A stretch of DNA of 64,000 nt from a virus. The position numbers and the translations under genes were made by a program. Where the stretch lies: positions 62,001 to 126,000 of IMG/VR virus record IMGVR_UViG_3300022680_000058; one strand, written 5' to 3'. Of the stretch, positions 1-64,000 are shown piece after piece; the first letter of the stretch is position 1; every line of letters begins with the position of its first letter. Below the pieces are notes generated by a model. That model did not search any database. It saw nothing but the letters and a program-made list of their open reading frames with translations, and was not told the origin of the DNA.

Positions 1-2300
1 GCCTCAAATTCACCTCGATAATCCTCTGGAACATCGACGATTTGAAGCCCGAGCTCTCGATACCGTGCCTCATCTTCCTCGTCTCCAGGGCCAAGGATTC
101 GAGAAGAAATCCGCTCATTACCAACAACAACCTTGAAAAACTTCCCGCTGAATCGCTCCTTGGGGTGGACCTCCCAGGTTGCATACTCCCGGATAAACGT
201 CATGGGGTCTTCAGATTCTTTAGCCTGGTCAATCCTCTTCTCGATGAACGCGTTGGGGCGCTCCTTCGATGACGCCACAATCAGCACACCTGGGAGCCGA
301 CCAACCCTCTGGAACCTGGACTTCATTCGCCGAATGATCGACTTGTAGATTTTCTCTCCGACATCGATGAGCACCTCTCGCCCAAGGCGATCAACCTCCT
401 TGGCCTCACCCATAAAGCTCGACTCATCGATAAACCCAGAGAACACATTGAGGCCGATGATTGCAGACGAACCAGTCGAGCCAGCCACGACCTGAATATT
501 GTTCGGGAACCTGATTTCGAGCTGCGACGGCGCCTCTTTGGATGGAAAGTGCTCCTGAAAGTATCTTGAGTGACGAATCTTTCCGATCAACTCGTTGATA
601 ACGACACGCTTGGCCACCTTCTCCGTGACACTCAACATCGCCACGTAGATATTAGACCCAAGGTCAATCCCATACGCCCGTTGAGGATTCCTGAGGCATG
701 ACATCTGATAAATGGCGTAAGCCATCGCAGTTGTTGAGAAAAAGCTATTGTGAACCACGACGCCATTGACAACAGCGTTACCTGTCGCCGGAACACTCAA
801 GTCGTAAACATCACGAACACCCCTTGGCTCAACCGACTCAACCCGCTCCCACACGATGTCATCGCTCATGTCAGCGAATCTCCGGAACCTCCCGTGATAC
901 CCGACCGAATCACACAACCGAACAAACTTTTGACGCCCCATATAGGAGCCCTTACACAACCCAGCAAGCTTGGCCCACTTCTTCTTGTTGTGCAGTCCAG
1001 TCTCTCTTCGGATCTCTTTCAGCTCTTTTGTCGTAATCGGGACAACATCCCAATTCGAGTTCGGCTTCACACTCCTCGCCTGCTTCAGGAGCCGATCACA
1101 CGCCGCCTCTTTCCCCGGTATCTGTCCAACCCTCTCCATGAACAAAATCTGGTTCGGCGCGTCAGCTATCTGAAGCCTCCAGGCATCGAGGTCACCATCC
1201 TGGTTCTTTTTGCGCTTGTAGCTCTTCCGAGCCACCACACCAAAGCGACGGAGGAGATACTGGATGTCATCGATCAACCCCTCAGACGCAAGGCAGATCT
1301 CAATCTTTCGAGGACTCCCCGTGTAGACGTCCCCATCGGTGAACAGCCAACGAAGAAAGAGAGAGAGCTGCTCATCCGACAAACCAAAATACGTATCCGG
1401 TACCCTTTTTACTTTCGACAGGCATCTGATACCAAGAGTGTCAGTCCACTCTGTCAATCCCCTAAGGCTGATCGTAGGCTTCCCATCTGTGGTCGGGCTC
1501 GCCCCATCAAACCCAGGAATCGATCCAGCATGCTTGACGACTTCTGCTCTAAGATTCGGGTCACCTTTGGTGTACGTCGTCCGCGCCCCTGTCATGCTTC
1601 CGTCAGCGATGAGAGCCGCCGAGACGACCACTTCATCGTCTGAGATTTCGAGCTCTCTCTGAGGGGCTGGGACGCGACGAGCTACAGCTACCAAATCACC
1701 CTCTTCAAGAGCAGAGACATGACGATACCCATCCGGGCACAACACCGGGTGATCAAGGCTCGCATCGAGGTGCTGACCTGAGACCAGCTTCATCCTGGCA
1801 CATTCTTTTCGACCAGACTTCCATACCCGATTCGACCTCTCATGGGCAATTGATTGCCCACCAAATGACGGAACTGATGGTGTCTTCCCAACAGCTTGAC
1901 CAATCGTCATCCTTGTGCCAGAATCTGAATCTACGAAAAAACTCAATGATTCTAGGCACTTCCCCCACCCAATGCTGCCTCCGAGCAATGCCTCTTGGTA
2001 CTGTCCCTCAAAGAGTTCCACCATATCGTCTTTGAGCTGTGGCCAGAGGGACGCACCAGTCTCACCGAGGAAATATGGATCTGTCAGGAACTCTCTGATA
2101 CTGACCGGAGCTACACGATACTCGATGTCGGCGATGGACCTGTAACCCTTCGTCTCGCCAACAGCCAGCTTGTTGTAGATTTCAAGGACAGCTTCTCGCT
2201 CCTCTGGTGGGAGCCTTTCAATATCAGCAAGGAGGAGATCTTCCTCTTCTTCGTCAGTCCTGGTGGATCTGACCCTGCCATTCACATCAAGGATAGGCAC
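1..2300 (-). CDS. terL: Terminase large subunit, intein-containing, C-terminus outside window
   Basis: Motor ATPase and nuclease subunit that packages phage DNA into the prohead. Reading the minus strand from a GTG at 2300 gives an open frame to the window edge. The N-extein (about 114 residues) ends in GGSIGWGK; after removal of the insert at 747-1958 it joins SFFSTTAM, restoring the Walker A motif GSIGWGKS. Further on come FPNNIQVVAGSTG and a Walker B-like VFSGFIDESSFM, both typical of large terminases. The C-terminal nuclease domain lies beyond position 1. The upstream gene stops 6 bp before this start. No strong Shine-Dalgarno is visible at the GTG, so the exact start is uncertain. The family call is secure; the start is not. 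Confidence 0.85.
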   Translation of the reverse strand, partial: MPILDVNGRVRSTRTDEEEEDLLLADIERLPPEEREAVLEIYNKLAVGETKGYRSIADIEYRVAPVSIREFLTDPYFLGETGASLWPQLKDDMVELFEGQYQEALLGGSIGWGKCLESLSFFVDSDSGTRMTIGQAVGKTPSVPSFGGQSIAHERSNRVWKSGRKECARMKLVSGQHLDASLDHPVLCPDGYRHVSALEEGDLVAVARRVPAPQRELEISDDEVVVSAALIADGSMTGARTTYTKGDPNLRAEVVKHAGSIPGFDGASPTTDGKPTISLRGLTEWTDTLGIRCLSKVKRVPDTYFGLSDEQLSLFLRWLFTDGDVYTGSPRKIEICLASEGLIDDIQYLLRRFGVVARKSYKRKKNQDGDLDAWRLQIADAPNQILFMERVGQIPGKEAACDRLLKQARSVKPNSNWDVVPITTKELKEIRRETGLHNKKKWAKLAGLCKGSYMGRQKFVRLCDSVGYHGRFRRFADMSDDIVWERVESVEPRGVRDVYDLSVPATGNAVVNGVVVHNSFFSTTAMAYAIYQMSCLRNPQRAYGIDLGSNIYVAMLSVTEKVAKRVVINELIGKIRHSRYFQEHFPSKEAPSQLEIRFPNNIQVVAGSTGSSAIIGLNVFSGFIDESSFMGEAKEVDRLGREVLIDVGEKIYKSIIRRMKSRFQRVGRLPGVLIVASSKERPNAFIEKRIDQAKESEDPMTFIREYATWEVHPKERFSGKFFKVVVGNERISSRILGPGDEEDEARYRELGLQIVDVPEDYRGEFE
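747..1958 (-). mobile_element. Intein with LAGLIDADG endonuclease in terL
   Basis: A 404-residue in-frame protein insert begins with Cys (CLESLSFF, codon 1958-1956) and ends in VVVHN directly before Ser, the standard splice junction residues. Inside are LIADGSM and LRWLFTDGDV, the two LAGLIDADG-type helices of a dodecapeptide homing endonuclease, so it is probably a full-length mobile intein. It sits between the Lys and Ser of the terminase P-loop, so the ATPase can only work after splicing. A copy of the recurring palindrome GGGCAAT-TG-ATTGCCC lies in the coding sequence at 1844-1859. Confidence 0.85.
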
Positions 2301-2305
2301 AAGTG

Positions 2306-3016
2306 CTACTCGTCGCCCGCCGCCTTCTGTGGGGCTTCTAGCTCGGCTTTTTCAGCACGCCTCTTGATCCTCTCGACGATAGACACGACTCGTCGCCGAG
2401 CGTCTGGCTTCTTCAAGACCTCAGCCGTCTTCTCACTGTACTCCCCGACGTCGATCTTACCTTCACCCTGGCCAGCTCCTCCGAGGGCCTTGATCGCCTC
2501 TCGTTCCTCTTTGCCATGCATCTCGACAAGCCTCGCCGCAGAAAGGATATTCCTGTCCGTGATGTCAAACGGGACGCCGAGCTCATTCTCTTTCCCGATG
2601 ATCAGGTCTATCCTGTCCCGTTGAGCAAGATAGAGGCACTCCAACTCAATCATACGGTCCATGGTTTTTCGCTGCTTCCCATAGACACTCTTAGCGATCG
2701 TCCCTGGCCTTCGACCTTTCGACGGCACTATCGCCGCCAACCTGTCGTCGAGAATCACCTCGCCATTGACAGGCTCGACAACCTTCTTCCGCCTCTCGGT
2801 TATCACCTTCGTGAGAGCTTCGACAGTCACATCAGTAAGGCACTCAAGGATGTCCTGGATGAACCTCGCCACGTCTCTGGACGAGACCCCCTCCTGGAGC
2901 ATGTCATCGATATCTTCGATATTGCTGAGCTCTCCAAGCCTCATCGCTATCGAGACACGGTCTGATTTACTGAAGGTTGGCTTTTCCGTCTTTGTCGTCA
3001 TCGTTCCATTAGACAT
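2306..3016 (-). CDS. Unknown protein next to terL; possible small terminase subunit
   Basis: About 236 residues, mostly charged and predicted helical, with no recognised motif. It is the gene immediately upstream of terL with only a few bases between them, which is where a small terminase or DNA-recognition subunit often lies; that role is inferred from position only. Start choice is open: ATG at 3016 overlaps a -10-like AATAAT, and the in-frame ATG at 3001 would suit a transcript from the promoter at 3015-3043. The middle (residues ~60-140) is Arg/Lys-rich and the C-terminus is a Lys/Glu/Arg helix. Confidence 0.55.
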   Translation of the reverse strand: MSNGTMTTKTEKPTFSKSDRVSIAMRLGELSNIEDIDDMLQEGVSSRDVARFIQDILECLTDVTVEALTKVITERRKKVVEPVNGEVILDDRLAAIVPSKGRRPGTIAKSVYGKQRKTMDRMIELECLYLAQRDRIDLIIGKENELGVPFDITDRNILSAARLVEMHGKEEREAIKALGGAGQGEGKIDVGEYSEKTAEVLKKPDARRRVVSIVERIKRRAEKAELEAPQKAAGDE

Positions 3017-3043
3017 TATTGACAAAGCCGGACTGTACGTCAA
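3015..3043 (-). promoter_or_regulatory. Predicted sigma70-like promoter
   Basis: TTGACG, 17 bp, then AATAAT on the minus strand just ahead of the gene ending at 2306. The predicted transcript start is near 3007. Confidence 0.4.
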
Positions 3044-3058
3044 GAAGAGTAGGCCTGC

Positions 3059-3247
3059 TCAATACCACCCACGTCTGATGGACATCATGGAGCTCTCCAC
3101 CACCGCATCAACCACATCATCAACGCCTTCTTCGTCAACGCCCCCTAGGTCATCAAAGATTCTTTGCTCAACGAGGTCTCTGACACAGGCGATCAAGTCG
3201 GCCTTGTGCTCAGGATACTTCGTGAGCCATTCGTCAAAAACTCTCAC
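3059..3247 (-). CDS. Small acidic protein of unknown function
   Basis: 62 residues from a GTG start, acidic in the middle (GGVDEEGVDDVVDAVVE) with a short basic end. It is packed between its neighbours in the same direction with 15-20 bp spacers, as expected of a real small phage gene. No motif recognised. Confidence 0.45.
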   Translation of the reverse strand: MRVFDEWLTKYPEHKADLIACVRDLVEQRIFDDLGGVDEEGVDDVVDAVVESSMMSIRRGWY

Positions 3248-3265
3248 TCATCCCTGAACCGCCTC

Positions 3266-3493
3266 CTACTCAAATTCCTTGTACTCCTCCAAAAGAAGCT
3301 TGGCGTCCCTGTGACACCGGTTTCCGACCGACACCAAAATGTCGACCGAAAGAGCCACGTAATGGTCATCTGGCCCGGAAAATTTCACACCATTGACAGG
3401 GTCAACCCTAGTCTCGATCAGCTCAAGAGCTCTCTGTTCTGACTTGTCTCTGATTTTCAACAACAATTCAGCACGATCTTTGTCCGAAAGCAT
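3266..3493 (-). CDS. Small protein of unknown function
   Basis: About 75 residues beginning MLSDKDRAEL. The start is chosen because GGGAGGT lies just upstream and the ATG overlaps the TGA of the previous gene. The protein is charged with hydrophobic stretches (VALSVDILVSVGN) and has no recognised motif. It is the last gene of a translationally coupled trio with the two paralogues upstream. Confidence 0.55.
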   Translation of the reverse strand: MLSDKDRAELLLKIRDKSEQRALELIETRVDPVNGVKFSGPDDHYVALSVDILVSVGNRCHRDAKLLLEEYKEFE

Positions 3494-3993
3494 CACTGAC
3501 CTCCCATCCTTCTGTTCCTCTTCGCAACAGCACACCGCTTCCTCAGCTTGCCGAGCTCTTCAAGCTCGATGTTCAAGGAGCGCAGCTTCCCCAGATACCT
3601 CGCCTCCTCCTGCTCCCTAAGAGCATCCACATTATCGAGCCGATGCTTGATGAGCTCCTCGGCATCAAACACGTCGAAAAATCTCCCCAAGAGAGACCTG
3701 AGGGTCTCTCCCTCGACATCATCTGACGAGAGTGGCCTGTGTCCACGGACCAAGATATCCCCGTTGGGAGAATCCAACCTGAACCTTGACAGGTCCACAA
3801 TCGGAACGAGAAACGTTTCACACCTCGGGTCCTCGATTCTGGCTGTCAGGAAATACCGGTCGCCGAGGTCTTTCCTGATCATCACGACTCGGCATTTGAA
3901 ATACTCCCGAGATATAATCTGATTGACCATCCAGCCGCTCCTCTCGACGACTTCCCTGATCTCTTTGTGGGTCATGCTCTTTCTTTTAGACAT
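3493..3993 (-). CDS. Unknown protein, paralogue of the adjacent upstream gene
   Basis: 166 residues. It aligns from end to end with the product of 3995-4444: both start MT[HY][EK]EI, contain KDLG[DN]R[YF].L.AR[IV]ED in the first half, a VDL.R..DS..GD.LV motif in the middle, and a C-terminal coiled region with EE.R. The pair therefore arose by tandem duplication. Basic C-terminus (KLRKRCAVAKRNRR). Start supported by GAGGG upstream. Function unknown. Confidence 0.65.
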   Translation of the reverse strand: MSKRKSMTHKEIREVVERSGWMVNQIISREYFKCRVVMIRKDLGDRYFLTARIEDPRCETFLVPIVDLSRFRLDSPNGDILVRGHRPLSSDDVEGETLRSLLGRFFDVFDAEELIKHRLDNVDALREQEEARYLGKLRSLNIELEELGKLRKRCAVAKRNRRMGGQ

Positions 3994-3994
3994 G

Positions 3995-4444
3995 TCAGCC
4001 CTCTTGCTCCCCCAGCTTGTTGAGGGCCTTGACCTCGGAATTGAGCTTCTGGATGGACTTGGCGTGCCGGTCTTCCTCTTCCAAGATCAGCTCGTCCACC
4101 TTCTTCTTCCCAATCTTGGCGAGCACAGAGACATCGAACTCACCGAAAAACATCTCCAACACGGGACGAAGGGGAACCCTCGCGATGTCGGCGTGAGTGA
4201 GAACCTTGTGATCCCACACCAAAAGATCACTGCCGGTGCTGTCTTCCCGCCGCCGCAACAGGTCCACTGTCGAGCCAACAGCATCCTTATATCGACCATC
4301 CTCAACCCTGGCCTCCAAACGGAACCTGTTGCCGAGGTCTTTGCTCATGTACACGACATCGATGATAGGGTTTCCATGCGAAACGACCTTTTCGAGTTCC
4401 CACCCATGCTCTTTGACGAACTTCTTGATCTCCTCGTATGTCAT
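3995..4444 (-). CDS. Unknown protein, paralogue of the adjacent downstream gene
   Basis: 149 residues from MTYEEIKKF; a good AGGAG Shine-Dalgarno precedes this ATG, so longer upstream reading is unlikely. It is the sister copy of 3493-3993 (shared KDLGNRFRLEARVED and a long helical C-terminus) and stops one base before that gene begins. No enzyme motif seen. Confidence 0.65.
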   Translation of the reverse strand: MTYEEIKKFVKEHGWELEKVVSHGNPIIDVVYMSKDLGNRFRLEARVEDGRYKDAVGSTVDLLRRREDSTGSDLLVWDHKVLTHADIARVPLRPVLEMFFGEFDVSVLAKIGKKKVDELILEEEDRHAKSIQKLNSEVKALNKLGEQEG

Positions 4445-4466
4445 CCTGCTCTCCTTCTCCCGCGTG

Positions 4467-4673
4467 TCAGACTTCGTCCTCGTACAAGTCGAACACCATC
4501 TCTCTAGCTTCCATCTCTGAACGGTTGATACCGCCAGGGATCGGTGTTGTCTTGAGCTCCTGCAACTCCTCCACGGCTTCACGAGCGACAATGGCAGCTC
4601 GTACTGCACTACGACCCCACGCGATTGCCGCACCATACGCCGCCGCCCAGACCGCCTTCTCTTCTCGTGTCAT
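4467..4673 (-). CDS. Small Ala-rich helical protein
   Basis: 68 residues starting MTREEKAVWAAAYGAAIAWG, with AAGGA upstream of the ATG. The N-terminal half is an amphipathic, alanine-rich helix and the C-terminus is acidic. Function unknown. Confidence 0.55.
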   Translation of the reverse strand: MTREEKAVWAAAYGAAIAWGRSAVRAAIVAREAVEELQELKTTPIPGGINRSEMEAREMVFDLYEDEV

Positions 4674-4863
4674 GGTTTCCTTCTCCTCAATCCGCCGCCC
4701 GAAGTGGCTCACCCGCCGGACCACTGAAGTGCCTAGCGACCGCCTCAGTCTTCCGCCACACAGCCGAAGCCCTATGGGCATATTTCGACCAGTAGCAGTC
4801 GACTATCTGAACCGCCCAGTCGTTACGGGCGAGGCTATCGCCTTCGAGTTCTTCCCGTTCCGC

Positions 4864-5841
4864 CTAGAGCCACTCCCTCGCATGATTCGCTGCCCCACGG
4901 GGCACCGGAACACCAAACAACTCTGAAAGCTCCTTGATGAGATCTCTTCGCTTCGCAATAGGGAGCCACGAGTCGATTTCTTCGACCACATTGTCAGTGT
5001 AGTCCCCGACGCCATCCACACCCTCGCTCCATGCTGCCTCACAGGCTTCCTCAGCCACGTTATCGAACGTGATGACATATTCACGAGGGCCGTTCTTTCC
5101 ATTCCTGACAGCCGCCCCAGCGATGGCAACCGAGTCACAGAAAATCTGGGTATTGGGGCTCACCGACTCGATGGCGCGGAGTGTCAACGAGAACTTCGAC
5201 CCGCGACTCTTGGGACCAATACCAAGGAGGTGAACCCGAGCAGGCTTGACCTCGGCACAGAAGTCTCTGATGTCCTGAACGCTGGTAGCATCCTTCTGCA
5301 TTGGGAAGGCACAAACGAAGTCGTCAAACCCGAGGAATTCCACCGCATAGCAGTGGAACTCGACGAGCGGGATTTGACCCTTCTGGTGGGGAACAATGAT
5401 GTTTGCCCCGAACTCTCGACAGCGACGGACTCTCTCGGCGTAGGCTTCGAGCCTGTCTAAGGTCTCCCACTGGTGAGCAACCTTGTCCGGCGCAACGATG
5501 AAAAGCTGACCACCGAGCCGCTTTGCCAACCGCTCGTAAAGGTCGAGAATCTGGCGCCAGTCCTCATCGAAGATTGGAGCCACCGTGTAGGGACCGTTCT
5601 CGTCGAAGTCGACCTCCGAGTATGCCCCCGAGTCAACGAAGACCCGCCGACCAGTCCCAGCGAGCTCATAGAGCGCCTCTTCACAAGACCGAATGGCGCC
5701 CTCTTTCGTCGACAAGAGTTCACCAGCAGTGACGCCCACGTCGATCCCAGCCTGGTGGAATCCTCTGACGTCCCCGACTCGCGACGAACCCGAAGCGAAA
5801 TAGACGTAAGGGTTGGTGACTTCCAGTGGTATAAGCGCCAT
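4864..5841 (-). CDS. TGT-superfamily base-exchange enzyme, possibly DpdA-like DNA 7-deazaguanine transglycosylase
   Basis: 325 residues with hallmarks of the tRNA-guanine transglycosylase fold: VDSGAYS at ~69-75, LFIVAPDK at ~113-120, VHLLGIGPKSRG at ~203-214 (compare the LxGVG loop of TGT) and IFCDSVAI at ~233-240, which may carry the nucleophilic Asp. The C-terminal zinc site of bacterial TGT is absent. Phage members of this superfamily (DpdA) insert 7-deazaguanines into DNA; that substrate is inferred because a phage has little need for a tRNA enzyme. No preQ0 synthesis genes are visible in the window, so the base would have to come from the host or from genes elsewhere. Start at 5841 is chosen because it follows the promoter at 5870-5898 and has a GAGG upstream. 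Monocistronic with its own promoter. Confidence 0.6.
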   Translation of the reverse strand: MALIPLEVTNPYVYFASGSSRVGDVRGFHQAGIDVGVTAGELLSTKEGAIRSCEEALYELAGTGRRVFVDSGAYSEVDFDENGPYTVAPIFDEDWRQILDLYERLAKRLGGQLFIVAPDKVAHQWETLDRLEAYAERVRRCREFGANIIVPHQKGQIPLVEFHCYAVEFLGFDDFVCAFPMQKDATSVQDIRDFCAEVKPARVHLLGIGPKSRGSKFSLTLRAIESVSPNTQIFCDSVAIAGAAVRNGKNGPREYVITFDNVAEEACEAAWSEGVDGVGDYTDNVVEEIDSWLPIAKRRDLIKELSELFGVPVPRGAANHAREWL

Positions 5842-5869
5842 GTCCGACCTCGTTTCCTCGACCATATGC

Positions 5870-5898
5870 AATGTAGACATATGGTTTGCGTTTGTCAA
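5870..5898 (-). promoter_or_regulatory. Promoter sharing a 17-bp sequence with the one at 55245
   Basis: TTGACA, 17 bp, TACATT. The first 17 bases (TTGACAAACGCAAACCA) are identical to those of the plus-strand promoter at 55245-55272, so the two genes may be co-regulated. Confidence 0.7.
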
Positions 5899-5951
5899 CT
5901 GGCCGAACAGAGAAAGTTGCTCTTTTCTTTTTGAGATCGTCATGGCTCCAA

Positions 5952-5966
5952 CCAAAGAAACTTTGG
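5952..5966. repeat. Copy of recurring palindrome CAAAG-3-CTTTG
   Basis: CCAAAG-AAA-CTTTGG, intergenic, upstream of the promoter at 5870-5898. One of at least eight copies in the window (see findings). Confidence 0.6.
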
Positions 5967-6022
5967 TAACTTTTTGCTTTTTTGAAACCAGAATGATTTC
6001 AATGTGTTATCAATTTGAAGTT

Positions 6023-6316
6023 TCAAGTCTCCCGCTTAAGGGATCTAGAAATTTCCGAGTGCTCTTCTTCGGTCGGTGCAGGGAGCTTGCTGATCGTTCG
6101 GTTGAGGAATGTGATGTCATCTTCGAGAGAGGCGATCTTGCGGTGGAGGGCTTCGAGCTCCTGGTGGAGTTCCGGCAACGTGAGCTGTCGGCGTCTCCAA
6201 TCCTTGATCAGCTCATCGAGGTCTTCGGGTATTCGGAACCTGATCGGGTCGCCCTTGGTCCGTTTCTCGAACTCCTCGACCCGATCAAGCCACATCTCTT
6301 TTCGGCGTGTTCCCAT
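6023..6316 (-). CDS. Unknown coiled-coil protein
   Basis: About 97 residues starting MGTRRKEM; the ATG overlaps the stop of the upstream gene. The C-terminal half is predicted coiled coil (ELHQELEALHRKIASLEDDI). No motif for function. Confidence 0.6.
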   Translation of the reverse strand: MGTRRKEMWLDRVEEFEKRTKGDPIRFRIPEDLDELIKDWRRRQLTLPELHQELEALHRKIASLEDDITFLNRTISKLPAPTEEEHSEISRSLKRET

Positions 6317-6783
6317 CACCATTCATCGCCTTCGTCATCGCCCGGCTCAATGATGGCCGCATACTTGTTTGGCTTCTCGATTATCGAAGCTTCATCGACC
6401 ATGCTGCCAAACGAACGAATGATGACAGCCGAGACACTATCTCTGATCGTGCCGCCCAACACACTCTCAGAGCTCATGATGATACAGTTCCTCAACCAAG
6501 CATCGACAAGGGACTCGTCATTCCTGTTCCCAAGGAACCGCTCCAGGTAGAGGTGGACGATGTTATATCCCACCAGCTCGACGAACCTCTCCGTGAAGGT
6601 GCACTCGAAAAACTCCGTGGATGACCTACCATCGAGATCAAGCTCCAAAACACCCTTCTCGGCGAGGGCCTTCGCCACCCTCTTGTCTTCCGGGTGGAGC
6701 TCCACACTCGAACTGAAGTCCCCCTCAGAGTCACGGATCAGCTCACAGAGCATGTTGTGTTGTGCTTTCGTAAGGTTTATCAC
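6316..6783 (-). CDS. Unknown protein
   Basis: 155 residues. Residues 1-50 (TKAQHNMLCELIRDSEG...AKALAEKGVLELD) resemble a small helical, possibly winged-helix, segment, but this is weak. The C-terminus is acidic (EPGDDEGDEW). Translationally coupled to the gene at 6023. Confidence 0.55.
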   Translation of the reverse strand: MINLTKAQHNMLCELIRDSEGDFSSSVELHPEDKRVAKALAEKGVLELDLDGRSSTEFFECTFTERFVELVGYNIVHLYLERFLGNRNDESLVDAWLRNCIIMSSESVLGGTIRDSVSAVIIRSFGSMVDEASIIEKPNKYAAIIEPGDDEGDEW

Positions 6784-6786
6784 AGC

Positions 6787-7164
6787 TCACCTCTCTCTCG
6801 ACGCCATGTCGTGTCCGAAGAAAATCGAATGGTTCACAAGAGCATTTGTGAAGTCAGAGAGCTTCAGCTTGCGCGCCATCCTTTTCTCGAAACATTTGGC
6901 GTGCAGGATCTCCTTCTTCCCAGCGAACTCATTCCACAGCTCATCGTTGACGTGGAAAAGCCAATCGATCACCTCCCCGCAGTCATCACACTCAGCCACG
7001 CCAGGGGCGTACTTGAACATGTTGCTCTCGTCCTCAGGCATGATCTCGAATCTGATGGAGAACTTCTCCACCCCAAGCTTGTGGGCGATGACCACCACGA
7101 AGAAGAGAAAGTCAACAATCTTCTGGTTCTTCGGTGTCCACCTGATCTGCTTTACGTACTTCAT
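6787..7164 (-). CDS. Unknown protein with possible zinc-binding cysteines
   Basis: 125 residues. CDDC near residue 60 and HAKC near residue 90 could form a zinc site. Hydrophobic stretch VDFLFFVVVIAHKLG near the N-terminus is too short to call a membrane span. Packed in the same direction as its neighbours. Confidence 0.55.
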   Translation of the reverse strand: MKYVKQIRWTPKNQKIVDFLFFVVVIAHKLGVEKFSIRFEIMPEDESNMFKYAPGVAECDDCGEVIDWLFHVNDELWNEFAGKKEILHAKCFEKRMARKLKLSDFTNALVNHSIFFGHDMASRER

Positions 7165-7225
7165 CCTGCTCCAACTCCTCGTTGAAGAACCTGTTCACGG
7201 CATCCATGAGCCCGATCAGGCATGC

Positions 7226-7981
7226 TCACACTTCAATCCCGGTGTAGTCATCCTGAGAGATGAACTGCTGCTCGATGGATGCTAGAACGCCGCCCACCGC
7301 ATCCCACACGACACCATGTGGAGCTCCATAGAGACCCCTGAACTCTCCATCCAAGGCGCCAGGACAGAGAGCCGCCTTGATGCGAGACTCACCAGCCGCT
7401 GCCACAAGCCGCTGCTGGTTCTGAGCGAGACCCCGAACACTCCAGGGCAGGACGTGATCGATCTCGCCGTCGAGAGCTCTCAAAAACTGGGGACTCTGGT
7501 AGGGCGTCATCGACACATGACCCTCGACGTCGAACCCAGCATCACACATGGTCCAGAAGGCATTGACGACCCACTCTCCCACGTCACCCGGAGACCCCGT
7601 ATAGCAGTGGATCGGGGCAATCAGATCGAACTCCACCTTGGGCATGGAGACTGACGCCGTCCCCACGACAGCACCGTTCTCTGTTGTGGGTCTATCGACC
7701 TGTGTCGTCCCGTGGAGGTGCCCCATGGCGAGCACAGTCCAGTTCCCCGTGTGTGTCGCAGAGATACAGGTGTGCCGCTCCCAGCACCCCGCCCGAGCCG
7801 CCTGTCGATACCCATTCTTGAGCTTCACCGAGATACCCTCGACGTTGATGTCCGCCTCCTTGCCGAGGATCGGCTTGCTCAGCAAAGCACAGCGAGGTTG
7901 CCAGTCATCTTCACCCTCGAAAAGCTGATTCCAGATGATCTCGTTGGCACTCTCTTCCGGAACTCGTTGCTGTCTCTCCAT
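7226..7981 (-). CDS. Unknown conserved-looking phage protein
   Basis: About 251 residues from MERQQRVPE (GAGG upstream; the ATG lies just inside the end of the upstream gene). Contains several Cys, His and Trp residues (CWERHTCISATHTGNWTVL), and HVLPWSVRG and PHGVVWDAVGG in the C-terminal third. No family recognised. Confidence 0.55.
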   Translation of the reverse strand: MERQQRVPEESANEIIWNQLFEGEDDWQPRCALLSKPILGKEADINVEGISVKLKNGYRQAARAGCWERHTCISATHTGNWTVLAMGHLHGTTQVDRPTTENGAVVGTASVSMPKVEFDLIAPIHCYTGSPGDVGEWVVNAFWTMCDAGFDVEGHVSMTPYQSPQFLRALDGEIDHVLPWSVRGLAQNQQRLVAAAGESRIKAALCPGALDGEFRGLYGAPHGVVWDAVGGVLASIEQQFISQDDYTGIEV

Positions 7982-7985
7982 CTCC

Positions 7986-8144
7986 TCAACCCTCCTTCTC
8001 GCTCTCGTTGATATCGAATGACGTCTTGGCAAAGATTTCGTGGGCATCCGTGTCAGAGCAACCCCCCCAAGTAGCACCTAAAAACTCTTCGATAACATGT
8101 TTTGTGAGCAAACTGATGCTGTTGAGAACTCCACCCACAAGCAT
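7986..8144 (-). CDS. Small protein of unknown function
   Basis: 52 residues starting MLVGGVLNSISLL, with AAGGAG upstream. Short hydrophobic N-terminus. A weak promoter-like CTGACA, 17 bp, AATAAA lies just upstream. Confidence 0.45.
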   Translation of the reverse strand: MLVGGVLNSISLLTKHVIEEFLGATWGGCSDTDAHEIFAKTSFDINESEKEG

Positions 8145-8193
8145 CTCCTTCGCCTTTATTCTCACACAGGATAAGTCTGTCAGTAATGAAAGT

Positions 8194-8216
8194 AAAGATC
8201 TCAAGTTGAGATCTTT
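8194..8216. repeat. 23-bp near-perfect palindrome, first of two copies
   Basis: Arms AAAGATCTCAA and TTGAGATCTTT around one base. It lies between the stop at 8232 and the gene ending at 7986. The identical 23 bp occurs at 41432-41454 inside a coding sequence. There is no T-run, so a terminator role here is doubtful. Confidence 0.7.
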
Positions 8217-8231
8217 GATAGGTGGGAAAAG

Positions 8232-9935
8232 CTACTTGACAAGTCCGTGTTGCTTGAGGGCTCGGACGAACATGTTCCAGTCCTTCGTCCCGCCGATGGC
8301 ATCCATGATCTCAGCCTTGGTTGCCCCGGCTGCTGCCGCCGCGTCGGTCGCCTTCTTGATGGTCTTCAAGTCATCCTTGCTGACGTCGAGCTTCCAGATG
8401 ACATCGAGAGCTTTCTTGTAGCTCTTCTTGCCCTCGGTGAGCTCCTCACCGTAACTCTCATCGCTCTCGACCAAACCGGCCTTTTTGAGGGCTCGAACGA
8501 ACGTGTTCCAGTCCTTCGTCCCGCCGATGGCATCCATGATCTCAGCCTTGGTTGCACCAGCCGCTGCCGCTGCATCCGTAGCCTTCTTGATGGTCTTCAG
8601 ATCATCTTTGCCAACTTCGAGCTTCCAGATGACATCGAGAGCTTTCTTGTAGCTCTTCTTGCCCTCGGTGAGCTCCATGAGCGGGTCTCCCCCGGCTCGC
8701 TCCTCGTCTTCGTTCATCTTCTTGTGGTATTTCGAGGCGCGAGACATCGCCGAGCGATACTCTTTGGCGGTGAGCCCTGGGGCCTTCTCGACAGAGGGGG
8801 TCATCATCTTCCCCTCGTTGGTTCCGACGTGAACCGTCACACCGCGCCCGCCGACGTCGACCACATAGATATGATCCCGATATCGTCCAGTCTTCTGATC
8901 GGTCCGAACAAAGGTGACGCCCTTCCCCTTGGCCTCACCGAGCATATCCATCTCTCTGAAGATCTGAACCGTGGCATTCCACCTGTCAGCACCTCCGACA
9001 GCTCCGATGACGTCATCACGACTGTTACCAGCCCTGAGCGCCGCATCGATGGATTCCTTCAGCTCGCCGGGGTCGTTCCCCTGGAACATCGCCCTGTTGA
9101 CTCTCTCCAGTGTTGGATTCACGTTTCCCTCCTGAATGGCAGCCCTTCCAGCGCTCGTGATCTTCCACCTGTCGGCGCCTGGGGCGGTCCTCACGACGAG
9201 ACCGGCCTGCTCCATGACTGCCAGTTCTCGACGAACAACATTCTTGCTGACGCCAGAGCTTTCCGCAATGGACGTCGCCATCAAAGTTTCTTTGACACCC
9301 TTAGCGAACACCGACAAGATCGTGCCGATGTTTGTTGCCTCGGCTCCTCGCTCGTCCTGCTCGTGCATCCGAGGAGACGCCATGTCCGAGATGCTCTCAG
9401 CCTCCCGTTTGGCATCGAACATGAGATTCGCCATCTTGGCCAGGTAGCCCTTGTCTGGACCAGGAAGAGCATCACGAGACATTCTCTGGTAGTTGACTCC
9501 AGCAGAATTGAACCCGATGGCGATGGAAGCCATGAGCGAGGCGAACTCTTTTTGGTTCCTCGGCGCCACGACCCGAGGATGTGACGTGGCATCCATCGGG
9601 ACGTGTTTTTGCAGCATTTTCACGAGTTTTTGTGTTGGTCTCCTGACCATTGAGTCCGGAGAAGAGGCATTGAGAGCGACGGTGAGAGCATTGTAGACGT
9701 CAGCAAAGACCGACCTGGGCTCCGTTCCGGTAAAACTCCAGGACTCAGAAAGTTTATGTATGGGTGTTCTCTCATCGTTCTCTGCTGCATCCAGCCAGAA
9801 CGCGAGCGAGTTGAGTCTATCCTCCGGGGTAACTCCTTCGAGAGCGTACCTACCGTTGGCTTTACCCAGCTCCATCCTGAGCAGGTCTTCTATGATGGGG
9901 AACTCTTGTTCTTCTTGGTGTTGATGTTGTGCCAT
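8232..9935 (-). CDS. wHTH protein with tandem-duplicated 77-residue C-terminal repeats
   Basis: About 567 residues starting MAQHQHQEEQEF, downstream of the promoter at 9992-10021. A winged-helix segment sits near the middle (TSIAESSGVSKNVVRRELAV then MEQAGLVVRTAPGADRWKIT). The C-terminus holds two nearly identical 77-residue units (ELTEGKKSYKKALDVIW ... GGTKDWN.FVRALK), and a more diverged relative (RAGNSRDDVIGAVGGADRWN) lies further upstream. The repeated fold with GG[TA][KD][DR]WN may be a small helical binding module. Role unknown; DNA binding is inferred. It holds one copy of the CAAAG-TTT-CTTTG palindrome (9282-9294). Confidence 0.65.
   Translation of the reverse strand: MAQHQHQEEQEFPIIEDLLRMELGKANGRYALEGVTPEDRLNSLAFWLDAAENDERTPIHKLSESWSFTGTEPRSVFADVYNALTVALNASSPDSMVRRPTQKLVKMLQKHVPMDATSHPRVVAPRNQKEFASLMASIAIGFNSAGVNYQRMSRDALPGPDKGYLAKMANLMFDAKREAESISDMASPRMHEQDERGAEATNIGTILSVFAKGVKETLMATSIAESSGVSKNVVRRELAVMEQAGLVVRTAPGADRWKITSAGRAAIQEGNVNPTLERVNRAMFQGNDPGELKESIDAALRAGNSRDDVIGAVGGADRWNATVQIFREMDMLGEAKGKGVTFVRTDQKTGRYRDHIYVVDVGGRGVTVHVGTNEGKMMTPSVEKAPGLTAKEYRSAMSRASKYHKKMNEDEERAGGDPLMELTEGKKSYKKALDVIWKLEVGKDDLKTIKKATDAAAAAGATKAEIMDAIGGTKDWNTFVRALKKAGLVESDESYGEELTEGKKSYKKALDVIWKLDVSKDDLKTIKKATDAAAAAGATKAEIMDAIGGTKDWNMFVRALKQHGLVK
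8235..8675 (-). repeat. Tandem 231-bp coding duplication
   Basis: Two head-to-tail units with a 231-bp period, very similar at DNA level, encoding the 77-residue repeats of the gene at 8232-9935. The near-identity of synonymous positions suggests a recent duplication. Confidence 0.8.
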
Positions 9936-9991
9936 TGGGTTGTATCCTTTTCGCCCCCGATTTTTGGTTACAGGGTGAAGCCGTAGGATAC

Positions 9992-10021
9992 ATTCTACAC
10001 TATGGGCACCAGAGTTGTTAA
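9992..10021 (-). promoter_or_regulatory. Predicted sigma70-like promoter
   Basis: TTAACA, 18 bp, TAGAAT upstream of the gene starting at 9935; leader about 50 nt. Confidence 0.55.
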
Positions 10022-10215
10022 CGCAGTCTGCTGTGTGTCGCCCCGAGGATTCTCCGGAAGTCGTCACCAATGGCTTGGAAGTCACACCTCAAAGCTTCTT
10101 TTGTGGTGGTCCCACACAGAGAGACACGACTTCGCCGCCGCCGCCGCCGCCTTTTTGGCGTGAACTCAAACCCCTGACAAAAAACACTCAGGAACCCTCT
10201 CCAGAAGGCTTTCAT
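10018..10215 (-). CDS. Small basic protein with poly-Arg run
   Basis: 65 residues starting MKAFWRGF; the start codon lies just after the stop of the upstream gene and GGGAG precedes it. A (CGG)n trinucleotide run encodes seven consecutive Arg, followed by a plausible C-terminal helix (FQAIGDDFRRIL). It could bind nucleic acid. The repeat makes chance coding possible, hence modest confidence. Confidence 0.4.
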   Translation of the reverse strand: MKAFWRGFLSVFCQGFEFTPKRRRRRRRSRVSLCGTTTKEALRCDFQAIGDDFRRILGATHSRLR

Positions 10216-10217
10216 GG

Positions 10218-10436
10218 TCACTCCCAGTTCACGAGGTCTTCATCTTCGAGTTCGATAAGCATCCCGTGTCGTACAGGACATGGTGGGGCAGGTTTCACGC
10301 CCAGGATACAGTAGGGGTCCTCGCCCGTGTCCTCTTCCTCGTCACGAGGGGCACTACACCACCAGCCATCGTGCCAGAACGAGAACGGACAGCTCTCCGC
10401 ATCCTTGACCTTGATGTCTTTCTTCAGGTCTCCCAT
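10218..10436 (-). CDS. Small Cys- and Trp-rich protein
   Basis: 72 residues with four Cys (CPFSFWHDGWWC ... YCILG ... CPVRHG), an acidic middle and an acidic end. A zinc or disulfide fold is possible. No family recognised. Confidence 0.5.
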   Translation of the reverse strand: MGDLKKDIKVKDAESCPFSFWHDGWWCSAPRDEEEDTGEDPYCILGVKPAPPCPVRHGMLIELEDEDLVNWE

Positions 10437-10451
10437 CACACCAAGCCTGTC

Positions 10452-10694
10452 TCACGTCGAGGCGATAGCTTCCAGCTTTGACGACGCGACGGATAGATCC
10501 GCCCGCATCTGTTGAGGAGAAATCGACCTGATTTCGCTCACAGAGAGTTGTGGTGGTATCCCATCCGGGAACTCGTCAGTCTCCAGCCCCTGGCTATTGA
10601 CTGTTCTCGGCCTCTTGAGCTCATCGATGAGCCGCTCCAGGATCTCGATAGTCTGCTCCATTTCTTCGATGGCGAGCTCCCTGCTGATCAACAT
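10452..10694 (-). CDS. Small helical protein
   Basis: 80 residues. The N-terminal third is a strong coiled-coil (ELAIEEMEQTIEILERLIDE). Function unknown. It overlaps the end of the upstream gene by a few bases, indicating translational coupling. Confidence 0.55.
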   Translation of the reverse strand: MLISRELAIEEMEQTIEILERLIDELKRPRTVNSQGLETDEFPDGIPPQLSVSEIRSISPQQMRADLSVASSKLEAIAST

Positions 10695-11038
10695 CCGTCG
10701 CCCCCTTCCTCTGGGATTGACCCCAGGTAGCTCATGGAGTAGTTGGCACCCTGCTTCACAACCCCGAATCGCCCGTTGACGCGCCCCTTTTTCAGAGTGG
10801 TCGCCTCGACCATCTTGAGGAACTCAGAGACCTTCATCGGGTATCTGCCACCACTGAGCTCATCCACCAAATAGACGGTTACTGCCGAGCGCCCCCGAGA
10901 AAATCCCTCTACTCTCACGTTGAGGTCGAAAGTCGAGTCCGCTGGCAACGTGTCATGAGGAACGTAAATCCCCTCTCCAGCGTACTCCATAACGGAGCCA
11001 TTTTTACGAACCGGAATCTTCCACGCCTTCTTTGGCAT
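10688..11038 (-). CDS. Unknown beta-rich protein
   Basis: 116 residues, starting immediately after the stop of the 737-residue upstream gene. Alternating hydrophobic pattern suggests a beta-rich domain (STFDLNVRVEGFSRGRSAVTVYLVDE). No motif for function. Confidence 0.55.
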   Translation of the reverse strand: MPKKAWKIPVRKNGSVMEYAGEGIYVPHDTLPADSTFDLNVRVEGFSRGRSAVTVYLVDELSGGRYPMKVSEFLKMVEATTLKKGRVNGRFGVVKQGANYSMSYLGSIPEEGGDGC

Positions 11039-13252
11039 CTACTCCTCCTTCGCAGCCAACTCGTCGATGAGCTCCTGTCCATACTCGATCTTGTCGGTCC
11101 TCTTGTCGATCGCCACAACACTCAGCCCTGTCAACCTCTCAAACTGGGCCAACCACTCACCGACCACCACCGACTTCATCCGGTCATGGAACGAACAGTA
11201 ATGGAGACAGATCAGACTCAGAGCATGCCCCTGACTGTGAGTCTCGCCGTCAAACTGAGCGAACTCCAAGGCCTCATCAACGGTCTTCGCCGAGTCCTTG
11301 TGAACCTGGAAGATATATCGACGCCAGTCCGCCTTTTCGGCCTTTTTCTTCTCGACCTCCTTCACAATGTCATCCGTGGGATCGGCACCGATCGTCTCCT
11401 CGTCATCAGGGTCAACCATCGCCTCTTCGAGGGGCTCCCCCTCTTTCAGCGGCTTGACCTTCGCAGGCTTCCCTGTCTTCAAGTGGCTCGTGTCACCCTT
11501 CCCTGGCTGGTCATCATCGTCCTTGTCATCCTTGGACGGCTTGGTGTCCCCAGCCCCATCCTTCTCGAAGGGCGGACCCTCGTTGTTGAACGCCTGATCC
11601 TTCTCCTTCTGCCGCTTCTCGCGAGCCTTCTTTGCCCTGGCTTCTTCGGCCTTTTTCTTGGCCACTCTGGCGGCGGTAGCGAGGTCTTGGGTGTTCATGT
11701 CCTTGGCAAGTTTGAACCACTTGTCCATGTTCCGCTTGTCGATCACCTCGACCAGCTCTTTGCTCTTGGTGTTGTACGAAATCACAGGACAGCAGAACCG
11801 TCCTGTCTCCGTTTCGAGGTGAACCAGAGGACCGTTGACATTAGCGAGCTCAATGGACCTCACAGGCACTGCGAAACCTTCTGAAATCACGGCGTAATGA
11901 TTGCTTGAGCGAATCATCTCTCGACCCCACGAGCCAAGAATCTCTTCCGCATCAAACTTACTGACGGTCACTATCCAAACGTCGTGATGAGGCTCATCTC
12001 TCTTTTGATGGTGGACACCGGCAAGCACCCCAAGACGAGTCAACAATGTCCGAATCTGGTACGCCAACCCTTGCGAGGTCGTGAGAACGATGTGTGTCCC
12101 CTTTTCAGACCTACTCCCGTCACCACCACAAAGACCACGAACAAAGGCCCTGACCTTTTCCTTGGGGAGACTATAGAACTCAGTCGGAATCCTCTTATGG
12201 TAAGCACCCTTGCCGAACCAATCATCAAACTGGACATCAACCCCATCGCCAGAAACCGTCACGCGGAAGCTCCCGGTGTGTTTTCCACCATTCTTCCTGA
12301 TCGAGTATTCATGGCCATGGAAAACGACCTCTGCCAACTCGGCAATGTGGTCCCTCTCCTCCTCAGCATCCTTTCCAAGACTGATCCTGAGCTGCCCACC
12401 ATAGGTGAACCCCTCTGTCACATACCAACCAGCAAACTCGAAGAACTCGTCATCCATACTCTCGAATTCACCAACGTCTGTTGGCTTCACAGCAGGGACC
12501 ACAAGCATGTCCCCCACGCACAGGTCCTCCGCGTTCACCCTCTCGATCTCATACTCAAAAGGCGCCTTATCCAAATGGGCTTCTCTCCTCTTCACCACCC
12601 CTTTTCTGATAACGTCAAATCCATGGCCTTCACTCGCCACCAAAGTCCCACACTTCACCACTTTGATTCTGTACCCCTCATCAAAGTTGAAGACCATGTT
12701 CTCGACGACCTTGGTCCAACCACCATTCTCGTCCATAATCACGTCACCAGGACCAACACTAAAGATCGGTTTCGATCCATTGATGGTCGTGATCGGGGTG
12801 TGCGGATCGAGGCACCAGCCGATTTCTTGAGCTCCCTGAAGGAGCTTCGGGTCTGCCCCCTGCTCAATACCGAACCACCACCAGACTCGCACAAGATACT
12901 TTGCCTTGCGGTAGTCGACCCCGAGAGCATCTTCCACATAGGTCTGGAACGAATCGTACTGTCCATCGAGATGTCGATAGAGGTTGTCCAGCTTCACCTC
13001 GTAAAGATGCCTCGCCAGCTCGAAGTAGGTCTCCTCGTACTGACGCATGAGATCAAGAATTCTCTCGTGAACTTTCATAGCTCTCGTCTGGTCAGACGAA
13101 AGCACCTCGGTTTTGAGAGCTCCCCCCTTGAGGGGTACCAGTGCCGAAGAATCGACGCTCGGGACATCGGGCTCATCCTTGGACTTCGAGCCCCTTTTCT
13201 TTGCCACTGGTGATCCGGTAGGTGGTGTTTGCCTCGCAGGTGTATCGGTCAT
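11039..13252 (-). CDS. Intein-containing protein of unknown function with long charged linker
   Basis: 737 codons. After removal of the 348-residue intein the extein is about 389 residues: a Lys/Pro-rich N-terminus, a helical domain (MKVHERILDLMRQYEETYFELARHLYEV, then YVEDALGVDYRKAKYLVRVWWW), the junction QEIGW-TKSKELVEVID, a coiled Lys/Ala/Glu stretch, a low-complexity Asp/Lys/Gly linker, and a C-terminal globular part. The YRKAKYLVRVWW...GWTKSKELVEVI pattern resembles a repeated helical module, but I do not recognise a named family. It overlaps the start of the 10688 gene by none and follows the RuvC-like gene by ATGA overlap. Confidence 0.7.
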   Translation of the reverse strand: MTDTPARQTPPTGSPVAKKRGSKSKDEPDVPSVDSSALVPLKGGALKTEVLSSDQTRAMKVHERILDLMRQYEETYFELARHLYEVKLDNLYRHLDGQYDSFQTYVEDALGVDYRKAKYLVRVWWWFGIEQGADPKLLQGAQEIGWCLDPHTPITTINGSKPIFSVGPGDVIMDENGGWTKVVENMVFNFDEGYRIKVVKCGTLVASEGHGFDVIRKGVVKRREAHLDKAPFEYEIERVNAEDLCVGDMLVVPAVKPTDVGEFESMDDEFFEFAGWYVTEGFTYGGQLRISLGKDAEEERDHIAELAEVVFHGHEYSIRKNGGKHTGSFRVTVSGDGVDVQFDDWFGKGAYHKRIPTEFYSLPKEKVRAFVRGLCGGDGSRSEKGTHIVLTTSQGLAYQIRTLLTRLGVLAGVHHQKRDEPHHDVWIVTVSKFDAEEILGSWGREMIRSSNHYAVISEGFAVPVRSIELANVNGPLVHLETETGRFCCPVISYNTKSKELVEVIDKRNMDKWFKLAKDMNTQDLATAARVAKKKAEEARAKKAREKRQKEKDQAFNNEGPPFEKDGAGDTKPSKDDKDDDDQPGKGDTSHLKTGKPAKVKPLKEGEPLEEAMVDPDDEETIGADPTDDIVKEVEKKKAEKADWRRYIFQVHKDSAKTVDEALEFAQFDGETHSQGHALSLICLHYCSFHDRMKSVVVGEWLAQFERLTGLSVVAIDKRTDKIEYGQELIDELAAKEE
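11771..12814 (-). mobile_element. Second intein with LAGLIDADG endonuclease
   Basis: 348-residue in-frame insert beginning CLDPHTPITT and ending PVISYN before Thr (+1 nucleophile Thr). Endonuclease motifs FAGWYVTEG and VRGLCGGDG lie in the middle. It ends in Tyr-Asn rather than the usual His-Asn, an uncommon but known variation. Not closely similar to the terL intein by eye. Confidence 0.85.
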
Positions 13253-13872
13253 TTCTGAAACTCCTTCTCCTTCACGGCTTCAAAGTCCCACAGATACCTC
13301 GCCACGACATAAGCATCCGCCTCATGGTCGTTCTCCAAGTCGAGGCCTAACCCCTCGGTGAGAACCTTCATGATGTCTTCTTTCGCCGCGTGTCCATAGT
13401 CAAAAAAGTGCTTTCTTCCCGTCGAAGGCGGAACAGGTACCACCAGAATATTCCTGGCCAACCAGAGGTGGACCTTCACATTGCCGCCAATCTCCCCGAT
13501 CTGATGCGCCTGATTCGCCTTCTGATAGGCGTACCCTTCCAAGGCAACATGCCGGACCTTAAAGTCCTTGGCGAGCTTCACGACGTCATTGGTGAGGTTG
13601 ATCAACCTCTCGACCTTTTGTGCCTCGGAAATGGGCGGGTCGTTCTTCTTCTTCCTGGCGAGAACGTAGTCCAGAGAGAATGTCCTTAAGAGACTCCCGT
13701 ACTCACTGAGGATGACAATTCCCGTATGCTGGAGAGACAAGTCGATCCCCATAACTTTTCCAGGCGTCCTCAAGCCCTGCACACTCGCAAGGACCGAACG
13801 TGCCGCGACCGTCATCTGGGCAGGCTGGGATTTCGAGCTCTTCTTTCGGGGCTTGGAAGACTTCCCGGACAT
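13249..13872 (-). CDS. ruvC: RuvC-like Holliday junction resolvase
   Basis: About 207 residues. The RNase H-like fold shows in VMGIDLSLQHTGIVIL (first acidic residue), VRHVALEGYAYQ (second) and the C-terminal NDHEADAYVVARYL (paired acidic residues). This is the phage/RuvC resolvase arrangement, acting on branched DNA during replication and packaging. Start at 13872 has AGAGGTG upstream, giving a ~170-bp overlap with the gene above in another frame. A later start (13815 or 13752) would reduce the overlap but has weaker ribosome binding sequence. Confidence 0.8.
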   Translation of the reverse strand: MSGKSSKPRKKSSKSQPAQMTVAARSVLASVQGLRTPGKVMGIDLSLQHTGIVILSEYGSLLRTFSLDYVLARKKKNDPPISEAQKVERLINLTNDVVKLAKDFKVRHVALEGYAYQKANQAHQIGEIGGNVKVHLWLARNILVVPVPPSTGRKHFFDYGHAAKEDIMKVLTEGLGLDLENDHEADAYVVARYLWDFEAVKEKEFQK

Positions 13873-14653
13873 TCCGCACCTCTTCTTTCTGCTTTCTGAC
13901 CCGATCACGATCGATCGTGAATGGATGCTCGATGATAGCCTTTTCGAGCTTCTTCTCCGTCAAGTCGACGTAGACGATCCTGGCTTTCTTCACGCCAGCC
14001 ATATCGCCGTACCAGGTCACCTGACTGACGTGGTCGTCATTCGGAGCATTCCGAATCCATCTCGCACTTCTGGTCGTCTTGATGTCCCAGATCTCCATGG
14101 TGTTTCCAGGGATGATGATCAAGCCATCAGTCAGCCCAGAGATTCTGAGGTCCAAGTTGTAAAGGAGCGGCTCTTCATAAATGAACCCACGGCGCCAGCT
14201 TGGAGTCATCCCGCAGAGCTCACACACGTCAGGCCTTACGATAGAAGATCTGACAGTGACCTTGTCCACAACGACCTCGCCGTGAGACGGAATCGGGACC
14301 TTGTCATCCTCATCAATCCCGTGGACGTGTCCGCACTCGGAGCACTTCCAGCCTCCGAGAATCCACTTCCCGTCGCCTCCCCACATGCTTTGGAGAAGAG
14401 TGTGGGCCGACGTTCCAGAGTCCATCGCCCACCGGCTATCCGGCATGAACTCATCGACGAGAGGAAGATCCATCTTCCACGCCATGGCATAGGCTCTCGG
14501 ACACATCTTCGACAGTTGGCTCGGAGAAAACCACATGTCCTGAGAAAGTCGCTTCTCTCTCCGTGTATAGAGCTGCTTCACGATGTACGGGGTCAAGAAG
14601 GCACCCTTCTCTCTGATACTCTTGACCTCCTTCAGAAGAGACCCGAGGGACAT
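13703..14653 (-). CDS. Cas4/RecB-like PD-(D/E)XK nuclease
   Basis: 316 residues. Motifs in order: GTSAHTLL with His84, a Cys pair CSEC (104/107), a second CELC (144/147), ISGLTDGLI with Asp176, then MEIWDIKTT with Asp190 and Lys192, and a Cys pair near the C-terminus (IPACPDDG...CEC). The D...DxK core with a conserved upstream His matches the RecB/Cas4 nuclease superfamily; the cysteines may hold a metal or Fe-S cluster. Likely processes DNA ends in recombination or replication, next to the RuvC-like gene whose start it overlaps. Confidence 0.75.
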   Translation of the reverse strand: MSLGSLLKEVKSIREKGAFLTPYIVKQLYTRREKRLSQDMWFSPSQLSKMCPRAYAMAWKMDLPLVDEFMPDSRWAMDSGTSAHTLLQSMWGGDGKWILGGWKCSECGHVHGIDEDDKVPIPSHGEVVVDKVTVRSSIVRPDVCELCGMTPSWRRGFIYEEPLLYNLDLRISGLTDGLIIIPGNTMEIWDIKTTRSARWIRNAPNDDHVSQVTWYGDMAGVKKARIVYVDLTEKKLEKAIIEHPFTIDRDRVRKQKEEVRNVREVFQAPKEELEIPACPDDGRGTFGPCECAGLEDAWKSYGDRLVSPAYGNCHPQ

Positions 14654-15051
14654 CAGACAAGCCTCCTAATCGCATCAGAGATACTCACCTTGGCATCCTC
14701 GACCAATCCATCGATGAACTCATCAACAGCCTCCCTACCGTGATACGCCTTGAGGTCTTCCAGTGCCTCAATCGAGAAGTTCTGAACGATGGTCAGCACC
14801 CCAGTTCCGTTCTCATCGACAGAGAGTGTCGCTCCCTTGGGAACCTTCCCGAATTCATCCCCCGCCATCAACTCCAAAACGGAGACATCTCCTCCCGTCG
14901 CCTTGCTGAGCGCCACCGCTGTCCTGAACGACGACTTCTCACCGTTCGAGATCCGGTAAACGGTTCCCTGACTCACATCGGCGTCCCTGGAAAGCTTCCC
15001 GAGACTGACATTGGTCCTCTCAGACCACCTCTTCAATGGGTTATCACTCAT
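14653..15051 (-). CDS. XRE-family HTH regulator
   Basis: 132 residues starting MSDNPLKRW. Residues 8-45 form a lambda-repressor-like HTH (NVSLGKLSRDADVSQGTVYRIS). The rest is helical and acidic with no peptidase motif, so no self-cleavage is expected. A promoter (15094-15121) and a perfect copy of the GGGCAAT-TG-ATTGCCC palindrome lie immediately upstream, suggesting autoregulation. Stop overlaps the next gene start by ATGA. Confidence 0.8.
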   Translation of the reverse strand: MSDNPLKRWSERTNVSLGKLSRDADVSQGTVYRISNGEKSSFRTAVALSKATGGDVSVLELMAGDEFGKVPKGATLSVDENGTGVLTIVQNFSIEALEDLKAYHGREAVDEFIDGLVEDAKVSISDAIRRLV

Positions 15052-15093
15052 CTGTCTTTTATAACCATTCAATTGCCACACATGCAACGTGAA

Positions 15094-15140
15094 ATATTAC
15101 ATGTAGGCATATGTGCTGCAAATGGGCAATTGATTGCCCA
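15094..15140 (-). promoter_or_regulatory. Promoter with upstream operator-like palindrome
   Basis: TTGCAG, 16 bp, TAATAT, with TGGGCAATTGATTGCCCA (15123-15140) directly upstream of the -35. A half-site-like GGCAATTGA also lies downstream of the -10, near 15070. The arrangement suits repression or activation by the HTH protein encoded just below. Confidence 0.6.
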
Positions 15141-15142
15141 CT

Positions 15143-15652
15143 TCAGTTGTAGTGGACGAACAGAGAGACAACGTCTCCAGCCATGAGCGGCCCATCATCA
15201 CAACCAAGCCGAACCCTGTCAGTCTTGTCTCCCTTGAGCTCACAAGACATGAAAACGTCCCACGGACCGGAGTAGTTGAGAACAACCTCAACCCAGTCTG
15301 CCCGATGAGCAATCGTCAAAGCATACCGAATGATGCCATCCTTCTCCGGAACAACCATCACATCAGAAAACCAATCTGACGTGGTAGGGTTTTCCGACCT
15401 CCTACTGTCCAAAACCACAAATGGAAGCACCTTGATGTTCCATCCCTCTCTTTGATTCCAAATTGTGAAGAGCTTTTCGATAACACGCCTATCATCAGGT
15501 TTCGTGTATCCACGAGACCAACGAGAAACTGTTGCCAGGCTGACACAGAGTGCCTGAGCCAAAACCCTTTGAGAGACAACACCTCGGCGACCCTTCGAGC
15601 CAGTAATGCTTTTGACCATCTCACCGAGCCCCTCATTCTTCAGAATCATCAT
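15143..15652 (-). CDS. HTH regulator with C-terminal sensor-like domain
   Basis: About 169 residues from MMILKNEG, with GGGGAG upstream. Residues 25-60 (RGVVSQRVLAQALCVSLATVSRWSRGYTKP) form a Cro/C1-type HTH. The ~100-residue C-terminal part is beta-rich and unrecognised. Together with the XRE gene immediately downstream it forms a two-regulator locus. Confidence 0.7.
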   Translation of the reverse strand: MMILKNEGLGEMVKSITGSKGRRGVVSQRVLAQALCVSLATVSRWSRGYTKPDDRRVIEKLFTIWNQREGWNIKVLPFVVLDSRRSENPTTSDWFSDVMVVPEKDGIIRYALTIAHRADWVEVVLNYSGPWDVFMSCELKGDKTDRVRLGCDDGPLMAGDVVSLFVHYN

Positions 15653-16520
15653 CTCCCCTCGGGTAGTCTTCATCGTCCTGGTGCCCGAAAAACCTGTCGT
15701 AGACGCCCTGTATCCTGGCGATGTCTGTCAGGTGCAGCATATCCACACCATCCTCGATCTTGCCCTGGTGCCCGAGCGGGCCACCCTCAGCGACGACTCT
15801 CCCGAGCTCCACAATGAAATTGTCCGTTGGTCTGATCTCGGTACATGCCGGGTCAAGATTCTTGAGGCAGTATTCCAGCATGCTCCAGAGCACACGGCAC
15901 CGATCTAGACGTTCACTGGAACACTTCTTGTTCCAGTAGAACTCGGATTGCAGCGTTGTGGCATCGTCGAGTTCTGGCGAAAACACCTCACGAAGAGTAT
16001 CGATCTCTGCCTTCAGGGTATTCGCCATGTCCCAATCAGCATTCCCGTGCTCGACCCACATTCCCCACACAGCCGTGAAGAAACTCATCGTCTTCAACGG
16101 ATACGCCCCCATCAGATGAGCAGCCTCGTTACTGAAGTTCGGGTGAGCAATCATGAGCCCCATTCCGAACCCAGCCTCTGACATCAACATCACCCGAATG
16201 TGATAAGGGATGCTATCGAAGAGATATTTCACTACCTGATGGATAGCCTCTTCATCATGATATAGCGGCGAAAACACACGAAAGAAAACGACTTTCGCAT
16301 CGCTTACAGCATCTTCCGAGGGCTCCGGAATGTCCATCAACGATGCCGCCCACGCCTTCGACTCATCATACACACTCCCCTCTACCACCCTCTGTCTCTC
16401 CACCTTGGTGTCCATCAAACGACGACTGATATTCTCTCCAATTGTCTCAGCCTCCCTATCTGTGATGTCCCACTCCGAGAGTTCAGCCTTAATCAGACCC
16501 TTCATCTCCTGCTTCTCCAT
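15633..16520 (-). CDS. Unknown protein
   Basis: About 295 residues (start MEKQEMKGLIK with AAGGA upstream). Helical throughout, with a Met/Phe-rich centre (LMSEAGFGMGLMIAHPNF). Several Cys in the C-terminal third. It overlaps its upstream and downstream neighbours slightly. No family recognised. Confidence 0.55.
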   Translation of the reverse strand: MEKQEMKGLIKAELSEWDITDREAETIGENISRRLMDTKVERQRVVEGSVYDESKAWAASLMDIPEPSEDAVSDAKVVFFRVFSPLYHDEEAIHQVVKYLFDSIPYHIRVMLMSEAGFGMGLMIAHPNFSNEAAHLMGAYPLKTMSFFTAVWGMWVEHGNADWDMANTLKAEIDTLREVFSPELDDATTLQSEFYWNKKCSSERLDRCRVLWSMLEYCLKNLDPACTEIRPTDNFIVELGRVVAEGGPLGHQGKIEDGVDMLHLTDIARIQGVYDRFFGHQDDEDYPRGDDDSEE

Positions 16521-16525
16521 CTCTA

Positions 16526-17050
16526 TCATCCTTTCTTGGCTGGGAGCATCCCGCGCCATCTGAGTTCATTTGCGAATTTCTTCGTGATCGCCGCCGCACT
16601 GTCATCATAAAGCCTTCTGTCTTGTGCGAGGCATGGTGGGACGAAGGCAGCATTCTGGGGCGGGAAGTGTGGAGAGATTCCTTCCTCAACTTTCCGACCC
16701 TTGGCCTCTTCACGTATCCCAACGGCGATCTTCTTCATCCTGGAAAACTCATCAACCAGAAGCCTTGTGTCAAAAACTCTGAATGCGAGCGCCTGGACGG
16801 CCTCTGTAGCCACGCCATTGTTATCGATGAGATCTTTACATGCCATATCGAGGAGCGTCTCAGAGAGCGGGTGAAGCGGCCTCTTGAACCCCTTTTCCTT
16901 CATGGTCTTCATCACCTTCAGGATGAGCTTGTCGACCTTCTCCCACGACTTGTCACGAGGAGAGTCACATGGCGGGATCGGCCTCATCTTCGAGACCTTC
17001 TCGACCAAACGCTCCAACATCGGCGTGAGCTTATCACCGATATCCGACAT
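16526..17050 (-). CDS. Unknown protein
   Basis: About 174 residues starting MSDIGDKLTP; GGGAG upstream, and the ATG overlaps the stop of the gene above. Lys-rich, helical. No motif. Confidence 0.5.
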   Translation of the reverse strand: MSDIGDKLTPMLERLVEKVSKMRPIPPCDSPRDKSWEKVDKLILKVMKTMKEKGFKRPLHPLSETLLDMACKDLIDNNGVATEAVQALAFRVFDTRLLVDEFSRMKKIAVGIREEAKGRKVEEGISPHFPPQNAAFVPPCLAQDRRLYDDSAAAITKKFANELRWRGMLPAKKG

Positions 17051-17322
17051 CAACTCTCCCGACAATCATCAACGTGAAGCCCACCACAACAAAGGCATGG
17101 CTCCGCATGAGGCAACCCGTCCCACTCGAAAACAAGCTCGAATTTGTCCAATTCATCAAAATACGTCTGTGTCCCGTCTGAATTTCTTCTTCGGAGACGA
17201 ACAGTCGCGTTTCTAGGGATGATATCCGTCGGGTTCCCAGATCCAGACATTGCTTCAATTTCACCAGCCGCCTCTGACATAGAGAAAACCTCACACCGAC
17301 CGACCAGATTCTTTTTTCCCAT
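17050..17322 (-). CDS. Small protein with CLCCG motif
   Basis: 90 residues, starting MGKKNLVGR. C-terminal PCLCCGGLHVDDC suggests a small metal-binding end. The start is supported by GGAGAG upstream. Confidence 0.5.
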   Translation of the reverse strand: MGKKNLVGRCEVFSMSEAAGEIEAMSGSGNPTDIIPRNATVRLRRRNSDGTQTYFDELDKFELVFEWDGLPHAEPCLCCGGLHVDDCRES

Positions 17323-17333
17323 CGTCAACTCTC

Positions 17334-17540
17334 CTACACGATCCCACGCTGTTGAAACTCTTCGAGAAGAGTCACATACCCAACATCATCAAACGGATCA
17401 TCAGGCCACCCCTGGGTTGGGTCTTCACCTCGACCTCGACACTCAGCACAGGCACCCCATTCCGGAATGTAGCCATAATAGATTCGGCACCCACACGACG
17501 GACACCATCGTCGATTTGGATGAACCTTTGGAGTCGACAT
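17334..17540 (-). CDS. Small zinc-ribbon protein
   Basis: 68 residues with CPSCG and CAEC, a classic zinc-ribbon pair 18 residues apart. Start codon overlaps the stop of the methyltransferase-like gene above. Confidence 0.6.
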   Translation of the reverse strand: MSTPKVHPNRRWCPSCGCRIYYGYIPEWGACAECRGRGEDPTQGWPDDPFDDVGYVTLLEEFQQRGIV

Positions 17541-18445
17541 CAATCGAACTCCCCAATGTGATGGCCATGCTCAGAAAGCCAGTTCCGCTGTTCTGCTGTC
17601 AATGACCCCACCTTGGTCCAATCCGAACCCCACGCCGACGAACCAGGCTCTCCGTACACACGGACCCATCCGTTGACCTGTAAAGACTCCACAGTCGACT
17701 TCAGCACATACTGAGCGTAGGCATCGTGATCTTCCGAAGAACACCCGTAAAACGTCCCATCTGGAGAAACCCACCCAGCATCAGAATCCTCTTTGATGAG
17801 TTCTGTTCCGGACCAGTCTAGCTCGTCAAAGTCATGAGCACTCACTTCTTCCAACACTTTGATCCTGCTCTGAAGAAACTGATACCCACCATGGCGATTG
17901 ACGATCTTGTCCCCCTCTTTCCTCGCCCACCAAACAAACCCATACCTCTTGTCTTCGAGTTTCAGGAACGTTTCGATATGATTTCCGCCATAGTTCGATC
18001 GGATGCGGAATATCCTCTCGTTTTCCGGGCCAACCCACCCCAGCTCCTCCTGGACATCAAGATGTCTGTATTCGCGCCCGAGGTCACCTTCGATGTTCTT
18101 CTCGAACCCGACGTACAAACATTCTTTGGCCCCGAGTTCGAAAGCTCGACGAATGGTGTGCTCCACGAAGGTTCCGTGACACGGGCGAATGAAGATCGGG
18201 AGTTGTTGGCGCCCGAAACCCCACTCTGTGCAGTCCTTCATGATGACATGCTCGGTCTGAGGTCGAATATCGAGACTCGTGACAGCCCCATGAGGCATGC
18301 ACCGTTGGAGCTCGCCAGCACCAGCCCCACAGTCAACGATGAGCCGCCCCTTGGCAATGGTCGTCACCTTCCCCATGAAGCTCCGGTCAATCTCCATGAA
18401 GATCATCTGAGTCTTTCTCGGGTCATCATTCCCAACGATACGCAT
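17540..18445 (-). CDS. Class I SAM methyltransferase-like protein
   Basis: 301 residues. RLIVDCGAGAGELQ at ~34-47 matches motif I of Rossmann methyltransferases, followed by VTSLDIRPQ, the usual acidic residue of motif II. The remaining motifs are not obvious, and the last ~120 residues appear to be a separate domain. Substrate unknown. GGAGGAG lies ahead of the ATG. Confidence 0.55.
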   Translation of the reverse strand: MRIVGNDDPRKTQMIFMEIDRSFMGKVTTIAKGRLIVDCGAGAGELQRCMPHGAVTSLDIRPQTEHVIMKDCTEWGFGRQQLPIFIRPCHGTFVEHTIRRAFELGAKECLYVGFEKNIEGDLGREYRHLDVQEELGWVGPENERIFRIRSNYGGNHIETFLKLEDKRYGFVWWARKEGDKIVNRHGGYQFLQSRIKVLEEVSAHDFDELDWSGTELIKEDSDAGWVSPDGTFYGCSSEDHDAYAQYVLKSTVESLQVNGWVRVYGEPGSSAWGSDWTKVGSLTAEQRNWLSEHGHHIGEFD

Positions 18446-18448
18446 GAC

Positions 18449-18856
18449 TCACTCCTCCTCCAGTAGATAGATGAACGCGCCCCCTCTGATAACGCCCTCC
18501 CTTGCGTAGTCGTACTTGGCGCGAATCCTGGCGAGCTCCATCGAGATGTGAGCAACAGCAAGGTTGGTGTCTTCGGGCTCATGGTCGCAGATGGTGTGCG
18601 AATTCGCCCCATCGGGCTCATCTCCCTCACCACACCATCGCCATCGAACGTCGCCACTTCGCGCCTTACCATTGGCGTCAGTCATTTGACAGACCCCAAC
18701 CACCACACGCTCATAGACCCTGTCGATCTTACAGTCGTAATTGAAACGAGCCACCACGAAAACGGCCCTCTTGCTCCAGTCCTGGTGAACTCTCTCCACG
18801 CCCACGACGACAGCTTTCGGCCCGATAGCCTCATACTTCATGTTGATTCCGTTCAT
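18449..18856 (-). CDS. Unknown protein
   Basis: 135 residues, beta-rich first half (AVVVGVERVHQDWSKRAVFVV) and helical end. Cys and His scattered. Coupled to the genes on each side by short overlap or spacer. Confidence 0.5.
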   Translation of the reverse strand: MNGINMKYEAIGPKAVVVGVERVHQDWSKRAVFVVARFNYDCKIDRVYERVVVGVCQMTDANGKARSGDVRWRWCGEGDEPDGANSHTICDHEPEDTNLAVAHISMELARIRAKYDYAREGVIRGGAFIYLLEEE

Positions 18857-19254
18857 GACTCATCCCCATTCGGCTCCCACCGACATTCCAGGCCCGTCCC
18901 GATTTCCGAACAATCGGAGCAGTCATCATGACCGTTGTTTCCGTCGTCTTTCCGGCAGATATCGCAGCCATGATACCCCTCGATATCGCCACAGAAACAC
19001 TTCTTTGGAGCGCATGCCTTCGGGTCCATATAGGTCCCATCGACGACGTACCTCAGAGCCAGCAACTCAGACGCCTCAGAGATAACGTGAGCAGCATCCT
19101 GAACAGCAGAATGAGCGTGAGAGATGACCTCCTTGATATCCTCCTCTTCGTACAACTCCTTCACAGACTTCGCCTGGTCGAGCAGGCGTCTCGTTGACCT
19201 CTTCAACTCTGCCTTGATAACGTTCAATGCATCCAATTCTTTTGGCGTATCCAT
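18853..19254 (-). CDS. Helical protein with Cys-rich C-terminus
   Basis: 133 residues. N-terminal two thirds helical; the C-terminal 50 residues contain nine Cys (CFCG, CDIC, CSDC) and look like a compact metal-binding knuckle. Unknown role. Confidence 0.55.
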   Translation of the reverse strand: MDTPKELDALNVIKAELKRSTRRLLDQAKSVKELYEEEDIKEVISHAHSAVQDAAHVISEASELLALRYVVDGTYMDPKACAPKKCFCGDIEGYHGCDICRKDDGNNGHDDCSDCSEIGTGLECRWEPNGDES

Positions 19255-19262
19255 AGCTCACC

Positions 19263-19634
19263 TCACGCTGCCACAGCAGCTTGTTCCTGACTCAAGAGGT
19301 CTTCTTCAGCGTTGATGCACGACGCCCTTGACTCTGGGTCCAAATCGACGTTGGACCCGTCGTGCTTGAAGAGTTCCACAAGAGCAGCAGGCAAGCTGTA
19401 AGAGATCCTTGACTGCCAGATCCACTGATCGTTGTCATCGATCTCGACAGCGAGCCAACAAGGGCCATGGGGAAGCTTGACGAGGTATCCCACCTCTTCG
19501 AGGTAGCGATTCGTCTCGCCCGTTCTCGGGTCGTACTCGACCACTGGACGGGTGACACAGACATTACGTCCGCCCATCCAGAAGAACTGAAGAAAAGGGA
19601 AAATGGTGCGGATGACGTTGACGAAACTGGACAT
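19263..19634 (-). CDS. Unknown protein, start of a transcription unit
   Basis: About 123 residues starting MSSFVNVIRTIFPFLQFFW. A hydrophobic N-terminus could act as a membrane anchor or signal. GGAGGT precedes the ATG, and the promoter at 19659-19686 gives a short leader. Confidence 0.55.
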   Translation of the reverse strand: MSSFVNVIRTIFPFLQFFWMGGRNVCVTRPVVEYDPRTGETNRYLEEVGYLVKLPHGPCWLAVEIDDNDQWIWQSRISYSLPAALVELFKHDGSNVDLDPESRASCINAEEDLLSQEQAAVAA

Positions 19635-19658
19635 TGGTACCTCCACCTTTCACCAATC

Positions 19659-19686
19659 ATCTTATGGCATGGTTTCAGATTGTCAA
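19659..19686 (-). promoter_or_regulatory. Sigma70-like promoter
   Basis: TTGACA, 16 bp, TAAGAT on the minus strand, about 25 bp ahead of the start at 19634. The CAAAG-TTT-CTTTG palindrome at 19707-19719 lies just upstream. Confidence 0.7.
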
Positions 19687-19706
19687 GCGGTACGCTCAGA
19701 TTTCGT

Positions 19707-19719
19707 CAAAGTTTCTTTG
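19707..19719. repeat. Copy of recurring palindrome CAAAG-TTT-CTTTG
   Basis: Exact copy, intergenic, about 20 bp upstream of the promoter at 19659-19686 and just past the stop of the gene at 19726. Confidence 0.65.
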
Positions 19720-19725
19720 GTGGGA

Positions 19726-20187
19726 TCACAAACCCCTGCTCTCATCGCTGAGAAAGCCAGCCACTGCCTCATTGGCGACATTCTCAGCGTATGCGCTGAG
19801 CTGACTCTCTCTGTTGGTATTCATCTCCATAGACACAAGATATGACACCACACTGGCGGCTCTCCACCGTTTGTTCACCCCCTGAGAGATGGACACCTCA
19901 ATGTGGATGTCCTGGTCCGGCGAAAAGTTCACTGCTTTAGAGAGTGTTCTCCAACGCTCCCTCCACCGGTCAGCAAGCTTGTCCGCCTCGATGAGATTCC
20001 GCTGGAGGGTGTTGAGCTTGCTTCTCGCCTCACGAAGCTCTTCCAAGTACGCGACAGCTATCCACGCCCTATCAGCCTTTTCGGCACTCTCCTCGCTGGC
20101 GTGAGCGCCCCTTTCGGACGCCTTGGCCATCGACTTGAAATACTCAATCACCCCCATCAAGGTTCTCGGCGTCTTCTCCTCGATCAT
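19726..20187 (-). CDS. Unknown helical protein
   Basis: 153 residues from MIEEKTPRTL (AGGAGAAG upstream). Long charged helix in the middle (ELREARSKLNTLQRNLIEAD). Overlaps the end of the gene above by about 40 bp. Confidence 0.5.
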   Translation of the reverse strand: MIEEKTPRTLMGVIEYFKSMAKASERGAHASEESAEKADRAWIAVAYLEELREARSKLNTLQRNLIEADKLADRWRERWRTLSKAVNFSPDQDIHIEVSISQGVNKRWRAASVVSYLVSMEMNTNRESQLSAYAENVANEAVAGFLSDESRGL

Positions 20188-20551
20188 CTTCTTCTCCTGA
20201 CCACGGGGGCTCACCCCGCTTAATGAAATCCCACTCCTCATCCGTCGGATCTCGATACATCCCGATCGCCTCGATAGTGAACTCCTCACCGTCAACATCG
20301 AAGTATTCATTCTTGACAATGAGAAACTCACCTTCCCAGATCGAGACACCCACCGGACAATCAAAGTCCTGGTCAAGTCGAAGACCCTCAACAGTCGTTC
20401 CACGTCCGCATTGATGGATCTCGCGTGTGATGCTCTCGCCCCGATACCAGAGAACGATTCCGTCGAGCTCACCATTACCCATGGCGACCACCGCCACAGA
20501 ATCACCCTTCCTCGGGACATCAATCTTCTCGAAGAGTCGCCTCGCCATCAA
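20144..20551 (-). CDS. Unknown protein, acidic
   Basis: 135 residues, beta-rich body and an acidic C-terminus (GEEDDRGEDAENLDGGD). No motif. Coupled to neighbours by overlap. Confidence 0.5.
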   Translation of the reverse strand: MMARRLFEKIDVPRKGDSVAVVAMGNGELDGIVLWYRGESITREIHQCGRGTTVEGLRLDQDFDCPVGVSIWEGEFLIVKNEYFDVDGEEFTIEAIGMYRDPTDEEWDFIKRGEPPWSGEEDDRGEDAENLDGGD

Positions 20552-20846
20552 TCGCCTCGATCTTCCTCAAACATAGCTTGCAGATTGCTCCATCACGAGT
20601 TCTTACCATCGAGAGAAGAAATCCAGAGATCATCCTCTCCAATGGTCTCGAAACGATCACGCCTTCAGGAATCCTGGAATACTCAGCCGCCGCCTCAGGC
20701 ACCGTCACTCCACACAGTGTCGTATACCCTCCACAGTCGGACGGAGAGACAGTGTCTGCGCCCACAACACCATGAGCAGCAGACCACCCTCTCTTCGTCC
20801 TCCATGAAACGAAATCGTACCCCAGCTCCTCAGCAAACGAAGTCAA
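20520..20846 (-). CDS. Unknown small protein
   Basis: 108 residues with a Cys pair CKLC near the C-terminus. No family recognised. Starts at the ATGA overlap with the gene above. Confidence 0.5.
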   Translation of the reverse strand: MTSFAEELGYDFVSWRTKRGWSAAHGVVGADTVSPSDCGGYTTLCGVTVPEAAAEYSRIPEGVIVSRPLERMISGFLLSMVRTRDGAICKLCLRKIEAIDGEATLRED

Positions 20847-21577
20847 TGAGTGACCATCTTGACGAGCTCATCATCTGACCACTCGGCGTCGAAATTCATG
20901 TCACAGAGCGCCTCGATGATGTCCTTGAGTCTCGTTTTCTTGTCGACCGGAATCTCGAAGACACGATTCCGATAACACATATCGACATCGCCGACCTTTT
21001 TCGTGCTGACCCACGCGTGAGGGCCAACATGAATATAGAGCTTGCCGTCGATGAGATCCGCACCACGATACCGAGTGTTGAACTCATCCACCCGCTTGTT
21101 GTGGCGCTCATTCATGGCTTTTTCTGCCCAGAGAAACATCTTCTTCTCCCACCCCTCGGCGAGCAGATGCTGAGGGACCCCGATCAAGACATCGAGCCAC
21201 GCGTTGGTGACCCTACACCTCCCCTGACCACCGATCTCTCTCACCATCCACGGGTCATCGCGGTCGTTCCCTGTTCCGCCATCGAATCGAGAGATCGACC
21301 ACCAATCATCGAAGAACATCCCGCCACCAAGCTTCACAACCGAACCAACAGGCGGAAGAACTTGGTCATCCCAGCAACCCCTGATCCTCAGCCACTGGGG
21401 AACGACCTTGAGATTTCTGGTTACACTCACATGCCGCGTCCCGAGGATGGTCTCCGCACTCGCGTATCTCAACTGCTCGTACTTGTACATATCGAGCCAG
21501 AGGATGATGTTCTGAAGGATCTGAGACCGCACAATGGCCAGCTTCAGGCGCCTTTCAGCACTGCCCTTTCGCGCCAT
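20843..21577 (-). CDS. Unknown protein
   Basis: 244 residues with a basic N-terminus, aromatic-rich centre (FFDDWWSISRFDGGTG) and mixed alpha/beta end. No recognised domain. Short overlap with downstream gene indicates coupled translation. Confidence 0.5.
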   Translation of the reverse strand: MARKGSAERRLKLAIVRSQILQNIILWLDMYKYEQLRYASAETILGTRHVSVTRNLKVVPQWLRIRGCWDDQVLPPVGSVVKLGGGMFFDDWWSISRFDGGTGNDRDDPWMVREIGGQGRCRVTNAWLDVLIGVPQHLLAEGWEKKMFLWAEKAMNERHNKRVDEFNTRYRGADLIDGKLYIHVGPHAWVSTKKVGDVDMCYRNRVFEIPVDKKTRLKDIIEALCDMNFDAEWSDDELVKMVTH

Positions 21578-21580
21578 GAC

Positions 21581-21844
21581 TCACGTCCTCTTCTCGGGTT
21601 CCTGTCTCGGCCTTGCCATGGCTTCGAGGAAGTCCATGAGCTGCCCACCCTTTCCCTCTTCCCGGAGCTTCAGCGCCTTGAGAGGGACCCAGTAGTCTTT
21701 CTTGCCCTTCTTCCCCCGACGACACCTGGCTTGGTCGTCCTTGATCTCATGAATGAAACCATAGACCTGATGCATGATGAGCTGTCGACCGCGACCCCCA
21801 CGATGAACCCATCCGACCTCATCACCGACTTTGAACTCAGTCAT
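21581..21844 (-). CDS. Small protein with SH3/KOW-like segment
   Basis: 87 residues. KVGDEVGWV at the N-terminus followed by a basic loop and WVPL resembles a small SH3-like barrel of the KOW kind. Possible nucleic acid binding; weak inference. Confidence 0.5.
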   Translation of the reverse strand: MTEFKVGDEVGWVHRGGRGRQLIMHQVYGFIHEIKDDQARCRRGKKGKKDYWVPLKALKLREEGKGGQLMDFLEAMARPRQEPEKRT

Positions 21845-22275
21845 GACTCACCCATCGGGACCATCATGAAGAGATTGTGCGCCTCAGCCTCTAGAGCTAC
21901 CCACGCCTCCAGGTTGTTGTCACGGACAGCGCTGTACTTCTCGGGACACACACGCCCGAGCACCTTGCCCCACGGGACACTGGAGAGCTTCGACGGATCG
22001 TAGCTGAGCATCTCTTTGATGGCAGCCTCGGTGATCATGAATGCCCCATCGATCATCTGGCCCTGAAGTCTCCCACACTCGGAGAGCTCCACGACCTGTT
22101 TTCCGGTCATCCGAAGTCTTTTCGCCGCCTCCACCCAGTCATAGACTGTGGTCCAATCAGACGGCTCGAACTCGACGTCCACTCGTGTGACTCTCGTCAA
22201 CTCCTCAAAGAGAGATGTCTCTCTTCTAATGGCCGTCAGAAACTTCTCCCAATACTGATCCTCTGTCATCTCCAT
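21841..22275 (-). CDS. Unknown protein
   Basis: 144 residues, helical, starting MEMTEDQYWEK. The segment KRLRMTGKQVVELSECGRLQGQMIDGAFMI resembles an excisionase/MerR-like helix pair, but weakly. Coupled to the gene below. Confidence 0.5.
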   Translation of the reverse strand: MEMTEDQYWEKFLTAIRRETSLFEELTRVTRVDVEFEPSDWTTVYDWVEAAKRLRMTGKQVVELSECGRLQGQMIDGAFMITEAAIKEMLSYDPSKLSSVPWGKVLGRVCPEKYSAVRDNNLEAWVALEAEAHNLFMMVPMGES

Positions 22276-22281
22276 CACAGC

Positions 22282-22620
22282 TCACTCCTTCTCGTCGTCT
22301 CCAATTGGACGCCAGTTCGACATCCGAGGCCTGTTGCATGTTCGACAGTATCCGGAATAGCCCTGCTCGACCCGCTCACCCCGATCTGTCTTTATGGAAT
22401 TCCCACACTCGGAACACACCCCCTTCGGAACGATGATATCGGGCTCGATGCCAGCGAACTCGAAAAGCTTGTTGAGCTCCTCCGGGGACACCTGTGGAAG
22501 TCCCATCGAGACGAAATCCCATCTCCCATCGCCTCGATAGCATGGGTATCCATCCTGACTGTCCCAACGCATCCTCTTGAGGATCGTTCCGACGAGTTCT
22601 TTCGCCTCATCCGTTTTCAT
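22282..22620 (-). CDS. Small zinc-ribbon protein
   Basis: 112 residues from MKTDEAKELV. CSECG and CRTCN about 27 residues apart form a zinc ribbon. The start lies inside the end of the upstream nuclease-like gene. Confidence 0.55.
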   Translation of the reverse strand: MKTDEAKELVGTILKRMRWDSQDGYPCYRGDGRWDFVSMGLPQVSPEELNKLFEFAGIEPDIIVPKGVCSECGNSIKTDRGERVEQGYSGYCRTCNRPRMSNWRPIGDDEKE

Positions 22621-23083
22621 CGAAATCTTCCTCCTGCCCAAGCTCATAAAGCATCTGAACAAAAACCTTCCGAGGAACCGCGATCCAGTCCTGTTCAGCA
22701 GTCTCCACCGGGCGCCCGAGCTTTCGCCACATCTTCGAGGCTAAATCATCGAGCACACTCTTTCTGAATCTGATCGCAAGAAATGGATGCTTGACGAGAT
22801 CGGCAGCCTCACTCGTGATCTTGTTGAGCCACTCAGCTTTGATGCTGAGACTCTTCCCCTCAGTGGTCTTGCACTCGCCGTGGAACGAAAACGTAGCAGC
22901 ATCAACATTTGCCACATCTCCCTTGGCGTCGTATCGGCTCCCTGAACCCTTCTGTCGCCGACCACCCAGAGTCTTGGCTGTGGACTCCTCGTGGCGTCTG
23001 GGAGCCTCGTGGTTGGTCCTACGCCTATCAGCGTCGGGTCTCGTGAACCTCGACCCGATCGAAGGCCTCTTCTCGTCCCTCAC
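22607..23083 (-). CDS. PD-(D/E)XK nuclease-like protein, possible Holliday junction resolvase fold
   Basis: 158 residues. GGRRQKGSGSRYDAKGDV (Asp56), then FSFHGECKTTEGKS with Glu70 and Lys72, gives the D...ExK catalytic set seen in Hjc/RecU-type and related phage nucleases. A predicted helix follows. Likely a DNA structure-specific or repair nuclease; substrate unknown. Basic N-terminal 40 residues. Confidence 0.65.
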   Translation of the reverse strand: MRDEKRPSIGSRFTRPDADRRRTNHEAPRRHEESTAKTLGGRRQKGSGSRYDAKGDVANVDAATFSFHGECKTTEGKSLSIKAEWLNKITSEAADLVKHPFLAIRFRKSVLDDLASKMWRKLGRPVETAEQDWIAVPRKVFVQMLYELGQEEDFDENG

Positions 23084-23421
23084 TAGATCCCACCCTTGAT
23101 GAGCTCGATCAGTGCCCCCATCTCTCTCTGCCTGTCGATGAGGTCTCCGACTCTTCTGTTGGCAACGATCAGAACCTCACGAAGCCTCAACACCTCATCC
23201 ATCAAGGCGTATTCGATCAACTCCTGGCTGTCGTATTCAACACCGAGGTAGTTTCCGATCTCCACAGCCCAAAACGGAGCTGTCCCATTGGGCCATGTTC
23301 CTTTTGCTCGCAGATGGATGACGTCGTTCACATCAATTGTGTGACGAAACTTCATCACGGGGTATCCTTTTCGATACAAGTCTCGAAGGATCTCTGTCCT
23401 GCTGGTTACCGTTTCAGTCAT
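23083..23421 (-). CDS. Unknown protein, first gene of its unit
   Basis: 112 residues if started at the ATG at 23421, which is only six bases past the -10 and would be leaderless. An internal ATG at 23355 has AAAAGGA upstream and is an alternative. C-terminus is helical (EVLRLREVLIVANRRVGDLIDRQRE). Confidence 0.55.
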   Translation of the reverse strand: MTETVTSRTEILRDLYRKGYPVMKFRHTIDVNDVIHLRAKGTWPNGTAPFWAVEIGNYLGVEYDSQELIEYALMDEVLRLREVLIVANRRVGDLIDRQREMGALIELIKGGI

Positions 23422-23427
23422 GATGTC

Positions 23428-23455
23428 ATAATATAACCTGAATAGGCTCTGTCAA
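23428..23455 (-). promoter_or_regulatory. Sigma70-like promoter, predicted leaderless
   Basis: TTGACA, 16 bp, TATTAT, then six bases and ATG. It lies back to back with a plus-strand TATAAT at 23485-23490 that is also six bases from an ATG. Confidence 0.7.
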
Positions 23456-23496
23456 TCAATCAACACACACTTTCGTCCAGGTTGTATAATCGAATC

Positions 23497-23814
23497 ATGA
23501 GAGACGTCATAGAGAAGGCCGTCAGACTATTGAGGCAGGGTCACAACAGGGAGGCGCTCAGGGCTCTTGAGAGAGCTCTGGACATCACAGAGACGGCGAC
23601 ACCCATCCCAGCCCCCATCGAGAAGGCATGCCGCCCAAGTTTCTTTGTCGAGAAAGATGGGAATGGAGGACACCTGTGTATTGACGACACAGGATGGCAC
23701 ATCGAGCCGTCAGCGCTTAAGGGTCTTCCGAGCCCTCACGATGAACGGTTTGATGAACAGGTAAAGGAGGTTCTTGACCGAGGAATCGCTACCGGTCTCA
23801 TTCGCCGCCTCTAA
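23497..23814 (+). CDS. Lone plus-strand small protein
   Basis: 105 residues starting MRDVIEKAVRLLRQGHNREA. TATAAT ends at 23490 and the ATG follows after six bases, so the mRNA is pred to be leaderless; no good -35 is visible. The N-terminal 30 residues look like a single TPR-like helix pair. It overlaps, tail to tail, the last 105 bp of the membrane protein gene on the other strand. Confidence 0.55.
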   Translation: MRDVIEKAVRLLRQGHNREALRALERALDITETATPIPAPIEKACRPSFFVEKDGNGGHLCIDDTGWHIEPSALKGLPSPHDERFDEQVKEVLDRGIATGLIRRL

Positions 23815-24018
23815 CCTCCAAAGACGAGCTCTCGTCAGTATCTCAAACGAAGAGACACTGAAAGCGACGAACAAGACAAAAGTAAAGCCCGCATTGACCC
23901 ACGATGGCTCGTACAACTGATTCTGAGGGACAAGCAAAAGTGCCTGCATACACACATTAAACGCAGCCAGAAACACAAGCACCTGTAGACCAATAAACTT
24001 CAGAAATAACCACCTCAT
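23710..24018 (-). CDS. Small membrane protein
   Basis: 102 residues with two predicted transmembrane helices (FLKFIGLQVLVFLAAFNVCM and AGFTFVLFVAFSVSSF) and a basic C-terminus. Start overlaps the stop of the next membrane protein gene (ATGA). Function unknown. Confidence 0.6.
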   Translation of the reverse strand: MRWLFLKFIGLQVLVFLAAFNVCMQALLLVPQNQLYEPSWVNAGFTFVLFVAFSVSSFEILTRARLWRLEAANETGSDSSVKNLLYLFIKPFIVRARKTLKR

Positions 24019-24263
24019 GATTCGTCCTCCCCTCTATTGTTTTGGCGCCATTGACTGCATGTCTTCCAAAAAGGGAGTGGCTCCCACCCCGTCCCTCCGT
24101 AAACACAGTCAATGTACTCCCTGTATCGGCAAGTGAAACATGTCTCGTTTCGACGCCTCCGGACGATTGCTGTGATCACGACGTACAGTATTGCCGAAAT
24201 GGACACGATAATCACCGGAGCGAACATGCACCAGATCACAATGTCTTTCATCTCCATGGCCAT
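24015..24263 (-). CDS. Small membrane protein with Cys pair
   Basis: 82 residues with one transmembrane helix (IVIWCMFAPVIIVSISAILY), a basic RRRRN stop-transfer, then CFTC and further Cys. Coupled by overlap to recA upstream and to another membrane protein downstream. Confidence 0.6.
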   Translation of the reverse strand: MAMEMKDIVIWCMFAPVIIVSISAILYVVITAIVRRRRNETCFTCRYREYIDCVYGGTGWEPLPFWKTCSQWRQNNRGEDES

Positions 24264-25555
24264 CACCTCGCTTGTGCGAGCTCCTTTAGAATAGCTGTTC
24301 TAACGAGTGGGGCCAGGTCAGGATCATTCGTCACAGCCATCTTGAGAGCTGCCTGACTTGCGAACCTCTCACCGGCGATCTCGTACTTCCCGCCGTCCTT
24401 CGGCTTCGCATCCTTGTGTTCTTTGACAAGATATTTCATCGCGTTTTTGAAGATGAAATCGTCCTCCATAACAGTACCGGCTGGAACGTTGTCCGTTGAT
24501 CTCATCGTTTGAGCGAATATCCCCTCAAACCCTCTTGTCGGGGCTGTCCTGTTTTTCGTGATCTTGAAATGGATCGTCTCCTTCACCGGGAAGATATTCT
24601 TCTCTTCCTTCGACCCATACGCCTCCGTGACAGCCTCGACCTTCGACGACAGGAATTTGACCTCTGCATGAATAGCAAAATCCTGCCCCTTCCCTCCAGG
24701 TTTCGTGCTCGGATCACCGAACATGACACCGATCTTCAATCTTGCTTGGTTCACCCAAATCATCGATGTCATGATGCCCTTATTCTTGTTCCGGGCACCC
24801 ATGGAGACCCATCCGCGAATCCCCTTGTTGACCAGTCTCGCCTGAAGACCTTGCTGCCACTTCTCGGCACCTTCTTCGATCTCTGTCCTTGGCGTGAAGT
24901 GAGCCAACGAATCCACGATGACGATGTCGAACATACCCGACTCCATGATGAGCTGGATGATGTCCGACGCCTCTTCACCGTTCTCTGGTCGAACATAATA
25001 GAGACGCCGATCATCAACACCAACTTCACCAGCCCAGACAGGATCATAGGCATCCTCAGGGTCGATCCACGCCGCAATGAACTCCTCGTATGAGTTTTCG
25101 TTGAGCTCATCTTTCCACTTCTCGACTCGTATTTTGTAGTCCTTGGCACTCTCCGAGAACTTCCCCTTGCTGTCCTTCTTTCGTTCCGGAAGAATGACAG
25201 GAAGAACGGTCTTCCCCTCTTTCACACAATCACAGAACGCCTCAGCATGCCACCTGGCGTCCGAATCTTCTTCGAGCTGCTCAGGTGTCGGAGGAATCAC
25301 CTCAAGGTTCTGTGCGGGTCTCAGGCACCTCCGACACAGGTTCTGATTCTTGGCAACGATTCGAGCCGCAGTCGTGGACTTACCGCCGGACTTTTCGCCC
25401 CACAGCATGATGTTCCGACCATGAGGGAACCCACCACCAAGGCCAGCATCCAGAACAATCGATCCTGTCGTGAGCCTCAGGTCTCGTGTTCTGTTCGTTC
25501 CAGCGTTGAAATTCTTTTTGATGAGCTTGCTTGCCCCGATAGCCCGATCACCCAT
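24263..25555 (-). CDS. recA: RecA-like recombinase
   Basis: 430 residues. Strand-exchange ATPase for recombination-dependent replication and repair. Walker A GEKSGGKST at 53-61, Walker B DIVIVDSLA at 210-218, and MIWVNQARLKIG in the region of the RecA L2 loop. Unusual feature: an insertion after the P-loop carrying CRRC (74/77) and CDC (108/110) that could bind zinc, plus a Lys/Glu-rich stretch to ~155. A perfect inverted repeat GGCATC-6-GATGCC at 25575-25592 lies just upstream, a possible operator. GAGGTGAGGTG precedes the ATG. Confidence 0.9.
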   Translation of the reverse strand: MGDRAIGASKLIKKNFNAGTNRTRDLRLTTGSIVLDAGLGGGFPHGRNIMLWGEKSGGKSTTAARIVAKNQNLCRRCLRPAQNLEVIPPTPEQLEEDSDARWHAEAFCDCVKEGKTVLPVILPERKKDSKGKFSESAKDYKIRVEKWKDELNENSYEEFIAAWIDPEDAYDPVWAGEVGVDDRRLYYVRPENGEEASDIIQLIMESGMFDIVIVDSLAHFTPRTEIEEGAEKWQQGLQARLVNKGIRGWVSMGARNKNKGIMTSMIWVNQARLKIGVMFGDPSTKPGGKGQDFAIHAEVKFLSSKVEAVTEAYGSKEEKNIFPVKETIHFKITKNRTAPTRGFEGIFAQTMRSTDNVPAGTVMEDDFIFKNAMKYLVKEHKDAKPKDGGKYEIAGERFASQAALKMAVTNDPDLAPLVRTAILKELAQAR

Positions 25556-25619
25556 GAACGCACCTCACCTCTCTGGCATCGTCACAGATGCCCCTCAGTG
25601 ACATTGATTGACATCAAAA

Positions 25620-25964
25620 TCAGTAGCTGGGATCTTTCTTCTTGTTCGAGGCGTACTCTCGAACTCCAGCGACCTCGTCCTCGATGCGTTTCTCGACGAA
25701 ATTCGACGCCCAATCGTCAGCCGCTTCGACATCTTCTGGGTAACACGGGACCTCGATCGAAACATCGACACGAGCGCTCTCGTAGTCACCGATGTTCAGA
25801 GTCAGACCGTATCCACGCCTAACCCTGGCAACGGGACCATCGAACACAGCGACAGCAACAACCTCATCACTGTGGACTTCTCGGCCCGTCCCCTTTCTGT
25901 ACACGTACCTATTGTCGATTCGTGCTACCGTTGCTTCTTCGTGAGGTCCATTCTCCTTCGACAT
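25620..25964 (-). CDS. Unknown small phage protein
   Basis: 114 residues starting MSKENGPHEE, with GGAGGAG upstream. LTLNIGDYESARVDVSIEVP is a pattern I have seen in phage proteins of unknown function; the C-terminus is helical and charged. The recurring palindrome lies just ahead of its ribosome binding site (25983-25999). Confidence 0.6.
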   Translation of the reverse strand: MSKENGPHEEATVARIDNRYVYRKGTGREVHSDEVVAVAVFDGPVARVRRGYGLTLNIGDYESARVDVSIEVPCYPEDVEAADDWASNFVEKRIEDEVAGVREYASNKKKDPSY

Positions 25965-25982
25965 AATCTTCTCCTCCTGAAC

Positions 25983-25999
25983 AGGCAATCAATTGCCCA
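25983..25999. repeat. Copy of GGGCAAT-TG-ATTGCCC palindrome
   Basis: One outer mismatch (AGGCAATCAATTGCCCA on the plus strand). Between the stop at 26002 and the gene starting at 25964. Confidence 0.6.
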
Positions 26000-26001
26000 C
26001 C

Positions 26002-26880
26002 TCATCCAGTTGAAAGAATCCCTTCATCAGGGAGTGGCTTGAATTCAGACCGTTCGAGAGCTTCTTCAATGTCACCCTCAAACCCAATGGGGACTCCGAG
26101 CTCTTTCCAGGACAACCTGATCGCCTCTTTCATCCCCTCATCGACAGGATAAAGGCGCCTCTTGTTACCCACAGCTCGCCTCACAGCCTCCATCATCTCA
26201 AACGTGTAGTACCGATACCTTCGAGTCCCCTGGACGTATGGCGTCCTTGGAATCAGTCCAGTCTGCTCCCACTGGTTCAGCGTCTGGATAGACCGATCAA
26301 CGATGAAAGAGAACGCTCCGATCGAAAACATCGCGACCTCGTTCCCATCCTTCAGCCTAAAGAATTTCGGCCTCTGGCTTCTCGGGACACGAACCATCGC
26401 GTTGGTAACATCCACGTTCACATCAGACACGCCGAGATTGTCCCAAGCATCCTTGATCTCTTTGATCATGGACTCGTCGACAGGGAACAACCTACGCTTG
26501 TCCCCGACGGCACGCTTGACGACCTCCATCATCTCACGAGTATAGAACCTGAACTTCCGCTCCCCATAGACGTATGGGGTATTCGGAATGATGCCGCTGG
26601 AGATCCAGTGATTCAACGTCTGGACAGATCGCCCCACGAACGCCGCGAAATCACCGATCGGATACAGAGTGACCTCTTCCCCATTGTCAAGAGTAAGAGT
26701 CCGGAGCTGCTGGTTCCTCGGGACACGAGCTGTTACGACATCCCGTTGCCTCTCCCGATAATTAGCAGATCTCCTCAAGACTTTGTCCCTGTACTCTGGA
26801 TCGTTGTCGTATCGCTCTTTTCGACGTTTCGCCACGTCACCCTTATTCTTTTCATACCAATTCTTGAAGTAGTCTCCAGG
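26002..26880 (-). CDS. DNA-binding protein with two MerR-like domains
   Basis: About 292 residues. Two homologous halves each read YPIGDFAAFVGRSVQTLNHW or FSIGAFSFIVDRSIQTLNQW, then GIIP.TPYV.G.R..R[FY]YT.EMM..V, then KRR.[FY]PVDE. This is a MerR-type winged HTH with a tyrosine-rich wing, duplicated in one chain, so it probably contacts two half-sites. A highly basic N-terminal 50 residues may add DNA contact. Target unknown. GGAGGAGG precedes ATG. Confidence 0.7.
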   Translation of the reverse strand, partial: PGDYFKNWYEKNKGDVAKRRKERYDNDPEYRDKVLRRSANYRERQRDVVTARVPRNQQLRTLTLDNGEEVTLYPIGDFAAFVGRSVQTLNHWISSGIIPNTPYVYGERKFRFYTREMMEVVKRAVGDKRRLFPVDESMIKEIKDAWDNLGVSDVNVDVTNAMVRVPRSQRPKFFRLKDGNEVAMFSIGAFSFIVDRSIQTLNQWEQTGLIPRTPYVQGTRRYRYYTFEMMEAVRRAVGNKRRLYPVDEGMKEAIRLSWKELGVPIGFEGDIEEALERSEFKPLPDEGILSTG

Positions 26881-26903
26881 CATACCTCCTCCTAAACAAT
26901 ACA

Positions 26904-26932
26904 AATATCAGACCATCACATGGGATTGTCAA
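26904..26932 (-). promoter_or_regulatory. Sigma70-like promoter overlapping upstream stop codon
   Basis: TTGACA, 17 bp, GATATT. The TGA of the gene at 26929 is part of the -35 hexamer. Confidence 0.6.
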
Positions 26933-27180
26933 GGGTTAGAGCGTTTTGGAGGCGATTCTATGCCCCCACGAGCGAACTCTTTTCCAGGGACGTATGAAAC
27001 ATCCCTTGGGCAATGCTTCTCAAACACAGTGAACATCTCATCAACCGCCTTAACAATCTCTCCAGTCGCCACCTCGCCAGCTCTAGCAACCTCTTCCATC
27101 CTCCTCGTCAGAACACGCCTGATGTCGAGCCTGAGAATCATATCCTCGTACTTGTTACCCTTTCGAGACCTTGAACTCAT
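26929..27180 (-). CDS. Small helical protein
   Basis: 83 residues starting MSSRSRKGNK inside the end of the helicase gene. Charged helix in the middle (RRVLTRRMEEVARAGEVATGE). Function unknown. Confidence 0.5.
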   Translation of the reverse strand: MSSRSRKGNKYEDMILRLDIRRVLTRRMEEVARAGEVATGEIVKAVDEMFTVFEKHCPRDVSYVPGKEFARGGIESPPKRSNP

Positions 27181-29038
27181 TGCTCCAATAGTACCTTTCT
27201 CGCCACGCCACTCTTCGAGAAGAGATCGGGACGCCAATGTCTACGATGTCAAAAATAATCGGGACACCCTTGCCCTTACACTTCCCAGCTTTCCATGGAC
27301 AATAGTGCTCACACTTCCCAGGGTCTTTTGGATCTGGCAAGCAATGGCGCCGACCTCTACCAACAGACTGTTCAACATCAGATGTCGGGGTGGCGAATCC
27401 AACCACATCGATCGGAGGGATATCGGTTCCCTCACTCACCATCTGGAATGACGCAAAAACAACCCTCGCCCGCTCTGCCTCATAAAGCTCCTCATCAGTA
27501 AGAGCTCGCTTCTTTTCCTCAGACTTCTGTTTGATCTTAAAGTACGACGCCAGCTTGTAGAGAGCATCGTTCGAGAGATCTTCAAGGATGATTCTCCTAA
27601 AACCATCCTCGCTGTGATTGAACTTGTCATTCTCGCACTCAAGAAACTTTTGCGGGAATCCCTCCAGGATCTCCGCTGGCAACGACACCTCATGGACCTT
27701 CTCTTTGGGGTGGTCACCCTCTTCATCAATCGGGAGATATCCGGCCTCATCCACAGCGAGACGATGATAGATAGACCCTGAATTCCCTTTCCGACGGCTC
27801 AAGCTCTTGTAGATAGCGTCAATGGCCATCTCCCTGCCGCCATCTTCCATAGGCCAATCACCCTTCCTGAGGCGTGCTGTCTTCACACCGGTAAACCACT
27901 CCCCCACATAGAATCCAGTCGTGATACCAGCCGATGACAAGTCCTTGTCATTCCTCACAGCCGCCATCAGGTCCGATTCCAGGCTCCTCAGGTGTTCGAG
28001 CCGCTCTGATAGAATCAAAATCTTCCGTCCAGATGATGCCTTCAGAGCCTTCTTCGTCTCCTCGATGATCTTCCAGTTCCGAGCCGTCAGCTTCGACAGC
28101 ATCGTGATCGACACAGCGTCATTCATGTCTCTCATGAGTGGTGGAGGCGCCGATACAGGCTTCGGAACCATGACCATCCGAATATACGGTTTCGGCATCT
28201 CTGTGAGCGCCTTGACAATGATCTTGCCAATATGCCACCAGAACACACGATCAGCTCCATCTTTCCGTCTCGGAGTCGCCGTCAACCCAAGACGAATCGC
28301 CGCCGCAAACATCTCTGGAGCCACAGACCACGATGGAGCACCCACGCGGTGACACTCATCTAGAACCAAAACTCCAGGTCTCTCATATAGCGCCCTCGGG
28401 TATCTGTTCCCATCTTCGAGAGCCAAGGACTCCACCATCGCGACAATAATGTCCTTGTCCTCGAAATCACACACCGGACCTCGAACCTGCCCGATCTTGG
28501 CGCCTGGGAAGAACTTCTTCGCCCGAGAAATCCACTGTTTGAAGAGGAGCTCTTTGTGGACCAAAATGATCGCTGGCATCGCCATTCTGTGTATGAACGC
28601 AAGGCCAGTCACAGTCTTTCCAAACCCAGTCCCAGCTTGGAAGATACCCCCAAGAGAAAGTCCCAAATCCCTGTTGGAGTGGCCCTCCAGGCTCATAATC
28701 GGGCTGTAGTGCTCGACGAGTTTGTCAACGATCTCCCCCTGCTCCTTGTATGGACCCTCGTGACGGATAGTTGATTCATACTCTCTCTTCTCACCAAACG
28801 TGAGGTCCCACTCGTACTCGTAGTCCCCTTTCGCCGTCTGGAACCAGAAATCTCTCGGAACTCCGAATTCTATCTCTGTCTCTGACCACGCCTTGATCGG
28901 GGTTGGCTTCACGTCGTCATCACCGAAATTCCCCATCTTCTTCGGGACAATGAGAAGCTTCTCACGAAGATGCTCGAAGACTCTCGGGTCCATCTCAGCC
29001 TTCGGAAGCCACACGAGCCCATCAACTCTGATCTTCAT
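27155..29038 (-). CDS. SF2 DNA helicase (UvsW/RadD-like)
   Basis: 627 residues. ATP-dependent helicase of superfamily 2. Motif I AGTGFGKT at 135-142, DECH box at 226-229, motif III LGLTATPRRKDG, and a C-terminal helicase domain ending with VVFASFQMVSEGTDIPPIDV and SVGRGRRHC (motifs V and VI). A Cys/Lys-rich insertion (CLPDPKDPGKCEHYCPWKAG) follows motif VI and may bind metal. Likely handles branched DNA or remodels replication forks, in line with the recA and resolvase genes. Confidence 0.85.
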   Translation of the reverse strand: MKIRVDGLVWLPKAEMDPRVFEHLREKLLIVPKKMGNFGDDDVKPTPIKAWSETEIEFGVPRDFWFQTAKGDYEYEWDLTFGEKREYESTIRHEGPYKEQGEIVDKLVEHYSPIMSLEGHSNRDLGLSLGGIFQAGTGFGKTVTGLAFIHRMAMPAIILVHKELLFKQWISRAKKFFPGAKIGQVRGPVCDFEDKDIIVAMVESLALEDGNRYPRALYERPGVLVLDECHRVGAPSWSVAPEMFAAAIRLGLTATPRRKDGADRVFWWHIGKIIVKALTEMPKPYIRMVMVPKPVSAPPPLMRDMNDAVSITMLSKLTARNWKIIEETKKALKASSGRKILILSERLEHLRSLESDLMAAVRNDKDLSSAGITTGFYVGEWFTGVKTARLRKGDWPMEDGGREMAIDAIYKSLSRRKGNSGSIYHRLAVDEAGYLPIDEEGDHPKEKVHEVSLPAEILEGFPQKFLECENDKFNHSEDGFRRIILEDLSNDALYKLASYFKIKQKSEEKKRALTDEELYEAERARVVFASFQMVSEGTDIPPIDVVGFATPTSDVEQSVGRGRRHCLPDPKDPGKCEHYCPWKAGKCKGKGVPIIFDIVDIGVPISSRRVAWRERYYWSNEFKVSKG

Positions 29039-29763
29039 TCAGAACCCCACAACAAGTCAGTAGCTCCAAGGAAAGGCCCATACTTTCCACGCCCAATCAA
29101 TGATTTTGGCATGAGAGATATCGTTCCAACATTTGCATGTGCAACAGGAACAATAAATCGACCCTTTATCTTGTCATCTTCAACACACAATAGATCATAA
29201 AAGTCACAATCTTTCCCATACTTTATGCTTCCAAACTGATACCATCCAGTTTTGTTCAATATCGACGACTTCACATCAACTCTTTTCCCATTTACCAACA
29301 AATCAAACGGAGCCTTTGTTGACTGCTCTTCAACATTCATACCTAAAGCACGAAAAAATACAGATTCACTCCTCTCCCATTTCTGACCCCTGTGTGTCTC
29401 AGAGCCCTTCTGTCCAAGCGAAAGTCTCTTGGCCCAACACCGAAAACCACCTCTTTTCGAGATCACACACGCCAAATCATTTCTACCAGCATTTCGCAGC
29501 TCCCCTACGGAAGGCATTCTTCCGAACTCCTCACAAAAAGGTTGGAGTTCGGAAGTAATACGCTCCTCAGTCCATGGAGCACCGCCCCCCTTTGTCTCCA
29601 ACCCAAGTTTCTTTGCCCAAGCATAAAAACCTCCGGTATTCGACACAGCAAACCCAAGACCACTTAGCCCAGCAGCCTTTAGCTCGTCGTTTGACGGGAG
29701 CCTTCCATCAGACGAAAGTTTTAGAAGAGCGTCACCAATTGCTTCATCTGTCCATTTTTTCAT
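29035..29763 (-). CDS. Free-standing homing endonuclease-like protein, PD-(D/E)XK type
   Basis: 242 residues. Two N-terminal repeats (GRLPSNDELKAAGLSGLGFAV and GRMPSVGELRNAGRNDLACVI, each ending GGF..WAK.L) look like DNA-recognition modules, followed by KAPFDLLVNGKRVDVKSS, a D...DxK nuclease core. The stretch is visibly richer in A+T than its neighbours, suggesting recent arrival. It sits between the helicase and SSB genes. Likely a mobile endonuclease. Confidence 0.65.
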   Translation of the reverse strand: MKKWTDEAIGDALLKLSSDGRLPSNDELKAAGLSGLGFAVSNTGGFYAWAKKLGLETKGGGAPWTEERITSELQPFCEEFGRMPSVGELRNAGRNDLACVISKRGGFRCWAKRLSLGQKGSETHRGQKWERSESVFFRALGMNVEEQSTKAPFDLLVNGKRVDVKSSILNKTGWYQFGSIKYGKDCDFYDLLCVEDDKIKGRFIVPVAHANVGTISLMPKSLIGRGKYGPFLGATDLLWGSE

Positions 29764-29808
29764 TCACCAAACGTACATGATGAAGCAATCAGTGTCCAAT
29801 AGAAATCT

Positions 29809-30591
29809 CTAATACGGAATGTCCTCATCGAGCGCATTGTCATCGGAGCTGTTGTCTTCCTGGCCAGAACCGCTCCCACCGCTCGAAGAGCTCGAAGGAC
29901 CACCGAGGAGAGTGAGGAGGTCCGCATTGCTTCGAGGCTTGATGATTTCCTCGAAGTTGTAGGGCTCGATCGGGTTGTACTTCAGGAATTTCTCCAGGGT
30001 CATGTGCTTCTTCTCGTCGTCGATCCGCTCGTTGACCCTCTTGATGTGATCCGGGAGTTGAGCCTTGACCCATGCGACCACGGCGTCTGGCTCGATGACC
30101 TCCACGACCGTGATGTCGTCACCCACACGCTCCGTCTGCTTCCCTGAGCGGTAGCAGTCGATGACGAGCCCGCGAAGGTGCCCATGCTGCTCCTTCAGTC
30201 TCTTGAGCTTCTTGAGGGTCCCCGGTCTGTCCTTCCCACCGAGTTTCGGCTCGAAGATCTTCCGACTGAAGCACCAGAGCCTGCCGTCCTTCCCCTCATT
30301 CGGCGTGAGCGTGATGATGGTGTGGAGCCCGACGAAATATGGCCGCTTGTCCGGGAATCTGTCACAGACGGCACACACGTTCTCCATGCGATTGTTCCGC
30401 TTGCACGGCTCGTAATTGTCCCACGAACCGTTGGCCTGGAACTTGTGCTCCCAGAACATCATAGGGTCGTCATCGAGAATGATGACACGCTCGGTCTGGT
30501 CGACGTTGACCCAGAACCTGGACGGCCCCTTTGAAGGGACATCATCGTAGGCGTGATCCGTCGCTTCGTACCCAGTTTTGAACCAGCTCAC
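29809..30591 (-). CDS. ssb: Single-stranded DNA-binding protein
   Basis: About 260 residues from a GTG with GGAGGTG upstream. A central beta-rich region with a possible zinc site (CKRNN...CAVCDRF) resembles T4 gp32-type SSBs, followed by a Ser/Gly-rich linker and an acidic tail ending DEDIPY, very like the DDDIPF partner-binding tail of bacterial SSB. Binds ssDNA at forks and recruits helicase, primase and recombinase. Own promoter at 30656-30683. Confidence 0.75.
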   Translation of the reverse strand: MSWFKTGYEATDHAYDDVPSKGPSRFWVNVDQTERVIILDDDPMMFWEHKFQANGSWDNYEPCKRNNRMENVCAVCDRFPDKRPYFVGLHTIITLTPNEGKDGRLWCFSRKIFEPKLGGKDRPGTLKKLKRLKEQHGHLRGLVIDCYRSGKQTERVGDDITVVEVIEPDAVVAWVKAQLPDHIKRVNERIDDEKKHMTLEKFLKYNPIEPYNFEEIIKPRSNADLLTLLGGPSSSSSGGSGSGQEDNSSDDNALDEDIPY

Positions 30592-30655
30592 TGTCTTCAC
30601 CTCCGTACTCAATGAGTACACTTTCCAGTGCTTTCTCGCACCCTGTTATCCGACA

Positions 30656-30683
30656 ATATTAACACATAGTAGGCAACTGTCAA
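30656..30683 (-). promoter_or_regulatory. Strong sigma70-like promoter for ssb
   Basis: TTGACA, 16 bp, TAATAT; the TGA stop of the primase gene is part of the -35. Leader about 55 nt. Confidence 0.75.
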
Positions 30684-31876
30684 GCTGCAACATCAAAAGG
30701 TGGCGGACCCAAGAGGTCCAACAAACCATCGGCCCCCATCCCCCCAGGATCTTTACCTTCTTTCGGTATCCTTGCCATCACTGGGATACGCCATGCGATC
30801 TTTGCCCTGATCTCCTCAGCCATCTTTCGACCAGCAGCATCACCATCCGGCACGACAAGTACCTTGTTGTAGTAAGCGATCAACTTCTCGATCTGGCTGT
30901 CACCAGGTGCGGACCCGAGCAGAGCAACCACAGGGCGATACCCGAACTGCCAAAGAATCAAAGCGTCCAGGTGTCCCTCTACGACATACACGAGAGAATC
31001 ACCATCCTGAACACGATTCTCCCCGAACAGGTGAAGGTTTCGCTTGAACCCGTCGTTGTGAAGATACTTTGGCGTTGACGGCTTCTTACAGCCCGCACAA
31101 CGCTCTTCATCACCGGTAGGCTCTCCACACCTGGAACACGCCAGCACGCCGTCAGGCTCCAGATGACGACACTCCACACACCGATTCTCTCTGGTTGTCT
31201 TGGATGACCCACACCACTGGCAGGCGTAGCGACGTCCAGACACCGCCACAAGGCGTCCAGAGCGGTCCCTCATCGGGATCAGAAGTCTCCTCATCCTTTT
31301 GTCGTGGCCGAGCTCCCACGCCTTGCACGTCTCGATTGTGAGCCCACGATCCAAAGCATACCTCGGGATGCTCCCAATAAATGGCTCATAGTGAGACCAT
31401 GGGATCGACAGGACTTCCTCGGCCTCCCGAATGGCTTCTTTATTGTGCCAGGCAATATCCTCGTCTGTCCCCCCCGCATCTTTGATCTGTCGCTCGATCT
31501 TCTTCTTCTCAATCTCTTCGTGGGTGATCTTCAGGACACGCTTTCTGGCCTGATGGATGGTCGCATCCACCCCTTTTGGAACCTGCTCAGACTCGCCATC
31601 GAGATACTCAATGAACGGAAACAGGTCCGCCCCTGTCTTCGACATGTAGAGGAGGACAAGGTCTCGAAGAGGGCCGCTCTCGTGACATGTCCGGCATGCA
31701 TAGATCGGGTCTCCGCTCCCCCCCTCAAGAATGACCATCGATGGTCGGCTGTCTCGACCCTTCGCATGTGTCCATTGAGCGAGAAGGCAGTTACACCTGA
31801 CCTTCATGTTATCCTTGGTCGACACCTCCCGAGCCCCAAGAGCTCGCACGATCGACTCCACCTTGTAGACATTCAT
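30680..31876 (-). CDS. DnaG-type primase with zinc insertion
   Basis: 398 residues starting MNVYKVESI. CHC2-like zinc domain near the N-terminus (C28, C30, H37, C61, C64), and a Toprim domain with VYVVEGHLDALIL and VLVVPDGDAAG. Between them lies an unusual Cys-rich insertion with two zinc ribbons (CQWC...CVEC and CSRC...CAGC). It makes RNA primers for replication. The gene overlaps the winged-helix-like gene above by ATGA. Confidence 0.85.
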   Translation of the reverse strand: MNVYKVESIVRALGAREVSTKDNMKVRCNCLLAQWTHAKGRDSRPSMVILEGGSGDPIYACRTCHESGPLRDLVLLYMSKTGADLFPFIEYLDGESEQVPKGVDATIHQARKRVLKITHEEIEKKKIERQIKDAGGTDEDIAWHNKEAIREAEEVLSIPWSHYEPFIGSIPRYALDRGLTIETCKAWELGHDKRMRRLLIPMRDRSGRLVAVSGRRYACQWCGSSKTTRENRCVECRHLEPDGVLACSRCGEPTGDEERCAGCKKPSTPKYLHNDGFKRNLHLFGENRVQDGDSLVYVVEGHLDALILWQFGYRPVVALLGSAPGDSQIEKLIAYYNKVLVVPDGDAAGRKMAEEIRAKIAWRIPVMARIPKEGKDPGGMGADGLLDLLGPPPFDVAA

Positions 31877-32136
31877 TTCGATCGCCAGAAAGGATGAGGA
31901 CCCACAGTGTAATATGGATTGCTGAATTGACGATGTACCCTGTGTTCTTTTTCGAGCTGTCGAAGGGCCTTTTTGACAAAGTAAAGTGTTGGCCTCCCCC
32001 ATGTCTTCGGACGGCTCAGCCTCTCCACGATCATCTGTGGATAGTTGACCCCATGAGAGACGCTCTCGAACACTTCTTCCTTGAATGTCTTGAAAAGCTC
32101 TTCATCGCCGAGAGGGCTATCAGTCTTGAACCCCAT
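31873..32136 (-). CDS. Small winged-helix-like protein
   Basis: 87 residues starting MGFKTDSPLGD with GGGAGG upstream. YPQMIVERLSRP.TWGRPTLYFVKKALRQLEKE followed by FSNPYYTVG resembles a winged helix. Possibly a replication accessory protein or regulator; inferred. Confidence 0.5.
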   Translation of the reverse strand: MGFKTDSPLGDEELFKTFKEEVFESVSHGVNYPQMIVERLSRPKTWGRPTLYFVKKALRQLEKEHRVHRQFSNPYYTVGPHPFWRSK

Positions 32137-32299
32137 CGAACAAACCTCCCTGCCTTGGCGCCGATTTGAGCTTCCGCCTGAGCTCAACGTTCTCTTTTTT
32201 GAGGCGCTTGATCTCGCAGTCCTTACAGAACCCCTTCGGACCAACGATATCTACCTCCCAAACGAGCGCCCCACAATCCTGGCAATTCCTGGTATCCAT
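32120..32299 (-). CDS. Small zinc-ribbon/coiled-coil protein
   Basis: 59 residues: CQDC and CKDC (zinc ribbon), then a basic coiled coil (EIKRLKKENVELRRKLK). Overlaps both neighbours slightly. Confidence 0.55.
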   Translation of the reverse strand: MDTRNCQDCGALVWEVDIVGPKGFCKDCEIKRLKKENVELRRKLKSAPRQGGLFDGVQD

Positions 32300-32634
32300 C
32301 AACAGAAGTACTGGCCAAGAGAGTTTTTGTGGTTCTCCACCCCCTGGATGATTTCCAGGAACTCTGCGCCGGTGAAGACCTCGCCGTACTCACTCTCGAT
32401 AATATTGACCCCAAAGAACGCCTCACAGAGCAACTCGACGTTCGACCGGTGGATTGCCCAAGCAAACATCTTCGAGCTTCTCAGACCAACATGACATTGA
32501 GGCGCATCATCATGCCTCATGGTCCGAACCGCTGGGCACCCATGTGACACCTCGACGAAAGCCTCTTCCCAGCTATCGACCGAAATGTTCGTTTTCTGGC
32601 AAATGTGACGAATGAGGTAGAAATTCTTGCTCAT
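32299..32634 (-). CDS. Unknown protein from a leaderless promoter
   Basis: 111 residues starting MSKNFYLIRHIC. The ATG lies six bases from a TACTAT -10 with no Shine-Dalgarno, so translation is probably from a leaderless mRNA. Several Cys and His residues; no family recognised. Confidence 0.55.
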   Translation of the reverse strand: MSKNFYLIRHICQKTNISVDSWEEAFVEVSHGCPAVRTMRHDDAPQCHVGLRSSKMFAWAIHRSNVELLCEAFFGVNIIESEYGEVFTGAEFLEIIQGVENHKNSLGQYFC

Positions 32635-32640
32635 GGATGG

Positions 32641-32669
32641 ATAGTAATCATACGGTTACGCTCTGTCAA
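32641..32669 (-). promoter_or_regulatory. Sigma70-like promoter, predicted leaderless
   Basis: TTGACA, 17 bp, TACTAT, then six bases and ATG. Confidence 0.75.
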
Positions 32670-32673
32670 CGAG

Positions 32674-33150
32674 CTATCCCGTCATCACCCCATCTGCCCT
32701 GAGCTGACTCTCCTCGACGTCCCACCACGGGGTAAAGTCTTCGAGGATCGCGTCGATCTGGTCCATAGAGAAGACACGGACATTCAATGGCTTGTGGTAT
32801 TCAGGGACCTTGAATCTGTGCTCATCGCCGAGCCTCGAACCAAGCCGCCTGTTGTACAGGACATCATCACCGAGTTTCACGGGAATTCGTGGGAAGTATC
32901 GACGCTTCTCTCCTTCCCTGACGAATGGCCGACCACCGCCGATGGCCACTACGCGACCATACCTACAATCATTCAGCCTGTAGCGACCGAACTGAGTGTC
33001 TTCTTTGGCGCCAACCATCATCTCATTCCCGAGGATGATTCCACCTTCTGTCCGGTCAGGCTGTCCATATTCGACCACATAGACGAACGCATTCATCGGT
33101 GTGATCGGAAATCCTTCAACCTTCTGACTCTCTATCAACTCTTCTCTCAC
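32674..33150 (-). CDS. GroES-like co-chaperonin
   Basis: 158 residues. FVYVVEYGQPDRTEGGIILGNEM matches the mobile loop of GroES, then YGRVVAIGGG and IPVKLGDDVLYNRRLG match its beta-barrel strands. Longer than bacterial GroES (about 97) or T4 gp31 (111), with inserts in the roof region and a C-terminal tail. Would pair with the host GroEL to fold phage proteins such as the capsid protein. Overlaps the next gene by a few bases. Confidence 0.7.
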   Translation of the reverse strand: MREELIESQKVEGFPITPMNAFVYVVEYGQPDRTEGGIILGNEMMVGAKEDTQFGRYRLNDCRYGRVVAIGGGRPFVREGEKRRYFPRIPVKLGDDVLYNRRLGSRLGDEHRFKVPEYHKPLNVRVFSMDQIDAILEDFTPWWDVEESQLRADGVMTG

Positions 33151-33731
33151 TCTCCTTCTCCTTCCTCGAAAAGTGGAATCGTCTTTTTGTCATCTGTTCC
33201 ACGGGCATCATCGACAAGCTCTCGCCAATCGACATCAACCCCACACGCTCGACACTTCAAAACAGGAATGTGGTTATCTCCAGCCCCCATCTCTCCCCGG
33301 AACTTGTCGAGTTCATCCGCATGACCACACTCTCTGCACGTTATGGTCGTGACATATGTCCTGAGGAGAGCCCATGCCATCTCGCCGAGGTAGTCATCAA
33401 GGCCTCGGATCTTTCCTGCGAACACCCCAGCATCAGGGGATGGAACACGAGCCCCTGTAGGATGCTCTGCGTTTTGTCGCTGCACGAGCTCTTCGAGGTC
33501 CATGCTCACAGAAACATTCGGGATCTCGCCCGATAGATGGTCTATCAACTCATTACCATCCATACCTTCAGCAATTTCTTTGACAGCATCACGAGACGAC
33601 GCCATCACAGTCCAAGACACAGTGAACGTCCACTGAACCTCAAAAGACCTCTGTGGATCGACCTTTTCATCCCTCAGGAACTCGATCGCTTCCCTCTTGA
33701 ACCTCTTCCTATCCTCTTCCGAGACCGTCAT
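33147..33731 (-). CDS. Unknown protein with zinc ribbon
   Basis: 194 residues. N-terminal two thirds unrecognised; CRECG and CRACG about 32 residues apart near the C-terminus form a zinc ribbon. No -35/-10 of its own seen. Confidence 0.5.
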   Translation of the reverse strand: MTVSEEDRKRFKREAIEFLRDEKVDPQRSFEVQWTFTVSWTVMASSRDAVKEIAEGMDGNELIDHLSGEIPNVSVSMDLEELVQRQNAEHPTGARVPSPDAGVFAGKIRGLDDYLGEMAWALLRTYVTTITCRECGHADELDKFRGEMGAGDNHIPVLKCRACGVDVDWRELVDDARGTDDKKTIPLFEEGEGE

Positions 33732-33758
33732 CTCCCGTACCTCCTGTTGGCCCCTGAA

Positions 33759-34235
33759 TTACGCTGAAAGGTCCGCCCTGGCGTTCTCCGCATCCGCCAG
33801 AATATCAGCCTCCTCCTCCGTCAGCGCCTCCCTTGATGCTTCCCTGACCTCAGATCGAATCTCCCTCGCCTTATCAAAGATGTCTACATGGGTTTTCCCT
33901 TTGAACGGACCCTTGTATTTCATATCGAGAGACACCTTCAGAACAAACGTCGCGAACAAGCATATGATCTCATTGGCCACATACGAGACAACACTGATGA
34001 ACCCACCAAAAACGACAATCTCTCCAATAGTCCCTGAATGAAAGTACACCCAAATGGCTCCAACCCACACCCCAGTACACATCGAGCACGAGATGAGCTC
34101 ACCAAGCCACCTGAGCGGGTTGTACTTCTTCTCAAAAGACTTCAGAAACTTCCTGAGCCCATTAAAAATCTTTCCAGTCGAGACAACGATCGTCACGCCC
34201 ACAAGCCCAACAATCTCAAACGCTGAAATCTCCAT
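33759..34235 (-). CDS. Membrane protein with CSMCTG motif
   Basis: 158 residues with about three transmembrane helices and the motif ISCSMCTGVWVGAIW, like a small family of phage and bacterial membrane proteins of unknown function. C-terminus charged and cytoplasmic-looking. GGAGACGGAG precedes ATG. Confidence 0.6.
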   Translation of the reverse strand: MEISAFEIVGLVGVTIVVSTGKIFNGLRKFLKSFEKKYNPLRWLGELISCSMCTGVWVGAIWVYFHSGTIGEIVVFGGFISVVSYVANEIICLFATFVLKVSLDMKYKGPFKGKTHVDIFDKAREIRSEVREASREALTEEEADILADAENARADLSA

Positions 34236-34261
34236 TTTCTCCGTCTCCTAGTATGCTTCTA

Positions 34262-35590
34262 CTAAAAAATGACGTCATCGAAATTTTCGTCTGCGAACTC
34301 CGATGTCTCAACCTGTGTTCCAATCTCACTGAAATCCATCGTCTCCATATCCCACTTGACGACAATCGAACTGATCTGCGCCTGTCGACGGGCCTTCAAT
34401 GGCACATAAAGCATCTGCTTATCGAGCTTCATGTCCACATCCTGGAACATGGCGAATAGATTCTGAAAGTCCCAAAGCATGGTGTCTGACATCGCCAGAG
34501 CATTTTCGAGGCCACCTGTTCCGTGACCCTTCTTGATGGACTTTTTTGACCCCTTCTTGACATCGCCATCTCTGGAGAGCTGTGAGATAGCAACGAACGG
34601 GATATCACACCGCCGATTGAATCCTCTCATCCAGTCAATGGTGTCCAAGATTCGATCGTATCGACCACCCTTCGATCCGGGACCAGACTTCACACCACCG
34701 CTCGCCACCTTCAACATGTAAAGACTATCGATCCCAAGGATGTCGGGCTCGACCGCATCCACAGCCTCTTCGATGTAGCTCGGACTCAGACGTTCCTCAT
34801 CATCGAGAATGAAATAATTCTGAGCCGTCTCTCTAAGATTTGTTACCGTCTCGTAATACTTCGGCTCTACGAAGTTTCCGAGAGACGCCGAAACTACGTG
34901 CCCAAAATTCAGCCGACCCCTCATCGCGATCTGCCGCTCGGCGAGCTCCCCGCGAGTCATCTCTGGAGACACAACAAGGACCCGCTTTTTCTGCTCAAAG
35001 TAAGCATGATCCATGATATTGATAAGAGTGAACGTCTTACCAGTCGATGGCCGAGCAACAAATCCTGTGATTGTCTTCGGCCACATCCCCATGGTGACAT
35101 TCGTCATCGTCTCCCACGGGAACGCAATCCCTATTTCACCCCGCTTCGTCCGCTCGTACACATCGACAGCATCATCTACAGCTTCAGCAAGGGTGTGAAT
35201 CCTCACCCGTTTGATGCTCGACTTCTGAAGATGAGCAGCAAGCTTTGAGACCTCCTCTTCCGCCTCCTTCTGCTCACCCTTCTCCAGATGCTCTGAACTT
35301 TTGCTGAGCCCATACCTGAGCGCCCTGAACCTCGACCTCTCGAAGAGTTCATCGAGCACATACGTGATCGACACACCGTCTTCCACAGGTTCGAGTTTCT
35401 TCCCTGTCTTGTCCTGGATCACAGATGACGGAGGAACCGTCTCGTGTTCAGCAATGTGCTTTAAGATAAACCGGAAAGCAGCTTTCGACGGAGGAAGTAA
35501 GATATCATCACAGAGTCCTGCTTCCCGCGCCTTCACAAAGCTTTTGTCGTCCCTGGTAGCCAACCATAGGACAGCATTGTCCAAATCCAT
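34262..35590 (-). CDS. dnaB: Replicative DNA helicase, DnaB-like
   Basis: 442 residues. N-terminal helical domain, linker, then RecA-type core with Walker A ARPSTGKT at 179-186, VLVVSPEMTRGELAERQIA (like the DnaB EMS motif), DILGIDSLYML and FVAISQLSRDG. Ring helicase that unwinds DNA ahead of the replisome. The loader gene lies just upstream. Confidence 0.9.
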   Translation of the reverse strand: MDLDNAVLWLATRDDKSFVKAREAGLCDDILLPPSKAAFRFILKHIAEHETVPPSSVIQDKTGKKLEPVEDGVSITYVLDELFERSRFRALRYGLSKSSEHLEKGEQKEAEEEVSKLAAHLQKSSIKRVRIHTLAEAVDDAVDVYERTKRGEIGIAFPWETMTNVTMGMWPKTITGFVARPSTGKTFTLINIMDHAYFEQKKRVLVVSPEMTRGELAERQIAMRGRLNFGHVVSASLGNFVEPKYYETVTNLRETAQNYFILDDEERLSPSYIEEAVDAVEPDILGIDSLYMLKVASGGVKSGPGSKGGRYDRILDTIDWMRGFNRRCDIPFVAISQLSRDGDVKKGSKKSIKKGHGTGGLENALAMSDTMLWDFQNLFAMFQDVDMKLDKQMLYVPLKARRQAQISSIVVKWDMETMDFSEIGTQVETSEFADENFDDVIF

Positions 35591-35634
35591 AGGACAACCT
35601 CTCAGCCTCGAATCGAGGCCAACCTACCTTGGTG

Positions 35635-36279
35635 TTATCCGACAGCCATTCGAGAAGCCATGGCTTCAGCGGCGCCATTCCTAAGGTTCTCTCCCACGAA
35701 CTTCAATGGGAGAAGTGTCTCCTTCATGACCTCCATCATCGATGGAATGTAGACACTCATCAGTGAAGCCGCACCCTTCTTCGACGACGAAAGTGGAAGA
35801 TTCGTCGTGATGATCGTCGTCCTCTTGGAAGCGGACCTCTCACGGATCAGATTCTCGAAGAGCCTCTCCGTGAACCCAGTCTCCCCAGGGTGCTCTTTCC
35901 CGAGGTCATCAAGGATCAGAACATCAACGGCTCGGGCTCTATCATCAATGCTCTGGTCCTCATCGAACATCGTTCTGTTGAGGACCGCTTGCCTGAGACT
36001 CTCAGCAGTGGTGAAGAACACAGACGCACCACGGCGCCGAGCTTCCATCCCGATCAGAGCAGCCACTGATGTCTTTCCAACACCATTGTTGCCCCAGAAC
36101 AGAAGCCCCTCTCCTCTATCGAGGTTGCCGTCGAGGTCCTTGAGGTATGCCGCGACATGATCCCTGATCCCTTCCGAGATCTGATCGAGACGAACATTCC
36201 AGAACCGTCGAGGGAGATTCATTCTTTCAACATGAGCCTGCGTGAGGCGCATCCTATGTCCGACGATTCTCATCACCAT
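35635..36279 (-). CDS. DnaC/DnaI-like helicase loader
   Basis: About 214 residues, AAA+ ATPase. Walker A GNNGVGKTS and Walker B VLILDDLGKE, then RTTIITTNL (sensor I). Short N-terminus. Loads the DnaB-type helicase encoded immediately downstream. Confidence 0.85.
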   Translation of the reverse strand: MVMRIVGHRMRLTQAHVERMNLPRRFWNVRLDQISEGIRDHVAAYLKDLDGNLDRGEGLLFWGNNGVGKTSVAALIGMEARRRGASVFFTTAESLRQAVLNRTMFDEDQSIDDRARAVDVLILDDLGKEHPGETGFTERLFENLIRERSASKRTTIITTNLPLSSSKKGAASLMSVYIPSMMEVMKETLLPLKFVGENLRNGAAEAMASRMAVG

Positions 36280-36314
36280 CACCGTCCTATCCCTGAGAGC
36301 TCAGAACAGGTTCT

Positions 36315-36773
36315 TCACCCCCAACCGACCGTCGGCGCGTCCTGCGCCGCCTCGTCGTCGTATTCACCTCTCAGGACCCGCTCCCTCTTCGAGGTCGGAA
36401 TCCTCACCACACCGTCAATCTCAGCTTTCAGACGCTCTCGCAAGCTCCAGCACAGCTTCATCGGCGGGAGTTCATCTCGACGCTCCTGAGCAGATGTCCT
36501 GCGTTTCTTCCAGGTCTTGATAAAGTGCCTGACAATCTCTGCTGCCTCATCGAACCCTTCTTCTGACACAAGTTTCTTTGCCAGAGAATATTCAGCCCCT
36601 CCCCACCTTGGGGTGGTACCGAATTCAGCCTTCATTTCTGACGACCATTCCCTGAACAGTGCCCTCGCAGGATTCTCCCGCTGGAGCCGCTTTGATCTTA
36701 CTTCCCTGCTCGCCCTGTTTTTTGCCATCCTGGCTTCCAAGGCAGCCCTCATTCCTTGTGCTCGATCCGGCAT
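36315..36773 (-). CDS. Basic protein, possible replication initiator or accessory
   Basis: 152 residues starting MPDRAQGMRAAL, with a very basic helical N-terminus and a globular middle (TPRWGGAEYSLAKKLVSEEGFDEAAEIVRHFI). The ATG lies seven bases from a TAATAT -10 with no Shine-Dalgarno (leaderless). First gene of the loader-helicase unit, so a role in origin or helicase loading is plausible. Confidence 0.55.
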   Translation of the reverse strand: MPDRAQGMRAALEARMAKNRASREVRSKRLQRENPARALFREWSSEMKAEFGTTPRWGGAEYSLAKKLVSEEGFDEAAEIVRHFIKTWKKRRTSAQERRDELPPMKLCWSLRERLKAEIDGVVRIPTSKRERVLRGEYDDEAAQDAPTVGWG

Positions 36774-36780
36774 TATCGAT

Positions 36781-36808
36781 ATATTAGCCCATCAGGACCG
36801 ATTGTCAA
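36781..36808 (-). promoter_or_regulatory. Sigma70-like promoter, predicted leaderless
   Basis: TTGACA, 16 bp, TAATAT, seven bases, ATG at 36773. Confidence 0.75.
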
Positions 36809-37084
36809 TCAGTCCGGAGGCAATACCTCCTCAACATCGTTCGGTTCAACAGCCTCAAGCACTCCATGTCTACGAATCTCAATTCTGTAGTAGACAGAGA
36901 GCCAATTCTTTCCATACCTCGATTGAACATTGGGTCGAAATCTCATGGCCTGGAGTTCATCCATCGTTCTCAAAATGTCCTTCGCTCCTCTGACCGTGAT
37001 GACCTCATACACCTTCTTGTCGCTCCTCAGCCTTACCCTTTCTCCAATCCTTGGCCTCGGCCATTGGTTCATGATGTCGCTCAC
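36809..37084 (-). CDS. Small protein of unknown function
   Basis: 91 residues. IGERVRLRSDKKVYEVITV at the N-terminus suggests a small beta barrel, then DELQAMRFRPN. Function unknown. Confidence 0.5.
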   Translation of the reverse strand: MSDIMNQWPRPRIGERVRLRSDKKVYEVITVRGAKDILRTMDELQAMRFRPNVQSRYGKNWLSVYYRIEIRRHGVLEAVEPNDVEEVLPPD

Positions 37085-37425
37085 AGCATCCTCCGGATCA
37101 TGTTGCTCGTCATCACAACACCGAGCATGAACTTCTCAGCATCCTCTGGAGAAAGCCGCCTCAACTCATCCAGCCTCGGAGGTGGCCTCTTGACCTTCAG
37201 AGCTGTCTCCTGAGCTGCCATCCCAACCTCTGCGAGCTCAACCTTGTTGCCTTGGCCCCACACAGACTCGTTCGAGTACATGACACACCAAGCACACATA
37301 GGTCTCTTCTCAATGGTACCATCGTTTTCAACGTCAACAGACCACGAAGCAGATCGCCTCCCACAAACAACACACGCCTCTCGGTCCTTCAGGAGGCGAA
37401 CTTCTTCAGCCACGATCGTTATCAA
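37081..37425 (-). CDS. Zinc-ribbon-like protein
   Basis: 114 residues with CVVCG and CAWC (zinc ribbon) in the N-terminal half, and a helical C-terminus. A possible promoter (TTGACA upstream of 37425) overlaps the endolysin start region. Confidence 0.5.
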   Translation of the reverse strand: MITIVAEEVRLLKDREACVVCGRRSASWSVDVENDGTIEKRPMCAWCVMYSNESVWGQGNKVELAEVGMAAQETALKVKRPPPRLDELRRLSPEDAEKFMLGVVMTSNMIRRML

Positions 37426-37481
37426 CCCATCCTCCTTCTTTTAAGCTATATACTAGATTTGAACTGTCAAAGGAGGTTTTT

Positions 37482-38303
37482 GTGGGAGTCATCGTAAACG
37501 GAGCAGATATCACAGTCCCTGGAGTGCCCAATATCCAGAACTACATCGAAGAACCAAAATTCGCCTTGAAAGCGAATGATGGTCGCCCCCGTCCCAACAC
37601 CTGGGTCCGAGGTATCGTCCTGCACACAACGAAAGGAATCCCTGGAGGACGGCAACGAATCCCTCAAAAAATCAAGTCCGGGTTCGGGCCAAACTATCGT
37701 CGCGATGAAAAAGTCGCCCAGATGTGGAGCATGGACGCGAGAAACGCTGGAGCCCACCTCGTGTGTGACAGCGACGGCTCCTGGGTCTGCACTGCTGACC
37801 TCCAGAATTTCGCCGCCTACCACGCCGGGAACGTCAACACCGTGACCGTCGGGATCGAGATCTATCAGGAGAGCGATGGAGGACTCTACGAATGCCAGCT
37901 CCTAGAAGTCGTCAAGATGATTGACTTCCTAACGCGCCTCTTCAGCATCCAACGACAAATCCACTGGCCGTACAATCGCCGAGCCATCAAACGAGGTCTC
38001 CGTCGAGGGCTCGACATGGTTGGTGTCTACGGGCATCGAGACTGTTCAAACAACAGGGGCCGTGGAGACCCAGGAGACGCCATCATGGAACGCTTGATCG
38101 AGGCTGGATACGAGAGCTTCAACTTCGACGAGGACGAGGACAAAAAAGCTTGGACAGAGAGACAAGAAAGCCTGAACCTTCTCACCGATGGTGTCCCTGG
38201 TCCGAAAACATCAAGGGCTCTGCTCGAAAACGGCTATCGTCACGGACTGTGGATTCCTCGTCCTGGTGACAGTGAGTCAATCATTCAAGAAATTCTCACC
38301 TGA
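37482..38303 (+). CDS. Endolysin: N-acetylmuramoyl-L-alanine amidase with PG-binding domain
   Basis: 273 residues from a GTG with AAAGGAGG upstream. Amidase_2-type core: IVLHTTKG (first zinc His), NAGAHLVCD, YHAGNVNTVTVGIEIYQ, and VYGHRDCSNNRGRGDPGD (second His region). C-terminal RQESLNLLTDGVPGPKTSRALL matches a short peptidoglycan-binding module. Cuts cell-wall peptide stems to lyse the host. Only gene on this strand in the neighbourhood, end-on to the membrane-anchored gene below. Confidence 0.85.
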   Translation: MGVIVNGADITVPGVPNIQNYIEEPKFALKANDGRPRPNTWVRGIVLHTTKGIPGGRQRIPQKIKSGFGPNYRRDEKVAQMWSMDARNAGAHLVCDSDGSWVCTADLQNFAAYHAGNVNTVTVGIEIYQESDGGLYECQLLEVVKMIDFLTRLFSIQRQIHWPYNRRAIKRGLRRGLDMVGVYGHRDCSNNRGRGDPGDAIMERLIEAGYESFNFDEDEDKKAWTERQESLNLLTDGVPGPKTSRALLENGYRHGLWIPRPGDSESIIQEILT

Positions 38304-39323
38304 TCACCCGCCATATCCCATCTGAACACAGATAGGATCAATGTCCCCCTCATCGCCACACCCCCTGGAACCTGGTCGACACCAAAAGGCATTCGCCGTC
38401 ACCTTCGACGCCTCCAACGATGGGTCTCTGATGAAACCACGAGCACACCCCCAGGCATCGTCACAAGCGCCCCTTGGAACCTCACAACGACCTCCCCAGG
38501 CAATGATTGGCGCCCCGGTAACCCTTTGCTTGTCTCTCCCGGTGACGAGCCCTGTAGCGAGCTCTACAGTCCTCTCGCAATGACGACGATGTCTGTCACT
38601 CCAAAGCTTCTCTGGACACCCTGGGGCTTCTCCAGAGCACACCCGTCTCACAGTCCTGGGGAATGCGTCCGGCATCTCACAACTCACATCCAACTGAGAA
38701 ATCCACCGCTGTCGATCATGTCGAGGGGCAGCAGCTCCAACAACAAACCTCGACGCCCGCCTCATCACAGAGATGATTGTTTCCCCATTGACATCACATT
38801 CAGTGATCAATGGAACAGCAGGTCTGTTACAACTCCTGTTCCTGATGTTGTTCAAGACTTGCCATATACCCCTGCAATCGGCCTCAGAACCCTCCTGCTC
38901 GCTCGTGCATATCCTGAGGAGCCCCACAATCGACGCGCCTGTGGACTCCTCTCTCGGGACATTCCACGTCTCAGCACGCCGAGCCGCCGGTGACTTCCAC
39001 TGCCATCGCCGAACGCTCCTACCTTGTTTTCTTGACTTGACCTTAGCCTTCTCGGGGAGCTTTATTGACTTGATGGCCTCTTCTCGTGCCCTTAGGCTTT
39101 CCTCGACGTCTACCCACCGTTGACGTTCCCTCTCATCAATCTCCTGCCATCTCCTTTCAACGTCCGAGGCGAGGTCATCAGTCTCCACGACTCCTTCAAT
39201 CTCATGATCTTGAGGATTTGAACAACCAAAGAACCAGAGAGCTCCAAGCACAGCGACTGAAAACCACGTCAAAAAACCTACGACAGAACAAAACCTTGGC
39301 GCGAACCCTTCACGAAAACTCAT
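38304..39323 (-). CDS. Membrane-anchored protein, likely lysis related
   Basis: 339 residues. An N-terminal hydrophobic segment WFSVAVLGALWFFGC ends at a Cys and may be a lipoprotein or membrane anchor, followed by a charged helical stem and a Cys-rich C-terminal domain (TSEQEGSEADCRGIWQVLNN ...). Next to the amidase, it could be a spanin-like or second wall-acting protein; this is inference. No enzyme family is certain. Confidence 0.55.
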   Translation of the reverse strand: MSFREGFAPRFCSVVGFLTWFSVAVLGALWFFGCSNPQDHEIEGVVETDDLASDVERRWQEIDERERQRWVDVEESLRAREEAIKSIKLPEKAKVKSRKQGRSVRRWQWKSPAARRAETWNVPREESTGASIVGLLRICTSEQEGSEADCRGIWQVLNNIRNRSCNRPAVPLITECDVNGETIISVMRRASRFVVGAAAPRHDRQRWISQLDVSCEMPDAFPRTVRRVCSGEAPGCPEKLWSDRHRRHCERTVELATGLVTGRDKQRVTGAPIIAWGGRCEVPRGACDDAWGCARGFIRDPSLEASKVTANAFWCRPGSRGCGDEGDIDPICVQMGYGG

Positions 39324-39406
39324 GAAGAACCTCCTGTTTTCTGCTTTATTGGATTCTTTTGGTTTGGTTTGCCTCGTGTGACATCGAGGCTGGACAGGCT
39401 ATCACA

Positions 39407-39664
39407 TCACCAGTCTTTCGCAAATCCAGGCGGACACGTCCGTTCCTTTTTGGACTTGATCAAGAGCTTCGATGCTGCCTCACCATGTATCCTGTTTCTG
39501 ATCTTCAGATGACCACGTTTCTTCAGATACTTGTCACAGTTTTTGTGAACAGCCTTTTGAAAAGCATGCCATCCCATGCTCTTCCCTTCTCCATCCTCAT
39601 CTTCATCGTCATTCTTCAGGGGGTCAGGAGGATAAAGAACGTCAACATCAAAATGACCAGCCAT
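39407..39664 (-). CDS. Small basic protein
   Basis: 85 residues with an acidic N-terminal patch (DDEDEDGEGK) and a basic C-terminal half. Unknown. Confidence 0.5.
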   Translation of the reverse strand: MAGHFDVDVLYPPDPLKNDDEDEDGEGKSMGWHAFQKAVHKNCDKYLKKRGHLKIRNRIHGEAASKLLIKSKKERTCPPGFAKDW

Positions 39665-39679
39665 AAGCCACCAACCTTT

Positions 39680-40390
39680 CTATCGTTCTGTGATCCCCCA
39701 CTCGACCACATCGACCACATCACCAGGCAACTGTTGGACCTGCCCGAAGCTTCTCGGGAGCTCGAACCCTTCAGCGAGCTTTTCCATTCCAGCTCGAATC
39801 AAAGTCGACGTCACGAACTCTTCGACCTGAGACTTCGCGGCAGAAACGACCCTTTCCGCCGACTCCTCGAACTGTTTGAGAATGAAAGGAGCGCTACTAC
39901 TGAACCATTTGAATAGCTCAGCAAATATCCACGAGATCCTCTCTCGGTCCTTTTTTGTGAGCGTTTTTTTGCTCAAAATCCTGTCGAGCTCTTCCTGACG
40001 ACCTTCGATTGAAGATGTAAGCTCCCAGACCTGGCTCCGAAACCGCTTCAAGACCTTCACCTGCTCCGACTCGTGGGTCTCGGGAACAGGCTCGATCTCA
40101 CCCTTCCCCGTGACGAACTTCAGTGTACACGGTATCCCATCACCATGGTTGAGCGTTGTAATGGCCTGGGCAAACTGGACCGGAGACATTTCAAGCTCGA
40201 TGAGCTCCTGATCCCGAAAAAACCGATCCCGAGAAAGTGAGTGCTGTCGGTATGCTGTCGAGACAACGATCTGGATCTTGTCCCTGTGATTGTCGAGGTG
40301 AGATCCAAAAAGGCGCCCTCCCCCCGTCATTCTACAGATCCGCAACATCCCAAAGCTCTCGTGTTCTTCCCGATCTACCTTCTCCTTCAT
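39680..40390 (-). CDS. Unknown phage protein
   Basis: 236 residues. RLFGSHLDNHRDKIQIVVSTA and MSPVQFAQAITTLNHGDGIPC in the first half resemble a phage family of unknown function, then a long helix. Preceded by a strong intrinsic terminator at 40414-40453 and a promoter 210 bp upstream, so expression may depend on read-through of that terminator. Confidence 0.55.
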   Translation of the reverse strand: MKEKVDREEHESFGMLRICRMTGGGRLFGSHLDNHRDKIQIVVSTAYRQHSLSRDRFFRDQELIELEMSPVQFAQAITTLNHGDGIPCTLKFVTGKGEIEPVPETHESEQVKVLKRFRSQVWELTSSIEGRQEELDRILSKKTLTKKDRERISWIFAELFKWFSSSAPFILKQFEESAERVVSAAKSQVEEFVTSTLIRAGMEKLAEGFELPRSFGQVQQLPGDVVDVVEWGITER

Positions 40391-40413
40391 GACAACCTTC
40401 TCCTTCTACTCCT

Positions 40414-40453
40414 AAAAAACGTAGCCCCTCCGGCTGGGGTGAACCGGAGGGGC
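40414..40453 (-). terminator. Intrinsic terminator
   Basis: 10-bp GC-rich stem (GCCCCTCCGG with CCGGAGGGGC), 10-nt loop, then TACGTTTTTT on the minus strand. Confidence 0.8.
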
Positions 40454-40594
40454 TTTCCTGTAACAGGGGGGGGTACTGTCACCCGAACCGATGGCTCGGA
40501 AAGACTATTCAAAGCTTCCCCTTACGAACTCAGCGACTATTCATTCGCAGGTAAAAGATCGCGTCTTTGAACAGCCTTTCCAAACCACCCGTAT
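40414..40594 (-). ncRNA. Structured RNA unit between promoter and terminator
   Basis: From the promoter at 40601-40629 to the terminator at 40453 there is no minus-strand reading frame. The RNA folds into a 17-bp helix pairing 40565-40581 with 40498-40514 (two G-U pairs, no mismatch), enclosing a 7-bp helix (40551-40557 with 40519-40525) and a 4-bp hairpin. It ends in the terminator. About 180 nt. It could be a stand-alone sRNA or the regulated leader of the 39680 gene. Confidence 0.6.
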
Positions 40595-40600
40595 ACACCT

Positions 40601-40629
40601 ATCATGGTGTCATGGTATCCGACTGTCAA
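40601..40629 (-). promoter_or_regulatory. Promoter of the 40.5 kb RNA; same type as 51255
   Basis: TTGACAGTCG, then CATGAT followed by AGGTG, spacing 17. The promoter of the RNA region at 51255-51283 has the same TTGACAGTCG and CATGATAGGTG. The TGA of the gene at 40626 overlaps the -35. Confidence 0.7.
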
Positions 40630-41837
40630 CTGTCTCCGTTGAATTTTTCAGTCTCAGACCCCCACACGGTCCATCCCTCACGATTCTCTCGACAGAACAT
40701 CTCCAGCTTCGATCCAGGACAAAGCTTCTCCACCAGCTCGTAGAACTCAATTGGCTTTCTCGAATGCTCTCTCACATCCCCCTTGAGTTCTGTCGTCTGA
40801 TTCGTCAGATTGACCACAGGGCGCCCCCTCACGGCGAGAATGCAATGCTCAGTTTTTCCACGAAGCCAGTCCCCTAATCCCATCTTGTTCTTCACCCACG
40901 TCAGGATCGTCTTCGGAGTAAACCCCCACGCATCGATCACATGATAGGCCTCATGCATGTGAGCATTCGTTGTCCACAACCACAGTATACAATCCTCATG
41001 TGCCACAGCGCCCACGTCGAGATCACAAATGTCCTTGATGGACATACACTTGTACTCCGTCGTCCCCCGGTGTGAGGCATCCTCATCACGCTTCTCATAG
41101 GTCCATGGTGGATCAGCAGAAATGACCCGAAACGGTCCGGTAGGCAGCGGCTGAGGCTCACTCTCGATGCTCTTGATCGCCTCACTCCTCTTCAGGTTCC
41201 GCTGAGCAAGTTTCAGGTTCGATGTGCCCTGCTTCTTGGCAAATTCGACCACCTCTCTCTGTCTCTTTGGTTCGAGCTTTGCCAACTCGTCGAGGTTGGA
41301 CCCTGTGTCGAACTCTGACCCTGTGAGCTCTTCGAGAATCTCACCAGAGACTTTCTCTCCTCTGGTGACATCCCTAGCCACTGTGGAGCGACCCTTCCCA
41401 GAACGCTTTGCGGTGTCCTCAGTGAAAGACAAAGATCTCAAGTTGAGATCTTTCTTGTCATCGCTTTCCGATGTCGAAGTCGCCTTCCCATGGCCTGTCT
41501 CTGGATGCTTCGCCAGATAGAGTGTCTTTCGTCTGGCAGTCAGCTTGGCTCTCTGCGCCGCCGTCAACTCAGCCCTCACGAGGTTCTCATCAATCTCGGC
41601 GAGCTCAGCTTCAATCTCGTCATATCTCTTGAAGTTCACCGGAATCTCATTCCTGCCGAGCTGTTTGAACGCCGCGAGCCTATGAGCTCCAGCAACGAGT
41701 CGCCTCTCAGGAGTAACGATGATCGGCTGGAGAAGACCAACCTCCTCAATACTCTCGACCAGATTTTGAACCTTCGCCGGTTCAACGAATCGACGCCCCG
41801 AAGGGACAATGACCTCATCCACTGCTACTGTACTCAT
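40626..41837 (-). CDS. ParB-like nuclease domain fused to MT-A70 adenine methyltransferase
   Basis: 403 residues. Residues ~15-60 form a ParB/Srx domain (VESIEEVGLLQPIIV, LVAGAHRLAAFKQLG). A middle helical region has HTH character. The C-terminal half carries VISADPPWTYEKR with DPPW at ~242-245, ILWLWTTNAHMHEAY and FTPKTILTWVKNKMG, the MT-A70 N6-adenine methylase fold. Such fusions are known in phages and mobile elements and probably methylate phage DNA. A 23-bp palindrome (41432-41454) lies within the gene. Confidence 0.8.
   Translation of the reverse strand: MSTVAVDEVIVPSGRRFVEPAKVQNLVESIEEVGLLQPIIVTPERRLVAGAHRLAAFKQLGRNEIPVNFKRYDEIEAELAEIDENLVRAELTAAQRAKLTARRKTLYLAKHPETGHGKATSTSESDDKKDLNLRSLSFTEDTAKRSGKGRSTVARDVTRGEKVSGEILEELTGSEFDTGSNLDELAKLEPKRQREVVEFAKKQGTSNLKLAQRNLKRSEAIKSIESEPQPLPTGPFRVISADPPWTYEKRDEDASHRGTTEYKCMSIKDICDLDVGAVAHEDCILWLWTTNAHMHEAYHVIDAWGFTPKTILTWVKNKMGLGDWLRGKTEHCILAVRGRPVVNLTNQTTELKGDVREHSRKPIEFYELVEKLCPGSKLEMFCRENREGWTVWGSETEKFNGDS
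41432..41454. repeat. Second copy of the 23-bp palindrome
   Basis: Identical to 8194-8216, here inside the methyltransferase gene (encoding KKDLNLRSL). Confidence 0.7.
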
Positions 41838-42055
41838 CAAACGACCTCTACTACGCCTTCAATCCCTGGGAGCTGTAGTTGCCCTGGTAATGGGAGCACA
41901 CCCACACCAGTCTTCACAATCGCTCTCTCCAAGCGACACTTCTGTTGCGATGGACACGCCCTGACATGGGCTTCAAAGTTTCTTTGGGAAAGGTTGTGGT
42001 CAGCAAAAATCTCTCGACCACATATGAGGCACGACCGTGTTAGGCGCCCAAGCAT
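41837..42055 (-). CDS. Zinc-finger-like small protein, leaderless
   Basis: 72 residues. CLICGREIFADHNLSQRNFE followed by HVRAC resembles a C2H2-type zinc finger. ATG is six bases from the TAGATT -10, no Shine-Dalgarno. Stop overlaps the start of the methyltransferase gene. A copy of CAAAG-TTT-CTTTG is in its reading frame (41974-41986). Confidence 0.55.
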   Translation of the reverse strand: MLGRLTRSCLICGREIFADHNLSQRNFEAHVRACPSQQKCRLERAIVKTGVGVLPLPGQLQLPGIEGVVEVV

Positions 42056-42061
42056 TCTATG

Positions 42062-42090
42062 AATCTAGTATGACAATCTCACACTGTCAA
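42062..42090 (-). promoter_or_regulatory. Sigma70-like promoter, predicted leaderless
   Basis: TTGACA, 17 bp, TAGATT, six bases, ATG. Confidence 0.75.
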
Positions 42091-42096
42091 CCCGAG

Positions 42097-42531
42097 TCAC
42101 AATACAGCATCGAACCGCTTCTGTGCCGCCGGTCGGATGTCTTTCTTCGGCGTCGGCTTCCACCGCCCGAGGTCCATCTTGTTGACGCTCTTCTTGGCAG
42201 CCTTCTTCGCTCCCCTTCGACCGAGGACGACAGTCACCATGAGACCTTTGACGTTCCCATTCTTGAGCCAGTCCAACGGTCTGAAGTAGAGGATCTCATC
42301 AGAGAACTCCAAGGCATAGTACCAATCCTGGCCACTCCACGATGACAATGGTCCAGGCATCGACGATGAGCTTGCAGGCTTTGACTTCGACTTCTCCTTC
42401 TTGCCCATCACCTGGCCAGGAGACGGGACTGTATAGCCCCCGATCATCGCCTCAGCCATCGTCTCGGACTCACCATCCAAGAGATTCCCGATCCCCTCCA
42501 GCAACACGCCATTCACTGAACGAACATCCAT
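42097..42531 (-). CDS. Probable virion protein with shared N-terminal leader
   Basis: 144 residues starting MDVRSVNGVLLEG. The first ~45 residues (helix rich in Leu/Gly/Glu, then YTVPSPGQVM) match the leader shared by several genes in 42-48 kb and at 57.5 kb. The remainder has a Ser/Lys linker and a beta-rich part with a very basic end. Possible head or internal protein. Confidence 0.6.
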   Translation of the reverse strand: MDVRSVNGVLLEGIGNLLDGESETMAEAMIGGYTVPSPGQVMGKKEKSKSKPASSSSMPGPLSSWSGQDWYYALEFSDEILYFRPLDWLKNGNVKGLMVTVVLGRRGAKKAAKKSVNKMDLGRWKPTPKKDIRPAAQKRFDAVL

Positions 42532-42536
42532 CTCCA

Positions 42537-42875
42537 TCACCTCAAAATCTTTCCGAGCCGAACCCTACTCCTCGTAGCTCCCTCAATGTACCTAACCACA
42601 TCAGGGAGTGTGTCGAGGTGTCGGCTTCGACGCCCAGTCTTCACTTGCGTCGCGACCCAGAACCGCTTCGTGGCATTCGCCGTGTCGCCCTTCTTGAGCT
42701 CGACAAACCACCTGTTGTCGCTGTCCCTGTAGACAGCCCCTCCATTGTGCCGATGGAGAACAATCTCATCTGTCCTAATAGGCTCGACGTACAACTCCTG
42801 GAGCACCTCAAGATCACCACCTTGAAGGCCAACGATCGCCTCGCCGAGCACAAGATTCACAGCATTGATATCCAT
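42537..42875 (-). CDS. Small protein with shared N-terminal leader
   Basis: 112 residues starting MDINAVNLVLGEAIVGLQGG, clearly the same leader helix as its neighbours, but without the SPxxMHRR motif. The rest is basic. Possible packaged or virion protein. Confidence 0.55.
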   Translation of the reverse strand: MDINAVNLVLGEAIVGLQGGDLEVLQELYVEPIRTDEIVLHRHNGGAVYRDSDNRWFVELKKGDTANATKRFWVATQVKTGRRSRHLDTLPDVVRYIEGATRSRVRLGKILR

Positions 42876-42889
42876 CAAGCGCCTCTTTC

Positions 42890-43399
42890 TCAGAGCTGCT
42901 CAGCAAGGATGTGAAGCTGTGGGAGGTCACCATCTACACCAAGCGTTCCAGTGATCACCTGGAACTGGATCGATGTCACCTCGTTGAGGACCGTGTTCCT
43001 CCCGAAGGCCTTATAGGTCCCGCTCGACGACTCTCGATAGTAGAGGTTGATATCCGAATTCGCGATTGGAGTGTTTGAACCACCACCAACATGGCCAACG
43101 AGCGCCCCGATCTCCCCGAGGGTCCCATCGATCCGAACCGGGGTCGAGAAGTTGGCCATCTCCCACTGGATAGTCCCTGAGCTCCCACTGACGACCGTGA
43201 TCGAGTTGTTCGCCTCACTGACTGTCGCGTCAGTGGAGGACTCGACGTTTTCAGCCGTGAGGCTCACTCTTTCAAGCTTCGGAAGCGCCGAGATTCGAGT
43301 CTTCAGCGCAGACTTGAAAGTGGTATCGAGGTTCGAGTATGCATCGACAGCATCCGACAGGATCTGCTGAAACATTGAAAACGTCGTTTGGATTGCCAT
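42890..43399 (-). CDS. Beta-rich protein, likely virion component
   Basis: 169 residues starting MAIQTTFSMF, AGGTGATC upstream. Ser/Thr/Asn-rich beta pattern (TDATVSEANNSITVVSGSSGT), typical of phage structural proteins. No family named. Confidence 0.5.
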   Translation of the reverse strand: MAIQTTFSMFQQILSDAVDAYSNLDTTFKSALKTRISALPKLERVSLTAENVESSTDATVSEANNSITVVSGSSGTIQWEMANFSTPVRIDGTLGEIGALVGHVGGGSNTPIANSDINLYYRESSSGTYKAFGRNTVLNEVTSIQFQVITGTLGVDGDLPQLHILAEQL

Positions 43400-43404
43400 G
43401 CTGA

Positions 43405-43863
43405 TCACCTTTCTATTGAGACAGGTCTCGTCTTGTCCGCCCCAGAAGGCATCGACGGCTTCTGCTCTGGTTTGAGTATAACACCTGTCTTGGCGCCAAA
43501 CTTTTTGTTCCACGCCGCGAGAGTCATCGCCCGCCTATACTCATCACCTGGAGCGCCCGTGATCCTCTTCGGTCCGTCTGACTTCACCCGCTTGAACTGT
43601 ACCGGGTAGACCGTCCCGAGCGCCACCTCAATGACCGTGTTCTCGTCTTTCAACGACTCAGCGGCGAGCTCTGTCATTGTGAAGATATCTCGATGGAGAG
43701 CATCCTGTCGCCAGTTCCGCTTTGCCGTCCCGTACCCAATGAGAACAGGCGCCTCTTCCATGCGGAAAATCCACACAGTGAGCTCAGACCCCTTACGCCA
43801 CCTCACAATGACCTCTCCAGGCGCCATCAAAGCTTCGGATAGCCTCTGAGACAAGGAGAGCAT
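43405..43863 (-). CDS. Unknown protein in the virion-like block
   Basis: 152 residues, starting MLSLSQRLSEALMAPGE. Beta-rich centre (ENTVIEVALGTVYPVQFKRV) and basic end. Function unknown. Confidence 0.5.
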   Translation of the reverse strand: MLSLSQRLSEALMAPGEVIVRWRKGSELTVWIFRMEEAPVLIGYGTAKRNWRQDALHRDIFTMTELAAESLKDENTVIEVALGTVYPVQFKRVKSDGPKRITGAPGDEYRRAMTLAAWNKKFGAKTGVILKPEQKPSMPSGADKTRPVSIER

Positions 43864-44889
43864 CTACGCCGCCAGGAGCCCTTTCAGGGACGCTCTGAGG
43901 GCTTCGAACATCTTGAGCTGTCGCTTGTCGACCTTCTTCTTTGGGACAGCGACACCCGCCGGAACATGTGGGAACTCTCCTCTCTGAAGATACTTTTCCA
44001 TCATGTCAATCCACATCGAGACAGGCCCGAACGCTGGCGACACATAGGCGTTGTACCTATTCATATCGAACTCTCTTCTGACGACAGCCAACAAATCCTG
44101 AAGATCATCACGATCATCACTCTGCATATCCGGCTTCATCACCCGAATGACTGTAGCAAGAGAAGGTTCGTAGTCCTTTCGCTGCAAGGGAGAGTAACTT
44201 CTGTCGCTCGACCCCTTCGCTTCACTCCAAAGCAGCCCCTTCAACAGGGCGATGAACGTGAAAACTCTGGCGTCTGGGATCTGAGGTCCGGTATTCGGTG
44301 ACTTCGGTGCTCTCGGAGGAGGACCAACGATCCGGTCATAGACCGTCGGAGCGCCGCTCTTTCGAGATGCTCTCTTTTTCGGCTCCTTTACCGTCGCCTT
44401 CTTCCCAGGACCGCCGCCCTTCTGCTTCGACACAGCCGCTCTAGCAGCATCGATGAGGTCTCGGATCTTTCTCGCCGCCAGGACATCACCAAACGTGATA
44501 TCCGTTCTCTGCCTTGCCTGATCAAGACGCTTCGCGTGAGCCCTTGCCACCTTGAGCCACTCTCTCAACCTGGAAAGGACTTCTTTCCTGTACTTCGGAA
44601 GCATCTGCTCAGTCTGCTTTGGAAGCTTCTGAAGGAGCTCCCTAACGACACTCGCCTCTGGGGTTCGATTCGGGTCGGTGAGCTTCCCATGACCAGCAAC
44701 AAGAGGCTCCAGAGCACTCTCGATGGGGTCCATGACCTCATCATCCGTCGCCCCGACAGCCATCCCATACTTCCGGTGCATTTGCATCGGAGAGAGAACT
44801 TTGAACCTCTCTGTCAGAGCTTCGATCTCCTCGATCTGAAAAGCCGCGATCGACTGTTCGAGAACCAAATTGACCATCCTGATGTCCAT
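43864..44889 (-). CDS. Protein with shared leader; possible packaged protein
   Basis: 341 residues starting MDIRMVNLVLEQSI. Leader ends with FKVLSPMQMHRKYG. The body is helical with a long basic linker (KQKGGGPGKKATVKEPKKRA) and a C-terminal domain. Function unknown; the leader suggests common targeting with its neighbours. Confidence 0.6.
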   Translation of the reverse strand: MDIRMVNLVLEQSIAAFQIEEIEALTERFKVLSPMQMHRKYGMAVGATDDEVMDPIESALEPLVAGHGKLTDPNRTPEASVVRELLQKLPKQTEQMLPKYRKEVLSRLREWLKVARAHAKRLDQARQRTDITFGDVLAARKIRDLIDAARAAVSKQKGGGPGKKATVKEPKKRASRKSGAPTVYDRIVGPPPRAPKSPNTGPQIPDARVFTFIALLKGLLWSEAKGSSDRSYSPLQRKDYEPSLATVIRVMKPDMQSDDRDDLQDLLAVVRREFDMNRYNAYVSPAFGPVSMWIDMMEKYLQRGEFPHVPAGVAVPKKKVDKRQLKMFEALRASLKGLLAA

Positions 44890-44924
44890 CCTACACCTGC
44901 CCTCCGAAAACCAACGTACCACAA

Positions 44925-46877
44925 TCATCGATGGGCAGGACGCCCCACCGACATCTTCCCTGGGTCCCTGACAAATCCTGTGTCCCAATCTTGAGCCCCT
45001 GGATGGAGCGGAATCCCCTTCAATGAGTCACCATCATCAGACACCAATGACCCATCGAGTAGCTGTCTCGCCTTCCACATGGGAATGATCTTGATGGATT
45101 TCACAGAAATTTCTTTCTTATGCCACAAGACTTCTTCCGGATACGCCCTGTCTGGGAATTCACTCGTTGTGAACAAGACTGCCACGTCACGCTTCTTGGC
45201 CCTTCCCAGCGGAGAATTCTGAACCGAGGGAACATACACCCCTCCAACAGCTACGGCATAGACCGCTGGCGCCGCATATTCGGACTGCCAGACCTTCTTC
45301 TTGTCCACCATCCCGAGTGCACCCTTCGAGTCAGTGAAGTGGATATACTGAAGCTTCGACGCTCTCATACGACCAGTCTTCGCCTCTCGCTCCGAGAGCA
45401 ACGCTTCAACGAGCTGCGACGACAAGCCTGGTTTCTCTACACCTTCAAGCTTGATCGTCGGGAAAAGAAGCTTGAGCATCCCCTTGATTTCTGGAAGCAA
45501 CGTCCTCGGACCAAACCCCACAAGGTTACCCAAGACCTCACAGAACGCTTCCTCCTCATTTGTCGCTGCATACCCACTGATCGGAAGTGCTGCCACAGAG
45601 ATCCAAGGCGTACCACCGGCATTCAAATACTCTCGAATCGCCGTGATATTTCCCAGCTCATCAACACGCCTTGGATACCTGTAACGAAGTGTCCGAAGTC
45701 TAAGGTATGTGACAGGGTCCTCTTTTTCGAGCCGCTTCTCGAACTCTGAGTCTGTCTCGCCGATCTTCACTCTTCCAACGAGCTCTTTCAGATCGAGGTC
45801 AACCTTCTTTCTCAAGAACTCCCGCCACCTCATTTTCATCTTCTGAGAGAAAAATGTATTGTAGATGTGGTGTCCCATCTCATGGGCGAGATACTGAGCA
45901 GTCTGATCCGCGCTCTTATCCATCCCCCAAAAAGTCACAAGGACATGATCCCCCTCATACGTCGCTGCATAAAATCTTCCAGCCTCATCAGATGACGAAA
46001 AGTCCAACTTGAATGGGATTTTGTATCTCAAAAGCCACGGGAACACCCTTTGAGCTCTCTTTTTGTAAAGAGCAAGACCACGCTCGAACCTTCCCATAAG
46101 TTCCCTCTTGTGAGAGTCATTATGGTCATACCCAACGAGCTGCAACGAGAACCCGTCCTTACTGATATTCTGCGGCGCTTTCTCCTCAGGATGCTTGATC
46201 GGGAGCACCTCCCCACCGCCACCGTAGAGACTCGTGCTCTCAGTCCATTCAATAAACTCCTTCAGCCACTTCCATGCCGCCCGAGAACGCCTCTCAGCCT
46301 GTCCCTGCCACTTCTTCCTTCCCCTCTGGAAATCGTAATACTGCCCACTTTTTTCCGGCGTCACGCTTGTCCCACGGTACTTGTGCTGAGCCAGCTCCAA
46401 CCTTTCGAGTGGAAATGTGTTAAGTACGAAATTGAAATCCCACAGCGGCTTTTGGTCATCACGATAGTGACGCCCCCACAGCTCATTCGTTTTTCGCTTC
46501 CACACTTCAAGCCGAGCCTCGCTCCTCATCATCTGATCAATCATCGGCTTGATCTGTTTGATAATGCTGAGATAGTGATCCCTCCAACGATTCACCCCCT
46601 CGCTGACCTTCAAAGCGTCATCATAATTCTTGATGTTCCTGTAGCTCCTCATGATGGTGAGAAACTCTTTTCGGAGACGCTTGACCACGAACTCAGTCAA
46701 CCCTCCGCTATGACCAGCAACTTTTGACGCGAGCCCCGCTGGAGAAAGGACATGGTAAGTCTTCCCAGCATAACCAGTCAGTGCCGCCTCGATGAGCGAT
46801 TCGAGTTCACCATGCTGTAAAACATCTATGGCCTCAATGAGCTCAAAGTTTCTTTGCCTGAGTTCCTCGATAACCAT
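44925..46877 (-). CDS. Zinc metallopeptidase with shared leader and possible C-terminal toxin-like domain
   Basis: 650 residues. N-terminal leader-like helix and YHVLSPAGLASK at ~41-52. Zincin motif HEMGHH at 332-337, with a downstream EEEAFCEVLGNLVG at ~441 as third ligand and gluzincin-like helix. The C-terminal ~140 residues start QYIHFTDSKGAL, loosely resembling ADP-ribosyltransferase-type toxins; this last call is weak. Possibly packaged in the virion and delivered with the DNA. Confidence 0.65.
   Translation of the reverse strand: MVIEELRQRNFELIEAIDVLQHGELESLIEAALTGYAGKTYHVLSPAGLASKVAGHSGGLTEFVVKRLRKEFLTIMRSYRNIKNYDDALKVSEGVNRWRDHYLSIIKQIKPMIDQMMRSEARLEVWKRKTNELWGRHYRDDQKPLWDFNFVLNTFPLERLELAQHKYRGTSVTPEKSGQYYDFQRGRKKWQGQAERRSRAAWKWLKEFIEWTESTSLYGGGGEVLPIKHPEEKAPQNISKDGFSLQLVGYDHNDSHKRELMGRFERGLALYKKRAQRVFPWLLRYKIPFKLDFSSSDEAGRFYAATYEGDHVLVTFWGMDKSADQTAQYLAHEMGHHIYNTFFSQKMKMRWREFLRKKVDLDLKELVGRVKIGETDSEFEKRLEKEDPVTYLRLRTLRYRYPRRVDELGNITAIREYLNAGGTPWISVAALPISGYAATNEEEAFCEVLGNLVGFGPRTLLPEIKGMLKLLFPTIKLEGVEKPGLSSQLVEALLSEREAKTGRMRASKLQYIHFTDSKGALGMVDKKKVWQSEYAAPAVYAVAVGGVYVPSVQNSPLGRAKKRDVAVLFTTSEFPDRAYPEEVLWHKKEISVKSIKIIPMWKARQLLDGSLVSDDGDSLKGIPLHPGAQDWDTGFVRDPGKMSVGRPAHR
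46844..46856. repeat. Copy of recurring palindrome CAAAG-TTT-CTTTG
   Basis: Exact copy inside the start of the metallopeptidase gene (encoding QRNFE). Confidence 0.65.
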
Positions 46878-46878
46878 C

Positions 46879-48318
46879 CTACGCCTCCCTCAACGCACCA
46901 ATGAGCTGATCAGACAGCGACTCCAATCGCCGCTTCTTCCCCATAAACTGCTCGAACCGCTGCCTCTGCTCACGATTGAGCTTGATCCTACTGAACTGCT
47001 GCCCCACATACCCGCTAAAGAGCTCTGCGAACTCCTCTGCATCATCAGTTCCACCGTATTTCGACGGGAACTTCACCTTCCCAAACCACTCCTTGAATCG
47101 ACCACGATCATCATGGCTCATGAACTTGAACCAATACCTATGGCCCAATTCATGAATAATAATGTCGGCATCCGTATCATTGCTGTAGATGTCCACGCCA
47201 TCAAGAACACGAGAATACGCCGCTGCTGCCTTTATGGACGTTTTGAAAACAGCCTCATACGATCCAGGCGGAAGCTTGATGAAATCCCCATACCACAGAC
47301 GCGATAGACCTCGACGCCTCAAAAGCGCCTCAACCTTCCTGAGTTCAGAAACAAGCTTGTTCCTGTGTGTCGGTGACATCCCCTTGGTGCTTGCCAGGAA
47401 AGCACGATCGAATCTCTTCGCCTCACCACCAGAGACCCTCATCTGACTTGTCATCTTCTCTTTGCGAGGGTCCTGAGCAATATCCTTGAACACCAGGTTC
47501 ACACGACCAATATGGACAACATCCTCAACGGGGACGCCAGGGCGGGTCCCATGCTCTGATGGAGCATATCTCCCACCAGTATCACCCTTAGCTTTCACGA
47601 GCCTTGAAAGCGACCTCAGGAGCCGCCCAGAGATAGCCTTCGTAGCCTCCTCAACCCCTTCATCGGCCTTCGCAGGGATACTCCTCAACATCCTGGCATA
47701 TTCATCCACAGACCTGAACGTGTTGTAGAACACCGGCTCCCCAGAGAATGAAAACTGCCCCTCAGGATGAGACTCGTTCTTGTAGAACGTGATCGCCCCG
47801 ATCGCGTCCTTGATCGCCTCCTCAGCCTTCTCGATCTCCTCCACAGTCTTCTTCACTGGCCCAAACTTCTCTTTTCGGTCCTCGTCCGCTTCCTTCTCAA
47901 TTTTGACGAGCATGTCATGCATCTTTGGGTCTTCAGACTTCAGCTTTTTCTTGTAAGCTGGAGTCATCCCCGAGACCTTTCGGAAAGCCTCACGGCTCCA
48001 GAGACCCTTCGTCCAATACAGATCCGTCTTGAGCTGCTCGATGGCATTCTTGACCGAGGTCAGATACTCGATAGCATCGTCGGCAGCCTTGGCGTACTCA
48101 TCCCATGTCCCGACCTCCTTGACATCCTTTGGCGGTCTCCCTGGGTAATCCTTGACCTTGTCGGCGATACCCTTCCACCACTTCCGAATCCCAGAGATCC
48201 ACTCATCGTCAATCTCATGTCTCTTCCTTGGATTTACCCTGCGATGCATTTGTTGTGGGGTAGGGACCTTGTACGAGCCCGCCATCGCCGCTTCGAGCAA
48301 AACATCGGAAAGTCTCAT
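46879..48318 (-). CDS. Second zinc metallopeptidase with SPxxMHRR-type leader
   Basis: About 479 residues starting MRLSDVLLEAAMAGSYKVPT, leader ending TPQQMHRR. Long helical middle, then ADIIIHELGHRYWFKFM and DDAEEFAELFSGYVG: HExxH plus downstream Glu, as in zincins. Separate from the first peptidase in length and layout. Inverted repeat CGGATAG-3-CTATCCG lies upstream (48360-48376). Likely virion-associated. Confidence 0.65.
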   Translation of the reverse strand: MRLSDVLLEAAMAGSYKVPTPQQMHRRVNPRKRHEIDDEWISGIRKWWKGIADKVKDYPGRPPKDVKEVGTWDEYAKAADDAIEYLTSVKNAIEQLKTDLYWTKGLWSREAFRKVSGMTPAYKKKLKSEDPKMHDMLVKIEKEADEDRKEKFGPVKKTVEEIEKAEEAIKDAIGAITFYKNESHPEGQFSFSGEPVFYNTFRSVDEYARMLRSIPAKADEGVEEATKAISGRLLRSLSRLVKAKGDTGGRYAPSEHGTRPGVPVEDVVHIGRVNLVFKDIAQDPRKEKMTSQMRVSGGEAKRFDRAFLASTKGMSPTHRNKLVSELRKVEALLRRRGLSRLWYGDFIKLPPGSYEAVFKTSIKAAAAYSRVLDGVDIYSNDTDADIIIHELGHRYWFKFMSHDDRGRFKEWFGKVKFPSKYGGTDDAEEFAELFSGYVGQQFSRIKLNREQRQRFEQFMGKKRRLESLSDQLIGALREA

Positions 48319-48359
48319 CGAGCACACCTCGCCCATCCTCCCGAGTATACACCGCCACT

Positions 48360-48417
48360 CGGATAGAGCCTATCCGTCTGATTTGATTGGGTCTCAGAAT
48401 GGGCAATTGATTGCCCA
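48360..48417. promoter_or_regulatory. Two palindromes upstream of the peptidase operon
   Basis: CGGATAG-AGC-CTATCCG (48360-48376) and a perfect copy of TGGGCAATTGATTGCCCA (48400-48417). A TATACT lies near 48345 but without a good -35, so an activator may be needed. Confidence 0.5.
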
Positions 48418-48420
48418 CTC

Positions 48421-48461
48421 CAGAAAGAGAAAGGGCCACCATAGTCTCACCATGGCAGCCC
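48421..48461 (-). terminator. Intrinsic terminator after tmRNA
   Basis: 10-bp stem (GGGCTGCCAT with ATGGTGGCCC, two G-U pairs) followed by TTTCTCTTTCT on the minus strand. Confidence 0.7.
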
Positions 48462-48478
48462 TAACGTATTGAAAACAT

Positions 48479-48844
48479 TGGAGGCGGTCAGAGTCGAACT
48501 GACGTCCACACCCCCTCTGCTCGTGAGCTCTACGTGCGTATCTCCTGATCAATCTCGGCGTCATCGAGTTCAGGAGCAAACTCTCTGAGCCAGTCGTGCG
48601 AGATGTCAGCCGCGCAGGTTACAGAATGAGTCACACACGAGACACTCACTCACTACGCGCCGCTAATGGCGCCCCTTGTTCCCATAGCAGCAGTCTGGGA
48701 GGGACGTGAGATTACGCCGCCAGGCTCATCTCAGGATAGCTGTCAGTGTTGGCAACTGGTTGTTCGTCCTGTTTGACGCACAAGGACGATCCTCGGCACG
48801 CTCACACAAACGTCATGGGATCTGTCGAAACCTTTTTCGCCCCC
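48479..48844 (-). ncRNA. ssrA: tmRNA (ssrA)
   Basis: 366 nt including CCA. The 5' end GGGGGCGAAAAAGGTTTCGAC and 3' end CAGTTCGACTCTGACCGCCTCC pair as a tRNA-like acceptor with a G-U at the third pair, the alanine identity element. The resume codon GCC is at 48753 and the tag frame reads ANTDSYPEMSLAA then TAA at 48712, ending in the usual LAA. It rescues stalled ribosomes and tags their products. Found 25 bp downstream of the ParB gene; no promoter of its own is obvious, so it may be co-transcribed. Confidence 0.92.
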
Positions 48845-48850
48845 TCAAGT

Positions 48851-48863
48851 CAAAGTGTCTTTG
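48851..48863. repeat. Variant copy of CAAAG-3-CTTTG palindrome
   Basis: CAAAG-TGT-CTTTG just upstream of the tmRNA 5' end. Confidence 0.45.
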
Positions 48864-48869
48864 GTGAGC

Positions 48870-49718
48870 TCAGCCACCTTCTTCGATGTCCTCGATGATT
48901 CCGGCGAGACCCTTGATCGCCTTGGCCTCGGAATCTCCGATCGCCCAGAGCACACCCTTGATGAATCCGTCTCCGAGAACTTTCGCTGTCTTCGGGTTCT
49001 CGATGACCTTCCGGGCGAGTGACTTCTTCGGGGCGAGCACGACAGGACTCTCCGTCGTACCCTTCTGCCCCTTCGCATCTCGAACCGTCGTTTTCCCCGT
49101 CTCCAGCATATTCTCCAGAGCAGCCTTCTGCTCTTCCGGAGAGAGGTCGGCGAGTTCCACAGCCGCACTCATCGAGATCTTCCCAGCCTCGACAGCGTTT
49201 TTGACCTCGGGAATGCAGTCCAAAACCTTCAGCCAGTTGGCGATGGCCGTAGCAGAGACACCGAAGATGACGCCGACCTCGGCGTTGTTCTTCCCCCTCT
49301 GCTTATACCGCTCGGCCTTTTCCGCCTTGGCGATCGGGTCATCATCGACGCGGTGCTCGTTCTCACTCAGAAAGATCCCCATGATGTGCTCATCACTTCC
49401 ACGTTTGAGCATGGCAGGGACCTCGATGGGCTGCTCTCCCATCGACAAGAGCTTCTCATTCGCCTTTCTGGCTGCGACCACACGACGTCGACCGGCGACC
49501 ACGAGAGCCCTGTCCCCATCCTTCCGGATCGCGATGGGCTGGATGATACCGTTGACCATGATGTTCTTGACCATCTCCGGAGAAATCGGCTTCTTGAGCC
49601 GCTTCATGTCGTAGAGGTCATGCTCCGGACCATCGTCTGTATCGAGACCAATAATCACAAGGTCTTTTGGATCAAACGAGTACGCCGTCACCCGCTTCTC
49701 GAAGGCGTGCTTCCCCAT
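48870..49718 (-). CDS. parB: ParB-like partition protein
   Basis: 282 residues starting MGKHAFEKRV with GGAG upstream. ParB/Srx core: ISPEMVKNIMVNGIIQPIAI and LVVAGRRRVVAARKAN, then a KorB-type HTH (KNNAEVGVIFGVSATAIANWL) and a helical C-terminus. May act in DNA segregation or gene control. No adjacent ParA is visible. Second ParB-domain protein of the window after the methylase fusion. Confidence 0.8.
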   Translation of the reverse strand: MGKHAFEKRVTAYSFDPKDLVIIGLDTDDGPEHDLYDMKRLKKPISPEMVKNIMVNGIIQPIAIRKDGDRALVVAGRRRVVAARKANEKLLSMGEQPIEVPAMLKRGSDEHIMGIFLSENEHRVDDDPIAKAEKAERYKQRGKNNAEVGVIFGVSATAIANWLKVLDCIPEVKNAVEAGKISMSAAVELADLSPEEQKAALENMLETGKTTVRDAKGQKGTTESPVVLAPKKSLARKVIENPKTAKVLGDGFIKGVLWAIGDSEAKAIKGLAGIIEDIEEGG

Positions 49719-49741
49719 ATCTCCATCTCCGTCTTTCTTGC

Positions 49742-49897
49742 TCACCCTGGAACTCCAATCAGAGCTGCGAGGAAACCAATGGTTCCTCCGATATACCAAG
49801 GGGCCATGATGACAGCGAGCAATATCGCACCAGCAACGATGTTCAACCCCTCGGCAATCATCCTGACCAGCGACTCAACCATCTTTGCCCACGTCAT
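49742..49897 (-). CDS. Small membrane protein (51 residues)
   Basis: Starts MTWAKMVESLVRMIAEG, then a hydrophobic stretch with one or two short membrane spans (LNIVAGAILLAVIMA and IGGTIGFLAALIGV). GGAG lies eight bases ahead of the ATG. Could be a holin-like or small membrane protein; unknown. Lies between parB and the RNA region. Confidence 0.5.
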   Translation of the reverse strand: MTWAKMVESLVRMIAEGLNIVAGAILLAVIMAPWYIGGTIGFLAALIGVPG

Positions 49898-50092
49898 GGA
49901 CCATCTCCAGAATCAAATCAAGCACTGTGTCGCGATGACAAAGTGTACACCACACCGCCGGGTAAGGCGGCGACAGGCGGACAAACCTGCTCCTCTGGGG
50001 TTTCAATCCAGCGTGCGTTCTGGGGTGGCAGCCCCAATGTCCGATCACTTGTCATCACGAGCGCCCCTCTGCCAAGGGAACGACACACAATG

Positions 50093-50230
50093 CGGTAGGG
50101 TAGGCTGGACTCGAACCAGCTAGTGACACGGAGACACTCTTTTTTGAGTATCAGAATGGCGACGAAATCAAAACGACCCATTCCGACTAGCAACTTCCGT
50201 ATCGCCACGCTCCCTGTGAGCTCTCACCCC
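50093..50230 (-). ncRNA. tRNA-like element, non-canonical
   Basis: T-arm GCTGG-TTCGAGT-CCAGC then CTACCCT and A; a possible partner for the acceptor is GGGGTGA at 50230-50224, followed by a D-arm-like GCTC-ACAGG-GAGC. Middle is too long (about 135 nt) for a normal tRNA. Confidence 0.25.
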
Positions 50231-50377
50231 AAAAAGGAAGTCTAGCCTTTCTCCTCAACTAAAAGCACAACACTTCAAAGTGCTATGAATCGCCTAATTA
50301 GGGCGGTCTAGTCTCGATCCTGGCACACGTAGTCCAAAAGTCCCTTGCAGCAACAGGGCGGTACTGGGCTGACTTCC

Positions 50378-50483
50378 TGGTGACGATGGCTGGACTCGAA
50401 CCAGCGCCTCCCCTCGATACTTCCAGGGCTACCTTCCTCTACAAGGTTTCGGTCTCCTAATCCCTTGCAGGCGGGTCATCGCT
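50378..50483 (-). ncRNA. tRNA-like element, Ser/Leu type with CCA
   Basis: Same T-arm, acceptor CATCGTC and encoded ACCA. Upstream are an anticodon-arm-like ACCTT-7nt-AAGGT hairpin (loop GTAGAGG) and a variable-arm-like CCCT..AGGG. A 5' partner is GCGATG at 50482-50477 (six pairs), or GACGATG at 50530-50524 for a longer element. Confidence 0.35.
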
Positions 50484-51066
50484 CAATATGGAGGTACCAA
50501 TTCCACGAGCCCCGCTTAGTACACATCGTCAATTCGCGCTTGCTTTTCTTGACAACCAATCCGGACAAGGCGAGATGCTGGGCTTCCAGCATCGAACCTC
50601 GAAAAATTGTCCCTGGCGATTCGCCAGACGCCAAGCGCCACCTCACTCTCAAGTCTGTCCGGCCAGATTCCTCCACCTGGCTCCAGTTTCAGTCCGCACA
50701 ATGCGGAAACCGTCGCACCATCGAGCTCAACCACCACCCGACAGCACAGACCTTTCTAGGCCCACTCCAACCAGGGCACCACACGCCCTCGGACAGCTTC
50801 AGTGGAAAGTCGAGGACCCGCCCCTCGATGAGACCTGACGCGCCCATTACAACGTCCGTCTCTTCCCAGCCGGGAGACAGAGACCAAAGAAAAGTCCCGA
50901 GGCCATGCCAGATGGTTTTTCTTTCATAACACCTGGGCGACCAGTCTCCCTTATCGAGTTCTTCCGCATTGATCGAGGGTGGTCGACTCAAACCTCACAC
51001 GGCGACTGCACCGTATGGGTGGCGCCCATGATTGACACGCCTCGCCTCCACGAATGCTTAGAACCC

Positions 51067-51154
51067 GGTGGGAAGCCGGGGAATCGAACCCCAAGGCCCA
51101 GTGAAAACGACGTGAAGCAACCCGTGTAAGCTTCTATCATTTATGCCGCTTCCC
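51067..51154 (-). ncRNA. tRNA-like element with perfect acceptor stem
   Basis: GGGAAGC at the 5' end pairs fully with GCTTCCC at the 3' end, next to T-arm TGGGG-TTCGATT-CCCCG. Discriminator A then CCG rather than CCA. Length 86-88 nt suits a class II tRNA, but no normal anticodon arm is seen (a GAAGC..GCTTC stem has an 11-nt loop). Confidence 0.4.
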
Positions 51155-51254
51155 ATGGCGCGAACAAAACAAGAGTACATGGACTCTTTATCGGAACTCT
51201 GCCCTGACCGACATGAAAGGAGAGCATTCACTCTCATCTGTCCGCGTCCCACCT

Positions 51255-51283
51255 ATCATGATGCTGTGAACAGCGACTGTCAA
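51255..51283 (-). promoter_or_regulatory. Promoter of the RNA region
   Basis: TTGACAGTCG, CATGATAGGTG, 17-bp spacing, sharing both blocks with the promoter at 40601. The TGA of the gene at 51280 is in the -35. Confidence 0.7.
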
Positions 51284-52200
51284 GAATCTTTTTTCACCTC
51301 GCCAGTACTTTCTTCCTCGTATCTCTCCAAAGCCCTCTTCGCCTCACCTATGGCGAGCTCACAAGCATTCAATGGAACCAAAAGCTTCTTGACCGCTTGG
51401 CCCTCCACACTCTTGATCCACTCCCTGACCTGGTCGACAGTGACAGGCGCCTCCCCATGCCTGAGGATAGAACTCGCCTCAGCCCCCATGGAAACCCACT
51501 TACCCGAAGCCATGGCGAGGACTTCAAGAGGCTGTTCGAGTTCACGACGCCTCTTCTTGAGCACCTTCCTCTCATCCTCCATCCTCAAGCGAGCTCTCTC
51601 TAAATCCTGCCGCTCCCTCTTCACGAGCCTCTCGACCATCACGTCGATCTGTTCAGGCCGAAGCCAGAGACCCTCGAAGAAGTAGTGCCGATGCTTCACC
51701 TGATCCAACTGGACCGCCAGAGCTCGAATCGTAGAGAGTGCCAACTCCTCAGGGAGCGGCTCGATCTTGCGATGCTTCGCAACCTTCACCTCTCGAATCT
51801 TCGAGCCGTTCTTCGTCGCGACCATGAGCCCCCAACCCTCTGGGACCTCATCAGGCTTCACGAGCCCACTGGGAACCGCGAAGTAGCACTTGTGGAAGTT
51901 TTCCTCGACCCACTTCCGCTTGAGAGGGTTCTCCATCTCCTTCCGGAAGTCCGCCCGAGACCTTTTGACTTCGTAGGCAACCCGAGTAAACCCCTTGCTG
52001 GGCCAGCAGTTGAAAGCCGCGACATCGATCCGCCCTTCGCGACCGTCACCGTATCCCACCCCGGCACGAAGCTCTGTCACCACGACCCACTCTGTTCGGT
52101 TCGTGTGACGAGCCCTCAGGAGTTCCTCAATGTTGATTTGTGACTTCTCTCTCTTAGGCTCGAAACCGAACCTAGAAAGAACCTTTGGGGAGTCCACCAC
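51280..52200 (-). CDS. MmcB/PD-(D/E)XK-like nuclease-related protein
   Basis: 306 residues. ELRAGVGYGDGREGRIDVAAF followed by VAYEVKRSRADF gives a D...ExK pattern as in MmcB-like DNA repair and related nuclease folds. The C-terminal half is a long coiled coil and helical part. Substrate unknown. Just ahead of the RNA promoter. Confidence 0.55.
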   Translation of the reverse strand: MVDSPKVLSRFGFEPKREKSQINIEELLRARHTNRTEWVVVTELRAGVGYGDGREGRIDVAAFNCWPSKGFTRVAYEVKRSRADFRKEMENPLKRKWVEENFHKCYFAVPSGLVKPDEVPEGWGLMVATKNGSKIREVKVAKHRKIEPLPEELALSTIRALAVQLDQVKHRHYFFEGLWLRPEQIDVMVERLVKRERQDLERARLRMEDERKVLKKRRRELEQPLEVLAMASGKWVSMGAEASSILRHGEAPVTVDQVREWIKSVEGQAVKKLLVPLNACELAIGEAKRALERYEEESTGEVKKDS

Positions 52201-52499
52201 TACTCCATGGAGGAGGATTCGGGCGGCTCTGGTTCATCACCACTGACGGCGCTCTTGATCTGCTCTTTGGTGTAAACGAGCGGCGCCTCCTTCTCGACTC
52301 GCCTGACGGTCATCCTGAGGAGCTTCATCCTGTCGCCGATTTCCTTGTCGAGGCTGGCCCTCTTCAACTCCAGCTCTTCGATCTCTTCAGCGAGCGCAGC
52401 CGACGAGGAAAACACCCCAGCGGACCACGCCGTCTCAGGCAAATCTGCGACCCATTCGATCTTCTCCACGAGCTCTTTTGCTGTGACCTTTTTCGGCAT
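52200..52499 (-). CDS. Small helical protein
   Basis: 99 residues starting MPKKVTAKEL, AGGAGAAG upstream. Helical middle (AALAEEIEELELKRASLDKE), Ser/Pro-rich tail. Function unknown. Divergent from the KH-domain gene; a TATAGT near 52540 may be its -10. Confidence 0.5.
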   Translation of the reverse strand: MPKKVTAKELVEKIEWVADLPETAWSAGVFSSSAALAEEIEELELKRASLDKEIGDRMKLLRMTVRRVEKEAPLVYTKEQIKSAVSGDEPEPPESSSME

Positions 52500-52590
52500 A
52501 CTGCTTCTCCTTTGGCTACTACTACAGCAGAGCCACACTATACCACAAAGATGCTCTGTGCCATAATATCGAAAAGGTTGGAGGCACAGG

Positions 52591-52908
52591 ATGGGAGCAG
52601 GAGCAGTGAGAAGCTTGAGAGTAGTCGAAGATCCCCACGAGGATTTGCAGGAACTCCTGGAGGCCATGGTCACCAGGCTCGTCGATAGACCTGATGACAT
52701 CGTCATCAAAACCATGAAAGCAGCGGACGGATCATCAATCACGTTCGAGGTATTCTGCGACGAAGACGACGTTGGCGCCGTTCTCGGGTCAAGGGGACGT
52801 CACGCCGAGGCGATGAGAACACTCCTCACCGCCGCCGCCGCAGCGATGAGGACACGCGTCTACGTCCAGTTCCTGTCGAGGGACCACGATGGCATGCCGC
52901 CCAGATAG
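52591..52908 (+). CDS. KhpA-like KH-domain RNA-binding protein
   Basis: 105 residues. LEAMVTRLVDRPDDIVIKTM and DVGAVLGSRGRHAEAMRTLL match bacterial KhpA, including the GxxG loop (GSRG) of the KH fold. The host protein binds RNA and affects cell division and translation in some bacteria; the phage copy might act on phage or host RNA. GGAGG upstream. Confidence 0.7.
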   Translation: MGAGAVRSLRVVEDPHEDLQELLEAMVTRLVDRPDDIVIKTMKAADGSSITFEVFCDEDDVGAVLGSRGRHAEAMRTLLTAAAAAMRTRVYVQFLSRDHDGMPPR

Positions 52909-52987
52909 TTTCACACCGAACCCGGTATTCTCATTCGGATTCCCTGGTATCCTCGGGGTCCTTCCATCAACTCAGGAGGTAAAGGCT

Positions 52988-53629
52988 GTGTTCCCAGCAC
53001 TCAGCTCAACAGTCATACCCCACGCCCAGGAAATCAAATTCCGACGTGGCGACAGCTTCGACATCGATATCCAAATCCAGGATGACAGAGACCCTCCAAG
53101 CGAAGTCGACGCCTCGAACTCTGTCCTTCGGTTCGGCGCCAAACCAGGATATGGACAATACAACGTTTCCACCCCAAGCCTGGTCTATGGGAATGATGGG
53201 CTTCAAATCTACAAACGATCATACGATGAACTGGAAATCGAACAGGTAAACCCATCAAATGGTCAATTCAAGATTCACATCAAGAAGTCAGACACTGTAG
53301 AGCACCCTGCGATTCCAATGGTATGGGACCTTGAGCTCACGATACCAACTTCACAACTCTCTGCACCTGGAACAGTCATCGTACAAAACGGAGACCCGAT
53401 CATCCAAGGCATTGGAACCAACTTTGGTGACGATGGCCTCACCGCTGGCGACATCATTGTCATCGAAGGCAGAAGGATCATGATCGACACAGTTCACAGT
53501 GAAACGTCCATCGAGACAGACTTCACCGGATGGTCTGGAGGGACTGGCCTATCATACGAGCTCTATGTCAGCCAATCTCGTGTAATTGCCAGTGGTCATT
53601 GGACATGTCTCGCTGACGTCGTCATCTAG
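52988..53629 (+). CDS. Putative tail/baseplate protein
   Basis: 213 residues from a GTG with AGGAGGTAAAG upstream. KFRRGDSFDIDIQIQDDRDPP and LRFGAKPGYGQ resemble the N-terminal domain of baseplate or fibre proteins (BppU-like). Beta-rich throughout. Virion role inferred. Confidence 0.5.
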   Translation: MFPALSSTVIPHAQEIKFRRGDSFDIDIQIQDDRDPPSEVDASNSVLRFGAKPGYGQYNVSTPSLVYGNDGLQIYKRSYDELEIEQVNPSNGQFKIHIKKSDTVEHPAIPMVWDLELTIPTSQLSAPGTVIVQNGDPIIQGIGTNFGDDGLTAGDIIVIEGRRIMIDTVHSETSIETDFTGWSGGTGLSYELYVSQSRVIASGHWTCLADVVI

Positions 53630-53636
53630 CCCCTCC

Positions 53637-53665
53637 TTGACAACTCGTATTAGTATATACATACT
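53637..53665 (+). promoter_or_regulatory. Sigma70-like promoter
   Basis: TTGACA, 17 bp, CATACT. The ATG follows after ten bases without a Shine-Dalgarno, so the leader is very short. Confidence 0.55.
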
Positions 53666-53675
53666 CTCCACCAGT

Positions 53676-53951
53676 ATGGCTATAAGAGTTCAAAAAGGCG
53701 TTGAGGTGCCCAAGCGGTGCCGTGGGTGCGGAAAACCAATCCAAGAGGACGACCGCCGCACCGTCAGAATAACAGTCGGGCAGCTCCACTCCCTCGAAAA
53801 GAAAAAAGAACGATTCGAGGAGGAGCCATCGGACATGTGGGGCTATATGCATGAAATCTGCTTCGGGCTCGCCATCCGCGACCCTGACGCCATTCGCAAA
53901 CAAGCGTCGAAATTCAAATCTGCCGACGCCACCGCATCCCCACTCGAATAG
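53676..53951 (+). CDS. Small zinc-binding protein
   Basis: 91 residues. CRGCGKPI and HEIC suggest a zinc site; charged helical ends. Function unknown. Confidence 0.55.
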   Translation: MAIRVQKGVEVPKRCRGCGKPIQEDDRRTVRITVGQLHSLEKKKERFEEEPSDMWGYMHEICFGLAIRDPDAIRKQASKFKSADATASPLE

Positions 53952-54010
53952 TCCTATCTCCACCCCACAACCCCTGGCTCTCTTTTTTACAAATTTCTAC
54001 GCCCTGATTA

Positions 54011-54038
54011 TTGACAAACTGAAATCAGGCTATAATAT
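54011..54038 (+). promoter_or_regulatory. Sigma70-like promoter
   Basis: TTGACA, 16 bp, TAATAT, overlapping a TATAAT at 54031. GAGAGGAG follows ahead of the ATG at 54063. Confidence 0.7.
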
Positions 54039-54062
54039 TAGTGGTGAAAGAGAGGAGTTCTC

Positions 54063-54341
54063 ATGAAAGTTTTCGCCACCATCATCACCGGCACCACCTG
54101 GGCAATCTACAATCTCCACACCGGAGAACTCCTCGAAAAAAGCGGGGACCGCCGGAAAGAAGTCACTTACAAGGTCGACTTCGACTTCGATTGGCCATGG
54201 TCGGCTGATCGCAAGTACCAAGACTCGATCCACCAAGTCAGCAACGAAGAGCGGGCCAAGCGCTTTCAGGAGCGTTGGCCAAACGAATTCGAGGACCCGA
54301 ACGCCTACACCCCACCGGCTCCCTCGGCCCTCGGTTTCTAA
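54063..54341 (+). CDS. Unknown small protein
   Basis: 92 residues, beta-rich start (VFATIITGTTWAIYNLHTGE) and Trp-rich centre (FDFDWPWSADRK). Good ribosome binding site. Unknown. Confidence 0.55.
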   Translation: MKVFATIITGTTWAIYNLHTGELLEKSGDRRKEVTYKVDFDFDWPWSADRKYQDSIHQVSNEERAKRFQERWPNEFEDPNAYTPPAPSALGF

Positions 54342-54352
54342 AGGAGGACACC

Positions 54353-54895
54353 ATGGCCACTAACACCAGCAATGGAAGATTCGTCAACATCCCAGCAGAA
54401 GACATCAAACGGTGTCTCAACGACATCTGTGAAAAGGTCTCCGAAGCTGGCGGTGTGTGCTCCGAAGGCACCTCTGGGAAAGAGGTCACCTTCGACATTC
54501 AACCCCCCGGCGTGAAAACCTTCGTGAGAGTCTTCACCTCCCTCGGGAGAGGGAGCTCTTCAGTCCGTGGTTGCGGTGAGGACGCCGTGAGACTCATCGT
54601 CGGGTTCATGGGCAAGGACAGACGAGACAGAGACAGGTTCTTCACTGTCAGAAAAAAGACGGTCTACAGGACCGCCCCACAGAACGATGACGAATCAGTC
54701 CGCGTCGAAGCATTCCTCGAACGCTTCAAAGAGGCGATCAGGGGTGGGTACAAAATCGCCAAACTACACCCCCATTGTCCTGATTGCGGCGCCCCCATGG
54801 CGATCAGAGAAAACAGGGCAACGAAGCACGAATTCCTGGGCTGCTCTAAGTACCCACAATGCAAGAAAACCATCCCACTCCCCAAAGAGTCATGA
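54353..54895 (+). CDS. Unknown protein with topoisomerase-type zinc finger
   Basis: 180 residues. C-terminal CPDCGAPMAIRENR...EFLGCSKYPQCKKTI is a clear topoisomerase I-type C4 zinc finger, which binds ssDNA. N-terminal part unrecognised. AAGGAGG precedes ATG. Confidence 0.65.
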   Translation: MATNTSNGRFVNIPAEDIKRCLNDICEKVSEAGGVCSEGTSGKEVTFDIQPPGVKTFVRVFTSLGRGSSSVRGCGEDAVRLIVGFMGKDRRDRDRFFTVRKKTVYRTAPQNDDESVRVEAFLERFKEAIRGGYKIAKLHPHCPDCGAPMAIRENRATKHEFLGCSKYPQCKKTIPLPKES

Positions 54896-55248
54896 GCTAC
54901 TACGAACGCACAATCCGCGAAATCAATCGACGGCAATGGATCGACCTCGCTTTCGAACTCATCGAAGAGATGATGGACGAAGGCGAGGACCCTGATTGCA
55001 GGCTCCTGAAAGCCGCAGAGAACGTCCATGGATTCATGGAAGGTATGAAACCAGTCAAAGCTCTCAGAACCGCTGGGAAGCTCGCCCTGGACTATCAAGG
55101 ATGCCTCCCTCCATCAACAGACTGGCTCAGTTCAAAAGAAATGAGGGCACACTATAGACGTAATGACGCCGCCCAAGTCATCAGGTACGCTACAGCCAAG
55201 ATTCCGCCCTCGAAGAAACTTTTACAAAAAACTCTCCACTCCCGTTGA
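54892..55248 (+). CDS. Unknown helical protein
   Basis: 118 residues starting MSYYERTIREIN; ATG overlaps the stop of the previous gene. Helical and acidic in the first half. Stop codon TGA lies within the -35 of the helicase promoter. Confidence 0.55.
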   Translation: MSYYERTIREINRRQWIDLAFELIEEMMDEGEDPDCRLLKAAENVHGFMEGMKPVKALRTAGKLALDYQGCLPPSTDWLSSKEMRAHYRRNDAAQVIRYATAKIPPSKKLLQKTLHSR

Positions 55249-55272
55249 CAAACGCAAACCAGTGCATATGAT
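55245..55272 (+). promoter_or_regulatory. Promoter sharing a 17-bp block with the one at 5870
   Basis: TTGACA, 16 bp, TATGAT; begins with TTGACAAACGCAAACCA as at 5870-5898. Confidence 0.7.
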
Positions 55273-55341
55273 GTAAGTGAACTGGCAATGACATCCAGCG
55301 GTGATCCTCTCGGAATTCCGAGAGAAGAAAGGTTTTTTGAT

Positions 55342-57396
55342 ATGGCACTCGGAAAAGCAATCGCAACCATGGCGACCGCAGTCGCAATCTCCACCCAGGA
55401 CGCTGAAAAAAAGCTCCTCGGTGGCCTCAACCCCGAACAGAAAGAGATCGTTCTCCACGACAAAGGTCCGATCCTCGCCGCCGCCGTCGCTGGGTCGGGT
55501 AAGACCCACACCTTGGTCAACCGGGTCGGCTACCTCACCGCAGTCCGTGGCGTAAATCCTCGCCGCGTTCTCGCCGTCACCTTCTCGCGAAAGGGTGCCG
55601 AAGAAATGAACGAGCGGCTCGTCTCGCTCATCGGAGACACCGGAGCCAGAGTCGGCACCTTCCACTCCCTCGCTCTCCAGATTCTCCGAGAAGAAGGACG
55701 CATCAAAGACTGGACGATCGATGATCGGGATCGCTACCGCTACTGTGTCAAGGATGCTGTCAGTTGGCAGGGTATGAAGTGGACCAGAGCTGACCTCACA
55801 CTTCTTGTCCAATACATCTCGCTTTGCAAGTGCGCTCTCGCCCGTCCCATGACCGCCGAAGCCGAAGCTATCGCCCAAGATATCCGGGCGAAAAACCCGC
55901 GCCCCTCGACCGTCGTCGAAAAGATGATGGAAGCCTACGATCGAGCAGAAGAAGTCCGAAAAGAGCGTATGATTATCACCTTCGATGACATGCTCTTCGA
56001 CGCCTGTGAACTCCTCTCCAATGACGAAGGTCTCAGGGTCCGCTGGGCTTCAAAATGGGATTACGTCCTTCAGGATGAGGCCCAAGACCAAAACCTCGGG
56101 CAGCTCCTCCTTGGAGAGCTCCTCGCCAAGGACCATCGGAACTACATGCTCGTTGGCGACCCCGCACAGACCATCTACACTTGGCGCGGCGCCCGCCCGG
56201 AAAAACTCCTCGGGTTCGAGGAAAAGTGGGACGCAAAGAAGGTCATCATGTCGCGGAACTACCGCTGTGGCCAAGAAATCATCGGAGTCGCCAACAAGGT
56301 GCTCGAATCGATGGACCCAGCGACTCGCCTCGACACTCAAATGATTTGTGAACTCGGAACCACTGCTCAAGTCACCTGCCGACAGTTCGAGGATCTCGAC
56401 GAAGAGGCAGAAAGCATCGGTGTCCAGATCAAAGAGGCACTCGAATCCGGTGTGAAGGCCCGAGACATCGGAATCCTCTACCGGACCAACGCCCAGAGTC
56501 GAGGTCCAGAAGAGGCACTCATTGGTCTCGGAATCCCATACAGGATCATCGGCGGGGTGAACTTCTACGAGCGGAAAGAAGTCAAGGATCTCCTCGCATA
56601 CCTCAGGCTCGCCGAAGGCCGTGGGTCGCTTGACGACGTCGCCCGGTGCATCAATGCCCCGTTCCGCTACCTCGGGAAAGCCTTCGTCGGCAGGGTCCGA
56701 GAAGCCACCAAAAAGGCCCGCGTCGCCGCTCGCAAGAACAACGGGCGGATCAGCTACCCAGCACTCATCAAGAAAGTCGCCCAGCAAGAAGGAATCCAAG
56801 CCCGCCAGCGATACTCAGTCCAAGACTGGGCTGACATGATCGAACTCTGTCACTCGAAGATCCAGGCAGGAGAAAAGCCCGCCAGAATCCTCGAACAGAT
56901 CATCCTCGATACCCAATATATCGGCTGGCTCACCCGCGACCAAGGCGAGGAGAGCACGGAGAACTCGCGGGTCTCGAACGTCCGTGAGATGGTTCGAGCC
57001 GCCGAACGATTCCCGACAACCAAAGGACTCCTCGACTACATCGACAAGACTCTCAAGGCCAGCAAAGACCAAAAGAGCAAAAACAAGAACCCGAACAAAG
57101 TTACTTTGACGACGATCCACCGCTCGAAGGGTGGAGAGTTCCCCGTTGTGTTCTCCATCGGCGTCAACGAGGGGATTCTTCCCCACGCCCGAGCTGAGGA
57201 ACCCGAAGAAGAGCGACGCCTCTTCTATGTCGCCGTCACCAGGGCAATGAATGAGCTCCACATCTCCTGTGTGAGACAAGCTGCCATCGGTAACAGAGTC
57301 CTCGCTCTCTCCCCCTCACCATTCATCAAGGATGCCGGTCTCGTCATCGAGAGCGACCCCCAAGACATCGCCTTCGGTGACCCCAGAGACGTCTAG
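55342..57396 (+). CDS. SF1 DNA helicase, UvrD/PcrA-like
   Basis: 684 residues starting MALGKAIATM (AAGAAAGG upstream, after the promoter; an upstream ATG at 55288 is possible). Motif I AAAVAGSGKTHTL, motif Ia VLAVTFSRKGAEEM, motif II YVLQDEAQD, motif III LVGDPAQTIYTWRGA, motif IV MSRNYRCG, motif V TTIHRSKGGEF and motif VI FYVAVTRAM. 3'-5' helicase for repair, recombination or rolling replication. A variant CAAAG-3-CTTTG palindrome lies in it (57096-57108). Confidence 0.9.
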   Translation: MALGKAIATMATAVAISTQDAEKKLLGGLNPEQKEIVLHDKGPILAAAVAGSGKTHTLVNRVGYLTAVRGVNPRRVLAVTFSRKGAEEMNERLVSLIGDTGARVGTFHSLALQILREEGRIKDWTIDDRDRYRYCVKDAVSWQGMKWTRADLTLLVQYISLCKCALARPMTAEAEAIAQDIRAKNPRPSTVVEKMMEAYDRAEEVRKERMIITFDDMLFDACELLSNDEGLRVRWASKWDYVLQDEAQDQNLGQLLLGELLAKDHRNYMLVGDPAQTIYTWRGARPEKLLGFEEKWDAKKVIMSRNYRCGQEIIGVANKVLESMDPATRLDTQMICELGTTAQVTCRQFEDLDEEAESIGVQIKEALESGVKARDIGILYRTNAQSRGPEEALIGLGIPYRIIGGVNFYERKEVKDLLAYLRLAEGRGSLDDVARCINAPFRYLGKAFVGRVREATKKARVAARKNNGRISYPALIKKVAQQEGIQARQRYSVQDWADMIELCHSKIQAGEKPARILEQIILDTQYIGWLTRDQGEESTENSRVSNVREMVRAAERFPTTKGLLDYIDKTLKASKDQKSKNKNPNKVTLTTIHRSKGGEFPVVFSIGVNEGILPHARAEEPEEERRLFYVAVTRAMNELHISCVRQAAIGNRVLALSPSPFIKDAGLVIESDPQDIAFGDPRDV

Positions 57397-57405
57397 TCTG
57401 TGAGT

Positions 57406-57463
57406 CCGCCCCTCCCGGCGGTTGCGACATAGGGGGGGCGGGGAGCTCCGGTTCCTCGCCCCC
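57406..57463 (+). terminator. Alternative GC-rich hairpins (terminator or attenuator)
   Basis: Hairpin 1 pairs CCGCCCCTCCC with GGGGGGGCGG (57432-57441). Hairpin 2 pairs GGGGGCG (57434-57440) with CGCCCCC (57457-57463). They compete for the same G-run, like a terminator/antiterminator pair, though no T-run follows. Confidence 0.45.
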
Positions 57464-57507
57464 AAACTTTCCCATGTGGTATGGTTGAAACAGAGAAGAG
57501 GGACACC

Positions 57508-58149
57508 ATGGATATCCAAGAAGTCAACGCAATCTTGAACCAGGCGATCGAAGGTCTTCAGTTCGCCGAGATCGAAGCCCTGGCAGAGTTCACCATTCCA
57601 TCGCCCGCAGAAATGCACAGACGCTCCGGAATGCCCCTTCCCAAGCCCGAGGTCCCGACACCGGCAGAGATGCACAAGCGCTCTGGAATGCCCCTCCCTG
57701 GCAGCGTCAGAGTGACCAAAGGGAGTCAGCATCCAAAGACAGCTTACCAGTCCGTAGCGTCATCCAAGAAAACGAAGCCGACCCACTTCTACAATCCACA
57801 AGGCAACCTCATGGACCCCGACAAGGGGAGTCGAGCCAACGTCAAGAAAGCTGAAGAGCTCGCCCAGGTCATCCAAGCCGCCACAGATGAGGTCTACAAA
57901 GATTTCGGCATCGAGGGATACTCTCGAAGCAAGAGCGGTGGACTCGTCACCGTGAATCCCAAGAAGAAGTTCATCGCAATCGATATCGGGAGCTCAGGAA
58001 AGCTCCTCGTTGGTCCGAACAACTTCGTATGGGGCATCAAGGGCTACGGAGTCCGCCACCCTCAGAAGTTCTATGGAACTGTCGACGAAATGATCCGGAA
58101 TGGATTCTCGATCACCATCGGCGGGACGCCCTACATCATCAAGGCCTAA
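57508..58149 (+). CDS. Protein with shared leader and repeated AEMHxRSGMPLP motif
   Basis: 213 residues starting MDIQEVNAILNQAIEGLQFAE, leader followed by FTIPSPAEMHRRSGMPLP and then VPTPAEMHKRSGMPLP. This duplicated motif links it to the block at 42-48 kb despite its distant position on the other strand. C-terminal domain mixed alpha/beta. Probable virion or packaged protein. Confidence 0.6.
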   Translation: MDIQEVNAILNQAIEGLQFAEIEALAEFTIPSPAEMHRRSGMPLPKPEVPTPAEMHKRSGMPLPGSVRVTKGSQHPKTAYQSVASSKKTKPTHFYNPQGNLMDPDKGSRANVKKAEELAQVIQAATDEVYKDFGIEGYSRSKSGGLVTVNPKKKFIAIDIGSSGKLLVGPNNFVWGIKGYGVRHPQKFYGTVDEMIRNGFSITIGGTPYIIKA

Positions 58150-58378
58150 ACAGGCTCATCACCACAATCACCACCGCCAGAACTACCGTCACCAAGAGCC
58201 GCCTCAGCATCTTCTTTCGCCACCGCCTCGCTGCCCTCTGCTCAGAAGTTCTTCGACGCCTGAGGCCCTTCCGACGCCTCACAAAGCTATTCATCCTGTA
58301 GCGCCTGTTGACCGAACCGGTCCGCCGCCGCTTTTTGTCCCGTGGTCTGATATTCCAATATCCCATCAAAAAGGCCAT
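58139..58378 (-). CDS. Small basic membrane protein
   Basis: 79 residues if started at 58378; 51 residues (MNSFVRRRKG...) if started at 58294. Arg-rich stretch then a hydrophobic helix LLVTVVLAVVIVVMSLF. No clear ribosome binding site; overlaps the end of the plus-strand gene by a few bases. Confidence 0.4.
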   Translation of the reverse strand: MAFLMGYWNIRPRDKKRRRTGSVNRRYRMNSFVRRRKGLRRRRTSEQRAARRWRKKMLRRLLVTVVLAVVIVVMSLFRP

Positions 58379-58881
58379 GTAGTTGGATCGAAAAACTCGA
58401 CAGTGAGCTCAGCACTTCTGGCCCTTTTGATACAATCCCAAGTACCACCCTTCTCTACCTCATCCCAGACGGACAAAAGAACCCCTCCAGGGGTCTCCGA
58501 CGCCCAGTCAACCATGTCCTGGTTCCTCTGGGTCATGCACCACGGCCCAGGCCACGGAGCATCACAAGTATACCTCTCCTCCCGAGCATGAGACAAAAGA
58601 CGCCTGTGAAGGTCTCTGGACTCTGCTGGCCACCTCTTGTCCTGGTCATGACACGGAAGAAAAGCAATGAAGGGGACATGGTTGTGATAGCACCTCGCCG
58701 CGAAAAACTGATCCACGCCAAGCGCCATCCCGGTTCCAGCAATCAAGTCGCCCTGTTTCTGGTAGTGCTTCAGGCGCTCCTCCATCCAATCTCGAATCGC
58801 AATGTTCCGTTCGTCGTCCCAGTCATATCCTCCCGGTAACCGGGTCGGCCTGTGACCTGTCACAATGACTCTTAAATCCAT
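58366..58881 (-). CDS. SLOG/DUF1273-like Rossmann protein
   Basis: 171 residues starting MDLRVIVTGHRPTRLPGG, then GTGMALGVDQFFAARC: a GHR...GxxxGxD pattern as in the YpsA/SLOG superfamily, which senses nucleotide-derived ligands. Role in phage unknown. ATG is seven bases from a TACTAT -10 and lacks a Shine-Dalgarno (leaderless). Confidence 0.65.
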   Translation of the reverse strand: MDLRVIVTGHRPTRLPGGYDWDDERNIAIRDWMEERLKHYQKQGDLIAGTGMALGVDQFFAARCYHNHVPFIAFLPCHDQDKRWPAESRDLHRRLLSHAREERYTCDAPWPGPWCMTQRNQDMVDWASETPGGVLLSVWDEVEKGGTWDCIKRARSAELTVEFFDPTTWPF

Positions 58882-58888
58882 GAAATCT

Positions 58889-58938
58889 ATAGTAACCACA
58901 TAGCATCCACTTGCCATATGAAAAACCAATCCTATACT
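58889..58938. promoter_or_regulatory. Divergent promoter pair
   Basis: Minus strand: ATGGCA, 17 bp, TACTAT, leading to 58881. Plus strand: TTGCCA (58911), 16 bp, TATACT (58933-58938), giving a leader of about 135 nt to the RCC1 lipoprotein gene. Confidence 0.55.
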
Positions 58939-59081
58939 ATTATTCAAATCTAGTGGTTCGAGGTATTGGCCCCCTGGCGCCATCCAGGCGGGCCATCTTT
59001 GTGAACAAAGTCTCTTTTACTCTTGACAGGCTATTGACAAACCTAAATCAGTCCACACCTTGCTTGTGGAGGTCAAGAGAT

Positions 59082-60410
59082 ATGAGAACTCTTCCGATCA
59101 TCATCGCCATGCTCGCCCTTCTGGCGGCATGTGACGCAGGCCCAGAACGAAGAACCGATGACACAGATCCACCATTGGATGGTGACGTCGAACAGCCAGA
59201 TGGAGACGCCGACGGTGACGCCGAACCAACCGACGGTGACGGAGATGTCGACGGTGACATCGACGGTGACAGTGACGTCGATGGAGATGTCGACGGTGAC
59301 GCCGATGGTGACACAGACGACTGCTCCGAAAGCATCGAACTCTGTGATGGCATCGACAACGACTGTGACGGACTCATCGACGAAGATGAAGCATCCGACG
59401 AATGCACTGCCGGAAACATGTGTATCGACGGAGCATGTGAAACCTCACAGATTACCCACATCACAACCGGCGGGTCACACAACTGCGCCCTGAGACACAA
59501 CGGCAGAATCGCTTGCTGGGGTGGTCCTGGTCGAGCTCTCGGGTATGGCTCCGAAGAACCATCAACACAACCGGTGACAGTCGCCGAGATTTCAAACGCT
59601 GTCGAAATCTCAGCCGGTGGAATCGACGGTGGCGGTCACTCCTGCGCCATCCTTGACACCGACGAAATCTGGTGCTGGGGTGACAACGACCAAGGCCAAC
59701 TCGGGACATCTTCGAGCTCCAGAACGAGCACGCCAACGCTCGCAACAAGGACCAGAGCAGAGAGCATCTCCTCGGGGTACAAGCACAACTGTGCAATCTC
59801 AGACGGAATCCCGCTCTGCTGGGGACAGGGATTCTCCATGAGCCCGATCCCGCTCCCGACGATCTATGCAATCAGCCTCGAATCGTTCGGAAGCCTGAGC
59901 TGTGTCAACCAAGGGTCGTCAGATACAGATTGCTTCGATGGCGTCGGGTCCCCAGATTACTCCTACGACATCACAGGTATCGACATCGCCGTCGGATCGA
60001 ACCACGTCTGTGTGGCCACAGGAGCCCCCTCTTACGGCGTCGAGTGTGCTGGTGACAACACCTATGGCCAGACTTCCACGGGTGGCTACAGCCTCCCCAG
60101 GGTCGCCGAGGTCACCGCTGGGGACAACCACTCATGTTTCCTCTCGACGAACGGGCACGTCTACTGCTGGGGAAGGAACCACAGAGGTCAGCTTGGGATC
60201 GGAAACACCACGGACACCTCTGTTCCAACCCAAGTCTATGTCGGGTTTGACCCGCTGTCAGGGGTCATTCAGATTGACGCTGGGAACAATCACACCTGCG
60301 CCCTGACGAACATGGGCGAGGTTCTGTGCTGGGGGGACAACAGCAACGGTCAGCTCGGAAACCTTCACTCTGGTGACTATGAGACCCTTCCGTCTCCCGT
60401 CGACCTCTAA
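59082..60410 (+). CDS. RCC1-repeat surface lipoprotein with Asp-Gly-Asp linker
   Basis: 443 residues. Signal peptide MRTLPIIIAMLALLAAC with lipobox LAAC and Cys17 as lipid site. Residues ~25-85 are an acidic DGD repeat linker; then LCDGIDNDCDGLIDEDE plus Cys-rich segment, as in MopE-type metal-binding proteins; then about seven RCC1-like blades with paired Cys (HNCAL..ACWG, HSCAI..WCWGDNDQGQLG, HSCFL..YCWGRNHRGQLG, HTCAL..LCWGDNSNGQLG). Probably displayed on the host outer membrane during infection. GGAGGTC precedes the ATG. Very host-like for a phage gene, so likely acquired. Confidence 0.8.
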   Translation: MRTLPIIIAMLALLAACDAGPERRTDDTDPPLDGDVEQPDGDADGDAEPTDGDGDVDGDIDGDSDVDGDVDGDADGDTDDCSESIELCDGIDNDCDGLIDEDEASDECTAGNMCIDGACETSQITHITTGGSHNCALRHNGRIACWGGPGRALGYGSEEPSTQPVTVAEISNAVEISAGGIDGGGHSCAILDTDEIWCWGDNDQGQLGTSSSSRTSTPTLATRTRAESISSGYKHNCAISDGIPLCWGQGFSMSPIPLPTIYAISLESFGSLSCVNQGSSDTDCFDGVGSPDYSYDITGIDIAVGSNHVCVATGAPSYGVECAGDNTYGQTSTGGYSLPRVAEVTAGDNHSCFLSTNGHVYCWGRNHRGQLGIGNTTDTSVPTQVYVGFDPLSGVIQIDAGNNHTCALTNMGEVLCWGDNSNGQLGNLHSGDYETLPSPVDL

Positions 60411-60417
60411 CCCTGTC

Positions 60418-60473
60418 CAAAGTTTCTTTGGGGGACTCCCCATAATCAAGGCTGGTGGGCAATCAATTGCCCG
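60418..60473. repeat. Both recurring palindromes side by side
   Basis: CAAAG-TTT-CTTTG at 60418-60430, just after the lipoprotein stop, and GGGCAAT-CA-ATTGCCC at 60457-60472, overlapping the stop codon of the gene at 60463. Confidence 0.6.
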
Positions 60474-61035
60474 GTCTCTTCCTCTTCAGATGACGAGCTC
60501 TAGAGTTCCTGCTGTGCAAAGCGTCACGAACCACTTCGACATCAACAACTTCAGGCTCCCACACTTGACTCTCGACCTCGACCCTCACGATCAGAACAGG
60601 AATGAATCCGAAAACACTCGGCTCATGAACATGGAATTCCCCGTCTGTCCACCTGAGGTTGATCCCCTTTGCCTTGTTTTTCTCTCCATCGATCTTGTAT
60701 CCAACGAGTTTCACACTGACGACATCAATAGCCTTGTCGCCACACCCGCCATATTCCAGACCAAACATTGTCTCCCTTTCCAGCTTCGCATTTCCAACGA
60801 TGCTCTGGAAAAGGTCTTTCGCCTTTCTGATCAGGTCAAAATCATGGAATTCCCCACCTTCTCCGTCTCCGACTAGACGAACCTCAGAGACATCTTGTGG
60901 GTAGTCCGTCATCGCCACAAGTCCATGATCCAACTCGATCCTGTCGAAGTGGAACCCATTCTCACAGAGCCACGCTTCAACCTCCGGGATCGAGAACATC
61001 AAATCAATCGTCTGGCAGTTTTTCACCGCAAACAT
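60463..61035 (-). CDS. Unknown protein, paralogue of the next gene
   Basis: 190 residues, AAAGGAG upstream. Its first 40 residues (TIDLMFSIPEVEAWLCENGFHFDRIEL) align with the 61087 protein (RLDLEFSRDEIHSHLMECGIKFDEVEL). Basic C-terminus. Function unknown. Confidence 0.55.
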   Translation of the reverse strand: MFAVKNCQTIDLMFSIPEVEAWLCENGFHFDRIELDHGLVAMTDYPQDVSEVRLVGDGEGGEFHDFDLIRKAKDLFQSIVGNAKLERETMFGLEYGGCGDKAIDVVSVKLVGYKIDGEKNKAKGINLRWTDGEFHVHEPSVFGFIPVLIVRVEVESQVWEPEVVDVEVVRDALHSRNSRARHLKRKRPGN

Positions 61036-61086
61036 ACTCCTGCTCCTTTCGCCCGAATCAAGGGCAACTACTCCTACTCAATCACG

Positions 61087-61494
61087 TCAACGGTCTAGGA
61101 CTGAGAATGCCTCTGGGGCTATACCGCCGAGCACTCCGAACTCGACCGAGACAAACACATCTGCTCGACCTTTTACACGACGAACGCCGACCACGGAAAA
61201 TGTATCACCGAATGAATCCCCTGGCTCACCTATCGACTCGAACTCACCAGGGTTTGACTTGATGACATCGGCGAAGAACATGGCGGCATCAATCCTCGTC
61301 TCAACAACGAACATCTCTGCAAGCCCATGGGCTTTCCGAAGAAGGAGGCCATCAATCGCGATATCCCAACCCTTCTCTGCCACAGGGTAGAGCTCCACTT
61401 CGTCAAATTTGATACCACACTCCATCAGATGAGAATGAATCTCGTCCCTGCTGAACTCCAAGTCCAGCCGTTTTCCAATGTTGCGAACATGCAT
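61087..61494 (-). CDS. Unknown protein, paralogue of the gene below
   Basis: 135 residues. Shares N-terminal pattern and the RKA..L segment with the 60463 gene; tandem duplication followed by divergence. Function unknown. Confidence 0.55.
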   Translation of the reverse strand: MHVRNIGKRLDLEFSRDEIHSHLMECGIKFDEVELYPVAEKGWDIAIDGLLLRKAHGLAEMFVVETRIDAAMFFADVIKSNPGEFESIGEPGDSFGDTFSVVGVRRVKGRADVFVSVEFGVLGGIAPEAFSVLDR

Positions 61495-61517
61495 TGATCA
61501 AACCCCTTCCCACCCCA

Positions 61518-62129
61518 TCAGTTCCGATACGGACTCGATGTCTCTGGAGGGGCGAACTCTTTTGGTTCCTCCCACCCAGCAACGTGATGACAATTCGGAC
61601 AGATGATGGCGCAATACGGCCTCGGTTTCCATAGATTCCACCATGGGCGCCTCACCCTCTGACTCATACCCCTAACGAGTGGCGTGTGTGGATCGCTGTC
61701 CTCACCTGGATGGAGTTCGAACCCACAAAATGGACACGTCCCGAACGGAAGCTCTTGGCCCCTCAAACGATCGCATTCATCAGGCATAGAAAATGGCGAT
61801 ACGAGCTCTATACTGGCCACATCGCCCCAGCCCGTTTGGACGGTGACAGGCCTTGTATGAGTCGCCTTTTTGAGTGTTTTGAGGAACGAGAGGATATTAG
61901 GGACACGACCAGTCCTCACAATACTGGACCTATCAAACAGCATCCCCTGTGGGTTCAGGTTCAGTTTGATCGAAACCTCTGGCGCCTTCTCTCTGAGCTC
62001 TATCAACCTGTTGTGATCTTGGATGCCTTTCACAACATGAGGGACCTCTCGGTCCATCCTCTCAATCATCTCGCTGATAACGCCTCTCGCCCTGAAAATC
62101 TCATCAGGAGACATCATCTTGTGGCTCAT
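61518..62129 (-). CDS. Unknown protein with zinc ribbon
   Basis: About 203 residues from MSHKMMSPDE (an upstream GTG at 62165 is possible). CPFCG and CPNC near the C-terminus form a zinc ribbon. Basic Trp-rich loop between them. The 270 bp upstream (62130-62398) hold a weak TTGACA at ~62265 but no clear -10, and no other gene that I can support. Confidence 0.5.
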   Translation of the reverse strand: MSHKMMSPDEIFRARGVISEMIERMDREVPHVVKGIQDHNRLIELREKAPEVSIKLNLNPQGMLFDRSSIVRTGRVPNILSFLKTLKKATHTRPVTVQTGWGDVASIELVSPFSMPDECDRLRGQELPFGTCPFCGFELHPGEDSDPHTPLVRGMSQRVRRPWWNLWKPRPYCAIICPNCHHVAGWEEPKEFAPPETSSPYRN

Positions 62130-62398
62130 GATACCGCCACACACGAAATGGGGGTAAACGTCCACACAGCCACGGGTCCATCAGAACAGCCCATCCTTCC
62201 CATCATGGCAGAAATCACTAGGAACCTCCAACACTCTCATCGCTGAATGCTGTGTCCAATCCATCTGTCAATGTGGTCTGTAGACCGCACCACCGCATCG
62301 AATCACAATCCTTCCACAATGATAGTGCGTCTAAACTGCTCTGGAGGGTGCCAACCACATCGCCAAGATGGCGACGAAATAGGACAAGTCAATGCCGG

Positions 62399-63025
62399 TT
62401 ATGGAGAAAGGATTTCGATAGCCTTGTCGAGGTCTGCTCGGACCATGCCATTCTCCGTCACCGGCTGGACATGCCGACCCCTAATGACATTCAGACTCAC
62501 GCGGTCCGGAAGGACTCCTTCGCTTACACCGTATGGCCAAAGTTTCTTGTCATCGATGACCACGAAACCCTTGACCCACCGATTCCTGACCAGCCACCGA
62601 TGAATTTCAGAAATCCTCGGAAGCGTTGTGTGCTCTGTCGCCCCAATCACCCACCCCTCGAAACCCTTCTCTCGAAGAACGTTTTCCATGAACCTCGGAC
62701 GGCCGTTGAGACGCCACCTCGATATCATCACAAACCCGAGTGCCTCATCCATGTACACCTCCGCAACACGCCTTGCGAGCTCATTGAGGAGCTTCACAGG
62801 TTCTGGGTCGACATGTTCTGCCCACCACTCCGCAGAGCCGTAGTGAGCTGCCTCAAGCTCCTCCTGTGGGTCTCTGGCAAGAATCTCACCGTCTGGATAG
62901 AGCTCGTCAAAAAATGCCTTCGAGTTCAGCACCCCATCAACGTCCAGAAAACAGATGTAACGAACATGACGAAAGTCTCTTTGAGGGGAATCCTCCTGTA
63001 TGATGCAAGGAACCTGAGACGGCAT
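62399..63025 (-). CDS. HAD-superfamily phosphatase-like protein
   Basis: 208 residues from MPSQVPCIIQ. FLDVDGVLN is HAD motif 1 with two Asp, FVMISRWR fits motif 2, and VVIDDKK fits motif 4. Similar proteins act on phosphate esters, including nucleic acid repair. Role here unknown. Confidence 0.65.
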   Translation of the reverse strand: MPSQVPCIIQEDSPQRDFRHVRYICFLDVDGVLNSKAFFDELYPDGEILARDPQEELEAAHYGSAEWWAEHVDPEPVKLLNELARRVAEVYMDEALGFVMISRWRLNGRPRFMENVLREKGFEGWVIGATEHTTLPRISEIHRWLVRNRWVKGFVVIDDKKLWPYGVSEGVLPDRVSLNVIRGRHVQPVTENGMVRADLDKAIEILSP

Positions 63026-63026
63026 G

Positions 63027-63458
63027 TCAACCACACCCATTCATATCATCGGGGACAGAGACCCACACCGGAGAGACCGTCAAAAACTTGCAGGGAAGGT
63101 TCTCGAAGTTGATCTTCGACTCTGCGATCCACCCTCTAACGAACGTGTGCCCACTCCTGCACTGTTCCGGCTCTGGTGGATACTCCAGCACTTCGAGCCA
63201 ATCGAAGACCATCGAGATCAGAGTCTTCGTACTCGCCCTACACGGGAAAACTGTCAAACAGTCAGACTTCAATATCGAATCAGGATCGCCAGCATAGAAC
63301 CTGATCGAGTTCCCCCTTGTATCGACAGCCGTCGCACTGAACTCCCTAAGGTCAGACGGCCACCTATCTCCCCATGGCCTTCTCGATACGAGATCGACAA
63401 CCCGCTCGAAATCATGCTTCCCATGCGAGCGAACCTCCACATAACTTTCATCAATCAT
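63027..63458 (-). CDS. Unknown protein
   Basis: 143 residues. Beta-rich with Cys and Trp residues; no recognised motif. Ends just ahead of the HAD gene. Confidence 0.5.
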   Translation of the reverse strand: MIDESYVEVRSHGKHDFERVVDLVSRRPWGDRWPSDLREFSATAVDTRGNSIRFYAGDPDSILKSDCLTVFPCRASTKTLISMVFDWLEVLEYPPEPEQCRSGHTFVRGWIAESKINFENLPCKFLTVSPVWVSVPDDMNGCG

Positions 63459-63510
63459 CTTTTGCTCCTTCTCCTTGTCAGCCGTGTTCTCGTCGCGTAT
63501 CGACCATCAC

Positions 63511-64000
63511 TCAATCAACATCTCTCTCATCAGGTGGAAACGCACCAGGAGGGTTCTGAGCTGCCAGAAACGCAAATTGAGACAGGTCTGGGTTATCCCC
63601 ATTGGTCTCCGAAATGTGAATCAAAGACCTCCTGAGGTGTTCAATTGTCTCCTTTTGCTCCTGAGGCACTCTGAACATACTCATACTCTCGGCATATTTG
63701 AGTGCGTCAGAGAGCTTTTTGTCCGCCATTTCGATCTGGTCAGGAACCACATGCCCATAGACCTCAGACTCCTCGTCGTTTCTAAGAGCAAGAATCGCCT
63801 GACGAATACTCCAAATCACACGATCGAAGACCAATTTCTCCCTCTCGATTCGGGACTCTTCCATCGCCTCAGAAAAGCTCTTACCACCAGGGACGTGGAT
63901 ACGCCCGTCATTGTCACACGTAGCCACGACAGGTATTGACGTCTTAGGGAAAGGTGCTCCAGAGACACCTGGAAGGGTGTCACCAGACGAAAGATGAATA
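63511..64000 (-). CDS. Unknown protein, start outside window
   Basis: The frame runs open from the stop at 63511 to the right edge of the window, so the start is not in view; an internal GTG at 63927 is an alternative start. The visible part is helical and charged (SFSEAMEESRIEREKLVFDRV). Function unknown. Confidence 0.5.
   Translation of the reverse strand, partial: IHLSSGDTLPGVSGAPFPKTSIPVVATCDNDGRIHVPGGKSFSEAMEESRIEREKLVFDRVIWSIRQAILALRNDEESEVYGHVVPDQIEMADKKLSDALKYAESMSMFRVPQEQKETIEHLRRSLIHISETNGDNPDLSQFAFLAAQNPPGAFPPDERDVD

Follow-up and report, generated by a model that had tools for sequence, protein, structure and literature searches.

Genes and features of the window

The window analysed here (64 kb, positions 62001-126000 of a 147,979-base IMG/VR record from a large uncultured phage) carries, on opposite strands, a gene for a 325-aa protein that appears to be a divergent relative of the DNA-modifying enzyme DpdA, and a gene for a UvrD-type helicase (Table 1). 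The original prediction was made for the interval 4864-5898. This interval does contain the first of these genes, but the gene proper spans 4864-5841, with its ATG at 5841, and the remainder consists of leader and promoter. Both genes are preceded by the 17 bases TTGACAAACGCAAACCA, which had been described as common to the two promoters and which indeed occur as exact copies at these two positions only, in the window as well as in the whole record.

The helicase is of the ordinary phage UvrD type, matching the Pfam profiles UvrD-helicase (1.7e-56) and UvrD_C (1.8e-51) as well as PHROG 1967 (2.6e-119). Helicases of this type were found in 154 phage records, each less than 60% identical to it, and the search of viral_contigs returned no close relatives. 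Its translation most likely starts at ATG 55342, which has an RBS-like AGAAAGG, rather than at 55288. The helicase leader contains, between the promoter and this ATG, a perfect 18-base palindrome, CTCTCGGAATTCCGAGAG (55307-55324, plus strand).

A complete tmRNA (ssrA) gene, with the tag peptide ANTDSYPEMSLAA, is located at 48476-48844 on the minus strand (ARAGORN; Rfam RF00023, 118.8 bits). Several otherwise different proteins encoded in the record have in common an N-terminal stretch of the GSYKVPTPxQM or TSYDVPAP type, sometimes placed after a helix-like, EAI-rich segment; this stretch is perhaps a targeting peptide cleaved by a prohead protease.

Table 1. Coordinates of the features discussed in the text (window numbering unless the record is named)
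Feature	Position	Strand	Basis
Predicted DpdA-like (TGT superfamily) gene, 325 aa, ATG at 5841	4864-5841	-	alignment, AlphaFold, 9g DpdA profile match
DpdA-like gene, -10 hexamer TACATT, spacer 17	5870-5875	-	sequence and class-member alignment
DpdA-like gene promoter, -35 and conserved spacer, TTGACAAACGCAAACCA	5882-5898	-	sequence, class alignment
Class promoter before 123-aa ORF (19263-19634), -10 TAAGAT	19670-19686	-	1 mismatch to TTGACAAACnnAAAYCA
Protein with GSYKVPTPxQM/TSYDVPAP-type N-terminus	46879-48318	-	
Class promoter before 92-aa ORF (54063-54341)	54011-54027	+	0 mismatches to TTGACAAACnnAAAYCA
Helicase promoter, -35 and conserved spacer, TTGACAAACGCAAACCA	55245-55261	+	sequence, class alignment
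Helicase, -10 hexamer TATGAT, spacer 16	55267-55272	+	sequence and class-member alignment
UvrD-type helicase, 684 aa, likeliest start ATG 55342	55342-57396	+	Pfam, PHROG, RBS
Protein with GSYKVPTPxQM/TSYDVPAP-type N-terminus	57508-58149	+	
Class promoter-like site before 442-aa lipoprotein-like ORF (59082-60410), poor -10	59034-59050	+	0 mismatches to TTGACAAACnnAAAYCA
Proteins with GSYKVPTPxQM/TSYDVPAP-type N-terminus	record 47730-48314, 49773-51227, 51644-52198	-	

A phage-wide promoter class

Both copies of TTGACAAACGCAAACCA belong to sigma-70-type arrangements, in which TTGACA-like and TATAAT-like hexamers lie 16-18 bases apart, with spacers of 17 and 16, respectively. With up to three mismatches the 17-mer is found at six sites in the window, against 0.12 expected. 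Throughout the record, a degenerate class of promoters can be described as TTGACAAACnnAAAYCA-(16/17)-TAnnAT. Its upstream part occurs five times exactly, nine times with at most one mismatch and 16 times with at most two, the corresponding means of 30 dinucleotide shuffles of the record being 0, 0 and 0.3, a contrast that is somewhat optimistic because the consensus was drawn from the same sites. Fifteen of the 16 sites are located 38-115 nt upstream of an ATG (the majority at 46-57 nt), on both strands; the remaining one (window position 18686) is likely a chance match and was set aside. The -10 hexamers are mostly TAnnAT-like, at a spacing of 16-17, with a few poor ones (59034, 143438). At the promoter-like site of the lipoprotein-like ORF, two TTGACA hexamers lie 11 bases apart (59023-59039, plus strand).

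The shared block had been read as a special promoter pairing of the enzyme with the helicase, and no other pair of promoters in the class is identical over all 17 bases. Yet the sites with at most two mismatches precede ORFs of many kinds, namely the DpdA-like enzyme, the helicase, the lipoprotein-like ORF and many small ORFs of unknown function, the extra identity of the two copies is that of the class consensus, and the two promoters differ in both -10 hexamer and spacing. At the two variable positions of the class, G and C are the commonest letters, each in eight of 15 members, so that identity of two members over 17 bases is unremarkable. The special pairing is thus not borne out, and specific co-regulation of these two genes retains hardly any probability: the shared block simply reflects membership of both promoters in a sigma-70-like class that recurs about 15 times in the record.

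Ordinary sigma-70 recognition needs no conserved spacer. The conservation of the spacer itself in this class (AAACnnAAAYCA) is unusual, and may point to an extra factor or to an effect of spacer shape. Stoperators are repressor sites in cluster A mycobacteriophages, and sites of this kind were considered since the motif contains TTGACA; the promoter-like placement of nearly all class sites directly before an ATG speaks against them. The motif is absent at the TGT-like genes of relatives. In a 186-kb phage (G005) that encodes a relative with 44% identity to the enzyme, two promoters of this class are found, neither of them at the gene for that relative.

Probable relationship of the 325-aa protein to DpdA

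The 325-aa ORF gave no significant match in Pfam, PHROG, NCBIfam or PADLOC, and single-protein searches returned nothing from the viral, genome or phages collections. No similarity to phage DpdA was detectable by tblastn of the phages collection, and PDB chains were matched by sequence only at chance level. The Pfam TGT profile (PF01702), which matched all 14 control genomes, found nothing in the record even at an E-value of 10. A four-sequence alignment used as query recovered 69 viral and 29 bacterial-genome loci, and tblastn recovered 45 plasmid records. The plasmid relatives, from Pseudomonas, Shewanella, Alteromonas, Marinobacter, Cupriavidus and others, are mostly annotated as hypothetical; two of them match PHROG 887 (queuine tRNA-ribosyltransferase) at about 2e-6.

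In an alignment of 59 sequences, D70-S71-G72-A73, P118-D119, P180, H204-x-L206-G207 and D236 are invariant, and the loop Q153-x-G155 is nearly so (Q153 in 53 and G155 in 58 of the sequences). These residues reproduce the ordered motifs of the TGT/DpdA superfamily, that is, DSG(A/G), a second Asp, a Q-x-G loop, (H/Y)-x-x-G and the catalytic Asp. The order is also that of phage 9g DpdA, the type that inserts preQ0 into DNA. In this protein and its relatives DSGAF is followed by HGFG, or in one case HAFS, which contains the conserved H196, and then by an Asp-Ser-Ser motif; the two families have in common DSGAF/Y, a conserved His before (x)LG or FG, and a following Asp-Ser/Ala. The invariant H204 would be the counterpart of 9g H196 (HxLG here, HGFG in 9g), an equivalence that rests on motif order because the hhalign alignment did not span that region. 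In the profile comparison with DpdA by which the original prediction was to be checked, hhalign gave probabilities of 94.7% and 92.6%, but over about 80-95 columns only and not over the whole length. E. coli Tgt aligns with the family at a single motif, DSGG.

AlphaFold, when given the 59-sequence alignment, predicted an alternating beta/alpha structure in TIM-barrel-like order with a pLDDT of 89.8, as compared with 37.5 from the single sequence. The fold matches in the PDB obtained by Foldseek include TGT (4.5e-5) and Cap10 (9ntn, 4.3e-4); they are supportive only, because the TM-scores are about 0.4 and other TIM barrels, mixed among them, score alike. Among viral structures, a phage polyvalent protein ranked first (3.8e-19); the matches also included a 'queuine tRNA-ribosyltransferase' of a mycobacteriophage. 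The similar scores of many unrelated barrels, together with the lack of a TGT profile match, would suit some other TIM-barrel enzyme, for example a lyase, an aldolase or an endonuclease, that had acquired TGT-like motifs by convergence. Such an origin is highly improbable given five separate motifs in DpdA order that are invariant in 59 sequences, the matches of relatives to PHROG 887 and the queD-queC-folE-queE operon in which one relative is found (see below). The alignment and the structural model suggest instead that the 325-aa protein falls, within the TGT/DpdA superfamily, into a large clade that lacks annotation, and that it is a relative of the guanine-swapping DNA enzymes.

Genomic context, target and possible role

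The relative that bears most directly on function is encoded at locus L070, where queD, queC, folE, queE (assigned on a radical-SAM match and on position) and the family member come, in this order, after a DNA polymerase A gene, each overlapping the next. The family member shares 29% identity with the window protein (7e-33) and closes the operon, the place in which one would look for a dpdA gene. In this respect the relative resembles phage DpdA, whereas no match to QueC, QueD or FolE was found in the window's record, which is possibly incomplete. Among the records of 42 relatives, QueC was matched in two and QueD in one; a weak match to the QueC profile (26.9 bits) was seen in phage G005 (L105, record positions 132829-133026). 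With these genes lacking, the window's phage would depend on its host for the base. Phages carrying DpdA alone have been described (PMC6884629), and preQ0 genes are not required of singleton DpdAs, which makes a dependence on host preQ0 plausible.

Three relatives combine a DpdA-like domain with DUF6884 in a single protein: L016, which comes from a Cupriavidus plasmid, L060 and L090. A weak match to YaaA (PF03883) was obtained for L060 as well. DUF6884 has been described as a distant relative of YaaA (PMC11701544), and DpdC, the partner of DpdA in the bacterial Dpd system, has been assigned to the YaaA family PF03883 (PMC12839542). These fusions are thus reminiscent of the bacterial system; the window's record, in contrast, has no match to DUF6884, nor any to PAPS_reduct. 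Mom-like domains (DNA momylation) accompany the DpdA-like domain, within one protein or at one locus, in L037, L044, L063, L068 and L191, with Pfam matches below the curated cutoff. A PAPS-reductase-like PP-loop domain was present in the same protein or a few kb away in L044, L047, L055, L063, L076, L088, L090, L091 and L201, and likewise in the plasmid loci L004 and L006.

Many relatives lie inside giant multidomain proteins resembling the polyvalent proteins that Iyer et al. (2017, PMC5512222) described from phages and conjugative elements, whereas the window protein is a stand-alone one. Open frames of at least 600 aa, and up to several thousand, were seen at 35 of the 58 near-non-redundant viral loci; these lengths are upper bounds, given the uncertainty of the start codons. 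Domains known from polyvalent proteins, namely LPD38, InPase, RadC, N6-MTase or LPD1, are found in several relatives. The text of the polyvalent-protein paper does not mention TGT, queuine or DpdA (PMC5512222).

The likeness to tRNA TGT (Tgt, PF01702), which extends to the Asp-Ser-Gly motif and the predicted TIM-barrel fold, raises the possibility that the enzyme acts on tRNA, altering or removing the base at the queuosine position in tRNAs of the host or of the phage itself. Adjustment of translation is common in phages of this size, and this phage has a tmRNA of its own; the absence of preQ0 genes would fit a tRNA enzyme equally well. On the other hand, the window's record has no match to the Pfam profile, and the family differs from tRNA TGT in having Ala-Phe/Tyr rather than Gly-Phe/Tyr after DSG, and in lacking a conserved zinc-type cysteine cluster (the sole column with at least 10 Cys in the 59-sequence alignment is C235, with 13 of 59), as does the 9g-type DpdA alignment. 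Furthermore, DSGAF and the His motif are of the DpdA type, ARAGORN found no tRNA gene in the window, and DNA is suggested as the target by the domains to which relatives are fused (Mom-like, N6-MTase and DUF6884). We consider a tRNA target rather unlikely.

The presence of Cap10 among the fold matches, and the proximity of PP-loop domains of a QueC-like or PAPS-like kind to some of the relatives, could alternatively mean that the enzyme acts on a deazaguanylated protein, perhaps countering type IV CBASS, the host defence to which Cap10 belongs. Cap10 is a TGT-family protein with a TIM barrel that binds a protein N-terminus linked to 7-amido-7-deazaguanine (PMC11996544). This reading is very unlikely: the window protein and Cap10 have no detectable sequence match (nor did any other PDB chain match), the fold match is no better than those of other TIM barrels, the DNA-modification fusions speak against it, and the complete preQ0 operon of one relative points to synthesis and insertion of a base.

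The original proposal of a TGT-like, perhaps DpdA-like enzyme is supported by the motif order, the comparison with the 9g DpdA profile, the predicted TIM barrel, the domain fusions and the L070 preQ0 operon, and this guess is better supported than that on the promoter. We favour, as the probable explanation, that the 325-aa protein is a stand-alone, divergent DpdA-like base-exchange enzyme with a host-supplied base and a promoter of the phage's common class; judging from the context of its relatives, phage DNA is the likeliest target. If the catalytic roles of D70, D119 and D236 are those of their presumed counterparts in TGT (D102, D156 and D280 in Zymomonas numbering), Asp236 would attack C1' of guanosine and expel guanine, with Asp70 serving as acid/base. 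A pocket formed by Asp119, the Q153-x-G155 loop and His204-x-Leu-Gly may hold the base that would replace guanine, namely a 7-deazaguanine, either preQ0 or a compound derived from it. The base would be supplied by the host, and its presence in phage DNA may confer protection from host nucleases. The class promoter would serve the DpdA-like gene and the helicase no less than many small genes.

It is tempting to speculate, though with considerable reserve, that a widespread DpdA-like clade without a name resides on phages and large plasmids, often within giant polyvalent proteins that possibly travel with the DNA, and that it marks incoming DNA, upon entry or shortly thereafter, with 7-deazaguanine obtained from the host. 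In that case the window gene would be a stand-alone member of this clade, and its promoter class may have a regulator of its own. The L070 operon offers a direct test case, and the promoter class provides a handle on the organisation of transcription in this phage. Should the speculation hold, modification of DNA with 7-deazaguanine would be commoner among phages and large plasmids than annotation shows, because none of Pfam, PHROGs, NCBIfam and PADLOC picks up this clade. The occurrence of the module in giant polyvalent proteins suggests that incoming DNA may be marked with a base taken from the host, in which case the host's supply of queuosine precursors would be a factor in both infection and conjugation.
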